Shown: in pieces, positions 1 through 47,640 of the stretch
Layout: every line of letters begins with the position of its first letter
Numbering within the stretch: the stretch's first letter is position 1
Assembly (NCBI GenBank): GCA_937998305.1
Contig: CALLDL010000043.1
Coordinates: 1-47,640, forward strand
DNA: 47,640 bases
Reading direction: 5' to 3'
From: an uncultured Desulfobacterales bacterium
GTDB taxonomy: Bacteria > Desulfobacterota > Desulfobacteria > Desulfobacterales > UBA11574
Translations under genes and position numbers: made by a program
Notes under the pieces: model-generated
Database searches by the model: none
The model's input: the letters and a program-made list of their open reading frames with translations, nothing else
What the model was told of the DNA's origin: nothing

Positions 1-259
1 TCAAAAAGCGTGAAGGCGAAATATCAGAAGGTAAACTTCCAGGGATTTATGCGGTTAGGAACATGATTAGGGCTGGTATTCCTGAAGGTGTGGCAATGAA
101 AGTTTAGGTCACAGGACAAGGTCCGCTTTTGAAAGATACAATATCGTAAACGATGCAGACCTTCATCTTGCAGCACAAGAACAGGAATATTATTTACAGT
201 CACAAACCGCTACAGTTTCAAACACAGTCCATAATTTTAACGAAAAGGCTGTTAACTGA
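1..259 (+). pseudogene. Tyrosine recombinase (phage integrase) C-terminal remnant, frameshifted
   Basis: The first frame reads GIYAVRNMIRAGIPEGVAMKV and then hits a stop. Removing a one-base deletion near position 112 (TCA shortened to TA) restores the motif GHRTRSAFERYNIVNDADL. This is the typical C-terminal end of a phage or island integrase, carrying the GH(K/R)TR box and the catalytic Tyr in the ERYN context. The frame then continues to a TGA at 257-259. The upstream part lies outside the window. The remnant points at the 3' end of the nearby tRNA-Leu, a common island insertion site, so it is probably what is left of an integrated element. The frameshift makes an active enzyme unlikely. 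Confidence 0.75.
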
Positions 260-319
260 TATCATGACAAAACTTTGAATGATAAGCATTTCCCACAATA
301 TCCCTTCACAAAGCACTAT

Positions 320-358
320 TAAAAAAGGGCTTAGAAGACCTGCTGCTTCTAAACCCTT
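320..358 (-). terminator. Rho-independent terminator of tRNA-Leu
   Basis: A 13-bp arm at 325-337 pairs with 346-358 with one mismatch around an 8-nt loop. On the minus strand the stem is followed by a run of T (the A-run at 321-326). It lies 9 bp past the encoded CCA of the tRNA, as expected for its terminator. Confidence 0.75.
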
Positions 359-366
359 GCTGTCAT

Positions 367-453
367 TGGTGCCGGAGGTCGGAATCGAACCGACACGAAG
401 TTGCCCCCGCGGGATTTTGAGTCCCGTGCGTCTACCAGTTTCACCACTCCGGC
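367..453 (-). tRNA. tRNA-Leu (anticodon CAA), CCA encoded
   Basis: On the minus strand the gene begins GCCGGAGTGGTGAAACTGG, has a D-arm with GGTAGACGC, and an anticodon stem CGGGA/TCCCG closing the loop CTCAAAA, which gives anticodon CAA. A long variable arm (class II tRNA) is followed by the GGTTCGATTCC T-arm. The acceptor stem GCCGGAG pairs with CTCCGGC, and ACCA is encoded. An integrase remnant lies just beyond its 3' end, consistent with use as an attachment site. Confidence 0.97.
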
Positions 454-608
454 GTGAATAACCTTTTATCCGAAAGCTATAAGCATTGTCAATAAAATAG
501 AATTCGTCACGAAAACAGGAAATTTAAAAATCACAAACATCCCATCACTTCTTTTTTGTGTTTTTAGCCTTTCGTGATTTTGTGATAGGTTTTTCAGACT
601 TGCCCGGA

Positions 609-1925
609 TTAAGTGAGCCCATAATAATTTTTCAATAGCTCCGCATAGATTTGGATGGGATGTCTGACCCGGATATTTTTTCCGGACCTGGACAGCATGT
701 CCGAGAGTTGAAGCATGCAGGCCGGGCATCCGGTGGCCACAGTCGAACACGAGGAAGCGGTGATATGATCTATTTTTACTCTGCCGATATTGGATGACAG
801 GTCGTAATATTGCAGATTAAAACTCCCTCCCAGTCCGCAGCACCGGTCGGATTCGGGCATTTCTCTTAGCATATATCCTGGATGGGCATTGATGAGAGCC
901 CTGGGTTCCGCAGACACGCCCAAGGATTTTTTGAGATGGCACGGATCATGGTAGGTGATATCGACAGGTTCGACATTGTCATTAATGTCAACCTTTTCAA
1001 TCCCGATTTTCGATACCAGAAACTGATTGATGTCAATGGTTTTTTGAGAAATCATCGCCACTCTGGTTTGAACGTATCCGGAATTTTTATCCGCCATCAT
1101 CGGCCATATTTCCTTGATTGTCGATGTACATGTGGCACACGCTGTTACAAAATAATCAAACTTTTCGGCATCGAATATTTTCAAGTTGTGGCGAAGAAGA
1201 CGGTTAAAGGTCACCGTGTCTCCTGATGAGATGGCCGGAATCCCGCAGCAGCTTTGATCTTGGGGCATAAAAACCCCCACGCCATGATGGTTTAAAGCAT
1301 GGACAACGCCCTGAGCGACTTTGGGAAAAAATTTGTCGATAAGGCACCCGACATAAAAAGCTACCTTAATACCCGAATGGCCTTTTTGAGTATTCAAAGC
1401 CGGCATCAGGTGATGAAACGGCGTTTCAGCCAGAGGAATGAAATGCCGGTTTCCAATCAGCGGTGAGACGAACCTGGCACAGGACGTGCCGATGACTTCA
1501 TTTACAGGTTTTGTGAAAATTTTTTGGAACCTTGAGCCCCACCCCGCCATTCGATTAAAAAGTTCAGGGCGAGAGAGCATCCCCCTCAAGAGGAGTTTTT
1601 TGGACGGTGAAAGGCCCATAAAACCGGTAAGAATAGCGCGGGATTTGATAAAAATTTCCATTGCACTCACACCGCTGGGGCAATTGGCGGAACACGATCC
1701 GCACAGAAGGCACCGATTCAGGCGTTCGTAAACGCCTTTTGGATCTTTGAACATTTCCTGCAATAGCCCCTCAAGGAGTGCCATTTTTCCCCGGGCTACA
1801 TCGGCTTCCCTGCCGGTTTCCGCAAAAAGCGGACAAACCGCCTGACACATCCCGCATCGCATGCAGACCGTCAATTGATCTTCCAGTTCCTGCATGAGCG
1901 TTGTTAGCGTTTTAATGTTTGACAC
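609..1925 (-). CDS. glcF: GlcF-like (Fe-S)-binding oxidoreductase subunit with two CCG domains
   Basis: 438 aa, the usual length for the glycolate oxidase iron-sulfur subunit. Two 4Fe-4S ferredoxin motifs are visible: C21-x2-C24-x2-C27-x3-C31 and C72-x2-C75-x2-C78-x3-C82. Two cysteine-rich CCG domains follow, with VGCL and SCCGIP near residues 195-235 and DPCHL and RCCGLGGSF near 325-365. GlcF passes electrons from the flavin subunits of D-lactate or glycolate dehydrogenase toward quinones or other Fe-S carriers at the membrane. No FAD subunit gene is adjacent in this window, so the exact substrate is open. The start is a GTG preceded by GGAG. Confidence 0.85.
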   Translation of the reverse strand: MSNIKTLTTLMQELEDQLTVCMRCGMCQAVCPLFAETGREADVARGKMALLEGLLQEMFKDPKGVYERLNRCLLCGSCSANCPSGVSAMEIFIKSRAILTGFMGLSPSKKLLLRGMLSRPELFNRMAGWGSRFQKIFTKPVNEVIGTSCARFVSPLIGNRHFIPLAETPFHHLMPALNTQKGHSGIKVAFYVGCLIDKFFPKVAQGVVHALNHHGVGVFMPQDQSCCGIPAISSGDTVTFNRLLRHNLKIFDAEKFDYFVTACATCTSTIKEIWPMMADKNSGYVQTRVAMISQKTIDINQFLVSKIGIEKVDINDNVEPVDITYHDPCHLKKSLGVSAEPRALINAHPGYMLREMPESDRCCGLGGSFNLQYYDLSSNIGRVKIDHITASSCSTVATGCPACMLQLSDMLSRSGKNIRVRHPIQIYAELLKNYYGLT

Positions 1926-1947
1926 GAACAGTCTCCACTATAAGTTC

Positions 1948-2184
1948 CTAACAATTGTTTATGTTTTTTTCGGAACTATCAAATAGCAAATCAATTATCA
2001 AGCCTGTAAAAGATTGATAAAAACAACTTACCATCATAGCAACGATATAAGTAGTGTGTCCATAGGGAGTTTTTATGCCAACATCAGATCTAATCCAACC
2101 CATGAAAGAAAAGGCTGAAGCCGTCCAGGCGATTGTGGTAAAAATATCTGTACACGTCTTGGTTGTTCCATTTTCTGTTGTCAT
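1948..2184 (-). CDS. Small putative membrane protein, unrecognised
   Basis: 78 aa with one or two hydrophobic stretches (about residues 16-32 and 45-68) and no family I recognise. An AAGGG lies directly against the ATG, too close to be a good ribosome-binding site, so coding status is uncertain. It lies just upstream of the GlcF-like gene on the same strand, with a 22-bp gap, and could be its leader partner or a chance reading frame. Confidence 0.3.
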   Translation of the reverse strand: MTTENGTTKTCTDIFTTIAWTASAFSFMGWIRSDVGIKTPYGHTTYIVAMMVSCFYQSFTGLIIDLLFDSSEKNINNC

Positions 2185-2192
2185 CCCTTAAT

Positions 2193-2251
2193 GGGAGAAA
2201 TCCCCATTGAATGGGGCATTTCCCTATGAAAATGAACCCTTTGTCTTATGG
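2193..2251. promoter_or_regulatory. Nested hairpin plus repeated regulatory-looking motif, copy 1
   Basis: A tight hairpin CCCCAT-TGA-ATGGGG at 2202-2216 is flanked by an outer arm (2193-2201 with 218-224). From 2212 on, the sequence closely matches 5489-5529: TGGGGCATTTCCCTATG and then AAAATGAACC, against TGGGATTTTCCCCTATC and then AAAATAAACC. Both end in TATGGA. Both copies precede small plus-strand genes (dodecin here, a small Cys-rich protein at 5633), suggesting a shared control element. Confidence 0.4.
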
Positions 2252-2477
2252 AATATTTTTCTTGAAATTGATATTATTTAAAATTAAGGTCTACAATTGG
2301 AATAAAAGGGTGGGAGGCTACATTTCGTGCCCGTGTACATAGAGTGGTTCCTCAATAATGGGGAACCATTCTTTTCGTAATTTCTTCTTTTCAACACCGT
2401 AGCCTGCCCATAGATTAGCCATACCAGGTCATGATGAACAGAGGTCTCAATCCAGTATTTAACGGAAGGAGGATCAT

Positions 2478-2690
2478 ATGAGTGAAAGCGTTTACAAAGT
2501 CGTTGAACTGGTGGGTACGAGTGATATTTCGTGGGAAAAAGCTGCGGAAAATGCGGTATCAACCGCCGGCAAAAGCTTAAGAGATTTGAGGGTGGCGGAA
2601 ATAACAAAACTCGATATGACCGTTAAAGACGGCAAGGTGGCATCCTATCGTGCAAGAGTTGCATTGTCTTTCAAATATGAGACCTCATGA
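2478..2690 (+). CDS. Dodecin family flavin-binding protein
   Basis: 70 aa, the exact size of dodecin. It opens MSESVYKVVELVGTSDISWE, with the family signature VYK..E.VGTS..SWEKAAENA followed by the strand LRDLRVAEITKLDMTV. Dodecins form hollow dodecamers that bind flavins, thereby storing or quenching them in the cytoplasm. A strong GAAGGAGGA ribosome-binding site lies 6-8 bases before the ATG. The next gene starts 33 bp downstream on the same strand, so the two are probably cotranscribed. Confidence 0.93.
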   Translation: MSESVYKVVELVGTSDISWEKAAENAVSTAGKSLRDLRVAEITKLDMTVKDGKVASYRARVALSFKYETS

Positions 2691-2723
2691 TTTGTTGGAT
2701 TGTTTTTTGGGAGGAAGAGATCT

Positions 2724-3014
2724 ATGCAACATGTTCACGATGAAGTTTTCAAACACAAAAAACTGCCAGGTGTCGGACAAATCGTGCGGAGTAAAAAGTA
2801 TGGTACGCTCTGGAGAGTAATGGAAAAAAAAGAAATCTGGCAAAAAGCGTTGGGTGATCCTAAAATCGGGTTCCCCCTTCAGCTGCCGGCCATTTATCTT
2901 GCCTACTGGCGTGTAGAGAAAGGAGTGTCGCCGGGTCTCGGGAAAATGTTGGGGTATTCATACGCACTCCATGACAATACTTTTTCGGCCAACTGGGAAA
3001 TCGTAGAGGAGTAA
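2724..3014 (+). CDS. Conserved hypothetical protein, 96 aa
   Basis: The reading frame could start at 2700, but GGGAGGAAGAG places ribosome binding just before the ATG at 2724, giving MQHVHDEVF. The protein is soluble, with no signal peptide or membrane segment. It contains LPGVGQIVRSKKYGTLWRVM, which resembles a small beta-barrel of the kind seen in short adaptor proteins, and a C-terminal HDNTFSANWEIVEE. I do not recognise a named family. It probably shares a transcript with dodecin, ending at the terminator at 3049-3078. Confidence 0.7.
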   Translation: MQHVHDEVFKHKKLPGVGQIVRSKKYGTLWRVMEKKEIWQKALGDPKIGFPLQLPAIYLAYWRVEKGVSPGLGKMLGYSYALHDNTFSANWEIVEE

Positions 3015-3048
3015 CAAAATAGTTTAAATAAGAGCCGATTAATTTTCA

Positions 3049-3078
3049 AGGGGTGTTGACTGAAACACCCCTTTTTTT
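3049..3078 (+). terminator. Rho-independent terminator after the dodecin pair
   Basis: A perfect 8-bp stem GGGGTGTT/AACACCCC (3050-3057 with 3064-3071) has a 6-nt loop and is followed at once by seven T. It lies 35 bp past the stop of the 96-aa gene. Confidence 0.92.
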
Positions 3079-3263
3079 GTGACAATGAATTTGATTCTTG
3101 AAAAAAATCGTTTTATTAAATTTTTAGAGAGGGACCTTGATAAATTTGGCCGTTTATGAAGTAATGAAGCACTGTTTTTCTTAAATTATTAACAACACTA
3201 TTTGAACATGAACACAGGATTATGGTAAACATCAGGTAAAAGGAACAACCGGAGGTTTTTTTT

Positions 3264-4772
3264 ATGGCTAAAAAGCCGACCTATAAGGAGTTGGCGCAAG
3301 AGATCAAAGCGTTGGAAAAAGAAAAGTTCAACCGGGTGGCGGCTGAAAAAGCATTTCAACTAAGTGAAGAAAAATACCGACTGTTGGTAAAAAACCTTCC
3401 CAGTATTGTGTATAAGGGCTATCCTGACTGGTCTGTCGAGTTCTTTGATTCAAAAATTGAAAAGATTACCGGATACAGTGCGGATGAATTTAATTCCAAA
3501 AAAATGAAATGGAAAGATGTTGTCATCCATAAAGACCTCGAAGCTGCCAGAGAGACTTTCATTGCGGCGCTCAAAATGGACAAATCATACGTCAGGGAAT
3601 ACAGGATCGAATCAAAGCAAGGGAGTATTCATTGGATACAAGAAAGAGGACAGATCATTTGTAATGATAAAAGAGAGATTGAATATGTCAGCGGCGTCTT
3701 TTTTGATATCACCGATAACAAACAGGCCCAGGAGAAACTCAGGAAAAGTGAAGAGATGGCGAGAACCCTCTTAAACGCAACCACCGATGCTGTGGTGTTG
3801 ATCGATCACGAGGGAATCATTTTTGATATCAATGATGCTTACGCTCAGAAATTTCAAAAAACTCCGGATGAAATGCTGGGATTGTGTATCTGGTATTTGT
3901 TCTCACACGAAGTCGCCGGTCTCAGAATGGTAAATGTAAATAAGGTTTTTAAAACAGGCCAGCCGGTACGGATTGTTGATGAGCGGCATGGGATTTGGCA
4001 TGATACGATAATTTATCCTGTTTCTAATCCCGGAGAAGAAGTAAAACGTGTTGCTGTTTTTGCTCGGGACATAACTGATAGGAAACGGGCCGAGGAACAT
4101 ATTCACACCCTCACTCAACAATTGATAAAGGCCCAGGAAAATGAACGTCAACGAATTGCCCGGGATCTCCACGACAACGTGGCACAAGAGTTGTCTCTGT
4201 TAAAAATCAGCTGGGAAACCCTTTTTGACAACCGCCCAATGATACCGGATGGAATTAGACAAAAAACTTCGGAACTGTCAAAAATTCTTCAAAGATCCAT
4301 ATCGGCAGTCCGGGATATGGCATATGATTTACACCCTCCGGGACTATATCAACTCGGGCTTGTCCACACAATATATCAATATTGCGAAGAGTTTTCTGAG
4401 AAGAATGAAATAGACACCGACTTTTTTGCTGCAGGTATGGATGATTTGAAAATCTCTTCGAACACCGAAATCAACCTGTACCGCCTGATTCAGGAGGGGC
4501 TCTGGAATATTAAAAAGCATGCTGAAGCAGCAAAAGTCACCATTAAGCTGGTTGCATCTTTTCCCAACATCATCCTTCGTATAGAGGACGATGGTCAAGG
4601 ATTTAATGTAAAGGAACGGTTAACTGCGGCTTCAAAAGAGAAACGGATGGGGCTTCGGAGTATGGAGGAAAGGGTCAGCCTGCTCAACGGAAAAATGAAG
4701 ATTCATTCACGCCCGAAGGAGGGCACAAAAATCTTTATTGAAGTTCCATATAAGGAGAAAAAACGTGGCTGA
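3264..4772 (+). CDS. PAS-PAS sensor histidine kinase, NarL/DegS-type (HisKA_3)
   Basis: 502 aa with no membrane segment, so a cytoplasmic sensor. A short coiled coil (residues 5-35) leads into two PAS domains, about 35-150 (ending GVFFDITDNKQ) and 165-275 (ending FARDITDRKR). The HisKA_3 dimerisation domain holds the phospho-acceptor in ERQRIARDLHDNVAQEL (His303). The HATPase domain shows the N box NLYRLIQEGLWNIKKHA, then DDGQGF and GMGLRSMEERV. A GGAGG lies ahead of the ATG. The stop overlaps the GTG start of the response regulator by 8 bp, so the two are translationally coupled partners. Confidence 0.92.
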   Translation: MAKKPTYKELAQEIKALEKEKFNRVAAEKAFQLSEEKYRLLVKNLPSIVYKGYPDWSVEFFDSKIEKITGYSADEFNSKKMKWKDVVIHKDLEAARETFIAALKMDKSYVREYRIESKQGSIHWIQERGQIICNDKREIEYVSGVFFDITDNKQAQEKLRKSEEMARTLLNATTDAVVLIDHEGIIFDINDAYAQKFQKTPDEMLGLCIWYLFSHEVAGLRMVNVNKVFKTGQPVRIVDERHGIWHDTIIYPVSNPGEEVKRVAVFARDITDRKRAEEHIHTLTQQLIKAQENERQRIARDLHDNVAQELSLLKISWETLFDNRPMIPDGIRQKTSELSKILQRSISAVRDMAYDLHPPGLYQLGLVHTIYQYCEEFSEKNEIDTDFFAAGMDDLKISSNTEINLYRLIQEGLWNIKKHAEAAKVTIKLVASFPNIILRIEDDGQGFNVKERLTAASKEKRMGLRSMEERVSLLNGKMKIHSRPKEGTKIFIEVPYKEKKRG

Positions 4773-5442
4773 ACAGGAAAGTGTCATCATCATTGATGAC
4801 CACCCGCTTTTCAGGGAAGGACTCAAAACGATTATCAGCCGCGATGACCGGTTCAAGGTGGTCGGAGAGGCAGGAAGTGGTCATGAAGGACTCGGGATGG
4901 CCAAAAGACTTAAGCCGGATCTGGTGGTTGTTGATATATCCCTGCCAGATCAAAGCGGTATCCAACTCACCCGTGATTTACGGGAACTTTTATCGGGAAC
5001 AAAAATCCTAATTGTCAGCATGCATTCAAAAATTGATTATATTGCAGAGGCATTTCAAGCCGGAGCAACAGGATATGTGGTCAAGGAATCTGCCTCAGAG
5101 AGGCTTCTTCAGGCACTCAAATCTGTTGCAAAGGGAGATTATTATCTGGATAGCTCTGTTTCCCACGCTGTTGTTGAAAACCTTATGAAATCTCCCTTAA
5201 AAGCAGAAAAGATTACGGATGCTGATTACGCCACCTTGACACCCCGAGAACAAGAGGTCATGCGCCTTCTGGCAGAGGGGCTTTCCAGTAAAGCGGTTGC
5301 TGAAAAGCTTTTCATCAGCCCCAAGACGGTTGAGAACCACCGCGCTAATATTATGAACAAACTCGACCTTCACAGCACCATCGAGTTGGTTCGATATGCC
5401 GCAAAGCTTGGCCTGATCGACGTGGATCTCTGGAAAGACTGA
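4765..5442 (+). CDS. NarL/FixJ-family response regulator (REC-LuxR HTH)
   Basis: 225 aa when started at the GTG at 4765, which has AAGGAG seven bases upstream. The longer reading from 4738 would run inside the kinase gene without a site. The receiver domain shows DD at residues 11-12, the phospho-acceptor D57 in VVVDISLPD, and GYVVKE near the end of the domain. The C-terminal LuxR-type helix-turn-helix reads LTPREQEVMRLLAEGLSSK and then SPKTVENHRANIMNKL. It should be phosphorylated by the kinase encoded just upstream. Its targets are unknown, though the repeated motif at 5489-5529 just downstream is a reasonable candidate operator. Confidence 0.93.
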   Translation: MAEQESVIIIDDHPLFREGLKTIISRDDRFKVVGEAGSGHEGLGMAKRLKPDLVVVDISLPDQSGIQLTRDLRELLSGTKILIVSMHSKIDYIAEAFQAGATGYVVKESASERLLQALKSVAKGDYYLDSSVSHAVVENLMKSPLKAEKITDADYATLTPREQEVMRLLAEGLSSKAVAEKLFISPKTVENHRANIMNKLDLHSTIELVRYAAKLGLIDVDLWKD

Positions 5443-5488
5443 ACCATTCACTTTTTCCCCGTAATATTCGGGATAACTTCCCGGCCCA

Positions 5489-5529
5489 TGGGATTTTCCC
5501 CTATCAAAATAAACCTTCCCCTCTATGGA
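5489..5529. promoter_or_regulatory. Repeated regulatory-looking motif, copy 2
   Basis: TGGGATTTTCCCCTATC followed by AAAATAAACC and CTCTATGGA parallels 2212-2251. It lies between the response-regulator stop and the small gene at 5633. The GGGATTTTCCCC core is partly palindromic, as expected for a dimeric regulator. Binding is inference only. Confidence 0.4.
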
Positions 5530-5556
5530 CAAGAGAGATTGCAACTTGTTAATAAT

Positions 5557-5595
5557 AAATCGAAAATTGTCTTGAACAAATCGAAAATTGTCTTG
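5557..5595. repeat. Two 18-bp direct repeats at 21-bp period
   Basis: AAATCGAAAATTGTCTTG occurs at 5557-5574 and again at 5578-5595. The 21-bp period (two helical turns) places both copies on the same DNA face, about 40 bp before the start of the gene at 5633. This is compatible with tandem operator sites but could also be a simple duplication. Confidence 0.6.
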
Positions 5596-5632
5596 GATGT
5601 TCTTTGAATAACATTCGATAAAAGGGGGAAAC

Positions 5633-5827
5633 ATGATTTCTTCTCCATGTAAAAATTGCTCCAAGAGAAATCTGCCGAAGGAGAAGTGCGTCAAAGAATG
5701 CAAGTTGCTGCAAGCCATACAGGATATGGAATTGACTACTGAAAAGCTAAATGATGGAAGTAGTATAGACTATACCGAGGAGTATAGTTACAATTTTTCT
5801 CTGAGGCGTTCAATGGCCTCTTTTTGA
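5633..5827 (+). CDS. Small Cys-rich protein, 64 aa
   Basis: A strong AAAGGGGGAAAC ribosome-binding site precedes the ATG. The N-terminus holds CKNCSKRNLPKEKCVKEC, four Cys in a C-x2-C-x9-C-x3-C arrangement that suggests a small zinc-binding knuckle. The rest (residues 30-64) is polar and unremarkable. I know of no function. It follows the two-component pair on the same strand and may be a target of it. Confidence 0.6.
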   Translation: MISSPCKNCSKRNLPKEKCVKECKLLQAIQDMELTTEKLNDGSSIDYTEEYSYNFSLRRSMASF

Positions 5828-5954
5828 AAAATCTATAATCTTTCGCTGTACAGAGAAATTGCAAGGCACAAAACCAACATGATGTATGTTGAGAAAAACC
5901 AATAAAAATACTTTGAGTGGTGGTGACCACCCACAAGGAATCAAAAAGATATCA

Positions 5955-6149
5955 ATGGCTGCATCCAAGCATATCGGAAAACGTACTGAAAAAAAGAACT
6001 TTCTTGATATCATAACACTGATTCGAAGCATTCAGCGAGCCGAGGGTAATATGGACTGTTTTCAGATGGGAATGATAGATTGCGATCAGGTGGATTGCAA
6101 ATGGCGTTCCTTTTGTCTGGAAGTGTATCCGGTCTTGGGTAAGGATTAA
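5955..6149 (+). CDS. Small Cys-rich protein, about 64 aa
   Basis: The core LIRSIQRAEGNMDCFQMG, followed by IDCDQVDCKWRSFC, carries four Cys and resembles short proteins common in sulfate reducers, though I cannot name the family. The frame is open from an ATG at 5886 (87 aa). Neither start has a good ribosome-binding site. The ATG at 5955 gives the compact form MAASKHIGKRTEK. It is the second Cys-rich small gene in a row after the NarL-type regulator. Confidence 0.5.
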   Translation: MAASKHIGKRTEKKNFLDIITLIRSIQRAEGNMDCFQMGMIDCDQVDCKWRSFCLEVYPVLGKD

Positions 6150-6279
6150 ACCTGACTTGCTGCTGTCAAAAGAGATGCCATACAGGTAGTTTTGCCCCAC
6201 ATTCCTCATCACCCGTCTGGTGGTGTTCAGTCTCTGCCGGTTAAGAGGTCTTAACCTTTTACGCCAAAACCCTTTGGCA

Positions 6280-6301
6280 GTGAAATCAAGCGTGATTTCA
6301 C
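6280..6301. other. Perfect hairpin without T-run
   Basis: GTGAAATCA-AGCG-TGATTTCAC forms a 9-bp perfect stem between the Cys-rich gene and the zinc-ribbon gene. No T-run follows on either strand, so it is not a standard terminator. It may be an operator or an mRNA structure. The rest of the 6150-6476 gap shows no gene. Confidence 0.5.
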
Positions 6302-6476
6302 TGTATATAAAGTAATATGCCGGCAGGGACTTAATTTTTTTCTTTCCTTGAGTTTCACACCCCGATATTGCTAATATGATTCTATCTTAAAAAAATTTCC
6401 CGGATTGCTGCGCTGTATTAAAGTTGCTATAAAAAAGGGGTGCGAAATTCGAGTTGTTTATTAATAAGAGGTCCAA

Positions 6477-6809
6477 ATGTTTTTGATTGCCGGCGTTACG
6501 CCGAAAATAAAAGTTCTTGACAGCACCCCCAAACAATGTCCGGTATGTGGTCTTAACCAGGCATATTACAAACGGGTGGATCATTATTTTAATCTATTTT
6601 TCATTCCGATTTTAAGAGTCAAAAAAGGGGAGCCTTTCATCATGTGTGAAAGATGTGAAAGAACGGTACATGAATTCAAAAAAGAATATAGCAGTGCCTG
6701 GCCGGATATTAAAGAGACGACGTGTCATCATTGCGGGAAAAAATTAGAGAAAACCTTTGAATACTGCCCTTACTGTGGCACGCATATGTCTAACCCGAAT
6801 ATTTCATGA
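6477..6809 (+). CDS. Zinc-ribbon domain protein, 110 aa
   Basis: Three CxxC pairs are visible: CPVCG (about residue 21), CERCE (about 58) and CHHCG (about 83), with a final CPYCG (about 96). This pattern gives two zinc ribbons, as in zinc_ribbon_15 family proteins. Between them lies a hydrophobic stretch with FFIPILRVKKGEPFIMC. It is cytoplasmic and of unknown role. AGAGG precedes the ATG. Confidence 0.75.
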   Translation: MFLIAGVTPKIKVLDSTPKQCPVCGLNQAYYKRVDHYFNLFFIPILRVKKGEPFIMCERCERTVHEFKKEYSSAWPDIKETTCHHCGKKLEKTFEYCPYCGTHMSNPNIS

Positions 6810-6942
6810 AAAATTTAGAGAGGCATTTTTATTGATAATGAAAACAGTTTGTTATTTGCAAGTTATCTTATGCTTGCATGGTGACAGTTTGTATCGAATA
6901 TTTTGTAGTTCAATTTCTAAAAATTTTCACCCTACGGGCTAA

Positions 6943-7428
6943 ATGAATCATTATATTCAAAATGTAACTAACAATAAAGTTGAACGTCATGTCGTTTTAG
7001 TGGAACCGCAAGTACCCTGGAATACCGGTAACATCGGTCGCACCTGCCTGGGCACCGGCGCATTTCTTCACTTGATAAAACCTTTGGGTTTTTCTCTTGG
7101 AAATCGTGAACTTAAAAGAGCAGGTCTCGATTACTGGCACAAAATCGAACTTTCGATCTGGGATGATTTTAAGAGTTTTCACCATAAGATGGCACCTGGA
7201 AAAGAAGAAGTCGCACTGTTTACAAAGAACGGGTCCCTTCCTTTTTGGTCCATGCCTTTTCAAAAAAGACTTTTTCTCATTTTCGGATCAGAAACCAAGG
7301 GACTTACCGAAGAAATGATATTCGAGTATAAACACGCCACCTACCACATCCCTATTACATCAGAAATTCGGTGTTTGAACCTATCCACGACAGTTGGGAT
7401 AGCGCTTTATGAAAGTCTGAGACGATAG
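6943..7428 (+). CDS. trmL: tRNA (cytidine(34)-2'-O)-methyltransferase TrmL
   Basis: 161 aa, typical of the SPOUT-class enzyme that 2'-O-methylates the wobble nucleotide of certain tRNA-Leu species using S-adenosylmethionine. Motifs seen are VLVEPQVPWNTGNIGRTC at the N-terminus, LFLIFGSETKGL (trefoil-knot SAM loop) and IPITSEIRCLNLSTTVGIALYE at the C-terminal knot. No strong ribosome-binding site is seen. The window also encodes a tRNA-Leu(CAA), one of the classical TrmL substrates, but the two are about 6.5 kb apart. Confidence 0.93.
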   Translation: MNHYIQNVTNNKVERHVVLVEPQVPWNTGNIGRTCLGTGAFLHLIKPLGFSLGNRELKRAGLDYWHKIELSIWDDFKSFHHKMAPGKEEVALFTKNGSLPFWSMPFQKRLFLIFGSETKGLTEEMIFEYKHATYHIPITSEIRCLNLSTTVGIALYESLRR

Positions 7429-7460
7429 CCCGCCGAATACTTGTAAATGAGCACTAACTA

Positions 7461-7494
7461 AAAAAATAGGGCGCGGAATGTATTCCGCACCCTA
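7461..7494 (-). terminator. Terminator between trmL and fhs (serves fhs)
   Basis: Convergent genes are separated by a hairpin (7467-7479 with 7482-7494, one mismatch). On the minus strand it is followed by six T, from the A-run at 7461-7466, which makes it a good terminator for fhs. There is no T-run on the plus side. Confidence 0.8.
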
Positions 7495-7528
7495 TTGATT
7501 TAAATAATTCATCCGTAAGATATACGGT

Positions 7529-9292
7529 TTAGAACAGTCCGGTAACCTTTCCGGAATCTACATCCACATCTACTCGGCGGTACGCCGGGTCGGAACTGGT
7601 TCCAGGCATCAGACTAATGGCACCACAGCAGGGACAGAGGAACTTGGCACCAGAGAAGATCAGCACATCCTGAATAGGCAGGGTCCATCCCTTGGGTACA
7701 CCCTTGACCGCCGGGTCATGGGTGAGGGAGAGATGGGTTTTGACCATCATGGTTGTGTAATCGTCGTACTGGGGATCATTTTCGAGCATCTTGGCCTTGG
7801 CTTCGGCAGCAGGTGTCCAGGCCACACCGTCGGCGCCATAGACGTTCTTGGCGACGAGTTCTACCCGGTCACGCAGTTTCGTTTCCAACGGATAGAGGAA
7901 TTTGAACTTCGGTTCTTCTTCACAGGCTTCGATGACCGCATCGGCAAATTCCAGAGCACCGTCGCCGCCATTCTCCCAGTGGGAGGACTCTGCACAGCGG
8001 GCACCGGCTGCCTCGGCTGCCTTGCGCACCATGGCTACCTCAGCGTCGGTATCGGTGTGGAAGCGGTTGATGCAGACCACCGGGTTAATACCGGACATCC
8101 GGATGGTGTTGATATGGTGTACCATATTCTCCACACCCGTTTCCAGGAATTCCAGGCCTTCTTTGGTGTACTCATCGGGCAGGGGCAGGCCGGCTACGAC
8201 CTTGGGTCCGCCGCCGTGCATCTTGAGGGCCCGGATGGTGCTGGTGAGAACGGAAACGTGGGGTTTCAGACCGCTGTACCGGCATTTGACGTTCCAGAAT
8301 TTTTCAAAGCCGATGTCGGCACCGAAACCGGACTCGGTGATATTGTAGTCATAAATCTTGAGGCCGACCCGGTCGCCGATAATTGAAGACTGACCCACTG
8401 CGATGTTGGCAAACGGTCCGGCATGCACCATGCAGGGCTGATATTCAGCGGTGCACATCAGGGTCGGGTTGATGGTGTTGCGCATCCAGGCGGTCATGGC
8501 GTTGCCGACTTCCAAATCGCCGGTAGTGATCGGTTTGCCGGATTTGCTAAAGGCCACCGTGATGTTGTTCAGTTTTTCACGCAGATCGGCAAGATCATAA
8601 ACAATGGAAAGAATCGCCATGAGCTCGGAGCTGACTGCAATTCCGAACTTGGACTGCATGACCATGCCGTCAAACCTGCCGCCCAGACCGATAACGATAT
8701 TTCGCAAAGCCTGAGCACAATAATCCATGATCCAGCCCATTTCGACTCGTGTGGGGTCAACGTCCAGCCTGGCCATACGGGTCAAACGCGCAAGCTGTTC
8801 ATCGTTGTAGTTTCGCTCATGCTGCATTCTGGCGGTGAGCGCCACCATAGCCAGGTTGTGAGCGTTCATGATGTCGTTGATGTCGCCGGTGAGACCCATG
8901 GAGAATTCGGTCATGGGGATCAGCAGAGAGTTGCCGCCGCCGGCCGCGGTTCCCTTAATGTTCATGGTCGGACCACCGGAAGGTTGCCGCAGAACGCCAC
9001 CAACATTTACACCCCGCTTGCCCATACCTTCCATGAGACCGCAGGAAGTGGTACTTTTACCTTCACCTAATGGGGTGGGGGTGATGGCGGTAACCTCAAT
9101 GTACTTGCCATCCGGTTTGTCTTTGAGCCGCTCGATAATCTTCATGAAATCCAGTCTGCACAGTCTCCCCTGGGGAATAATTTCATCTTTTTCAAGACCC
9201 AGTTTATCCCTCCATTCTTCAGGAGTAGGCATGTTTTCTTCGGCCGCTTCTGAAATTTGCCAGTCGGCCATTTCTACCGCATTGTAAGCCAT
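7529..9292 (-). CDS. fhs: Formate-tetrahydrofolate ligase
   Basis: 587 aa, full length. It shows the P-loop-like [16 protein letters not shown], then the family blocks [13 protein letters not shown] and [12 protein letters not shown], and [14 protein letters not shown]. The enzyme makes 10-formyl-THF from formate, THF and ATP. In sulfate reducers this is the formate-activating step of the methyl branch of the Wood-Ljungdahl pathway. The sequence near the C-terminus contains a CPCCG motif. GAGGAGG sits at proper spacing ahead of the ATG. No other Wood-Ljungdahl gene lies in the window. GC content is higher than in the neighbouring genes. Confidence 0.97.
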
Positions 9293-9525
9293 GGATTCAA
9301 TCCTCCTCTATAATATTTGGGTTAATAAAACAGGAACCCGGTACCCATTCCTATGGTTCCTTCAGCCTTGGTTAATAACTTTGAAATGTTAAATTGTTAT
9401 CAGGATATGAACTGTGTTTTAAAACATAATCCATTTGATTTGGCAAGCAAAATTACCGTTTTTATTAAATAGAGCAATAATGCAAAAAAAACAAAAATTG
9501 TCAACAGAAAAATGCCTTTATATAC

Positions 9526-11532
9526 TTAACCCTGAAGCTGATTCAACCGGTAATAAAATCCTTGAAGCTTCATCAGTTCCGAATGGTTCCCGGTTTCGAT
9601 GATTTGTCCCCTGTTCAGCACAATAATTTTGTCTGCTTCCCGAACTGTTGAAAGTCGGTGTGCCACAATAATTGAAGTCCGGTTGGACATCAACTTGATT
9701 AAAGCCTCCTGAATTTTAACCTCGGTTTCCGAATCGATATATGATGTTGCCTCATCGAGAATAATAAGGTTCGGATTACGGGCAAAGGCCCTTGCAATGG
9801 ATATGAGCTGGCGTTCACCGCTTGAAATGGATGTTGCTCCCTCGGAAAGCACCGTATGAACACCCTCGGGCAATCTGTCTACTATGGTTTTGCAGTTTGA
9901 ATCCTGTAAAATCTGCCGAAATGTTGATTCCGAAAGATTGCGTGCTCCCAGGGTAATATTTTCTCGGATGGTTTCAGAGAACAAAAAAGGGTCCTGCATC
10001 ACCAGTGCTATTTTTGACCTTAACTCGTTGACATCTTTTTCTTTAATGTTGACCCCATTCAATAGGACCCTTCCGGACGTCGGGTCATAAAATCGGATAA
10101 TGAGGTTGATCATCGAAGTTTTTCCGGATCCCGTGGGTCCAACCACCGCCAAAGTTTCACCGGCTTTTATGCTAAAGGAAACATTTTTAAGCACGGGCTC
10201 ATCTTTAACATATTCAAAAGAAACCTTTTCCATGGAAATTTCCGAGATTTTATCCAAAACTGTGCTTGAAGGTTTTGATCTAAATTCAGGACGAAAACCA
10301 ATGTCTGCGACCGGTTGTTGTATGGCTTCAGAACTATCCAGTATCAGGAATATCCTTTCGGCCGATGCCATTGAATTTTGCAGAATATTGTATTTTTCAG
10401 CGATATCTCTGATAGGCCTGAAAAACATCTTCATGTAAGACAAAAACGCCACAAGGGCACCAAGGCTTATGGTTCCGGACAGAACGCCGCCGCCGCCATA
10501 AAAAATCACAACGGCGATTGCAGCCGCACCCAGGATTTCGATGACCGGCATGAAAATCGCAAAAACATGAATCTGTCTCATACCGGCCAGATAGTGTTCA
10601 TGGTTAAGATTTTTAAATCCCAGGTAATTTTGTTTCTCTTGTAAAAAGAGCTGTATTATCTTGATCCCTCCGATGGTTTCTGAAAACTGGGTATTTATTT
10701 CGGCAATCTTTATTCGCAATGTCCGGTAAGCCTCTCTGGCCTGACCTGAAAAATGAAGAGAGGCATACAGAACAAGGGGGAGCACTGTAAAGGAAACCAG
10801 GGCCAGTTTAAGGTGAATGCCCATAAGAACCACTGCGATTCCCACCAGTAAAAAAAGATCCTTAAAGACAAATGCGATGACGGAAGTGAATAATTCGTGC
10901 ATGTTCTGAATATCATTGGTCACCCGTGTCACCAATCTACCCACGGGATTGCGCGTGAAAAATGCCACCGACAGGCTCTGGATATGTTTAAACAGGTGTA
11001 CCCTTAGATCATGCATAACCATTTGACCTGCATATTCCATGATTAAAACCTGGGCAATATTGAGAACAAAATTGAAAATTACGATGGCAAGAAAAATAGC
11101 GGTGATAAAAGTGACTCCGGAAAGGTCTCTTTTCCGCAATATCGAAAGATCGTTTTTGTCGAGTTTATTCAGGTTGCGAAAAGAAATGAGTGCAAGCGAT
11201 CCTTCAACCTTAAAAAGATCGGAATATTTACGGACAATGGATTCTATTTGCGGATCGGTCATATCCGCCTTTAAGGTTCTGATTTTGTTTTCATCCGACC
11301 CAACCATCTGATTTGCTTTTAATAATTGTCCAGGTACAATATATCGATCGATGGCAATTTTGGTCACGTAAGGCAGAGAAAGGTCAAGCAGGGTGATAAG
11401 GACAATCAGGACAATTGAGCTTAACAGCAGCAGTTTATAGGGTTTGGTATATGGATACAGCCGTCCCAACAATTTGACATCATAGGGCTTACCAAGCTGT
11501 TTTTCTTCGAAATAGCCATAATCAATATGCAT
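9526..11532 (-). CDS. ABC exporter half-transporter B (catalytic Walker B, atypical signature)
   Basis: 668 aa: six predicted membrane helices with an enlarged loop after helix 1, then one nucleotide-binding domain. Motifs are Walker A VGPTGSGKTS, a signature reading ISSGERQ instead of LSGGQ, Walker B LIILDEATS with the catalytic Glu, and H-loop IVAHRLST. It overlaps the preceding half-transporter gene by 11 bp, so they are translationally coupled and almost surely form a heterodimer of the TM287/288 or MdlAB type. The substrate is unknown (lipid, peptide or drug). Confidence 0.9.
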   Translation of the reverse strand: MHIDYGYFEEKQLGKPYDVKLLGRLYPYTKPYKLLLLSSIVLIVLITLLDLSLPYVTKIAIDRYIVPGQLLKANQMVGSDENKIRTLKADMTDPQIESIVRKYSDLFKVEGSLALISFRNLNKLDKNDLSILRKRDLSGVTFITAIFLAIVIFNFVLNIAQVLIMEYAGQMVMHDLRVHLFKHIQSLSVAFFTRNPVGRLVTRVTNDIQNMHELFTSVIAFVFKDLFLLVGIAVVLMGIHLKLALVSFTVLPLVLYASLHFSGQAREAYRTLRIKIAEINTQFSETIGGIKIIQLFLQEKQNYLGFKNLNHEHYLAGMRQIHVFAIFMPVIEILGAAAIAVVIFYGGGGVLSGTISLGALVAFLSYMKMFFRPIRDIAEKYNILQNSMASAERIFLILDSSEAIQQPVADIGFRPEFRSKPSSTVLDKISEISMEKVSFEYVKDEPVLKNVSFSIKAGETLAVVGPTGSGKTSMINLIIRFYDPTSGRVLLNGVNIKEKDVNELRSKIALVMQDPFLFSETIRENITLGARNLSESTFRQILQDSNCKTIVDRLPEGVHTVLSEGATSISSGERQLISIARAFARNPNLIILDEATSYIDSETEVKIQEALIKLMSNRTSIIVAHRLSTVREADKIIVLNRGQIIETGNHSELMKLQGFYYRLNQLQG

Positions 11533-13279
11533 ATTCTTCTTCTATCTCCTGGAGGCGAAATGTTTTGGCATAATATCTATCATTTGCCATCAGTTCCGAA
11601 TGGGTGCCGGACTCAATAATACGGCCGCGATCAAGGTTGATGATCTGATCGGCAAACCGGACCGCAGAAAGACGGTGTGAAACAATAATGATGGTTTTTT
11701 TTCCAGCCATGGATCGAATGGTATTGATAATCGTTTCACCGGTTTTAATATCCACCTGGCTGATGGGATCATCCAGTATCATAATGGATGAATCCTTCAA
11801 CAATGTGCGTGCCAGGGCAACACGCTGTTTCTGGCCGCCGGAAAGAATAACCCCTTTTTCTCCAACAATGGTTTCAAAACCGTCAGGAAAAGCGTTAACG
11901 GCATCATAAAAGCATGCGCCTTGGGCCGCCTGAACCAATTCCGGTTCTCTTGTGTTTATATTGTCAAACGTGATGTTTTCCCGGATGGTACCGGCAAATA
12001 AAAAGGGTTCCTGGGGCATATACGAGATCATGGATCTTAAGTTTCGGATTTGAATCTTGTGAATATCGATTTTGTCTAACGTAATACGTCCACTAACAAC
12101 CTCAAAGATTCTGGGGATCAGGCTCAAAAGGGTCGATTTGCCGCTTCCCGGAGGACCGACAATTCCAAGAATGTTCCCTTGATTTATTTTTAGGTCGATT
12201 TTGTCCAGAACCGGTGTGATACCGGAGGTATGAATATACGGCATATAAGAAAATGACACCGCTTCAAAAGCGATAGATCCCTTGACATGCTTTAGGAATA
12301 CTGCTTCAGGCATATCATCGACTTCCGGCTGGGTTTGAATGATTTTGTCGATCCTGTCCAAAGATGCTTTGCCGCGCTGGATCAGGTTTGTGACCCATCC
12401 CGTGGCCATCATTGGCCAGGTTAACAGGCCGAGATAACTGATAAACGCAACAAAATCTCCGGGCGTAATGGTCATAGTTATGGTCTGTCGGCTCCCTAAA
12501 AAAAGGACAATGGCAAGGCTTATATTTGAAAAAAAGACCATCATCGGGAAAAAAGATCCTGTAATTCTTACAAGGGCCAAGTTTTTTTCAATATAATCTT
12601 TTGACACCGATTCGAGTCTGGATGCTGATTCCTGTTGACGGTTGTAGGCCTTGATGATGCGAATGCCTGCAAATCTTTCCCTCACACTTTCTGTCAGATC
12701 CGAAAAAGCTCCCTGGACCTCTCCGTAATAACGATGCATCTTTTTACTGAAAAAACGGGCTCCGAATACAATCATCGGCATGGGGATAAGAACAAAAAGC
12801 GTCAGCTTGACATTGATATAGGCCATAAAGCCGATAGCTGCCGTACCTAAAACAACAGCATCGGTCAGTGCCACCATGCCCATGCCTGTGGCCATTCGTA
12901 TGTGTTGAATATCATTGGTGGCGTGGGCCATCAGATCGCCGGTCTTGGTTTTAACGAAATATGAGGCGGATAGTGTTTGAATGTGAGCAAAAAGTTTGTT
13001 GCGCAGACCTTCCTCTACGCGTCTGGAAGTTCCGAGGAGGCAGCGTCTCCATATATAACGAAAAATGCCGATCAAAACGGCGATTCCGACGATGTAAAGC
13101 GCATATTTTAGCAGCGATGGAATATCGATTCGATAGTCGGTAAGATCGTCTATGGCCCACTTAATAACACGAGGGATGAATAGTTGCAGGAAATCGACAG
13201 TGATAAGACAGATAAGGCCCAAGACGATTAGCGGTCGCCGTTCTTTAAGATACGGTTTTATTAAATATAGAGATTTCAT
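11522..13279 (-). CDS. ABC exporter half-transporter A (degenerate Walker B)
   Basis: 585 aa: a six-helix membrane domain and one ATPase domain. Walker A is VGPPGSGKST and the signature is a canonical LSGGQKQRVALA. Walker B reads IMILDDPISQVD, with Asp where the catalytic Glu should be, and the H-loop is IVSHRLSA. Paired with the downstream partner this gives one competent ATP site (partner Glu with this LSGGQ) and one degenerate site (this Asp with the partner SSGER), a known layout of heterodimeric exporters. No strong ribosome-binding site is visible. Confidence 0.9.
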   Translation of the reverse strand: MKSLYLIKPYLKERRPLIVLGLICLITVDFLQLFIPRVIKWAIDDLTDYRIDIPSLLKYALYIVGIAVLIGIFRYIWRRCLLGTSRRVEEGLRNKLFAHIQTLSASYFVKTKTGDLMAHATNDIQHIRMATGMGMVALTDAVVLGTAAIGFMAYINVKLTLFVLIPMPMIVFGARFFSKKMHRYYGEVQGAFSDLTESVRERFAGIRIIKAYNRQQESASRLESVSKDYIEKNLALVRITGSFFPMMVFFSNISLAIVLFLGSRQTITMTITPGDFVAFISYLGLLTWPMMATGWVTNLIQRGKASLDRIDKIIQTQPEVDDMPEAVFLKHVKGSIAFEAVSFSYMPYIHTSGITPVLDKIDLKINQGNILGIVGPPGSGKSTLLSLIPRIFEVVSGRITLDKIDIHKIQIRNLRSMISYMPQEPFLFAGTIRENITFDNINTREPELVQAAQGACFYDAVNAFPDGFETIVGEKGVILSGGQKQRVALARTLLKDSSIMILDDPISQVDIKTGETIINTIRSMAGKKTIIIVSHRLSAVRFADQIINLDRGRIIESGTHSELMANDRYYAKTFRLQEIEEEYAY

Positions 13280-13330
13280 AAAATATGATGTTTATTATAA
13301 GTAATGTTCTTCTCCAATTTAGTTGGAGAA

Positions 13331-13367
13331 GAGGGTCCAAGGATTCCAGGGGGCAAGGATTCAAGTG
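13331..13367. repeat. Inverted repeat flanking the S23 remnant, left arm
   Basis: The arm starts GAGGGTCCAAGGATTCC and ends GGCAAGGATTCAAGTG. Its reverse complement matches 13632-13668 apart from phase slips in a CCTTGAA-like heptad. It overlaps the 3' end of the remnant. Confidence 0.55.
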
Positions 13368-13629
13368 TTTGTTTTCTAAAGACTTTGTCAGCGCCTTTAA
13401 CATTCTTTCGATTTCTGCGATGTCTTTTTTTAGTGTACCCGATTCACTTTTTTCAATTAAATCTAAATCCCCTTGCTATATTAGAAGGAATAGACATAAC
13501 AGATCTTCTTATCTGTGAAGTTAGACCGTATCTTTCTTCCTTTGGGAATTTTGCTGTTATTCTATATATCTCTAAACAGAGTTCGTATGACTTTTGCCAG
13601 ACTTTCAAATCTTTGTAATTCTTTAGCAT
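13331..13629 (-). pseudogene. S23/four-helix-bundle (23S rRNA intervening-sequence) protein, internally deleted
   Basis: From the ATG at 13627-13629 the frame reads MLKNYKDLKVWQKSYELC to RRSVMSIPSNIARGF, the start of the S23 four-helix-bundle family, and then stops. In another frame on the same strand the expected family C-terminus appears (KKDIAEIERMLKALTKSLEN). About 40 residues between the halves are missing or garbled, so the gene is broken. It is flanked by inverted copies of a CCTTGAA-like repeat. Confidence 0.7.
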
Positions 13630-13631
13630 TT

Positions 13632-13668
13632 CACTCGAACCCTTGAATCCTTGACCCCTTGTACCCTC
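13632..13668. repeat. Inverted repeat flanking the S23 remnant, right arm
   Basis: CCCTTGAATCCTTGACCCC followed by TTGTACCCTC is a run of CCTTG-type units. It mirrors 13331-13367 and lies directly upstream of the S23 start codon. Confidence 0.55.
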
Positions 13669-13903
13669 TGGGATCACATCTGCTCAATTGGGTATAACCG
13701 ACTTATTGGGTCTCAATATTAATTACAACTAATCGGGAGATGATCCATAAGTAAGAACTTTTATAACAGAATCTGATACGGGTCAAACATTAGTCGAACG
13801 TTTCGTTATCTTGAAAAGTGTATGAATGCATCAAAAGAAATTTATGGTTTGAAATGATGTCAAAATGCATCTGATTTGCGAAATATCCGGGTTCGTCATT
13901 ACA

Positions 13904-13932
13904 TTGACTTTCATACCGGCGCTTGTTATGTT
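13904..13932 (+). promoter_or_regulatory. Sigma-70-like promoter placing the start at or next to the ATG
   Basis: TTGACT (13904-13909), a 17-bp spacer and TATGTT (13927-13932). A normal start 6-8 bases past the -10 falls at about 13939-13941, right at the ATG of the RNase gene, predicting a leaderless transcript. No Shine-Dalgarno is seen. I see nothing else in the stretch 13680-13900. Confidence 0.5.
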
Positions 13933-13940
13933 ATCTATCT

Positions 13941-15926
13941 ATGGAATCTGGAAACATCGTTGAATATATCGACCGCCAGAAAATAATGTGCGCGGTAGTA
14001 TTGGAAGTTAAAAATCAAAGAGTTAGACTTCTAACCGAATCCAACCGTGAAGTCAACCTTTCAGCCAACCGCCTGGCTCACACGTGTAAAACCCGCCTCG
14101 ATTTGTCCATGGGACGAAATAAGATGGTTGACACACTAAAAGAGATCGTCGGTCGACGCAATGCCTTAATCAACAATGTCGATATCAAGGAATTGTGGGA
14201 GGTTTTAAATACGGAACAAGAATGGATCGACGTGAGGACAATGACGGAATTCTGTTTTCCAGACGGTCCGAATGATGATCACGAGTCCGCTGTGGTCAGG
14301 GCCTTTTTTCAAAACAGGCTTTATTTTAAATTTCAGCACGATCGGTTTTTCCCGAACACCCAAGACCAGGTCGAACGAAAGATCGCCCATGAAAGAGAAA
14401 TTGCTCGAAGGAACCGTATCATCCAAGAAGGAGGAGACTGGCTGGCAAACGTGATGAACGATAATGCCCCCTTAATACCCGAGGATAAATCAGAAATCAT
14501 AGAACTGCTCAACTCATTTTATCTTTTTGGAAGGGAAAACGAAAACTACGACCTTTCAAAGGCAATACTTGCAAGGGCGGGCATAGATCCTGATGAAGAA
14601 CTCTTTAATGTTTTGATCAAGCTGGGCGTGTTTCGTGAAAACGAAAATATAGACCTTTACCGGTATAACGTATCTACTGTTTTCCCTGATGAGGTGAACC
14701 AATATGCAACTCGACTCATCGCTTCAACCCAAGATTTTATAGACACCAAGCATCGAAAAGATTTAACAATACTTCCTCTGATGACCATAGACGGTCAGTC
14801 GACTTTAGATTTTGATGATGCGATCAGTTTAGAGGATTACGGCGATCATTATCGTCTGGGCATTCATATTGTTGATGTTGGACACTTCGTTAAAAAAGGA
14901 GACATTATTGATCAGGAAGCCCTCACCCGCGGAAGCTCGATTTATATGCCCGATCAGAAAATTCCCATGCTGCCGTCCTCTTTTGCCGAAGATCTTTGCA
15001 GTCTTAAAGCCGGTCAACTGCGCCCCGCAATCAGCATATTGGTAAATCTAAGCAGATCCTATGAAATAAACGATTATGAAATTACCCCGAGTCTCATCAA
15101 GGTCGCGCAACAGTTGACCTATTACGATGTCAATATTATTGCAGATGACAATGAAGATATTATTGCCCTTCGGAATATAGCAGAAAAATTTCGTCAAGAA
15201 AGGATGTCCGCTGGAGCTATTCAGATAACGTTGCCGGATATCAATATCTGGCTGGCTGATGATGGTGAGATCACCGTGAGTAGAATTAACCGAGAAAGCC
15301 CCGGGAGAATGCTGGTTGCAGAAATAATGATCATGGCAAACTGGTTAATGGCCAAGTTTTTGGCAGAACATAACGTTCCTGCCATTTACAGGTCCCAGGC
15401 ATCACCGAGGGAAAGACTCTATAAAGGAAATAATGGCACACTGTTCCAAAACTGTATGCAGCGAAAGCTGTTGAGCCGTTTTATTCTCAATCCCGAACCT
15501 GAAAAACATTCGGGACTGGGACTAAGTGCCTATGTCACCGCAACATCACCGATTCGGAAATATTTTGATCTTGCCACTCAAAGACAGATTCGATCAGTTT
15601 TCGGTCTGGAAAAGCCTTCAACACATGAAGAAATCAATGATGTCATTCAGATCCTCAAACAACCAATGAGTCATGTTGCTAAAATTCAATACCGTCGCCA
15701 TCGATACTGGTTATTGAAATATCTTGAAAAACAATTCGGGCAGAAAGAAGAGGCGGTCGTTCTTTATAAAAAAAGGAATAATTATCAAATAATTTTAAAA
15801 GAATACATGATAGAATGCGAGCTGCCTTTGTCAAGCGGCATAGAATTAAGGCCGGAAGATCTAATTCAGGTAACCATGCAACATGCCAATGCAAGAAAAG
15901 ATGTGTTGTCTGTGTTTATGGGCTAA
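13941..15926 (+). CDS. RNase II/RNB-domain exoribonuclease family protein
   Basis: 661 aa from the ATG at 13941 (a TTG six codons earlier is also open). The RNB catalytic block is clear: TIDGQSTLDFDDAISLED with the metal-binding Asp cluster, then LGIHIVDVGHFV, GSSIYMPDQKIPMLP and, near the C-terminus, ATSPIRKYFDLATQRQI (the conserved TSPIR box). The N-terminal 250 residues are not a standard cold-shock pair. RNB enzymes degrade RNA 3' to 5' in the cytoplasm. The next gene starts 4 bp after the stop, so the two are coupled. Confidence 0.9.
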   Translation: MESGNIVEYIDRQKIMCAVVLEVKNQRVRLLTESNREVNLSANRLAHTCKTRLDLSMGRNKMVDTLKEIVGRRNALINNVDIKELWEVLNTEQEWIDVRTMTEFCFPDGPNDDHESAVVRAFFQNRLYFKFQHDRFFPNTQDQVERKIAHEREIARRNRIIQEGGDWLANVMNDNAPLIPEDKSEIIELLNSFYLFGRENENYDLSKAILARAGIDPDEELFNVLIKLGVFRENENIDLYRYNVSTVFPDEVNQYATRLIASTQDFIDTKHRKDLTILPLMTIDGQSTLDFDDAISLEDYGDHYRLGIHIVDVGHFVKKGDIIDQEALTRGSSIYMPDQKIPMLPSSFAEDLCSLKAGQLRPAISILVNLSRSYEINDYEITPSLIKVAQQLTYYDVNIIADDNEDIIALRNIAEKFRQERMSAGAIQITLPDINIWLADDGEITVSRINRESPGRMLVAEIMIMANWLMAKFLAEHNVPAIYRSQASPRERLYKGNNGTLFQNCMQRKLLSRFILNPEPEKHSGLGLSAYVTATSPIRKYFDLATQRQIRSVFGLEKPSTHEEINDVIQILKQPMSHVAKIQYRRHRYWLLKYLEKQFGQKEEAVVLYKKRNNYQIILKEYMIECELPLSSGIELRPEDLIQVTMQHANARKDVLSVFMG

Positions 15927-15930
15927 ATCA

Positions 15931-16338
15931 ATGCGTGTATTATTCTGGTATTGTGATGATTTCGACTGGACACCGGCCATAAAAACACTTCCCGATGTTC
16001 CTGAAGCAACGCCTGCTGAAAACAGAAATACGGTTGTGGCGTTTGTCCATATCGAGCCGAAAGACGTTGAAGCCGGTAGTTCTTCTGAGACCAAGCTAGT
16101 AAAAAACGCCAAATGGTTGGCTCGAAAATGGGAGACACCCCGTATCATTCTGCATTCTTTTACCCATTTGGGGCAAGAAAAGGCAGACCCCGAAAATGCC
16201 CGGGCATTGTTGGATCGGACGAAAGAACGGCTTGAAAATGCAGGCTACTCGGTGGATCAAACCCCGTACGGATATTTTCTGGATCTTAAAATTAAAGCAC
16301 CCGGCCATCCATTGGCAAGGGTATATAAGGAATTTTGA
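15931..16338 (+). CDS. Free-standing archaeal-type threonyl-tRNA synthetase editing domain
   Basis: 135 aa from ATG 15931, 4 bp past the RNase stop. The pattern MRVLFWYCDDFDW...FVHIEPKD...ILHSFTHLGQEKADPENA...PYGYFLDLKIKAPGHPLA matches the N-terminal editing domain (tRNA-Thr_ED) of archaeal ThrRS, including the HSFTHL helix and the YGY...K..GHPL end. This fold, related to D-Tyr-tRNA deacylase, hydrolyses Ser mischarged on tRNA-Thr and some D-aminoacyl-tRNAs. Bacterial ThrRS uses a different editing domain, so a trans-acting proofreading factor is likely. That role is inference. Confidence 0.88.
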   Translation: MRVLFWYCDDFDWTPAIKTLPDVPEATPAENRNTVVAFVHIEPKDVEAGSSSETKLVKNAKWLARKWETPRIILHSFTHLGQEKADPENARALLDRTKERLENAGYSVDQTPYGYFLDLKIKAPGHPLARVYKEF

Positions 16339-16361
16339 CAAGGGATACTCCTGAAGGATTT

Positions 16362-16434
16362 TAACACTTTCGCTTTTTGAAAACATTACCTGAAGCTCCT
16401 TTGAAATCGATTTGTTTCAAAGGACTAAACTATT
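16362..16434. repeat. Intergenic repeat, short form (A)
   Basis: Bases 16387-16434 are identical over 48 bp to 20698-20745 and contain the hairpin CCTTTGAAA-TCGATTTG-TTTCAAAGG (16398-16423). Bases 16362-16390 match 20481-20508 closely, including TTTTGAAAACATTACC. Here the two halves are contiguous, while at 20.5 kb about 190 bp separate them. It lies between two convergent genes. Confidence 0.75.
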
Positions 16435-16449
16435 GCAAAAAATACAATT

Positions 16450-16932
16450 TCAGAGTTCTTCGAACCAATTCTGTTCCAGATTTTTTTTGATGCGATCCGG
16501 ATCAAAGATTCTCCCGTTCATTGCGATATAAACACCCGGCGTTAATACCTGAACAGCAGCAACGGCATAGCCTATATTAAACGCAGCATCGCTGTATTTA
16601 AACCTGGCCGGCTCCATTGCGCCGGTGAATACAATCACTTTGTCAGATATGGTTTTTAATTTTTTAGCCGTTTGAATCATGGTATCCGTTCCGTGGGTTA
16701 ATAGGATCTGCCGATGTTCATCAGAAGCAATCTTGTCGAAAATCAGCTGCCGATCTTCGTCGGTCATATCGAGACTGTCTTTATGCAAAATGGATGATAT
16801 TTCGTATTCAAGGTTTACATTCGCTTCCTTTAATATCTCTCCGATCTTAGGTTCTCCCACTTCATAGGTGCTTTTGCGGTCAAAGTATACCTTGTCGATG
16901 GTCCCACCCACGGTATAAATTTTGATTTTCAT
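16450..16932 (-). CDS. Single-domain asparaginase-like protein
   Basis: 160 aa, only the N-terminal half of an L-asparaginase (usually about 330 aa). It has both catalytic Thr motifs: IYTVGGTIDKVYF near the start and LTHGTDTMIQTAKKL around residue 80, with FTGAMEPARF following. The frame ends cleanly with KNLEQNWFEEL. Such one-domain forms are found as complete proteins in proteobacteria, so truncation is not implied. It is the third gene of an operon (27 bp after the HAD-AIRS fusion), with AAGGT ahead of the ATG. Hydrolysis of asparagine or a related amide is plausible but unproven. Confidence 0.82.
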   Translation of the reverse strand: MKIKIYTVGGTIDKVYFDRKSTYEVGEPKIGEILKEANVNLEYEISSILHKDSLDMTDEDRQLIFDKIASDEHRQILLTHGTDTMIQTAKKLKTISDKVIVFTGAMEPARFKYSDAAFNIGYAVAAVQVLTPGVYIAMNGRIFDPDRIKKNLEQNWFEEL

Positions 16933-16959
16933 ATCACGTTTACCTTATTTGACGCTATC

Positions 16960-18573
16960 TCAATAAAGACGCGTTATCTCATCCACTTCAAAACTGGGCC
17001 AAGCTGCTGGTCCAGCCTTGCTCATGGCTTCGACCCCACGACCGGCTTCCATTACCTCGCCGATGCGGGCAATATCGATTCCAGCGTCCCGAATGCTGTC
17101 CAAAATCTTTTCGGTTTCATTTTTACGAGAACAAATGAGAAGGCTTCCGGAGCCAATCAATCCCATGGGATCAATACCAAGCAAGGTGCATATCTTTTCG
17201 GTTTGCGGAAAGACCGGGATACGGTCCATGTTCACCCTGATTCGATGTTTACCGGCGATGCTCAGTTCCATGAGGGCAGTGGCCAATCCTCCTTCTGTAA
17301 TATCGTGCATTGCACTGACTCCTCCACAATCGCGAGCGATTTGCGCTTCCTCTAAAATACTGATGGAAAAGAGAAACTGTTTACATGTTTCAATGTCGGA
17401 TTCCGACATCCCCAGAACTCTTAGCCGCTCTCCAAACTCCCTGGCAATGATGGCGGTTCCTTCAACTGCAACAGATTTGGTCAATAAAACGTTGTCTCCC
17501 GGCTTTATGTTCCGTTTATCAATCAGGCGGTTTTTTGTCACTGTTCCGGCAAGCATTCCGGTGATAACAGGCCTTGTAACAGCATCGGTGATCTCTGTGT
17601 GACCGCCGCATAGCGTGATACTCCACCGGCGACAAACCGATTCGAGTTCATGCATGACCTGGCGGATGAAGGATGCCGTAACACCGGATGGAAACAACAG
17701 GGTGGTCAAAAACCATCTGGGGATGGCTCCTGTGGTGGCAATATCGTTGGCATTGATGAGAACCGCATAATGCCCTATGGCGTCTGTGGCAAAAGTAATG
17801 GGATCTGATTTAATAACAAGGACTTCTTCTTCATCAATATCCACCGCAGCCGCATCTTCACCCACACCGGCATTGATAAGGACTGAAGGATCATGAAAAT
17901 CGAACCCGTCCAAAAAGTTTTCAAGCAGATCATTGGGCAATTTGCCCGGTGAAAGGGGCAGCCCCAAACGGACGATATTTTTAATCTCTTCCAAACTCGA
18001 GACGATAAAGTCGCTTTCAACCTTTCTGGTACCGGATACCGTTCCATAATCCAGAAACGCCGTCATACACCCTGCTGTTTGTCCTGCCTGAATGTCGAAA
18101 ACAAAGTCACCCACCATCAATATCTGTTTTACATCGACCTTCAAGGTTTCGGCTGCCAGTATAATCCCGTCGCCACTTGGTTTCAGCCGGACGGGTGTTT
18201 CCCTGGAAACAATGACATCAAAACAAGAAATATCGATAGCTTCAAAATTTTGCAGGGCCCGTTCTACACTTGAAAGGGTATTTCGGGTAATGATGCCAAT
18301 GCCGATGCCCTTTGAACGAAGAAAATAGATCAGTTTTTGTGCCCCGATGTTGGGCTCTGAGTTGACTGCCGCTTTTTTTTCAAAATGCTCCAGTTGCTTT
18401 AAGGCTTCATTGCGCTGAGAGAGGATGGGAAGATCTTCTATGAATTCAAGTATAGGGACATCGGCAGGGCAACCGATGGTTTCTTTTAAACGAGGAAAAT
18501 TCAATGCCCCGGGTTTTGTCAGAGTGCCGTCAAAATCGAACAGAACGGCTTTAATGTAAAATGACCGATTCAT
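16960..18573 (-). CDS. Fusion of HAD phosphatase and AIR-synthase/HypE-like domain
   Basis: 537 aa. Residues 1-205 are a HAD hydrolase: motif I VLFDFDGTLT, IITRNTLSS, and motif IV MVGDFVFDIQAG, as in phosphoglycolate phosphatase. Residues 230-530 are an AIR synthase-related (PurM/HypE/SelD fold) domain: AGVGEDAAAVDID, NANDIATTGAIP, LCGGHTEIT, then AMHDITEGGLATALMEL. The AIRS half should bind ATP, but its substrate is not identified. It is the middle gene of an operon with GDPD (21-bp gap) and asparaginase-like (27-bp gap). Confidence 0.88.
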   Translation of the reverse strand: MNRSFYIKAVLFDFDGTLTKPGALNFPRLKETIGCPADVPILEFIEDLPILSQRNEALKQLEHFEKKAAVNSEPNIGAQKLIYFLRSKGIGIGIITRNTLSSVERALQNFEAIDISCFDVIVSRETPVRLKPSGDGIILAAETLKVDVKQILMVGDFVFDIQAGQTAGCMTAFLDYGTVSGTRKVESDFIVSSLEEIKNIVRLGLPLSPGKLPNDLLENFLDGFDFHDPSVLINAGVGEDAAAVDIDEEEVLVIKSDPITFATDAIGHYAVLINANDIATTGAIPRWFLTTLLFPSGVTASFIRQVMHELESVCRRWSITLCGGHTEITDAVTRPVITGMLAGTVTKNRLIDKRNIKPGDNVLLTKSVAVEGTAIIAREFGERLRVLGMSESDIETCKQFLFSISILEEAQIARDCGGVSAMHDITEGGLATALMELSIAGKHRIRVNMDRIPVFPQTEKICTLLGIDPMGLIGSGSLLICSRKNETEKILDSIRDAGIDIARIGEVMEAGRGVEAMSKAGPAAWPSFEVDEITRLY

Positions 18574-18594
18574 TATTTTTCCGTTCGTTCTTCA

Positions 18595-19344
18595 TTATCT
18601 TAGTTTATTTGGGATATGTATCCATTGACGCTTAATATCTTGAAGACGATGGGGATAATTCGAGATGATGCCGTCAACTCTTAAAGAAACATATTTTTCC
18701 ATCTTTTCCCGGTCATCAACGGTCCAGACAAACACCTTTGAACCCCTTTGTTGCATGCTTTGAATAAATGTCTTGCGTGCGATCGGGTAATGCACAGCCA
18801 CACCATTTAGAAATCCCGGCAGCAAGCCGGGCAAGAGGCATAACATTGCGTTTTGAAGATTTTGTTTGAAGGTTCGTTGTTTGGAAATAGATACAATCAG
18901 AATAAGGGGTAGTTGAAATCCTCTTTTATGCAGTTGAAGGAGCAGGTTGTAATTTGAACTGGATATAAAACTTCCTTCCAAAAGGGATGATGCTTTCAAT
19001 ATTTCCAAAAGATTGTCGATATTTGTGCAGCGTTTGATTTCAATGTCTACAGGTATGGATCGGGTCGCTTCAAGGCAGTCGGAGAGTGAGGGCGCACGAT
19101 CATCATAAGAGGTTAGGGATTGAACCTGAGAATATGTCAGACTATTCCATGGCGGCGTATTATGGTTTAGTCGATCATCATGATAAACGATAAAACGGCC
19201 GTCCAAAGTTTCATGAACGTCCATTTCAATCATTTCAACTTCTGCATCCACCGCAGCTTTTAACGCAGGGATGGTATTTTCAATGTGTCGGTCACTAAAT
19301 CCCCGATGTGATATGATTTTTGGAAAATCATCGATATCGTTCAT
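18595..19344 (-). CDS. Glycerophosphodiester phosphodiesterase
   Basis: 249 aa with no signal peptide, cytoplasmic UgpQ-like. The GDPD core is intact: ISHRGFSDRHIENTIPA (catalytic His and Arg, Glu of the metal site), IEMDVHETLDGRFIVYHDD (metal Glu/Asp and the second catalytic His), and VFVWTVDD near the C-terminus. It releases glycerol-3-phosphate from glycerophosphodiesters. A TTGGAG precedes the ATG, and a 175-bp foldback element begins 25 bp upstream of the start, so its leader may carry a strong hairpin. Confidence 0.92.
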   Translation of the reverse strand: MNDIDDFPKIISHRGFSDRHIENTIPALKAAVDAEVEMIEMDVHETLDGRFIVYHDDRLNHNTPPWNSLTYSQVQSLTSYDDRAPSLSDCLEATRSIPVDIEIKRCTNIDNLLEILKASSLLEGSFISSSNYNLLLQLHKRGFQLPLILIVSISKQRTFKQNLQNAMLCLLPGLLPGFLNGVAVHYPIARKTFIQSMQQRGSKVFVWTVDDREKMEKYVSLRVDGIISNYPHRLQDIKRQWIHIPNKLR

Positions 19345-19368
19345 AATGATACTCCAAGGGATTTTTAT

Positions 19369-19543
19369 ATGAACCTATCTCAAAAACAATCTACGTGCCC
19401 ATGGCAGCGTTGCGAAACGGTTCAAAATGCTCACATACTACGTGTATGCTCCGCTTTTTCACCGTTTCGCGCCCCCGATTCTCTGGATTTCGCAAAGCTC
19501 AACTTGCTTTCGAACCCTAATCTTATTTTTGAGATAGGTTCAT
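19369..19543. mobile_element. Foldback (MITE-like) element M1 with 18-bp perfect terminal inverted repeats
   Basis: ATGAACCTATCTCAAAAA (19369-19386) is the exact reverse complement of 19526-19543. Nested inside are GCGAAACGGT/ACCGTTTCGC (19412-19421 with 19461-19470) and CATAC/GTATG around a 5-base loop. No protein is encoded. The layout fits a non-autonomous palindromic element. It fills the space between map and GDPD. Confidence 0.75.
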
Positions 19544-19560
19544 GTTATAAAAGAACCGGA

Positions 19561-20448
19561 TTACAGATCATAAGGTGTCAGGCTTTCAAAACCATGGTCG
19601 GTGACCAGAATGGTTTGTTCAAACTGAGCGGAAAGCGACTTGTCTTTTGTAACGGCTGTCCACTTGTCTTCAAGTATGAAAAGCTCTTTTTTCCCCAGAT
19701 TGATCATCGGTTCTATGGTGAAAACCATGCCTGGAATCAGAGGGATTCCTTCTCCTCGAATACCATAATGGGGAACCTGTGGCGGTTCGTGAAATTCAAC
19801 CCCAACACCATGTCCTACAAATTCTCTGACCACCGAACACCCATTTTTTTCCGCATATTTTTGAATGGCCCACCCAATATCTCCAATGGTGTTGCCGGGT
19901 TTGACCATCGCCATCCCCTTAAACAGACTTTTTTGGGCCACGTGAACGATCTTTTTGGCGTCGGGCCCGGGTGTGCCGACGAAAAAGGTTTTGTTGACGT
20001 CTGCATAGTAACCGTTTAGAATCGGCGTTACATCGATATTAACAATATCTCCGTCTTTTAGAACCCTTTCCCCGGGGATGCCGTGACAAATCACTTCGTT
20101 TACGGAGACACAGACACTTTTGGGGAACCCCCGGTAGTTTAAGGGTGCAGAAATTGCACCGTGTTTCAGTGTGAATTCGTGCACCAGCGTATTAATTTCA
20201 TCGGTGATAAGCCCCGGCCTGATTTTAGACTCGACCATATCGAGGGTATCCAGCGCCAGGCGACCGGCCCGCTTAATGCCTTTTATATCAGCCGCCTGTT
20301 TGATCCGAATTCTGTATTTTTTGGCATATTCCGCCTTGAGTTTTTCCGGGTCCGGTTCTCTTTTACCCAGGCAGCATTTCTTGTGTTTAAGACCGCTTCC
20401 GCAAGGGCAAGGGGCGTTTCGTCCGCCATTAAACGATTTTTTCTTCAT
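19561..20448 (-). CDS. map: Type I methionine aminopeptidase with N-terminal SEC-C zinc motif
   Basis: 295 aa. The N-terminal 28 residues hold a SEC-C motif (GGRNAPCPCGSG with KHKKCC) that binds zinc and may dock the enzyme near the ribosome. The catalytic part shows GYPKS-like FPKSVCVSVNEVICHGIP, NIDVTPILNGYYADVNKTF (metal Asp pair), EFVGHGVGVEFHEPPQVPHYG (metal His) and PGMVFTIEPMIN (metal Glu). It removes the initiator Met from nascent proteins. A long structured repeat lies upstream of its start. Confidence 0.95.
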   Translation of the reverse strand: MKKKSFNGGRNAPCPCGSGLKHKKCCLGKREPDPEKLKAEYAKKYRIRIKQAADIKGIKRAGRLALDTLDMVESKIRPGLITDEINTLVHEFTLKHGAISAPLNYRGFPKSVCVSVNEVICHGIPGERVLKDGDIVNIDVTPILNGYYADVNKTFFVGTPGPDAKKIVHVAQKSLFKGMAMVKPGNTIGDIGWAIQKYAEKNGCSVVREFVGHGVGVEFHEPPQVPHYGIRGEGIPLIPGMVFTIEPMINLGKKELFILEDKWTAVTKDKSLSAQFEQTILVTDHGFESLTPYDL

Positions 20449-20480
20449 TTTTTTCTCGATTCAAACAATTAGATTTTTTG

Positions 20481-20745
20481 TAACACTTTACCTTTTGAAA
20501 ACATTACCGCTTCAAGTATAATTAAATTTTTGCTGAAAGAACTCGTGAATAAGGGCTCGTAATGAAAGAACCCGCCCGGGCTATTAATAAAGGTCTCTGC
20601 TTTAACAGGGGGTTTCATCCATAACGTTAAATCGCCTATGGTTCTTTCAAAACGATCCCTAATCCACTCAGACAGCTTCCAGTCAAAAATTTAATCATAC
20701 CTGAAGCTCCTTTGAAATCGATTTGTTTCAAAGGACTAAACTATT
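20481..20745. repeat. Intergenic repeat, long form (B), with 199-bp inverted-repeat insert
   Basis: The outer segments (20481-20508 and 20698-20745) match the contiguous short form at 16362-16434. Between them lies a segment bounded by 24-bp inverted repeats, 20509-20532 (GCTTCAAGTATAATTAAATT...) with 20684-20707, 22 of 24 matching. Inside it, TGAAAGAACC (20563-20572) pairs with GGTTCTTTCA (20640-20649). A second TGAAAGAAC at 20534-20542 could compete for the same partner. No open frame of note is present. It could be a small mobile insert or a structured RNA upstream of map. Confidence 0.65.
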
Positions 20746-20760
20746 ACGATTTTTTAAGCG

Positions 20761-20800
20761 AATAAAATATCGATCTAAATTGATCGATATCGCATTTTTT
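20761..20800. terminator. Probable bidirectional terminator after the cupin gene
   Basis: ATATCGATC-TAAATT-GATCGATAT forms a perfect 9-bp stem (20767-20775 with 20782-20790). Six T follow on the plus strand and TTTTATT on the minus strand. It lies just past the cupin stop. Confidence 0.7.
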
Positions 20801-20805
20801 ACGAC

Positions 20806-21126
20806 CTATCGATAATCCTCTCTGATCGGATAAAATACATCAATGACCCGGCTTCGGGTCACGGACTTTCCAGAATGAACGGCATGCGGTGGAATAATAA
20901 CGACGGAGCCGGGACCGAGCCTTTTGCTTTCGTTGTCCACGGTTAGTTCAAACTCACCTTCAAGAACGTTTGAAACCTGTTCATGTGGATGGGAATGTTC
21001 CGGTAATTGGGCCCCTGCTTCGATACTCCAGTATGAAAATGTCATGTTTTCTGAATGCACAAAACGAACTTTAAATCCGGAGACAAGTTCTTTTTCTTCT
21101 ATTTCGTCAAGATGCAAGTATTGCAT
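20806..21126 (-). CDS. Cupin-domain protein, 106 aa
   Basis: A single cupin_2 barrel. Motif 1 is PEHSHPHEQVSNVLEGEFEL, with the His/His/Glu metal ligands, and motif 2 is GPGSVVIIPPHAVHSGKSV, with the last His. Opening MQYLHLDEIEEKEL, it has no signal peptide. Small cupins of this kind are metal-dependent sensors, isomerases or dioxygenases. The substrate cannot be read from sequence. The foldback element M2 begins 24 bp upstream of its start. Confidence 0.85.
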   Translation of the reverse strand: MQYLHLDEIEEKELVSGFKVRFVHSENMTFSYWSIEAGAQLPEHSHPHEQVSNVLEGEFELTVDNESKRLGPGSVVIIPPHAVHSGKSVTRSRVIDVFYPIREDYR

Positions 21127-21149
21127 TGTTCATTTAACCTCTTTAGTGA

Positions 21150-21290
21150 GTGTCCATCCAGAAATGGTCTTTTTGCCCAATCTCTGCGTTATGCTCAAAA
21201 AATAATCCTCGGAATATTATACATATGCCTGCGGTTATTTTTTTCGCATGCCTTGATATTGAACAAAAATCCTCATTTCTGGATGGACAC
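21150..21290. mobile_element. Foldback (MITE-like) element M2 with 17-bp perfect terminal inverted repeats
   Basis: GTGTCCATCCAGAAATG (21150-21166) is the exact reverse complement of 21274-21290. Pairing extends inward imperfectly (GGTCTTTTTG against CAAAAATCC). An inner AAAAATAA/TTATTTTT arm is also present. It is non-coding. The ends differ from M1, so this is a separate family with the same design and the same position, about 24 bp ahead of a start codon. Confidence 0.75.
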
Positions 21291-21362
21291 TATAAGTTTA
21301 GTCATTGATATCTGCGATTAAGGTTGATGTCAATTTATTTAGTCTTGGAAAACCTGGTCCTT

Positions 21363-21545
21363 CCCCGCCAAGGCGGGATCTTCGATGGGCCTTGCCTGTC
21401 CCGCATTGCGGGAGTCAGAGTTCTCCGGCTCTTCCTGAAGAATCGCTGTAAGAGTTTGAAGTGAGCTATAGTTAAAAAAGGTTGTGCCCGTCGGCCCGTT
21501 ATGCCGGTTTGCCCGTAATTTAATACCGGCCAACTGGCTCAACCG
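21363..21545. repeat. Cluster of GC-rich palindromes (REP-like)
   Basis: CCCGCC-AA-GGCGGG (21364-21377) and TCCCGC-ATT-GCGGGA (21399-21413) are perfect hairpins, followed by several GCCGGT/ACCGGC-type arms up to about 21545. This resembles bacterial REP/BIME-type sequence. The remainder of the 21291-21733 gap shows no convincing gene. Confidence 0.5.
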
Positions 21546-21733
21546 GTTAACCGGCTAACCAGAGATAGACACTTTTAACTTCTACGGTTTTGAGTAAAAC
21601 AGCCCCTTTCCCTGTAAACAGCCGGGATCTACGACAGGGGCAAACCAACGCCTGGTCCTTTGGGCCAGGATTCTTTACTACCTGAATCTTGCTATAACCT
21701 TTCGCTCATTTAAGGTATAAGTTGGATGCGAAA

Positions 21734-22261
21734 TCATTTGTCATACACGTTATAATACACTTTTTCATATTGCAGACCTTCCTTTGGGTGGGGGGATTTT
21801 TTCTCGGCCGGATATCCGATGGCAATCATCGATTCTACGTTTAAGTTTTCCGGAATATTTAACAATTCGCGAATGTACTGTTCCGCTGCTTTTGTCTGGT
21901 CATGCATTCTTTTTCTGACCTGAATCCAGCAACTTCCAAGTTTCATGGATTCTGCTGCCAGGTGAATATATATCGAAGCGATGGAAGCATCCTCAATCCA
22001 CACGTCGCATTTTTCAGGATCCGCAAAAACAACGATCCCCAAAGGCGCATCTTTTAAAAATGATGCACCGTGAGGTTTGGCTTTTGAGAGCCTTTCGAGT
22101 AAGGCACGATCGGTAACCACTACGAACTCCCAGGGATTAAATCCCCTTGACGATGGCGCTCGAAGGGCTGCTTCGATAAGCCTGTCGATTTTCTCGGGTT
22201 CGACGGGTTTATCCAGGTATCGACGAATGCTTCTACGTTTTTGAACCAGGGATAAGAACAT
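21734..22261 (-). CDS. Nitroreductase-family FMN oxidoreductase
   Basis: 175 aa. The FMN-binding start RRSIRRYLDKPVEPEKIDRL is followed by ALRAPSSRGFNPWEFVVV and, late in the protein, MIAIGYPAEKKSPH, all standard for the nitroreductase family. Such enzymes use NAD(P)H to reduce nitro groups, quinones or flavins; the natural substrate here is not known. GAGGAGGAAT is a strong ribosome-binding site. It is divergent from the radical SAM gene. Confidence 0.9.
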   Translation of the reverse strand: MFLSLVQKRRSIRRYLDKPVEPEKIDRLIEAALRAPSSRGFNPWEFVVVTDRALLERLSKAKPHGASFLKDAPLGIVVFADPEKCDVWIEDASIASIYIHLAAESMKLGSCWIQVRKRMHDQTKAAEQYIRELLNIPENLNVESMIAIGYPAEKKSPHPKEGLQYEKVYYNVYDK

Positions 22262-22366
22262 ATTAGATTCCTCCTCAATTTATAATTCAAATAATGACGC
22301 AACTATGATAAAGAATTGAATTATAAAGTCAATTCGAAATTTTTGCAAGGACGCTAACGATTCATA

Positions 22367-24088
22367 ATGAAAATATTGCTGATATATCCGTACTGGCTTG
22401 AAAAACGGGCCGACATCCAAGATGTGATCGTTCCCCCCATCGGCATGTATTACGTCGGTTCTGTCTTAAAAGAGAACCATTACGATGTGGAAATATTGAA
22501 CTGGTGCAGGATGAATGAAACGCCCGAAGACATCGAAAAAGTCCTGCTTGAAAAAAAACCGGATATCATCGGTTTTTCTATTTTGCAGGCCAACCGCTGG
22601 GGCGGTATCGAAATTGCCAAAATTGCAAAACGGATCGATCCGAAAGTGAAAATTGTTTTTGGCGGGGTGACACCGACCTTTTTGTGGAAACATTTTTTAA
22701 CCCATTTTCCGGAAATCGATTTTGTGGTGATCGGTGAAGGCGAATATACGTTTTTAAATCTCGTAAAAATTTTAGAAAATAATAAAGAACATCACATAAA
22801 AGACATTCGAGGCATTGCCTTTAGAAAAGACGGCAAGGTTGTCCGGACAGCACCTGCCGAGCCGATTCATCATATAGATGCGCTGCCGGTTCCGGCAAAA
22901 TATTTTGAATACCGGCATCTGTCTTTGACCCGTGGTTGCCCGGGTAAATGCACGTTTTGCGGATCGCCTCAATTCTGGGGCCCTAAAGTTCGATTTCATT
23001 CCGTGGAATACTTTATCAACGAACTCGAACGTTTATATAAAAAGGGCATCAATTTTTTCTATTTCTCCGATGATACCTTCAGCATTGACAAAAATCGGGT
23101 GATCGAAATCTGTAAAAAGATACTGGAAAAAGGGCTGAACATCACATGGGTGGCCATATCCCGCGTCAACTATATGAGCGAAGACATCCTTTGCTGGATG
23201 AGAAAGACCGGCTGCATTCAGATCAGCTACGGTGTGGAGAGTGGCTCGAAAAAAATCAGAAGTCTTTTGAACAAGAAAATTACGAACGATGAAATTGAAA
23301 AAGCGTTTGCCATGACATTAAAATACGGCATTTTGCCGCGCGCTTATTTTATATATGGCTGTCCCGGAGAAACGCGCCGGACCATTTTCGAAACCATCGA
23401 TCTTATCGAAAAGATCAAACCGCTGGTCATTCATTTTTTTGTTCTTTCGCTGTTTCCCGGATCTCGCCTGTATGAGGAATATAAGAAAAAAATGAAGGTC
23501 ACCGATGATATCTGGTTAAACAAAATCGAGGACATCAAATATTATGAAACAGATCCCAAATTATCCCGCGATGATGTCCTCACATTTGGGAAAACATTAC
23601 GAACCCGATACCATGAGCTGATTCCTGAAATTGTGGATGCCATTGAACTTGTCGATAAAAAGGAATTTTATTCCCTGCATGCCGATTTTTGTTCCAGACT
23701 CGGGATGACCTTTGATCACGGGGATTACGCCAACAATGACGAAATCTTGGGAAAAAAAAGAATTGCTGAGAAACTGTACATTAAGGCATTGAAATATCAC
23801 CCGCATTCAAGTGCTTACCTCGGATTGGGCATATTGAATCAAAAGAAGAGCGTCTATCATGAATCCATTAAAATTCTATCAAAAGGCATTCAGTTTTTTC
23901 CGAACAACGAGCAGCTCAATATTTGTCTTGGTGTTAGCCACATGAATATAAGGGATTTTAAAACCGCGCTGTCCTTTTTTTTAAAGTTTAAACATTCAAA
24001 ACAGGCACTGGAATTGATCATTAACTGTTACCGTGCATTGAATGACGTTGAAAAAGTATCGATCTATCAAAAAGAACTTGAGTCCTAA
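22367..24088 (+). CDS. B12-binding domain radical SAM protein with C-terminal TPR region
   Basis: 573 aa. Residues 1-140 form a cobalamin-binding Rossmann domain (KILLIYPYW, PPIGMYYVGSVL, IGFSILQAN, GGVTPTF, GEGEYTF). The radical SAM core contains LTRGCPGKCTFCGSP with the C-x3-C-x2-C cluster ligands, then YFSDDTF and YGVESGSKKI. From about residue 460 two or three TPR-like repeats follow (YIKALKYHPHSSAYLGLGIL and similar). Relatives act on lipids, cofactors or peptides in anaerobes. The substrate cannot be named here. It is monocistronic. Confidence 0.9.
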   Translation: MKILLIYPYWLEKRADIQDVIVPPIGMYYVGSVLKENHYDVEILNWCRMNETPEDIEKVLLEKKPDIIGFSILQANRWGGIEIAKIAKRIDPKVKIVFGGVTPTFLWKHFLTHFPEIDFVVIGEGEYTFLNLVKILENNKEHHIKDIRGIAFRKDGKVVRTAPAEPIHHIDALPVPAKYFEYRHLSLTRGCPGKCTFCGSPQFWGPKVRFHSVEYFINELERLYKKGINFFYFSDDTFSIDKNRVIEICKKILEKGLNITWVAISRVNYMSEDILCWMRKTGCIQISYGVESGSKKIRSLLNKKITNDEIEKAFAMTLKYGILPRAYFIYGCPGETRRTIFETIDLIEKIKPLVIHFFVLSLFPGSRLYEEYKKKMKVTDDIWLNKIEDIKYYETDPKLSRDDVLTFGKTLRTRYHELIPEIVDAIELVDKKEFYSLHADFCSRLGMTFDHGDYANNDEILGKKRIAEKLYIKALKYHPHSSAYLGLGILNQKKSVYHESIKILSKGIQFFPNNEQLNICLGVSHMNIRDFKTALSFFLKFKHSKQALELIINCYRALNDVEKVSIYQKELES

Positions 24089-24200
24089 GCTATAACAAAC
24101 ACAACAGGGGCGTTGATAACAAGTTAGATTTCTAAGTTCTGATTACGGTTGAACGAATTTGTAATGGCTGATGTTGAAGTACCGAACTAATAGGTGAAAT

Positions 24201-24299
24201 TCATACCTTGAAATCCGTTACATCTACATTTTTCTCAAATCCGCATTTGGGACAGATTATCGTTGCTTGATTGGTATCGGCTACATATATTTTTTTCAC
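24201..24299 (-). pseudogene. Truncated N-terminal zinc-ribbon stub of a PilZ-type protein
   Basis: A GTG start with AGAGGA upstream gives only 32 residues: KKIYVADTNQATIICPKCG, then FEKNVDVTDFKV and stop. This looks like the start of the zinc-ribbon prefix found on many deltaproteobacterial PilZ (c-di-GMP-binding) proteins, recalled from family knowledge. The PilZ domain itself is absent from the downstream sequence, so it is a remnant. Confidence 0.5.
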
Positions 24300-24345
24300 T
24301 AATTATCCTCTTTTCCAATAAGGGAAATATTGTTATTAATACGAA

Positions 24346-24699
24346 CTACAATCTGCTTTTTTTTCGCCTTTCTTTGTTAGCAAGTTCCAATTTTTCTATT
24401 ATGGCATCGGTCACAAAATCCTGAGTAGTCATTTCTTTTTCAGCACACAAGGCTTCTACTCTTTTAAATAATTCTTTCGGTAGCGTGATTTTAAGAATCT
24501 TAGTCTCTATTTTTTCCGAAGTTGGTTTTTTTTCCATATTATGCCTTTTTTTGCCTAAAAAGATAAAAGGTAGGGAAAATGGGCCGAATAAAATTCCCAT
24601 TATTAACCAAAACTGCTTATTGTAACTTCTCCTGTCGGCCAGATAATAAAGCAGCACACCAAAAAATGCTGAAATAATAATTGCAGCTACCAAACTCAA
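24346..24699 (-). CDS. Membrane-anchored ribbon-helix-helix protein
   Basis: 117 aa with two hydrophobic helices (residues 3-20 and 29-48, the second GILFGPFSLPFIFLG). A basic linker follows, then a ribbon-helix-helix-like domain: ILKITLPKELFKRVEALC with EKEMTTQDFVTDAIIEKLEL. RHH proteins normally bind DNA as soluble dimers, so a membrane anchor is unusual. The start is a TTG without a clear ribosome-binding site, directly after a stop, so the true N-terminus may be lost or the gene may be a fusion after rearrangement. Confidence 0.6.
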   Translation of the reverse strand: MSLVAAIIISAFFGVLLYYLADRRSYNKQFWLIMGILFGPFSLPFIFLGKKRHNMEKKPTSEKIETKILKITLPKELFKRVEALCAEKEMTTQDFVTDAIIEKLELANKERRKKSRL

Positions 24700-24705
24700 T
24701 GGAGA

Positions 24706-24915
24706 TTATATCATATGAATGTCATTGGTTGTTTCTTTTGCAAATCGATCAATTTCTTCAACATACCGAAAAATAGCTCTAAGGAGATACGAAACGCAGT
24801 CGATTATGTTGACTTGCTGTCTTTTAACTCTGCTCATAATTTTCTAAAAAACCGATGATGAAACACCGAGTTGACGAGCGGTCTGAGCAAACGAAATTCC
24901 ACATTCTCTCACCTT
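24706..24915 (-). pseudogene. REP-associated (IS200-like) transposase C-terminal remnant
   Basis: The frame reads KVRECGISFAQTARQLGVSS, a helix-turn-helix like the tail of REP-associated tyrosine transposases. It then has an in-frame TAG (24844-24846) and continues KIMSRVKRQ up to the stop at 24706. No catalytic HUH region is found upstream. It is a decayed fragment. Confidence 0.4.
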
Positions 24916-25072
24916 ATAAAAAAATGGAGCTAATGCCAACATTTTATTCGACCTTGTCGACGATATTCCTAATTTTTTTATTTTTCACTGCGCATAGAAG
25001 CCACATGTCGCTGAAAGAGAAAGCCGGAACCGGTGACAAGGTCAAGCGATAGAAGAGAGATGCAAAGAAGGA

Positions 25073-25264
25073 TCAATAGACCATCCAGTTCACGCCGAAA
25101 AATTCAATTGCTGCTGTCAAGAGTCCTGTGCCTCCATGACCAAACACGCGCCCAAGGAAAAATACTGTCCAGAGGACTACGCCTGAACCGATGAGGAGCC
25201 TTTGAGGGCCGTGCCGATCAATAAGCGGCACCGAGGCAGCACGCCAGAAGACGTAAACATGCAT
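25073..25264 (-). pseudogene. N-terminal membrane fragment of a metallophosphoesterase
   Basis: The frame shows MHVYVFWRAASVPLIDRHG and then GVVLWTVFFLGRVFGHGGTG and FFGVNWMVY before stopping. This resembles the N-terminal membrane part of bacterial metallophosphoesterases of the YkuE/YaeI kind, which normally continue for over 300 residues. The rest is missing. Confidence 0.45.
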
Positions 25265-25465
25265 CAATGCGATGGCGAATAGGTGATTGATTTTTCCTTC
25301 ACTTAATAGTCGTTTGTTTTCAATAACTTGACACTTCGTCTATCAGGTTACTTTTATCTGCTGTATGAAAATCCCTTCATATATCCGCTTTTTATTCAGA
25401 TTTTTATTCGGATGAATAGATTGCATTTATAGTAAAAACAGTTGGATAATTTTGTTTCCTGGGTC

Positions 25466-25481
25466 TGGCACATCAATTGCT
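25466..25481 (+). promoter_or_regulatory. Sigma-54 promoter (-24/-12)
   Basis: TGGCAC-ATCAA-TTGCT is an exact match to the sigma-54 consensus TGGCAC-N5-TTGCW. Transcription would start near 25492, about 130 bp ahead of the Cache-protein ATG. The rest of the 25268-25616 gap has no gene that I can see. Confidence 0.75.
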
Positions 25482-25622
25482 TGTAAACAATTGACATGAT
25501 TCAAGCCCTTCATCTACGGGAATAACAAAGATAGAAAGGAGGTATTCAAAGGCATTTCATTTTGCATGGTCATTTTATGAATCCAGGATTGTAAACAGAA
25601 AAACCCAGAAAAGGAGATGAAC

Positions 25623-26012
25623 ATGAAAAGAGTTGCAATTATATCTTTTACTTTGATTGTAGGGATTTGTTTGGCAGCAGGTGCTTTTGCAGCAGATAAA
25701 GATGCGATTAAAAAACAAGTCGATGACATTGTTATTGCCATTGACGGCGGGAAAATGGCTAAAGACTTTACAAGTGCAGCCCAAAATAAACCCTCCTATG
25801 TATTTATAATGGAAGAGGGAGGAATGCTCTTGGTTCATCCAACTCTGGTTGGGAAAAGCCTTAAAGAAAAAGCAGAACCTGTTTATAATGAATGTGCAAA
25901 AGGGACTGCTGATGGCGTATGGGTTGACTATGTATGGAAAGAGAAACAAAAACATACTTATGTCAGGAAATGCAAAAGCGGTATAATCGTCGGAAGTGGG
26001 TACTCAGAGTAA
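25623..26012 (+). CDS. Secreted single-Cache-domain protein
   Basis: 129 aa from the ATG at 25623, which has AAGGAG at good spacing (the ATG at 25617 touches it). A signal peptide ends at AGAFA-ADKDA. The mature part is a small Cache-like domain: FIMEEGGMLLVHPTLVGKSL and DGVWVDYVWKEK, ending in a CKSGIIVGSGY strand. Free-standing Cache proteins bind small ligands in the periplasm and may serve sensors elsewhere. The sigma-54 promoter upstream implies control by an enhancer-binding regulator. Confidence 0.82.
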   Translation: MKRVAIISFTLIVGICLAAGAFAADKDAIKKQVDDIVIAIDGGKMAKDFTSAAQNKPSYVFIMEEGGMLLVHPTLVGKSLKEKAEPVYNECAKGTADGVWVDYVWKEKQKHTYVRKCKSGIIVGSGYSE

Positions 26013-26284
26013 TGAAATTGATATTTATTTAAAGAACTTATACCAAAAGTTTATAGCGGAAGATGATGTCGTCCATAGAACTTATTGTTTTATGGACGGC
26101 ACTTCTTTTTCAAAAATAGTCTGCTTCAAAATCTCTAATCTTTTGAATAGATATAGTTGTAGTGATTCGAATTTGAACTGATATATGCCATATTAGAAGT
26201 TAAATTTGCCCTGGCAGCTGTTTACCTTGAACACAAATCATTAGAATTGAAACTCAGAAAAATATTTTTAGGGGGTATGGAAAC

Positions 26285-26602
26285 ATGAGGGCTTTCGACT
26301 ACTTTTCTGTCCTCCTGTTGCTTTTGGTAGTTGCACCGTGTATGGCATCGGACGTCTATGTTAGTGACGTCAAGTTGGGCGATAAGGTAACCATTGTTGG
26401 ACCTGGGAATGTAACTAAGCTCTGCCCATATCCCGACTGCAGACAAGGTCAGCATGTCACTCGTATACCTAAAGGAACAGTTTTGAAAGTTGAAGGTATG
26501 ATGAATGTCAAGTACGGTAATTCAACGATGAAGTGGTTTGAGACGACTTATAAAGAAAAAAGAGGATGGATAAGCATTAATGATACGGACCAAGCTGAAT
26601 AG
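26285..26602 (+). CDS. Exported SH3-like protein, 105 aa
   Basis: A signal peptide (LLLLLVVAPCMASD) is followed by a domain with VTIVGPGNVTKLCPYPDCRQ, RIPKGTVLKVEGMM and YKEKRGWISINDT. This pattern of short strands, with a GW near the end, is typical of bacterial SH3-like domains. Two Cys (LCPYPDC) might form a disulfide. AGGGGG precedes the ATG. It is followed by another small exported gene. Confidence 0.7.
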   Translation: MRAFDYFSVLLLLLVVAPCMASDVYVSDVKLGDKVTIVGPGNVTKLCPYPDCRQGQHVTRIPKGTVLKVEGMMNVKYGNSTMKWFETTYKEKRGWISINDTDQAE

Positions 26603-26651
26603 TATCGGAAAGATTTGGAATATTTTAGCTAAATAAAAGGTTGTTAAAAAA

Positions 26652-26966
26652 ATGAAAATTAATGTTCGTATGCTTGGTGTGATAGCAGCAACAATGTTTG
26701 TTGCCTTCCCTGTATCCGCAAATGGTATGAGCGCTCGTCCTCCGATAATTTTCGAACAGATAGAAGCTGGCCTTTATTTGCAGAAGGATTTGAGACAAGG
26801 CCGTAAAACGCTGGTGCATGATAAGAATGGGAAGGTAATCGGCTGGGCGAGGAATAGCTATTTGGACAGCGATAAGACGATTCTGTATGATATGAACAAT
26901 AACGTGAAGGGATATCTGAAAAAAGATCTGATGGATTCCTGGATGTTCAGGTTCATTAATAAATGA
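26652..26966 (+). CDS. Exported hypothetical protein, 104 aa
   Basis: A signal peptide (MKINVRMLGVIAATMFVAFP, cleaved near SANG) is followed by about 80 residues with KTLVHDKNGKVIGWARNSY and KTILYDMNNNVKGYLKKDL, two related segments that look like short beta repeats. I do not recognise the family. It lies 49 bp after the SH3-like gene and is probably cotranscribed with it. Confidence 0.6.
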   Translation: MKINVRMLGVIAATMFVAFPVSANGMSARPPIIFEQIEAGLYLQKDLRQGRKTLVHDKNGKVIGWARNSYLDSDKTILYDMNNNVKGYLKKDLMDSWMFRFINK

Positions 26967-27033
26967 TGTAAAAACATCAGCGTCCATCAGGGCGTCCCAT
27001 GAAGCGACTTAATACTTTTAGATCGTCTTATTC

Positions 27034-27411
27034 CTAACCTGGCAGGATTGACGAATGATGTTCTATGATCAGCCATCCATCTTCATGTTTTCCATAGACA
27101 AAGGTAAATCTTGCAGCAACATCAGTATGGACGCCATCTTCCATCAAAGAAAAAGTGTATAGTCCAGAATTTATCGCAATATTATCATATATGCGTATGT
27201 TCTGCTCAGTTATCCTTCCATTCGGCTTCTTTGATAAAAAGTGTACGAAGTAGTCACGTATTTCGTCATGATTATGGCGCACTTTGGCAGACACCGTTGG
27301 TAGGAGAATAGCGTCTGCAGTATAACATGCGACAACGTTATCTGGATCTCCCGTCTGAAGGGCATCGTTCCACTTTGCAAATTGATCTGAGATTTCGTTT
27401 TTCGTACTCAT
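27034..27411 (-). CDS. SgcJ/EcaC-type NTF2-fold protein
   Basis: 125 aa, an NTF2-like cone fold: FAKWNDALQTGDPDNVVACY, DAILLPTVS, RDYFVHFL, INSGLYTF, ARFTFVYGKHEDGWLIIEHHSS. The closing WLIIEHHSS strand is the family hallmark. Members range from small enzymes to calcium/calmodulin-kinase association-like domains, and the function here is unknown. AAAGGA precedes the ATG. Confidence 0.85.
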   Translation of the reverse strand: MSTKNEISDQFAKWNDALQTGDPDNVVACYTADAILLPTVSAKVRHNHDEIRDYFVHFLSKKPNGRITEQNIRIYDNIAINSGLYTFSLMEDGVHTDVAARFTFVYGKHEDGWLIIEHHSSILPG

Positions 27412-27520
27412 TGTATTCCTTTCTAGGTTGCGGGCCTATATAACCTAACATTGGTAATTAAATAGAACCATTTTTTTATTATGTTTAAAAAGGTTTCATG
27501 ATTGTAGCAGCCATATCCAG

Positions 27521-27630
27521 ATACATCAAAAAGACAAACCCTGTCAATCGATTTCCCTTATTAAAAAACGATATCACAATAATTTCAAGCTATTGATATT
27601 TGTTGGCCATTGCCAGGCAATTATCATAAT
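27521..27630. repeat. Dispersed TGATA/TATCA repeat, copy R1
   Basis: It contains CAAAAAGACAAACCC, CGATATCACAATAATTTCAA and CTATTGATATTTG..GGCCATTGCC, collinear with R2 and R4. It is the leftmost copy seen and lies upstream of the rhodanese gene. Confidence 0.5.
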
Positions 27631-27634
27631 TTTT

Positions 27635-27793
27635 TCACAATGGTGAAAACTTCTTCGCAAATCCGGGATCGTTGTAGATCGCCCGCAAATTTAATAAAAG
27701 TTGGTGGATCTCGTCCCGAGAACGAAGATCAATTTGAATGCTGGAAATGTCCACTTGCCAATATTTCAGTTGTTTTTCGGTGACTTTTCACAT
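27635..27793 (-). pseudogene. ISNCY-type transposase N-terminal remnant
   Basis: On the minus strand an ATG is followed at once by TGA and then KVTEKQLKYWQVDISSIQID, LRSRDEIHQLL and NLRAIYNDPGF before a frameshift and stop. This resembles the N-terminus of ISNCY-group transposases (...SRDELP..L..LQYIY..P). It is a short, inactive fragment. Confidence 0.5.
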
Positions 27794-27943
27794 AACGTTT
27801 TCCTACGAAGACTTTCTAAGTTTGACTCATAATTGCTGATCATATGATCATAAAAAATCAGTGAAATTTGATATGTTCAACAATTTCAATATTATAAAAA
27901 ATCCAAGACACATGCATGTCGGTTGATTAAGGAAAACACGAGC

Positions 27944-28438
27944 ATGCAATGGAATAAAATTATAAAAGAAATGATTTTCCTTTTAGGGATATCAATAATC
28001 TTTGCGTTCACTGTAAATTTTTTCTCTCCCGCAGGCATTGCCCTTGTAGGTCAGTGGGATGAATCACTGGGCGTTATAGCTACCAAAGCTAAAAGCGATG
28101 TTTTTAGCGGCGAATTGGAAATTAAACATGTTAAGATCGCAAAACAAATTTACGACAGTGATAAAGCAGTTTTTGTTGATGCCCGTTCGCTTGAAAATTT
28201 TGAAAACGCTCATATAAAAGGTGCAGAATCCCTGCCTCTCGATCAATTTGATAACCTCATCGAAGCGTTTAAAGAGAAATATCCAGCAGACACAATCATT
28301 GTTACTTATTGCTTAGGGAGAACCTGTGACGATAGTCACAGACTGGAACAACTTCTATTTGACAAAGGTTATGTAAATGTTAGCGTCTTTATCGATGGTT
28401 ATCAGGGCTGGAAAGCGGAGGGTTACCCAATTGAATAA
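27944..28438 (+). CDS. Membrane-anchored rhodanese-domain protein
   Basis: 164 aa from the ATG at 27944 (the TTG at 27923 is also open; AAGGA lies upstream). One N-terminal membrane helix (FLLGISIIFAFTVNFF) is followed by a rhodanese domain, with VFVDARSLENFENAHIKGA, then the catalytic loop YCLGRTCDDS with its active-site Cys, and IDGYQGWKAEGYPIE. It handles sulfane sulfur or thiol redox at the outer face of the membrane. It overlaps the next gene by 8 bp, a tight operon. Confidence 0.88.
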   Translation: MQWNKIIKEMIFLLGISIIFAFTVNFFSPAGIALVGQWDESLGVIATKAKSDVFSGELEIKHVKIAKQIYDSDKAVFVDARSLENFENAHIKGAESLPLDQFDNLIEAFKEKYPADTIIVTYCLGRTCDDSHRLEQLLFDKGYVNVSVFIDGYQGWKAEGYPIE

Positions 28439-28898
28439 CTATCTTAGAAATCTTTTCAATAACTGTTGGATAGAAATAGCATTTCGTTGGATTCTCGGTA
28501 TAACCTTTATCTATGCCAGCTATTATAAAATAATGTCTCCTACAGATTTTGCCAAGGTTGTTTATGGATACAACCTTTTCCCGGAGGTTTTAATAAACCC
28601 GATAGCTATTATTCTTCCCTTCGTGGAGTTGATCTCAGGGCTATCCTTGCTTATTGGGATTTATCCCCGTTCTGCAGCTTTGATAATAAACGGATTGCTA
28701 CTGGCCTTTATCTTTATTTTGACTATTAATATCATGAGGGGCTACGAATTCGACTGCGGATGTTTCTCAACGAAAAAGACAGGATCTCCTAAACTGATGG
28801 TGGCAAGGGACGTTATATACTTAATTATGGGACTACAGATTTTTTTGTTTAACGGTGTCAGAAAGGGATGTATTATCCGTGTGGATAGAAAAACATGA
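28431..28898 (+). CDS. MauE/DoxX-family membrane protein
   Basis: 155 aa from a TTG at 28431, with GGAGG nine bases upstream, inside the end of the rhodanese gene. Four membrane helices are visible (FRWILGITFIYASYYKI..., LPFVELISGLSLLIGI, LIINGLLLAFIFILTI, VARDVIYLIMGLQIFL). The CGCF motif in YEFDCGCFSTKKTGSP is typical of MauE/DoxX proteins that move electrons or support disulfide formation with thioredoxin-like partners. Pairing with rhodanese is a recurring arrangement. Confidence 0.85.
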   Translation: MNNYLRNLFNNCWIEIAFRWILGITFIYASYYKIMSPTDFAKVVYGYNLFPEVLINPIAIILPFVELISGLSLLIGIYPRSAALIINGLLLAFIFILTINIMRGYEFDCGCFSTKKTGSPKLMVARDVIYLIMGLQIFLFNGVRKGCIIRVDRKT

Positions 28899-28998
28899 AT
28901 TCATTAGAAGTATTTATTGCAGTGTGATTTTTTAGAAAGATCATCTAAAATGAAAAAGCATTAAATCAAGGGATTTTTCAGCCATCTGGCCACAACCC

Positions 28999-29568
28999 TT
29001 ACTCTCCGGGCCGTGGTCTTTGAATCAGATCGTGAAAAAAATGCAAGATATCAGGGTGGGCCCAGTCTCGCGGGCCGATAATTTTTTTGACGAGTATTCC
29101 ATCTTTGTCGATGATAAAGCTCTCAGGGACTCCGGTGGTCCTATAAGATATTCTGATAGTTCCGGCAGAATCGATCAAAGCAGGGAAAGTGAGTTTGTGT
29201 TTTTTCATGAACGGGGTCACAGCCTTTAGTCCCAAGGAATCAATACTGACTGCCAGAATCTCAAAATTTTCACCTTTGAATTTTTGGTAAAGCTTTTCCA
29301 TTGAGGGCATTTCATCTACACAGGGAGGACACCAAGTGGCCCAAATATTAACGAGAACTACTTTGCCTCTGTAGTCAGACAGGCTGACCATTTTTCCATT
29401 GATACCGGGGAATGTGAAATCAGGTGCAGGAAGTCCAACCTCTATCGGTACTTGCTTTACAGATTTATTATATGACCTATTTCGATTCAGCAACAAAAGG
29501 ACCAACAAGCCTGTGATCATCAAAAAAATGAGAATAGCAGGGCGATAGTCAATCTTTTTTTCTTGCAT
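28999..29568 (-). CDS. TlpA-family thioredoxin-like disulfide reductase
   Basis: 189 aa from the ATG at 29566-29568 (the frame is open further, to 29652). One N-terminal membrane anchor (AILIFLMITGLLVLLLL) precedes a periplasmic thioredoxin fold with the active site NIWATWCPPCVDEMPSM, the cis-Pro loop TTGVPESFIIDKDG and LAVSIDS. It would reduce disulfides on periplasmic clients. It lies downstream of the CueP selenoprotein candidate on the same strand, 131 bp away, and a reductase is a sensible partner for a Sec/Cys protein. Confidence 0.9.
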   Translation of the reverse strand: MQEKKIDYRPAILIFLMITGLLVLLLLNRNRSYNKSVKQVPIEVGLPAPDFTFPGINGKMVSLSDYRGKVVLVNIWATWCPPCVDEMPSMEKLYQKFKGENFEILAVSIDSLGLKAVTPFMKKHKLTFPALIDSAGTIRISYRTTGVPESFIIDKDGILVKKIIGPRDWAHPDILHFFHDLIQRPRPGE

Positions 29569-29699
29569 ATCTATAATCGAAATCGGAAATACAATAAGTC
29601 TCCGGGAATAAATTATAATACGGAGTCCATTCACCTTCTGGAAAGAGCACATCCATCCACTTAAGGATACGGCTTTTGTTCTATTCCTTTAACCCTGTT

Positions 29700-30245
29700 T
29701 TATTGCAATCGAAACGTGGTTATACAGGTTTTGCTGTCATCAAACGTTTTTATTATACCTTTGGCTGTTCGATCAAGACCTTGAACTCTCAGGCCGATCT
29801 TACGGTTTCTAGGAAGCCAGATTTCAAAAAAACCGTTTTGCAAGGTGACAATAGTTTTATCGACCAGGGCATTTCCATCTTGGTCAACAGCTTTTACATA
29901 AAACTCTTTCTCGGGCAATTCCCCCTGACAGGAGGACATGTAATGAATTGTTCACCTATGCGTCCTGTTTATATAGGGAGCCACAGCGACCAACATTTTC
30001 TCTTCTGGAAGCGGAATCCTTTTAACTTTATCTTTAGAGAATTTAAACACCACTTCCCGAGGGGTGACGAAGCTCTTGATCTCCTTTTTGGACCATTTCC
30101 ATTCGTTGGCGATTGCCATAGCTTGAATGGCATCAGCGTTATTCAATATAGCTTCATCCGATTTTTCATCGCTTTGGAGTGTGCACACTGGAAACAGCCA
30201 GCTTATTCCAAGAAAGAGAATAAAGGATAGTACTATAGATTTCAT
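29700..30245 (-). CDS. cueP: CueP-family periplasmic copper protein, candidate selenoprotein (Sec98)
   Basis: Two open frames on the minus strand are really one. The first (97 codons) ends ...VAVAPYINRTHR at a TGA (29952-29954). The same frame resumes as TIHYMSSCQGEL and continues to ITTFRLQ. Together they make 181 aa, the usual CueP size, with signal peptide MKSIVLSFILFLGISWLFPV. In CueP proteins this junction reads ...APYVNETHPC-x7-CQGEL. Here the TGA replaces exactly the first Cys of the C-x7-C pair. A SECIS-like hairpin lies just 3' of it (29916-29940). GGAGG precedes the ATG. CueP binds copper in the periplasm and depends on thiol redox partners. A nonsense mutation is the alternative. 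Confidence 0.82.
29916..29940 (-). promoter_or_regulatory. Bacterial SECIS-like hairpin after the in-frame TGA
   Basis: On the mRNA, TCCTCC-TGTCA-GGGGGA folds into a 6-bp stem with a 5-nt loop, extendable by a few pairs past single bulges. The loop starts 21 nt after the TGA and has G at its second position. This meets the usual bacterial SECIS rules (loop 16-37 nt from UGA, G among the first two loop bases). Confidence 0.7.
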
Positions 30246-30504
30246 TTATTTCCTCCATAACTTACACTCATTTGTCCTTCCCACGGTTGTGAATCTAACC
30301 CGGAAAGCATATGATTTTGGAGTTACAATCTGTAATTCCGCTCAACCTTAACCACACTATAACATATAAAAACGATATATTGCAGTCTTAATTTATGATT
30401 CCGTGCCTATATCATAATTTCCCAAAAATTCATGGCTTCTAACCGAAATCAAAGTCGTGCTTTCTTACCAAACGTACATTCTCACCGATTGCATATACCC
30501 CAAA

Positions 30505-30700
30505 CACACAAAAAAACAAAAAAGCAAATCCTATCAAACGGATTTTTCCTTATTGAAAGAATGGTATCACAAATATTTTAGCGCCCTGATATTTTCATAA
30601 AAATTGCAGATAGTCCAGCTGCTATGGTTTTGCGATACCTTTTGGTTATGTCAGAAATTAAGCTACTTGATATTTGGTCATTATTGCAGGTATCACCAGC
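30505..30700. repeat. Dispersed TGATA/TATCA repeat, copy R2 (two TTGCAG anchors)
   Basis: CAAATCC-TATCAAAC-GGATTT, GGTATCACAA, ATTGCAGATAG (30603) and a second unit ending TTATTGCAGGTATCACC (30681-30697). It lies in the 30246-30740 gap, which otherwise shows no gene. Confidence 0.6.
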
Positions 30701-30740
30701 CATGGTAGTTCAACAATCAATTGTAATTCATATATCTACT

Positions 30741-31970
30741 TTAATGCTCAATTGTTTCTTCTACGCCTCCAATGCCGAGCCTACGCATAAGCGGTCCCAT
30801 GGTGATCCCTTGTACAACTAGCGAAAAAAATACACAACCAAACCCTGCTACCAACAACACCGGGCGCCAGGTTTCAAGCGCACCTTCATTAGGTAGTTGA
30901 AGCAGCAGAGCAATCGGAATCGAGCCCCTCAAACCACCCCAGAATAGAATGTGCTTCCATTTCTTCGGTCGCTTGGTGCCTACCTGATTTAGCAACCAGT
31001 AGAAACTATAAGAAACTGCCGCACGCCCTATCAACATCGCCGCAATGGCAACAAACACCGTCATCCACATATTACCGACCTGCGCTTCGCGTAGCTCCAG
31101 GCCAATCAAGATAAACAGAAGTGAATTGATTAGAAAATCTATCGACTCAAAAAATATTTCGACTGTTTTGGTAGTCTTTTCGCTCATCGAAAGTCGCCGA
31201 CCATAATTACCTATCATCAGTCCAGCCATCACGGTTGTAATTACCCCCGAAAGGTGCATTACTTCCGCCAACCAGAATGACCCGTAAGCCAAAACAAGAC
31301 AAAGCGCATTTTCCAGTATATGATCCTCCAGATGGCGCATGATCTTATAAACGATCCAGCCAAGCACTATTCCCAGCAAAAACCCTCCTGCGGAAACCTT
31401 TACAAATTCATATACTGCTTGGCCAAATCCAAATCTCTGACCGCTCAACACGGTTTTCAGCAGAATAGTGAATAACACTACCCCGGTTGCATCATTAAAG
31501 AGCGACTCTCCTTCTACCAGTATCTTTAGATCTTCCGGTGCCCCCACCTCCTTAAACAACGCCAACACACTCACAGGGTCTGTTGGTGAGATCAAGGCAC
31601 CAAAAAGTATCGCCACCATCATTGAACTGATACCACCCAACCAGCCAACCACGCCTCCCACCAGAAGGGTCGATACGATCACACCCGGCACCGCAAAACA
31701 AACGACCGGCCAGAACTGCTTCAACAGGGAGTTTAGATTCATGTGAAACGCTCCTTGAAAAAGCAACGGTGGCAAAAACACGAAAAATATTAGATCATGG
31801 CCAAACCCGGTCTCCTTAATCTCCGGTCCAATTCCTAGCACACCGATCCCTAGCCCCACCAGAACCAAAAAGATTGTATAAGGTAATTTCGTCACCATTT
31901 TACTGACAATTGCTATCACGCACGATAGCAACAATAATTCGATATATATTCCAACCGCGTGCTCAATCAT
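30741..31970 (-). CDS. NhaP-type Na+(K+)/H+ antiporter (CPA1)
   Basis: 409 aa from the ATG at 31970 (MIEHAVGIYIEL), with GGAG eight bases upstream. The TTG at 31991 is less likely. About 12 membrane helices are predicted. The CPA1 ion-binding region is clear: FGALISPTDPVSVLALF and VEGESLFNDATGVVLF carry the conserved Asp residues (SPTDP, FND). LRGSIPIALLLQLP marks the late helix. It exchanges monovalent cations for protons across the inner membrane. Confidence 0.92.
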   Translation of the reverse strand: MIEHAVGIYIELLLLSCVIAIVSKMVTKLPYTIFLVLVGLGIGVLGIGPEIKETGFGHDLIFFVFLPPLLFQGAFHMNLNSLLKQFWPVVCFAVPGVIVSTLLVGGVVGWLGGISSMMVAILFGALISPTDPVSVLALFKEVGAPEDLKILVEGESLFNDATGVVLFTILLKTVLSGQRFGFGQAVYEFVKVSAGGFLLGIVLGWIVYKIMRHLEDHILENALCLVLAYGSFWLAEVMHLSGVITTVMAGLMIGNYGRRLSMSEKTTKTVEIFFESIDFLINSLLFILIGLELREAQVGNMWMTVFVAIAAMLIGRAAVSYSFYWLLNQVGTKRPKKWKHILFWGGLRGSIPIALLLQLPNEGALETWRPVLLVAGFGCVFFSLVVQGITMGPLMRRLGIGGVEETIEH

Positions 31971-31997
31971 TTCGATAGCTCCTGTTGCCAAACTTCA

Positions 31998-32093
31998 TCA
32001 TAGATCTGTTCTATTGACCGCAATAGCTTCTTCAAAATCCAGGACATCGATATATTCCAATAAATTCCCCACACCCCTAAAAGGCCAAATCAA
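31998..32093 (-). pseudogene. Broken small ORF upstream of the antiporter
   Basis: AAGGAG followed by ATGACAAAAAGG opens a 9-codon frame. If one A of the run is removed, it continues as GLIWPFRGVGNLLEYIDVLD and FEEAIAVNRTDL, about 35 aa in total. The uninterrupted part is open from a TTG at 32093. I do not recognise the family. It may be a decayed leader gene, or coincidence. Confidence 0.25.
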
Positions 32094-32334
32094 TCCTTTT
32101 TGTCATTGAGTGCTTACTCCTTTTTCCAGCAATGCACTGCAATTCGATAGATTGATGCATATTATGTTAAATGAATACAGTCAGATATGGCATTTATAGG
32201 GTTTGCGTTTAATGAATCGTAATCAATCATAATGAATCGTCAATGTCAAATGCACCCTATGTGCACCCAAAAACTCGGTCGCTTAGACTGGGTTTTTGTT
32301 TGTGTCCAGACCAATGCTTGTTAGAGGAATTTTG

Positions 32335-32400
32335 ACTTAGATATCACAACTTATGAACCGGCCTTTGGGATTGCAGATAGCAGGTATCAACGGTTTAGAG
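32335..32400. repeat. Dispersed TGATA/TATCA repeat, copy R3
   Basis: AGATATCACAAC, then ATTGCAGATAGCAGGTATCAA (32370 on). It lies in the 32094-32520 gap, which holds no convincing gene but also shows the direct repeat AATGAATCGT and two GTGCACC copies. Confidence 0.5.
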
Positions 32401-32520
32401 TTGATGATTTCATATCGAAATCGTACTCGTATTAGGGTGGTCTGAATTGAGGGCTAAAAGGAAAAGTCAACACATAGGACTGAATGTCTAAAATACGACT
32501 GGGAAAAGTATATTTATTTA

Positions 32521-33897
32521 TTATCTATAATTTCCTTTGCTTTTCCTCCTTCTTTCTTTTTCTAGTCTATACCATTCTCTTAATTTTATTAATCCATCTT
32601 GTCCGAGTACATCGTCACGATCAAAATAAAAAATGATTACATTACCCAGATAATTAATCAAACCCTCCCAACGTTCAAAATAAATATAAGAAAGCCGCCG
32701 AAAATAAGATCTAAAAAAGCTTTCTAATAATTCTAACCTGTTCCCCTTCCATTCTCTTTTATTTTTATATAAAAATTTTATGACGCCTACAGCTGAAATC
32801 ATATCCCTCATCCCGATATGAGTCTCTTTTATTATCTCAAAAAATGGATCAACATATTTAATTTCATTCTTTTTGAAATAGTCTTCAAATGTGTACATCT
32901 CTTCACGATCACACATCTGGCCTCCCATATTCACATCTTGTTCATGGAAAGTAACATGAAACAATTCGTGGTTTTGTTTCCGGGCTGTACCTATCCCTAT
33001 CTCTTCGGCTATAAACAGCAAATAATCTTCCAAGGATATAACTTCTTCCCCCGAATTAAAAAACCTTTCTAAAACTGGCATAAGTTTTCTCCCTGAACGT
33101 TGCCTTTTTATTGCCAGATCTCTTAACAACGGAGAAATCCTTTTTCGCAACCTAAACAGTCCTGGATCATCAAGCTGCAAAATCTTTGATATTCTATGTG
33201 GACTGATTGCACAATTAACAATTAAATATGGTAGCGCTTTTTTCCCATCATTTCCGTATTCAGCTTCTTCAAAATTACCCTTTCCATCAGGGAGACTATA
33301 TAATGGTTGATATGCCAAGAAATCAATAAACCCTTCACTGTAAGGGCCTAATTTTTCAAATGATGTTAAAGCGTTATTTTTTTCTGTCTTACCTCCTACA
33401 CCAGTAAATTTTATTGAATTCTTATTATAGGGTTTAGAAACCGGATCATGAAATAAACCGGATGATTTGAATGTTAATAATCTTCTATCAGGTAGAGGAA
33501 TATAACATTGACGTAGATTCGCAACCGAAAACTGCGCCTTGTCATAATGTCTATCCGTCATCGCAACAACAATTTTACCCCCTCTCGTCAATATTTCATT
33601 TGCCATCTTAGGCTTACCACAGAGAAAAATTCCTTTGTTTTCTATGATATAATCAGCAAGAGTCTTATCCCCTTTTATCTTTTCTGCAGCTAACTTTTTA
33701 TTGCAAATTTCCATCTTTCCTGTTTTCTCCTCAGGCAATACCTGCATAAACACTGGTCTTAATACTCGATCATTTAACAACGCCTGTTTAACTAACTTAA
33801 TCGCTTCTGAATCAGAATCGAATAATTTCACAATCTCCGGATATTTATCCAATCCTTCCTCTTGCAAATACTTATTCCATACCATTTCTTTAATCAT
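32521..33897 (-). CDS. Uncharacterised AT-rich protein, 458 aa
   Basis: The start chosen is the ATG at 33895-33897, which has GCGGAG upstream. The frame is open 28 codons further. There is no signal peptide or membrane segment, and I do not recognise a family. Visible blocks are GGKIVVAMTDRHY, LLTFKSSGLFHDP, FTGVGGKTEKNNALTSFEKLG and HEQDVNMGGQMCDREEMYTFEDY. The last could be read as a kinase-like H..D.N....D loop, but that is speculation. The gene is visibly more AT-rich than fhs, dapF-like or the patatin genes, consistent with transfer. It stands alone between repeat copies R3 and R4. Confidence 0.75.
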   Translation of the reverse strand: MIKEMVWNKYLQEEGLDKYPEIVKLFDSDSEAIKLVKQALLNDRVLRPVFMQVLPEEKTGKMEICNKKLAAEKIKGDKTLADYIIENKGIFLCGKPKMANEILTRGGKIVVAMTDRHYDKAQFSVANLRQCYIPLPDRRLLTFKSSGLFHDPVSKPYNKNSIKFTGVGGKTEKNNALTSFEKLGPYSEGFIDFLAYQPLYSLPDGKGNFEEAEYGNDGKKALPYLIVNCAISPHRISKILQLDDPGLFRLRKRISPLLRDLAIKRQRSGRKLMPVLERFFNSGEEVISLEDYLLFIAEEIGIGTARKQNHELFHVTFHEQDVNMGGQMCDREEMYTFEDYFKKNEIKYVDPFFEIIKETHIGMRDMISAVGVIKFLYKNKREWKGNRLELLESFFRSYFRRLSYIYFERWEGLINYLGNVIIFYFDRDDVLGQDGLIKLREWYRLEKERRRKSKGNYR

Positions 33898-34059
33898 GCT
33901 TTTTGTTTCTCCGCATTCATTTTTTCTGAATTTTCGAATATATTGGCTATTTGTACCAACTGTCATTTGTCCGTTATCCAAAATTTATATTGCAAGCTGC
34001 AATAACTCAACCCAACGTCAATTAGTTCCAATTCAATATATCGCATAATGTCCATAAAA

Positions 34060-34290
34060 AATCAAAAAGGCAAACCCAGTAAAATGGATTTGCCCGTGTT
34101 GATATATGATATCACAACTATTCTACGATCTCAAAAACCAGTCAGATATAACAGAAATCGCCGCAACCATCGTTTGGTGATATGGTATTGAGTTATCACA
34201 AAGAAATCAGGCCACTGATAGTTTTATTTTATTGCAGATATCACAGGTTCGGCCGATATTTGAATATATTGGAGATACCCCAAGATTTGA
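34060..34290. repeat. Dispersed TGATA/TATCA repeat, copy R4 (fullest copy)
   Basis: It has GGCAAACCC-x8-GGATTTGCC, then TGATATCACAAC, the hairpin GTGATA-x11-TATCAC (34177-34199), CTGATAG, and TTATTGCAGATATCACAGG (34229 on), ending in ATATTGGAGATACC. It lies in the 33898-34491 gap; I see no gene there. Confidence 0.65.
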
Positions 34291-34491
34291 AAGAGACCCG
34301 ATTCGTGTGCTTTCCAATACGTATCACAACTCGCTTTTTCTCTCCTTTTTGGTTATATTACAAATTGTTAATTTAAATTATTTATCGCCGCAACACATTA
34401 CACCAAAGTTTAATAGTTTTAACAGGAAATAAAAGTAAGGCTCGGTTCGAAATCATTGCCACAAGAACTACTGTGCCGCCCCAAAGGGCGA

Positions 34492-35772
34492 TCAGGAAGC
34501 CTCGGGTCTCTTGGACCTGCGAAAGTAAAAGGAAAGAAAAAGGCAGATGACAATCACAAGCAGACAGACCACGAAAGCGTTTTTGAAACCGGACAATGGA
34601 TAGAGATCACCGACCCGGCCGGCCCGGTCGAGGATGGCGCCCGTCAGAACCTGAAGAAGTGCGACGCCGAAAAACGGTGCCGGGTTGAGCATCCCGGAGG
34701 TCAAACCCATTATTTCAACGGGTGTGGTTTCCCGGACGATTCCCCACAATACACTGAGAAAACCGCCTGCGACAATGCCCATCACCAGCAGCAACAGGGA
34801 AAGACCGACGATTCCTAACGCTTTGAAGAAGAAAATGATGCCTACCCATGTCAGGGTATATACCGTCAGGATAGCGATCAGGGTATTTCCCTTGTGGTAA
34901 GAAAACCGGTCGGGCAGCCAACCAAAAAGGGGTGCGCCAATGATGACGCCTACGGGGATCAGCATGTTTAGCTTACTGGCAAGAATGTGTTCAATTCCGA
35001 GGGCCGTCATCAAAAACGGTGTTGCCCAGAGACCCTGAAGCGTTATCAGGGTACCATAAATACCGAAAAAGATCATCGAAATAATCCAGAACCGCCCGGA
35101 TGCGAGAACCTGTGCGGTTTTTGCTCTTGAACCCGGATTGCTCCCAGAGGCTGAGGCAGGATTCACCTGAACCGGTTCGGATGGACGTGTGTAATCCCGG
35201 GTGAGCAACAGCGTTACAAATGATAGCCCCAGCGTTATCCCGCCGATCAGGAAAAATGTTTTCCGCCATCCCCAAGCAGCAGTCGTCCAGGCAAGGGGCG
35301 TGGTGGCAATCACAGCCCCAAAATTACCCATGGACATAAGCAGGCCGATCATGGTGGCAAATTCATTCTTTCTGAACCACAGGGAAATAGCCTTGACCGC
35401 CGGTACATACACGCCGCCCACGCCGAGTCCGATAAGCGCCCGTCCTACCGAAGCCCAGCCGATGTTCGGCGCCATACCGAAAAGAAAACAACCTGCTGCA
35501 GCCACCATGGACCAGTAGCCGATAACTCGCCGGGGTCCGAGTCGGTCCGAGAGGTATCCAACAAGCGGCTGCTCAAAGGCATAAATATAAAAATACATAG
35601 ACGACATGAAGCCCAGCGCCGTTGCGTTTGTGTGAAAGGCTTCTAAAAGGTCCGAAACAATAACCGATGTGGACACCCGATGGAAATAGACTAAAAAGTA
35701 CACCAGACAGATAACAGAAAAAACCACCCAGCGATGGGGATTGCGGTATGGATTGGGGATGTGGTTGTTCAT
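34492..35772 (-). CDS. MFS transporter, 426 aa
   Basis: Twelve membrane helices are predicted, with the MFS signatures GYLSDRLGPRRVIGYW (loop 2-3) and FGWLPDRFSYHKGN (the mirrored loop 8-9), and ALIGLGVGGVYVPAVKAISLWF. The overall layout resembles sugar-phosphate or organic-anion permeases (GlpT/NarK-like), but the substrate cannot be assigned. GC content is higher than in the preceding orphan gene. There is no partner gene nearby. Confidence 0.88.
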   Translation of the reverse strand: MNNHIPNPYRNPHRWVVFSVICLVYFLVYFHRVSTSVIVSDLLEAFHTNATALGFMSSMYFYIYAFEQPLVGYLSDRLGPRRVIGYWSMVAAAGCFLFGMAPNIGWASVGRALIGLGVGGVYVPAVKAISLWFRKNEFATMIGLLMSMGNFGAVIATTPLAWTTAAWGWRKTFFLIGGITLGLSFVTLLLTRDYTRPSEPVQVNPASASGSNPGSRAKTAQVLASGRFWIISMIFFGIYGTLITLQGLWATPFLMTALGIEHILASKLNMLIPVGVIIGAPLFGWLPDRFSYHKGNTLIAILTVYTLTWVGIIFFFKALGIVGLSLLLLVMGIVAGGFLSVLWGIVRETTPVEIMGLTSGMLNPAPFFGVALLQVLTGAILDRAGRVGDLYPLSGFKNAFVVCLLVIVICLFLSFYFRRSKRPEAS

Positions 35773-35926
35773 TTAATATTCTTTAGGCTAATTAACCTTC
35801 CCACAACAATTTGCGGAGTATAGGCTAAATTGCATCGAAGCTATCCCTCCTTTGCTCTATGAGCTACGGCACGATTCGCCTTTCCTCTCACACCTGCATC
35901 ATGCATGAGGATATTATGGCGGAAGC

Positions 35927-35959
35927 GAAAAAGCCCTGCAAGCACATATATGGCAGGGC
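35927..35959 (-). terminator. Rho-independent terminator (minus strand)
   Basis: GCCCTGC/GCAGGGC arms (35933-35939 with 35953-35959) are followed on the minus strand by five T. It lies about 300 bp past the dapF-like stop. The 35773-36261 gap otherwise holds a short repeat copy and no gene. Confidence 0.65.
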
Positions 35960-36149
35960 ATTTGTTGTCAATGAAATAAACGATAACCCCCCTGGTTGAC
36001 ATGTCTTTATAAAACCATTTTTACCATATGAACCAGATTACCATCTGGTATATGCAAATAACTATCTGGATAATAATCACGGTTTCATCACTTTTTTTAA
36101 ACTTACACCCTATCGGCAGTATGGTTCCGCCTTTGAGCCTACAAACTTT

Positions 36150-36207
36150 TGATATATTGAGATGATCTCACTCCACCTCTATTAAAAAGTATGTCGGAAG
36201 TACCTGA
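36150..36207. repeat. Short member of the dispersed repeat (TGATATATTGAG type)
   Basis: TGATATATTGAGATGATCTC followed by ACTCCACCTCTAT and a TATGTCGGAAGTA tail parallels 40036-40090 closely. Confidence 0.55.
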
Positions 36208-36261
36208 AATCTTAGCGTCGCGGATCAAGCGCGTTGTCAAACGTCGCCTGCATCCATCTTT

Positions 36262-37107
36262 TTAGAAGCTATTCTTGAACATTTCGTCTGTCATTACACC
36301 GTCACAGATTTTTTTAACTGGGCCGGTCATGGTGGCGAAGAAGCCATCGCTGAACTGAACTTGAAGGCTGCCGCCCGGCATATGGACCGTGATATCCGAA
36401 TCGCAGAGATCAAGTCTGTGAGCAACAGCTGCAGCAGCCGTGCTGCTACTGCCGGAAGCAAGCGTGTAGCCTGCACCGCGTTCCCAAATTTCGATCTGGA
36501 TATTGTTGTGATCCATGACTCTCATGAACTGAACATTTGTGCGATTCGGGAAACGAGGATCTACCTCAATCTTTGGGCCATAGCGACAGGCTTGGTCTGG
36601 TGTTGGATCGTCCGAAAGGATAACACAGTGAGGATTGCCGACGGTCGCTGCGCAGAACCTCAGGACATGACCGTCGATCTCGAGTTCCTCGTTCAACACG
36701 TCTCGTTCTGCACCCTCAATCGGTATATCCGTGCTGTTGAAGCGGACTTCTCCCATTTCCACCTTCACGCTCTTCCCGTCAGCACCGACCTCACATAAAA
36801 CTGCGCCACCTAATGTCTCAACAGTAAAGGGCTGGTCACTGACAAGGTTTTCATCCCACAAAAACCTCGCAAATATACGCAGGCCATTCCCACTTTTCTC
36901 CGCTTCACCTCCGTCAGGATTAAAAATCCTCAGACCGAAATCGCATGACTGGCTCTCCAGAGGGCCAAGCAGAATGCCGTCGGAGCCTACGCCGTAATTT
37001 CTGTGACAGACCAAACGGATGACGTCTGGATCGGATTCGCTCTGGAATTCTGCCGGACTGATAACGATATAATCGTTGCCCAACGCATGGTATTTCGAGT
37101 ATCTCAT
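36262..37107 (-). CDS. Diaminopimelate epimerase-like protein lacking both catalytic Cys
   Basis: 281 aa, full DapF length and fold: YSKYHALGNDYIVI, HRNYGVGSDGILLG, FNPDGGEAEKSGNGLR. In DapF the next residue is the first catalytic Cys (GNG.RC), but here it reads GNGLRIFARFL. The second catalytic Cys (ACGTG) is replaced in WERGAGYTLASGSSSTAAAA by Ser. Without the Cys pair the two-base epimerase mechanism cannot work as known. It may be an isomerase with other acid/base residues, as in PhzF, or a binding protein. No lysine-pathway genes adjoin. Confidence 0.85.
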   Translation of the reverse strand: MRYSKYHALGNDYIVISPAEFQSESDPDVIRLVCHRNYGVGSDGILLGPLESQSCDFGLRIFNPDGGEAEKSGNGLRIFARFLWDENLVSDQPFTVETLGGAVLCEVGADGKSVKVEMGEVRFNSTDIPIEGAERDVLNEELEIDGHVLRFCAATVGNPHCVILSDDPTPDQACRYGPKIEVDPRFPNRTNVQFMRVMDHNNIQIEIWERGAGYTLASGSSSTAAAAVAHRLDLCDSDITVHMPGGSLQVQFSDGFFATMTGPVKKICDGVMTDEMFKNSF

Positions 37108-37173
37108 CTTGGTTTCTAATTATTAAATTATTGGAAATAATTCTCGCACATTCGACATTAAAAGGGAATTACA

Positions 37174-37320
37174 GATATATTGAGACTATAGCACGAAAAT
37201 GGATCTTTTAAAAACGTGTGATTTCTTTTGGGTATCACATTAATTCGGAGGGATGATAGTCGCACTTCATTGCAGATATCGCAGATTTAGCTGATCGCTA
37301 TATGTTGGAGTAATCACATG
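37174..37320. repeat. Dispersed TGATA/TATCA repeat, copy R5
   Basis: It starts GATATATTGAGACT and has the hairpin GTGAT-x11-ATCAC (37218-37238), then ATTGCAGATATCGCAGATTT (37269 on), ending TATGTTGGAGTAATCAC. It shares its head with R7 and its tail with R6. A further AATATATTGTGTAG-like tail follows near 37350, and I see no gene in the rest of 37321-37700. Confidence 0.65.
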
Positions 37321-37712
37321 TTTCATACCAGACGCCATCACCCCAATATATTGTGTAGTTGTTTTTATAAGAAAAGCGTGAATTAACAATGATAATCTAC
37401 GCTCATTACTTGATTGGTCTGAGTGGATACTGATAATCGAAGTACAATTTTTTCAAGCTTTGATCCCAATTGCTCTATATTTATTAAGTATAGGCAGAAG
37501 AAAAAAGCGCCTGGTTATGATTGACACAAGAGTCCATCCATGCGACATATTTAAATCAAATTCCTATTGTTTATTTGTCTGGAGTTTGATTAGGAGGGTG
37601 GGACGTTCTTCTTTAATGAAATTTGTCCGTTCCACTTGTTGGGCTCACGTTCTGTTTCCACGATCCCTTTTGGTCAATTCGCTCTGAGTGATTCAGAAAA
37701 GGAGTTAAGGTT

Positions 37713-38927
37713 ATGATATCAAGGGCAAACAAAGCCATGCTATCTTGTGTGAGTTGTTTGGTCGCCATCGGCCTCATCGTGACAATCGCAGGTTGTGCCA
37801 GTGTGCCGAAGCGACATCCGGTACCACCGAGCCTTACTACAAAAGTTGGTATCCCCGGCATTTCAGAGGCCCGACTCTGGGGCGACGAGTGGCCGAAGTT
37901 TTCAAAGGAAAGGCTCGAGACATTCACAGATGCTGATTATCGCCAATATTTATCCGCGATCTACAACAAGCCTCACAATTACCTTGCAATCTCCGGCGGC
38001 GGCCCCAACGGGGCCTTCGGAGCTGGACTACTTTTGGGGTGGACTGCAACCGGCACACGGCCCGAGTTCACCATGGTGACTGGGATCAGCACCGGTGCTC
38101 TAACGGCACCGTTTGCGTTCCTCGGTCCTGACTATGATGATGAGTTAAAAACTGTCTACACCACCACCTCTACCAAGGACATCGCTGAAAAGCGAAACAT
38201 CATCAGCGCTCTTTTGAGCGACTCGATGGCCGACACGAAGCCCCTGAAGGCATTGATTGCCAAGTATATCAATGCCAACGTGATAGATGCCATTGCTCGA
38301 GAATACAAAAGAGGACGACGCTTGTGGATTGGTACCGTAAACCTCGATGCCGGCCGGTCTGTTATCTGGAACATCGGGGCCATCGCTGTCAGCAATCATC
38401 CACATAAGATGGAATTGATACATGATATACTCCGAGCCTCGGCCTCAATACCTGTTGCGTTTCCACCAGTGGTGATCTCGGTGGAAATCGAAGGTAAACG
38501 CTACGACGAGATGCATGTGGATGGCGGTACGGGGTCTCAGGTATTCGTCTACCCTGCAGCGGTGGACTGGAGACATTTTAAACAGAAGCTAAAGGTGCAG
38601 GGTGATCCCAAGATTTATGTGATTAGGAACTCCTTCCTGGAGGCCGATTACAATGGTATAAAACGCAAGGTGTTTCCCATTGCGACCCGCACCATAGATT
38701 CACTCATCAGGACACAGGGCATAGGGGATCTCTACCAAATCTTCTCTCTGTGCGAGCGAGATGGAAATGACTTTAACCTGGCTTACATCCCGTCGGATTT
38801 CACGGAGGAGCCGACCGAAGCCTTCGACCCGGTGTACATGGGAAAGCTCTTCGAGCTCGGCTACCAGATGGCCCGTGAGGGTTATCCGTGGAAAAAATAT
38901 CCGCCGGGTTTCGCCATCAAGCCTTGA
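37713..38927 (+). CDS. Patatin-like phospholipase lipoprotein
   Basis: 404 aa. The lipobox LIVTIAGC predicts lipidation at about residue 28, so it is anchored in the envelope. The patatin fold shows the oxyanion loop SGGGPNGAFGAG, the nucleophile elbow MVTGISTGAL (G-x-S-x-G) and the catalytic Asp in MHVDGGTGS. It should hydrolyse acyl esters of membrane lipids. AAAAGGAG precedes the ATG. A second patatin-like lipoprotein lies at 41272-42735 on the opposite strand. Confidence 0.9.
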   Translation: MISRANKAMLSCVSCLVAIGLIVTIAGCASVPKRHPVPPSLTTKVGIPGISEARLWGDEWPKFSKERLETFTDADYRQYLSAIYNKPHNYLAISGGGPNGAFGAGLLLGWTATGTRPEFTMVTGISTGALTAPFAFLGPDYDDELKTVYTTTSTKDIAEKRNIISALLSDSMADTKPLKALIAKYINANVIDAIAREYKRGRRLWIGTVNLDAGRSVIWNIGAIAVSNHPHKMELIHDILRASASIPVAFPPVVISVEIEGKRYDEMHVDGGTGSQVFVYPAAVDWRHFKQKLKVQGDPKIYVIRNSFLEADYNGIKRKVFPIATRTIDSLIRTQGIGDLYQIFSLCERDGNDFNLAYIPSDFTEEPTEAFDPVYMGKLFELGYQMAREGYPWKKYPPGFAIKP

Positions 38928-38939
38928 GCTCGCAGACAG

Positions 38940-39077
38940 TTAAACACCATTGCTTCTAATGAGATTACCGACCGGATTTTGCGACTGCTTGGATAGGTCT
39001 TCCTGTGCCCAACTTGCCACGGCTGTCAGAATCGCCAAGAACAATAATGCAACTATTATTTGTATTGCACGAAACAT
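38940..39077 (-). pseudogene. N-terminal stub of an outer-membrane transporter-like paralogue
   Basis: CAGGAGAG and ATG give a 45-residue product: signal peptide AIQIIVALLFLAILTAVASW and then AQEDLSKQSQNPVGNLIRS before a stop. The last part parallels ...EMAKASQNPLGTIISAPF in the intact gene at 40152, so this is the start of a duplicated copy. The good ribosome-binding site means a short secreted peptide could still be made. Confidence 0.6.
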
Positions 39078-39120
39078 AAAACTCTCCTGACGATAAAAAG
39101 CCGGACATACGGTTTGACAG

Positions 39121-39804
39121 CTATTGGCGACCCGAGCGTTTGTCAAAACGCGCCCGCATGCTTTGGGCATATGTATTAAAAATGTCGATAGCGTGCCCCC
39201 ATTTAGACGCACTTTTTCCAATTTTATACTTTTTTCCTGATTTGGAGTCGATCACCGCCCCTAAGACTTCATTGGTTTGGGAATCGACAACTTCGCCCTC
39301 AATAGAGACGCTCCCCATTCCAATGTGGGAACCGGTGGCAGCTTTTTTGACGGCGCTTAAGGCCAGACCCACCGGAATAAAAGTTGTCACCGTACCGGCA
39401 ACGGAGCTGCTGGGAACCAGATCTGTTACGGCTAATCTTATCCGCAACACACCGGGACCGGGCGTATCCGTGAACTCGAAAACGCCCGAAAGATTCATAA
39501 CTACAGCTTTCTGAAAGGCGTCACCCAATTTAGCCAGCTCTTTGGCCTCAAAACCCTTATAGTCGGCATCTTTGGATATAAAAAACACCACATCGTCAAG
39601 AATAATTTTGTTGTAAGTGTTAATGTCCACTTTTTCATTTACATAGAGCCAGTTGACGGCTTTCATAGGATCAGCGGCCTTAAGTATAGAGTAGTCCTGG
39701 AGAAATCCGGCCTTGGGCATTTCTTTCTCTGCGGCCCATCCCGCACCTGTTACTAAACAAAATCCGATCATCATTGCCAAAATGGTCAAAATGCTTTTTT
39801 TCAT
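39121..39804 (-). CDS. DUF3313-family exported protein
   Basis: 227 aa with a signal peptide (MMIGFCLVTGAGWA). The mature part GFLQDYSILK, INTYNKIILDDVVFF, GVLRIRLAVTDLVP and SVSIEGEVVDSQTNEVLGAV is the standard DUF3313 pattern. These are envelope proteins of unknown function, often beside lipid-transport or outer-membrane genes. GAGGAG precedes the ATG. Its neighbours are patatins and a beta-barrel protein. Confidence 0.82.
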   Translation of the reverse strand: MKKSILTILAMMIGFCLVTGAGWAAEKEMPKAGFLQDYSILKAADPMKAVNWLYVNEKVDINTYNKIILDDVVFFISKDADYKGFEAKELAKLGDAFQKAVVMNLSGVFEFTDTPGPGVLRIRLAVTDLVPSSSVAGTVTTFIPVGLALSAVKKAATGSHIGMGSVSIEGEVVDSQTNEVLGAVIDSKSGKKYKIGKSASKWGHAIDIFNTYAQSMRARFDKRSGRQ

Positions 39805-39933
39805 GATTTATCTCCTCTATTATGAAAGTTAATTACTCAAGTTTTGACACCTTTAACATAGGTGCCAAAACTTAATCCATCACCTTTTCTTTTCAGGCGC
39901 TATTATTGTTTGCAAAATCTTTCCTCATACAGA

Positions 39934-40036
39934 TTAATTAAGCACTTCTTCCAGAGGTGTCCCTTGCACAGAGGACAGCGGCGTCATGCCCAGAAGTGCG
40001 GCGATTGTCGGCGCAACATCCACCGGATGAACGGGT
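39934..40036 (-). pseudogene. C-terminal remnant of an alkaline-phosphatase-superfamily enzyme
   Basis: The frame reads HPVDVAPTIAALLGMTP and then VQGTPLEEVLN before its stop, the typical C-terminal end of type I phosphodiesterases and alkaline phosphatases. Its upstream side stops precisely where the TGATACATTGAG repeat begins. The catalytic part is absent. Confidence 0.6.
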
Positions 40037-40140
40037 GATACATTGAGATTATCTCACTCCAACTCTATCCAGAAATACGTTGGAGATAGTACAGGTTACA
40101 CACCAACCCTCTAATCACCAAAGATATAATGTGTAGCTGT
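40036..40140. repeat. Short member of the dispersed repeat (TGATACATTGAG type)
   Basis: TGATACATTGAGATTATCTC, ACTCCAACTCTAT and ACGTTGGAGATAGTA parallel 36150-36207. The tail TAATCACCAAAGATATAATG and TGTAGCTGTTT parallels the end of R5 (near 37340-37370). Confidence 0.55.
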
Positions 40141-40151
40141 TTAAATCGGTG

Positions 40152-41030
40152 CTATTTTTCCGCTGGCTTTCCCTTGGGGAAAAGAAATTTCACCGTGAAT
40201 TGAAGATTCCAGTCTGACGCGAATGTGGGCTTCTCTGCGTTCCAGTAGGCCGCCAGTTTGAAATCCACGGGCAACTTGCCGAACTTGATAAGTCGGCCCA
40301 CTCCACCACCGAAGGGTACTGTCCATTTGTTTCCACTACTGGCTTCCCAGTTTGCGGTGATAGTTGGTGTCGAGCTGAGGTACCAACCATTGTCAAGATT
40401 GTAGTTGATGAAATACTGAAACAAGAATTTGTTTACATCTGCCGCATCGCTGTCACCAGCAAAGGACCAGACGTTCTGTGCAAGAACACCGACGACCCAC
40501 TTGCCCGGCATGGTTAATGCCACAGCTGAAGCACCGGCGGACCACTTGTCACTTTCGTATCGGTCCTCAGTAGCGGTCGGTAAGATCAGCGCTGGCCCAA
40601 CACCCCAGATCCACTTTACAGGTTTGGCCGGACCGAAGAACCCCTGATAAGTCATGTCTCCGAGACCAAAAGCGCTTCCCTGGGCAAGTTCGATGATTCC
40701 AACATAACCACCACCATCAATTTCCGTACCCGGCGGAATCGGGACATCCTGTCCTTCCGAGTAAATGACTGGCAGGATGAAACGGTTGATCAGGTTCCAG
40801 TCCCCAAGGTTGACGGGATAAACCGGTTTCATATTGAGTACATATGCCGAGGCATCCGAAGGGCCGATCCCGAAGTTGAAGTTATTCTCAAAAGGGGCAC
40901 TGATGATAGTGCCCAATGGGTTCTGGGATGCCTTGGCCATTTCCTGGTCATCGGCAAAAGCCGGAGCAACGCAACGGGCCAAGAGAAGCAGAGTGATGGT
41001 TGTATAACGCAAAAAATATTTGTATGTCAT
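40152..41030 (-). CDS. Neuromedin-U-like outer-membrane beta-barrel protein
   Basis: 292 aa with a signal peptide (RYTTITLLLLARCVAPAFA). The mature protein has alternating beta-strand segments such as LINRFILPVIYSEG, GLGDMTYQGFFGPAKPVKWI, WGVGPALILPTATEDRYESD and WYLSSTPTITANWEASSGN, the pattern annotated as neuromedin U or transporter in bacteria. Function is unknown, probably lipid or hydrophobic-compound passage. Two broken paralogues lie at 38940 and 42812. Confidence 0.8.
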   Translation of the reverse strand: MTYKYFLRYTTITLLLLARCVAPAFADDQEMAKASQNPLGTIISAPFENNFNFGIGPSDASAYVLNMKPVYPVNLGDWNLINRFILPVIYSEGQDVPIPPGTEIDGGGYVGIIELAQGSAFGLGDMTYQGFFGPAKPVKWIWGVGPALILPTATEDRYESDKWSAGASAVALTMPGKWVVGVLAQNVWSFAGDSDAADVNKFLFQYFINYNLDNGWYLSSTPTITANWEASSGNKWTVPFGGGVGRLIKFGKLPVDFKLAAYWNAEKPTFASDWNLQFTVKFLFPKGKPAEK

Positions 41031-41271
41031 AAGAATATACTTCCAGAAAAAACCTTTTACCGGATTTTAAAAAAGGAGGCAAGTCTAATTTTGCCCCCGA
41101 TCATTTTTAAGATGTGACTCCCTATTTATAGGTTTCATCTTAAGGCGGGGTTCATCCAAACCCCTATTTATTATGTTAATAAGTAATAATGTTTTCTTTA
41201 CAAATTCTAAACAACTCTCATATTCCAACCTTTCAGGATTTCCTGGCAAAGTTTTTCATTTTTTTCGTTCT

Positions 41272-42735
41272 TTAATGTGAAACAGGGATCTGCCCGCCTA
41301 AATCATTGACTAGTTTTTTGAATTCAGGAGAAGAAAACAAAATGCGGCCGGCCACCTGGCGCAAGCGGTCGACGGTATCTTCGGGCAATTGGAGGCTGGT
41401 TGGGATGTCTGCATAAACCATCTGTTCAGCTCTATCCGGCAGAGCGTCAAAACCAACCTCCACAAGATAGGTTTGGATCGGGTTTCCAGTGCCTCCGGAG
41501 CCTGCGGATTCTCGCTCCATTTGTTTTAAGTTCCGTCGCAGCAGATCCATGGTCTCAAAGTTGTAGCTTTGCACCATAATACCAGATGTCAAACCAATGG
41601 TATCGCCTAAACCCGGTATGCTGTTCATTTGACCCCATTTATAATTTTTGGGGGTGCTGGCATTGACAACAATTACGGCCACACGGCGTGTTTGCTCGAT
41701 TTTCATCTCCTCCATGACCTTTTCGGCGCTTCCGAATACTCTAAATATTTCGCTCGGTCCCCTGACCCCCAGATTGTCGGAGATACCGCCGTCCAGCAAA
41801 TGAATAAATTGTTTTGATTCTATATCAAAATAGGTATGCATTTTTTTGGCTGTGTGATACTCGCGGTTGCTGGTGTTCCGGTTAGCAAGCGTCTGCTTAA
41901 CCCATTGCGGTTCTTCCAAACCGCATTGCCCGGTGTAATTGTTCAGAATGATCGGTGTAAAAGGCCCTGGAAATGCAGCTGAAGCAGCTACTGCACGGGA
42001 TACCGGGTATTTATCCAGGTCGGAGCATATGAATGCAAACTGAGGCCCCGTAAACCCGAAGGAATAACCATCAGCCAGCTCGGTTGCTTGAATGCGGATA
42101 TTAGGGCCTTGCTCTCTAATATCGCCGAATGTAGCGCCATCGAACAAAATTTTATCATAGTATTCAGCAGCTAAATCGCTTTTGCCAAATTTTGAGCTCA
42201 ATAATCGAACCCAGTTGACCGGCGAAAATAAAACCCGCATCAGCAAACTCCGTTGAACCGGGCGAGTTAAAAACCGTTCTTTATAATCCTTAAAAATCCG
42301 ATCGCCATGGAGCCCGTAATAAGCAGCGGTAAAACTGCCGCCTGAGACCGAAGTGATGACGTCCACCTCATCCAGAAGCGCATGTTTTTCGCCAGCTGCG
42401 GTTAATGTTTTTGCTTCTTCCCCGGCATAGGGTATTCCCACGCGATCCAGTGCTTCCAAAACTCCGTAGGACATGGCCGCCGCCCGCGTACCCCCGCCGG
42501 AAAAAGACAGCACCAAAAGCAGCTCTTTGGATGCGTGTCGTGATCCGACGAACCCCCGATCTTTTATTTGCAAAACCTTATCAATGCTCTCCAGTTTCGG
42601 GTTTGCCGGGTAATGGGCACAGGCTGTCGGCATCAACAGCATAATCACCAGCAATAGAACTTGAGCCCATGCACCAGACCTGGCCGACAGGGCACAGATA
42701 AATGGAGATTGGATCAATTTAGTACACCCGGACAT
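41272..42735 (-). CDS. Patatin-like phospholipase, lipoprotein
   Basis: 487 aa. A membrane segment ends in the lipobox LMPTAC near residue 39. The patatin domain shows LSFSGGGTRAAAMSYG (oxyanion hole), DVITSVSGGSFTAAYYG (nucleophile Ser) and HLLDGGISDNLGVRGP (catalytic Asp). It has the long form of the domain with extra segments around 150-250. It acts on lipid acyl esters at the envelope. AAAGGA precedes the ATG. It is on the same strand as the beta-barrel gene that follows. Confidence 0.9.
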   Translation of the reverse strand: MSGCTKLIQSPFICALSARSGAWAQVLLLVIMLLMPTACAHYPANPKLESIDKVLQIKDRGFVGSRHASKELLLVLSFSGGGTRAAAMSYGVLEALDRVGIPYAGEEAKTLTAAGEKHALLDEVDVITSVSGGSFTAAYYGLHGDRIFKDYKERFLTRPVQRSLLMRVLFSPVNWVRLLSSKFGKSDLAAEYYDKILFDGATFGDIREQGPNIRIQATELADGYSFGFTGPQFAFICSDLDKYPVSRAVAASAAFPGPFTPIILNNYTGQCGLEEPQWVKQTLANRNTSNREYHTAKKMHTYFDIESKQFIHLLDGGISDNLGVRGPSEIFRVFGSAEKVMEEMKIEQTRRVAVIVVNASTPKNYKWGQMNSIPGLGDTIGLTSGIMVQSYNFETMDLLRRNLKQMERESAGSGGTGNPIQTYLVEVGFDALPDRAEQMVYADIPTSLQLPEDTVDRLRQVAGRILFSSPEFKKLVNDLGGQIPVSH

Positions 42736-42811
42736 TTTCCTTTATTAATCTCCCCGGCCATTTAATACGAAGTATTGCGATTTTGTTAAAAGTGTACAGT
42801 AAGTGCTCCGG

Positions 42812-43120
42812 TTAAAACTTCCAGTTAAAATTGATAATAAAGGCGAAAAGATTGTTATTCTTATACGAACCTATGAGATTGTTGCTGTTGATCTCAGCAT
42901 CCCCCAGGTCGGCGTACTCGAAAGTACCGCCGATGCCGCCACCGATGGGCATAGTCCAGCGATCGCTACTGTCTGCATCCCAATCCGCAGTTATGATCGG
43001 TGTTGAACTCAGATACCAGCCGCTTTTGAAATTATAGTTTATAAAGTACTCGAAGGTAAAAAAGTTTAAATCCAGTACGCGGCGGCGTATTTCCGAAATG
43101 GACGAACTTAGCTACTGGAA
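42812..43120 (-). pseudogene. C-terminal fragments of beta-barrel paralogues
   Basis: Bases 42812-43072 read FEYFINYNFKSGWYLSSTP, then IITADWDADSSDRWTMPIGG and a final FIINFNWKF, matching FQYFINYNLDNGWYLSSTP and onward in the intact gene at 40152. Immediately upstream (43073-43120), pieces resembling KFVHFGNTPP and AAAYW match the next section of the same protein in other frames. These are at least one, perhaps two, decayed copies. Confidence 0.65.
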
Positions 43121-43135
43121 CTAAAACTCAGAGTC

Positions 43136-44830
43136 TTACTTACCTTTTGGTTTCATCCACGCGGCCATGGATTTCACCAGAGCCTTGGTTTCCGGGCGGA
43201 GGTTCTCGATACCGCCATAGGGCAGGTCCCTACCCGGCTCACGGTCCGGATACTGTTGCTTCATCGCTAAATGGCGCTTCAGCATCGCCACGAAGTTCCC
43301 ACCAAAACCGACGCCGTATTGAATCGCGTCCTGCGGGCGGTCCTCACGCGGATTTTTATATAGATTGAAAATGGGCGCGCCGATGGGGTTCGACCCGGGT
43401 AGCGGCAAATGAAACTTGTATTGCTGTTTGACTATGGATCGGAGGGTCGGTCCCTCATAGATGAAAACATAATCGCGACGACCATGGGTCTCTCCGAGGA
43501 ATAGCACGGGCGTCTGGTCAACTCCGTCGATCAGGCGATCGGTGGGAATGTGCTTCTCGGCGCCGGCCAGGCGAGCGGTAGTCGTGAAAAGATCCGAAAC
43601 GTGGACGATGTCCTGGGCACGCGATCCGGGCTCCAGCACGCCCTTCCATTTTATGAAGGCGTTGACGCGGACGCCGCCCTCGAGGTGCTCGGCCTTGCCC
43701 CCACGGTAAATTCGGTCGGAGGCACCGCTCTTGTCAACGTATTGCATGAAGGGACCGTTGTCGCCCATCACTATGACAACCGTATTTTCGGCGATACCGA
43801 GTTCTTCGATTTTATCGAGAATCTCACCGATCCAGCCGTCGACTTTGGCAAGAGACTCCGCGATGGGGCCGCCGTTGAGGGTCTTCGCTTGCTTGATGTC
43901 GCTACGGGTGAACGTCAGCGGGTGTTGCGGCCAGTATTGCAGGAAGAACGGCTTGTCTCCCTTGGCCAGGCGTTCGAGCTGTTTGAGGGCGCCTTGCTTG
44001 TAGCCCTCTTCCATGCGGTTATAGTGCTCCTGGGTATAGACCTCCCCGGCCTTAAAGTTCACCTCGCGCATCGGGCCGTCCTTTTTACCGACGACGCCAT
44101 ACACCATGGAGTTGGGGTTCGTCCGGAAACTTTTGTCAAGTTCGAAGGTATCCGCACGCAACTTCCTCGACTGACCGGTCGATAGGCCCTCGAGCTCAGC
44201 CGTCTCGTTCATGATCGCCATCTGGCCTTGCTGGTGCATCGGATGTTCGGCGTAGTCAAAGCCCTGGTTGGTGGCATAGGATTCCTCGATGTCGCCGAGG
44301 TGCCATTTCCCCATATGAACCGTGACGTAGCCGGCTTTGCTCAAGACTTCGGCGAGAGTCACCTCCCAGGCCGCCAGCCCGTCGCCTGAGACCACTGCCT
44401 TTGCTTCACTGCTCCCTGTCCGGGCGGCGTACCGTCCGGTCATCATAGCCACACGGGTCGGCGTGCAACTGGGCTCGGTATACATCCGCATGAGGGAGAG
44501 GCCTTCGTCCGCCAGCTTCGAAATCCGGGGGGTACTGTAGCCACGGATGACATCGAGATTCGGCATCCCGATTTCGCCGAAACCGAGATCGTCGAGTAAG
44601 ATATAAACGAAATTCGGCGATTTGCCGCCATTTTTCTTGCGGATTTTGGCCAGTTTCTTGTCAATTTCTTTATCCTCGGCTTTCCACTTCTTACCGTGTT
44701 GAGCTTCGAGTATATAATATTCGGCATCATGGACGATCTTGCTTTTCTCCTTCGCCAGCCCAATGCTGGAACCAAAAACCATAGTTACTATAGTCGCAAC
44801 CAAAAAGTAAAAAACAGTTGATATTCTCAT
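43136..44830 (-). CDS. Type I sulfatase (arylsulfatase family), exported
   Basis: 564 aa from the ATG at 44830 (AAGGAG seven bases upstream; a GTG one codon earlier is also open). It has a signal peptide (FYFLVATIVTMVFGSSIGLA). Metal ligands appear in YILLDDLGFGEIG. The formylglycine motif is C-x-P-x-R type: EPSCTPTRVAMMTGRY. HMGKWHLG and VMGDNGPFM complete the active site. The Cys must be oxidised to formylglycine by a maturase. It hydrolyses sulfate esters in the periplasm. Confidence 0.93.
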   Translation of the reverse strand: MRISTVFYFLVATIVTMVFGSSIGLAKEKSKIVHDAEYYILEAQHGKKWKAEDKEIDKKLAKIRKKNGGKSPNFVYILLDDLGFGEIGMPNLDVIRGYSTPRISKLADEGLSLMRMYTEPSCTPTRVAMMTGRYAARTGSSEAKAVVSGDGLAAWEVTLAEVLSKAGYVTVHMGKWHLGDIEESYATNQGFDYAEHPMHQQGQMAIMNETAELEGLSTGQSRKLRADTFELDKSFRTNPNSMVYGVVGKKDGPMREVNFKAGEVYTQEHYNRMEEGYKQGALKQLERLAKGDKPFFLQYWPQHPLTFTRSDIKQAKTLNGGPIAESLAKVDGWIGEILDKIEELGIAENTVVIVMGDNGPFMQYVDKSGASDRIYRGGKAEHLEGGVRVNAFIKWKGVLEPGSRAQDIVHVSDLFTTTARLAGAEKHIPTDRLIDGVDQTPVLFLGETHGRRDYVFIYEGPTLRSIVKQQYKFHLPLPGSNPIGAPIFNLYKNPREDRPQDAIQYGVGFGGNFVAMLKRHLAMKQQYPDREPGRDLPYGGIENLRPETKALVKSMAAWMKPKGK

Positions 44831-45015
44831 CACCCTTCTCCTTTATTTGGTTTGGTAAATTAGTTTATCTGTTGATCAAAAGGGCACACAATATATTTAG
44901 CAACAACCCTGCCAATATAGTCCGACTCATAACTGATTGTTATTTAGGAAAATATATCGCCAAAAAAATGTATCAAAATAAATTTTATGAAATGCTCATA
45001 TATCATACAAAAGCG

Positions 45016-45049
45016 ATCCGATCAATTAAAACATCCGATCAATTAAAAC
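45016..45049. repeat. 17-bp tandem duplication
   Basis: ATCCGATCAATTAAAAC occurs twice head to tail (45016-45032 and 45033-45049). The surrounding stretch 44840-45185 shows no gene. Confidence 0.7.
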
Positions 45050-45185
45050 ATTGGCCTCTTCTTGATATTAAAGTATAAGTGCCTTCATTTAATAATCAGG
45101 GCAGTAAAATATTGATGTTCCACATACTCGAAGGAATCAATGGATAAAAAAAATGGGAACGGATCCAATCAAACATTTATAGAGA

Positions 45186-45398
45186 GGTTTAATAATGTGG
45201 TGATAGCTTGCAAAAAGTACAGATATCTAATGATTCCAAGCCGATGTGATACTAATAACGTATCACGAATACTAAGGGGCTTTTATGGTTTAGCGATATA
45301 TTGCAGGTATCACAACATTTTCGAGCCTCTGATAAATACAGTTATGGCAGCTATAAGCAATTGAGGCTCATTTTCGATAAGTTGGAGTCATCACAAAT
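45186..45398. repeat. Dispersed TGATA/TATCA repeat, copy R6
   Basis: It has the hairpin GTGATAC-x7-GTATCAC (45246-45266), ATTGCAGGTATCACAAC (45300 on), and ends AAGTTGGAGTCATCACAAA, where a transposase remnant begins at once. Confidence 0.65.
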
Positions 45399-45399
45399 T

Positions 45400-45536
45400 T
45401 TATATCAGATCCCATTGCTCGTGGCCAAACTTGTCGCAGCGGATTCTGGTAAAACCCTATTTCAGATTACCGCAGACAAGATACTTCCTGACGACATCGG
45501 CGATGACAGGTCGGAAATACCGGTATGTCCTGGGGC
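45400..45536 (-). pseudogene. IS91-like transposase zinc-binding-domain remnant
   Basis: The frame reads YRYFRPVIADVVRKYLVCG, NLK, a stop, then GFTRIRCDKFGHEQWDLI. This matches the conserved N-terminal zinc-binding domain of IS91-type transposases (FRPVI..VV.KYL.CG.L..GFARIRC..CGHE). An in-frame TAG, and Phe in place of a zinc Cys, show decay. It is wedged between R6 and the porin stop. Confidence 0.6.
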
Positions 45537-45552
45537 AGAGTGGGCCGCGGGT

Positions 45553-46677
45553 TCACCAGGAAACGCGCAGTCCGGTGGTAAGACCCCAACCTTCGTAATC
45601 TCCACCGTCACCGGCCGAATCTTTCATGTTGCTGTATTGCAGGCCCGTCTGCCATTTTAGTTTATGGCCGTAAAAAAACACGTTCAGGCCACTATAAATC
45701 TCATTGTACTCGTCGCCGCGGCCATTAACAATTTCGTTTTCATAACGTCCTAAGCGCAAACCGTTGTTATCGTCACTTCTCAGATAGGTATAGCGTAACA
45801 CCAACTGGATATGCTGTGTAATATCGTAGAAAGGCATTAAAGCAACTCCCCATAGGTCACTTTGACTGGCATAGCCCCGACCGGCAGAAAAGTCCGTCCA
45901 CAGCCCCCAGTCACCCTGCTCCCATTTGGTAACCAGTGAAAGTACTTGGGAAAAGTCACGAGTATTGGCGTTTTCATCTTCTTGGTTATATACGTAATCG
46001 AAACGGATAGTAGCGTTGTCGAGTTCAAGGTCTCCGGCGAAATTGTAGCCCAGGGACAAGAGGGTGAAGTAGGCGGCCTCAAAGTGACTTAGTTCATTGC
46101 TGCCATCCGATGAGAAAATCCCCGCCTTGTAGTTCCAACGCTTGGCAGCAGTCCCGGTAATAGTGGCGCCGGTAAAATATTCCGCCGTGAACCAAAGGTT
46201 GTTGGTGAGGTTGTTGCGTTGCAGGGTGAGTAGTTTCTTAGACGATGTCGCGCCGTCCAAGGTGAAACCGGCGGATTGTTTGAGTATCTTCAGACTCCAA
46301 TTTTTTCCGGGGTGCCAACCTATATAAGCATCAGTCAGGCGATTGTAGCTTTCTCCAAAGCTTTTGTTGAGATCCCAGTCCCCCTCAATATGCAGTACCC
46401 AGTCCTGAAATAAAATGGTCTTGAAGCCGAAGCGGAAGCGTCGCCACAGGACGTCGTCAAATTCGCCCTGATCGGCGTCAAACCAAGCTGCATCGATTTG
46501 TAGGCGTCCGCTCAGATCAAACTTCTGTATGAACCTGTTGTACTTGTTGTCGTAAAGGGTAGCATAACTCCACACCTTGTCGAAAGACGACTCGCCGGTG
46601 GTTTGTGCAGCCGCGATTGGAGAAAGCGCTTGTAAGGCAACAGCGAGTGCAAGGACCCTCAAGGCTGGATACGTCAT
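45553..46677 (-). CDS. OprP/OprO-type phosphate-selective porin
   Basis: 374 aa from the ATG at 46677 (GAGGTGG upstream; GTG at 46689 is the alternative). A signal peptide (LAVALQALSPIAAAQ) precedes a beta-barrel with many aromatic strand ends, e.g. FDLSGRLQIDAAWF, RRFRFGFKTILFQDWVLHIE and IQLVLRYTYLR, and ends GLTTGLRVSW, the C-terminal aromatic used for outer-membrane insertion. The family forms trimeric anion channels. With the sulfatase next to it, it could serve anion uptake. Confidence 0.9.
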   Translation of the reverse strand: MTYPALRVLALAVALQALSPIAAAQTTGESSFDKVWSYATLYDNKYNRFIQKFDLSGRLQIDAAWFDADQGEFDDVLWRRFRFGFKTILFQDWVLHIEGDWDLNKSFGESYNRLTDAYIGWHPGKNWSLKILKQSAGFTLDGATSSKKLLTLQRNNLTNNLWFTAEYFTGATITGTAAKRWNYKAGIFSSDGSNELSHFEAAYFTLLSLGYNFAGDLELDNATIRFDYVYNQEDENANTRDFSQVLSLVTKWEQGDWGLWTDFSAGRGYASQSDLWGVALMPFYDITQHIQLVLRYTYLRSDDNNGLRLGRYENEIVNGRGDEYNEIYSGLNVFFYGHKLKWQTGLQYSNMKDSAGDGGDYEGWGLTTGLRVSW

Positions 46678-46712
46678 GGGATTTGCCACCTCATGTTATT
46701 GTTGCCGTGCCG

Positions 46713-46890
46713 GTGATACATTGAGACTGTGCTATAAAAACCAAGAGCTTGATAGCCTGACGAAATTACAGTTATTTCAACCGCTATCATTTGGTGATAT
46801 GGTATTATGTTATCACAGCAAAATCAAGAAGTTGATACTTGGACGTTATTGCAGTTATCAAAGATTTACGAAGATGCTATGTGTTTATTA
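46713..46890. repeat. Dispersed TGATA/TATCA repeat, copy R7
   Basis: It starts GTGATACATTGAGACT and has the hairpin GTGATA-x11-TATCAC (46794-46816), TTGATAC and ATTGCAGTTATCAAAG (46848 on). It lies upstream of the porin gene. Confidence 0.65.
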
Positions 46891-46914
46891 ATTCCTCCCA
46901 AAGCAGGTGCTGAT

Positions 46915-47331
46915 TTATTCACTTGGTAAAACATAAAAGAACACCGACATAAATTGACAAAAACTACCATTTAAAACAAACATATGGAAGATGGCGTGAT
47001 CGAATTTTATTTTTTTAATGCTGTATAAAATTGCACCAATTGTATAAGATATTCCTCCTGCAAGAAGCCAAAGTAAACCTTCTAAGGGTAAATTATTAAT
47101 TAATGGTTTTATGGCGAAAACGATAACCCAACCCATTAATACATACATTATAGTCGAAATTACATTATATTTCCCTGTAAAGAAAAGTTTCAAAATTATT
47201 CCAGTTAAAGCCAATCCCCAAGAAGTACCGAAAATCACCCAACCTATTGTACCATTTAGAGTAACAAGTGTAAAAGGAGTGTAAGTTCCAGCAATGAGGA
47301 TATAAATAGATGCGTGGTCAATGATTTTCAA
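46915..47331 (-). pseudogene. Hemolysin III family membrane protein, 5'-truncated
   Basis: 138 aa starting KIIDHASIYILIAGTYTPF, which is normally the middle of a hemolysin III/YqfA protein (about 215 aa). The N-terminal 70-80 residues, including the first helix, are missing. The rest (LFFTGKYNVISTIMYVLMGW, DHAIFHMFVL) is intact to its stop. Upstream the frame runs a few codons (KSELRNR) to a TGA next to an IS-type transposase gene, so the insertion removed the 5' end. Confidence 0.75.
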
Positions 47332-47364
47332 TCTGTTTCTTAACTCTGACTTTCGGCGCGTTTC

Positions 47365-47379
47365 TGAGACAATGTCTCA
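47365..47379. repeat. Perfect 7-bp palindrome at the IS edge
   Basis: TGAGACA-A-TGTCTCA lies between the transposase stop and the truncated hemolysin III gene. It may belong to the terminal repeat of the insertion sequence. Confidence 0.45.
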
Positions 47380-47381
47380 AC

Positions 47382-47640
47382 TCAAAGATTAATTGCACTA
47401 CAAGCTGTCATTTGATTGAAATTAAGAATTAATGTTTTTAAGTCCTCTGTCAAGATGTTTTGTTTTTGGCGGTTCACCTCCTTTCGAAAACGACGCTGGT
47501 TATCAAGATCGGCTTTTCGGCGGGCAACGATTTGATCCCGCAAGCCTCGGTGGCATTGTTCCGGCGTTACATAATCAATGCCGGAGTGCAAATGCTCCGT
47601 ATTGTACCAAGGAAAATAGCGATTAAAGTATTCAGCTGCT
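47382..47640 (-). mobile_element. IS3-family transposase OrfB, C-terminal part (runs off the window)
   Basis: The frame is open to the window edge: AAEYFNRYFPWYNTEHLHSG, then IDYVTPEQCHRGLRDQIVAR. This is the C-terminal part of an IS3-type integrase-core transposase, with the YN..R/HSGI..TP motif after the DDE Glu. The N-terminal part lies outside. It abuts the truncated hemolysin III gene. Confidence 0.85.

Follow-up and report, generated by a model that had tools for sequence, protein, structure and literature searches.

In Salmonella CueP, a cluster of Cys and His residues forms the copper site (PMC7558416), Cys104 is required for the protein's effect on copper resistance, and ScsB and ScsC pass Cu(I) to it (PMC13201067); a Cu(II) reductase activity has also been proposed (PMC8966772), each point as given in these papers. 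The gene discussed here lies on a stretch of 47,640 nucleotides from an uncultured Desulfobacterales bacterium – the window, meaning the whole of the DNA analysed. With Salmonella CueP (structure 4gqz; families PF21172 and NF038094) its product shares the predicted fold, the Cys-x7-Cys spacing, the third Cys and the His residues, but it differs in having a candidate selenocysteine (Sec) codon at the first Cys and in scoring under the cut-off of the narrower family model NF038095.

Known or predicted bacterial selenoproteins with roles in metal handling belong to other families: the table of a 2026 review (PMC13188914) includes the SO_0444 Cu/Zn efflux transporter, a CopZ-family 2Fe-2S protein, a mercuric transport protein and a cation ATPase. 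In these, as in the putative seleno-CueP, Sec stands at a Cys of a metal-handling protein, but the families are different ones. That table, which covers 119 prokaryotic selenoprotein families, and the review's text contain no CueP, PF21172 or NF038094. A full-text search for CueP together with selenocysteine or selenoprotein returned only an unrelated match (on hydroxyapatites), supplementary tables – such as the candidates of PMC8318568 – falling outside its scope, so that an earlier mention there is possible. Within these limits, the remark in an earlier note on this DNA, whose author was aware of no described seleno-CueP, still holds, and the protein looks like a member of a known family in selenoprotein form, described nowhere in the literature searched.

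Read through its one in-frame TGA, the gene forms a continuous frame of 181 codons plus stop, preceded by an intact ribosome-binding site, just as the earlier note had it (Table 1); under the ordinary code it reads as a 97-residue frame. As judged from sequence comparison, the UGA at codon 98 very probably encodes Sec, and the product would then be CueP, a periplasmic metal-binding protein, in selenoprotein form.

Table 1. Features of the cueP locus, in coordinates of the window
Feature	Position	Strand	Remarks
TlpA/ResA-like redoxin with WCPPC	28999..29652	(-)	likely start 29568; next gene downstream of cueP
seleno-CueP gene (predicted)	29700..30245	(-)	181 codons (codon 98 being TGA) and stop; ATG 30245-30243, TAA 29702-29700
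Cys174 codon	29724..29726	(-)	third conserved Cys
SECIS-like hairpin	29920..29936	(-)	TCCTCC-TGTCA-GGGGGA; begins 15 nt after TGA
Cys106 codon	29928..29930	(-)	TGT; its bases open the hairpin loop; TGT in 26/26 TGA forms
His101 codon	29943..29945	(-)	invariant in 32-row alignment A2; possible metal ligand
In-frame TGA, codon 98	29952..29954	(-)	read 29954-29952; sole in-frame TGA; predicted Sec; first conserved Cys of CueP
His96 codon	29958..29960	(-)	invariant in 32-row alignment A2; possible metal ligand
Putative export signal	30180..30245	(-)	hydrophobic N-terminus, by inspection; end approximate
Ribosome-binding site	30252..30256	(-)	GGAGG, 6 nt 5' of ATG

Membership of the CueP family is clear for the read-through protein, which scores 115.7 bits (1.7e-33; cut-off 27) against the Pfam model PF21172 and 137.6 bits (2.4e-40; cut-off 60) against NF038094; with the exception model NF038095, for CueP metallochaperones in the narrower sense, it reaches 103.2 bits, below the curated cut-off of 195. 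At a threshold of 1e-3 no NCBIfam model beyond these two CueP models matches, and the protein therefore belongs to none of the selenoprotein families modelled in NCBIfam. Its sequence matches the solved structure 4gqz at 4.3e-23, and a structure prediction (pLDDT 90.2) found 4gqz with a Foldseek E-value of 1.7e-15 and a TM-score of up to 0.86 on the target, so that a CueP fold is predicted. In the 4gqz alignment codon 98 stands opposite the Cys of RTHPC, with the next conserved Cys eight residues on, which bears out the proposal that the TGA falls on a conserved Cys with the C-x7-C spacing preserved. All three conserved Cys positions of CueP are thus present, two as Cys codons and the first replaced by TGA.

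Whether relatives carry TGA or a Cys codon at this position – a comparison that the earlier note had called for – was followed through three genome searches, covering 96 close genomes (the bacterium's own included), 389 of the class and 395 of the phylum. Among the close genomes, cueP occurs in 8, all with TGA, the seven other than its own encoding proteins of 45-80% identity; in the class it occurs in 12 genomes as 13 copies, every one with TGA; and in the phylum in 7, with TGA in 6 and without it in 1. Pooled, the searches comprise 17 different genomes, of which 16 (17 copies, 13 family labels) have TGA at codon 98, while all copies have TGT or TGC at the other two Cys positions. The sole genome with a Cys form, G419, has TGT at codon 98.

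A pattern search, run separately over 84,980 named species genomes, yielded 32 cueP loci, one of which (L056) was left out of the codon count as its match does not span codon 98. TGA is found in 20 of the 31 others and TGC or TGT in 11; this set overlaps with the 17 genomes, several loci being the same gene under two names, and in the set of 26 TGA and 12 Cys sequences used below such duplicates are counted once. TGA is thus common among relatives and does not stand against a background of Cys alone. All 20 named TGA carriers are metagenome assemblies. The titles of TGA carriers refer to Desulfobacterales, Desulfobacteraceae, Desulfobulbaceae, Desulfatiglandales, Desulfohalobiaceae, Syntrophaceae, Syntrophus, Deltaproteobacteria and, once, 'Proteobacteria', and those of Cys forms to Bacteroidetes, Ignavibacteria(e), Kapaibacterium, Izimaplasma, Ornithinimicrobium, one Syntrophobacterales and one Deltaproteobacteria. 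Cys codons are also present in CueP genes on named plasmids of Deinococcus, Shewanella, Exiguobacterium and Corynebacterium (4 of the 22 records found). In the loci examined, TGA at codon 98 is exchanged with Cys codons only.

These counts bear on one rival explanation, namely that the TGA is a nonsense mutation in a decaying cueP whose second half goes untranslated. In its favour are the failure to find selB in the draft genome and a TAG upstream of the TGA in a distant relative (L044, the same gene as L024). Yet 16 genomes, under 13 different family labels, retain the TGA, and each of them aligns without leaving the frame; with 16 of the 17 genomes sharing it, it is no private mutation. Furthermore, dN is lower than dS on either side of the TGA in all six sequence pairs compared, the ratios lying at roughly 0.1-0.45; between the window and L026, dN/dS is 0.149/1.03 before the TGA and 0.121/0.65 after it. 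Selection is thus purifying on both sides, and as dN stays below dS 3' of the TGA, the second half is under selection at the protein level, in agreement with the earlier description of the C-terminal half as intact. On TGA conservation and selection, decay was rejected and is extremely improbable. Selenocysteine at codon 98, put forward from the outset in preference to a nonsense mutation, is backed by the TGA in relatives together with the Sec genes, the conserved hairpin and a sister pair of Cys and Sec forms, which are taken up below.

In bacteria, the element that directs Sec insertion (SECIS) is a hairpin just downstream of the UGA with a G in the first positions of its loop. The window has such a hairpin, and its position and loop G agree with this rule: the six pairs described earlier are present, with the loop UGUCA following after 21 nt and G as its second base, although the same bases could alternatively form seven pairs with a GUC loop. 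By folding energy alone the hairpin is not significant, its z-score of -0.49 being ordinary: of 200 shuffled sequences, 55 fold equally well or better. Synonymous codon choices, for their part, reach six pairs in some 5.7% of trials on the window's sequence (2.7% when the GU loop is included). For these two reasons, the signal lies in the conservation of the hairpin across relatives, which are not independent of one another. Six pairs are formed in 23 of the 26 distinct TGA sequences and five in the other 3; of the 12 distinct Cys sequences, two (L028 and L036) form six pairs and 10 at most four, and in the four plasmid genes no more than three of the six can pair. The exact combination of TGA and hairpin occurs once in the bacterium's own genome, at cueP. 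An Rfam scan of the window returned one tRNA and nothing else.

Covariation in the stem points the same way: 98.4% of cells are paired, and both sides have changed in 5 cells, at two of the seven pairs, four pairs never varying. Of 500 shuffles none reached the observed values for paired cells, changed cells, pair types or score, and 34 did so for the number of changed pairs – counts that are not probabilities, because the shuffles ignore relatedness – and slid registers score lower. In L026 and L041 a U-G pair has become G-C, changing Ser105 and Gly108 to Ala together, while L025 has the Gly108 change alone, with a mismatch in the stem; these changes rest on few, related sequences. Ala108 by itself was rejected as a hairpin-linked change, being found also in L025 with its mismatch and in the Cys forms L050 and L083. 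The Cys106 codon is TGT in 26 of 26 TGA forms versus 6 of 12 Cys forms; tallied over those 26 TGA forms, the Cys174 codon is TGT in 14.

The machinery for Sec was another point that the earlier note had singled out, naming selA, selB, selC and selD. Three of the four are present in the bacterium's own genome, a draft of 3.35 Mb that is 88.6% complete: selA over the cut-off (608.8 bits), a tRNA-Sec gene (selC; 75.4 bits) with the anticodon TCA (UCA), and selD. A selB over the cut-off was not found in this draft; three of four relatives of the same genus have one. The selD gene itself has an in-frame TGA, in the motif KTCG-TGA-AAKI, at what we take to be the Sec position of SelD. It resembles cueP in this TGA, and in the stretch that follows CCC and GGG flank a GGUC loop; SelD, unlike CueP, is a recognised selenoprotein of selenium metabolism. 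Across the 17 cueP genomes, selA is found in 14, selB in 15, tRNA-Sec in 12 and selD over the cut-off in 13, the best copy of selD carrying a TGA in all 13. Seven of the cueP genomes combine a completeness of 90% or more with a contamination of 5% or less, and each of them has all four genes; six are TGA carriers and the seventh is G419. As this Cys-form genome has the full set, a genome can possess the machinery without having the Sec form.

A second rival explanation accepts read-through but has the UGA read as some other amino acid, for example as Cys or Trp by a suppressor tRNA. It could draw on the parts of the Sec machinery that are missing from some carrier drafts, but the genomes with such gaps (G000, G001, G005, G317, G337 and G730) are all under 90% complete, whereas the four Sec genes are found in all six of the more complete, little-contaminated carriers. 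The tie between the SECIS-like hairpin and the TGA forms also argues against it, as do the exchange of TGA with Cys codons only in the loci examined and the use of TGA as the stop of 7 of the 22 long ORFs in the window, on which TGA as a genome-wide sense codon was rejected. Decoding as another amino acid is accordingly very improbable, albeit less so than decay. Between these two in plausibility, and likewise very improbable, is a selenium-dependent switch, in which the 97-residue product formed at low selenium would be functional as well. Such a product might be expected, as termination at UGA generally competes with Sec insertion, but it would be without Sec98, His101, Cys106 and Cys174, and there is no sign of a separate function for it.

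On a tree of 38 sequences the Sec and Cys labels require at least four changes (4-5 in bootstrap trees), of which the well-supported branches alone force two; the deep branches are weakly supported, and the tree neither dates nor roots the origin of Sec. The Cys form L028 is sister to the Sec form L035 (support 100/95) and has an intact hairpin, which fits a recent change from Sec to Cys that left the hairpin as a relic. This natural pair would allow the effect of Se in place of S on copper affinity and redox behaviour to be tested directly.

As to function, SelB and tRNA-Sec would decode UGA98 under the guidance of the hairpin that begins 15 nt after it, and the protein, with its hydrophobic N-terminus, would be exported. 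Sec98, Cys106, Cys174 and the two conserved His residues could then form the metal and redox site, for which Salmonella CueP uses Cys and His. Most likely, the selenolate would offer Cu(I), should the metal be copper, a ligand and redox partner that is soft and reacts fast, and a Se-S bond formed with Cys106 might be reduced, cycle after cycle, by the neighbouring TlpA/ResA-like redoxin.

A redoxin of this kind adjoins cueP in 5 of the 32 loci – the window, L025, L026, L029 and L033 (convergent) – three of the five being identified by Pfam (L029 and L033 among them) and L025 and L026 by eye; another redoxin-type frame lies upstream of cueP in L034 (by Pfam) and L037 (by eye). A conserved operon was considered and rejected, as clustering of neighbours across the 32 loci gave clusters of only 3-4 loci; the filter used there left out the frames nearest cueP, and the pairing with TlpA emerged from listing immediate neighbours. 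On the Corynebacterium comes plasmid pCETAM (L097), a Cys-CueP lies near genes for a copper ATPase, a multicopper oxidase, TlpA and CcdA, which extends the TlpA neighbourhood to a distant phylum.

Copper as the metal is suggested by the family and by the annotated copper genes that adjoin the four plasmid Cys forms (from four phyla; 4 of the 22 records found). The genes directly adjoining the TGA forms, mostly read by eye, included no recognised copper gene. In the Cys loci L049 and L053 a heavy-metal P-type ATPase adjoins cueP, but it was set aside as evidence for copper, as the L049 pump, partly scanned, scores best with Zn/Cd pumps; the metal may not be copper throughout the CueP family. 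The fullest version of the proposal – that relatives of sulfate reducers possess a periplasmic metallochaperone, seleno-CueP, whose selenolate is both a direct Cu(I) ligand and an electron donor and which works with a TlpA-like reductase, and that the RNA signal for Sec has left its mark on the protein itself – is put forward tentatively, with the balance tipped somewhat against it; its last part stems from the co-occurrence of Ala105 and Ala108 in the two sequences in which U-G has become G-C.

If Sec at codon 98 is correct, one more family would join the predicted selenoproteins, and a copper protein with a solved relative would have Sec at its metal site. Annotation is affected as well, since the ordinary code reduces the window's gene to a 97-residue frame.

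Some minor observations concern the same genomes. One of them, G337, has two different predicted seleno-CueP copies (G337:C132 and G337:C67; L073 and L078), both with TGA. L044 (6040-6060; L024 being CP070697.1, Desulfobacterales bin589) has TAG where its sister L078 has Gln, and the frame continues open to either side, as would follow from a nonsense mutation, an assembly error or a second recoded stop; in the 17-genome set, the cueP copy with a TAG upstream of codon 98, besides its TGA, is that of G076. Short SelB-like frames of about 330-530 aa, matching only the first 260-360 positions of SelB, lie beside a longer SelB in several genomes (G002, G004, G047, G083, G180, G288, G419, G520, G527, G759 and others). 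Finally, in a 537-aa frame at positions 16960-18573 (-) of the window a HAD hydrolase is fused to an AIR-synthase-related (SelD-like) module, and frames of similar length that weakly match selD are present in several relatives.
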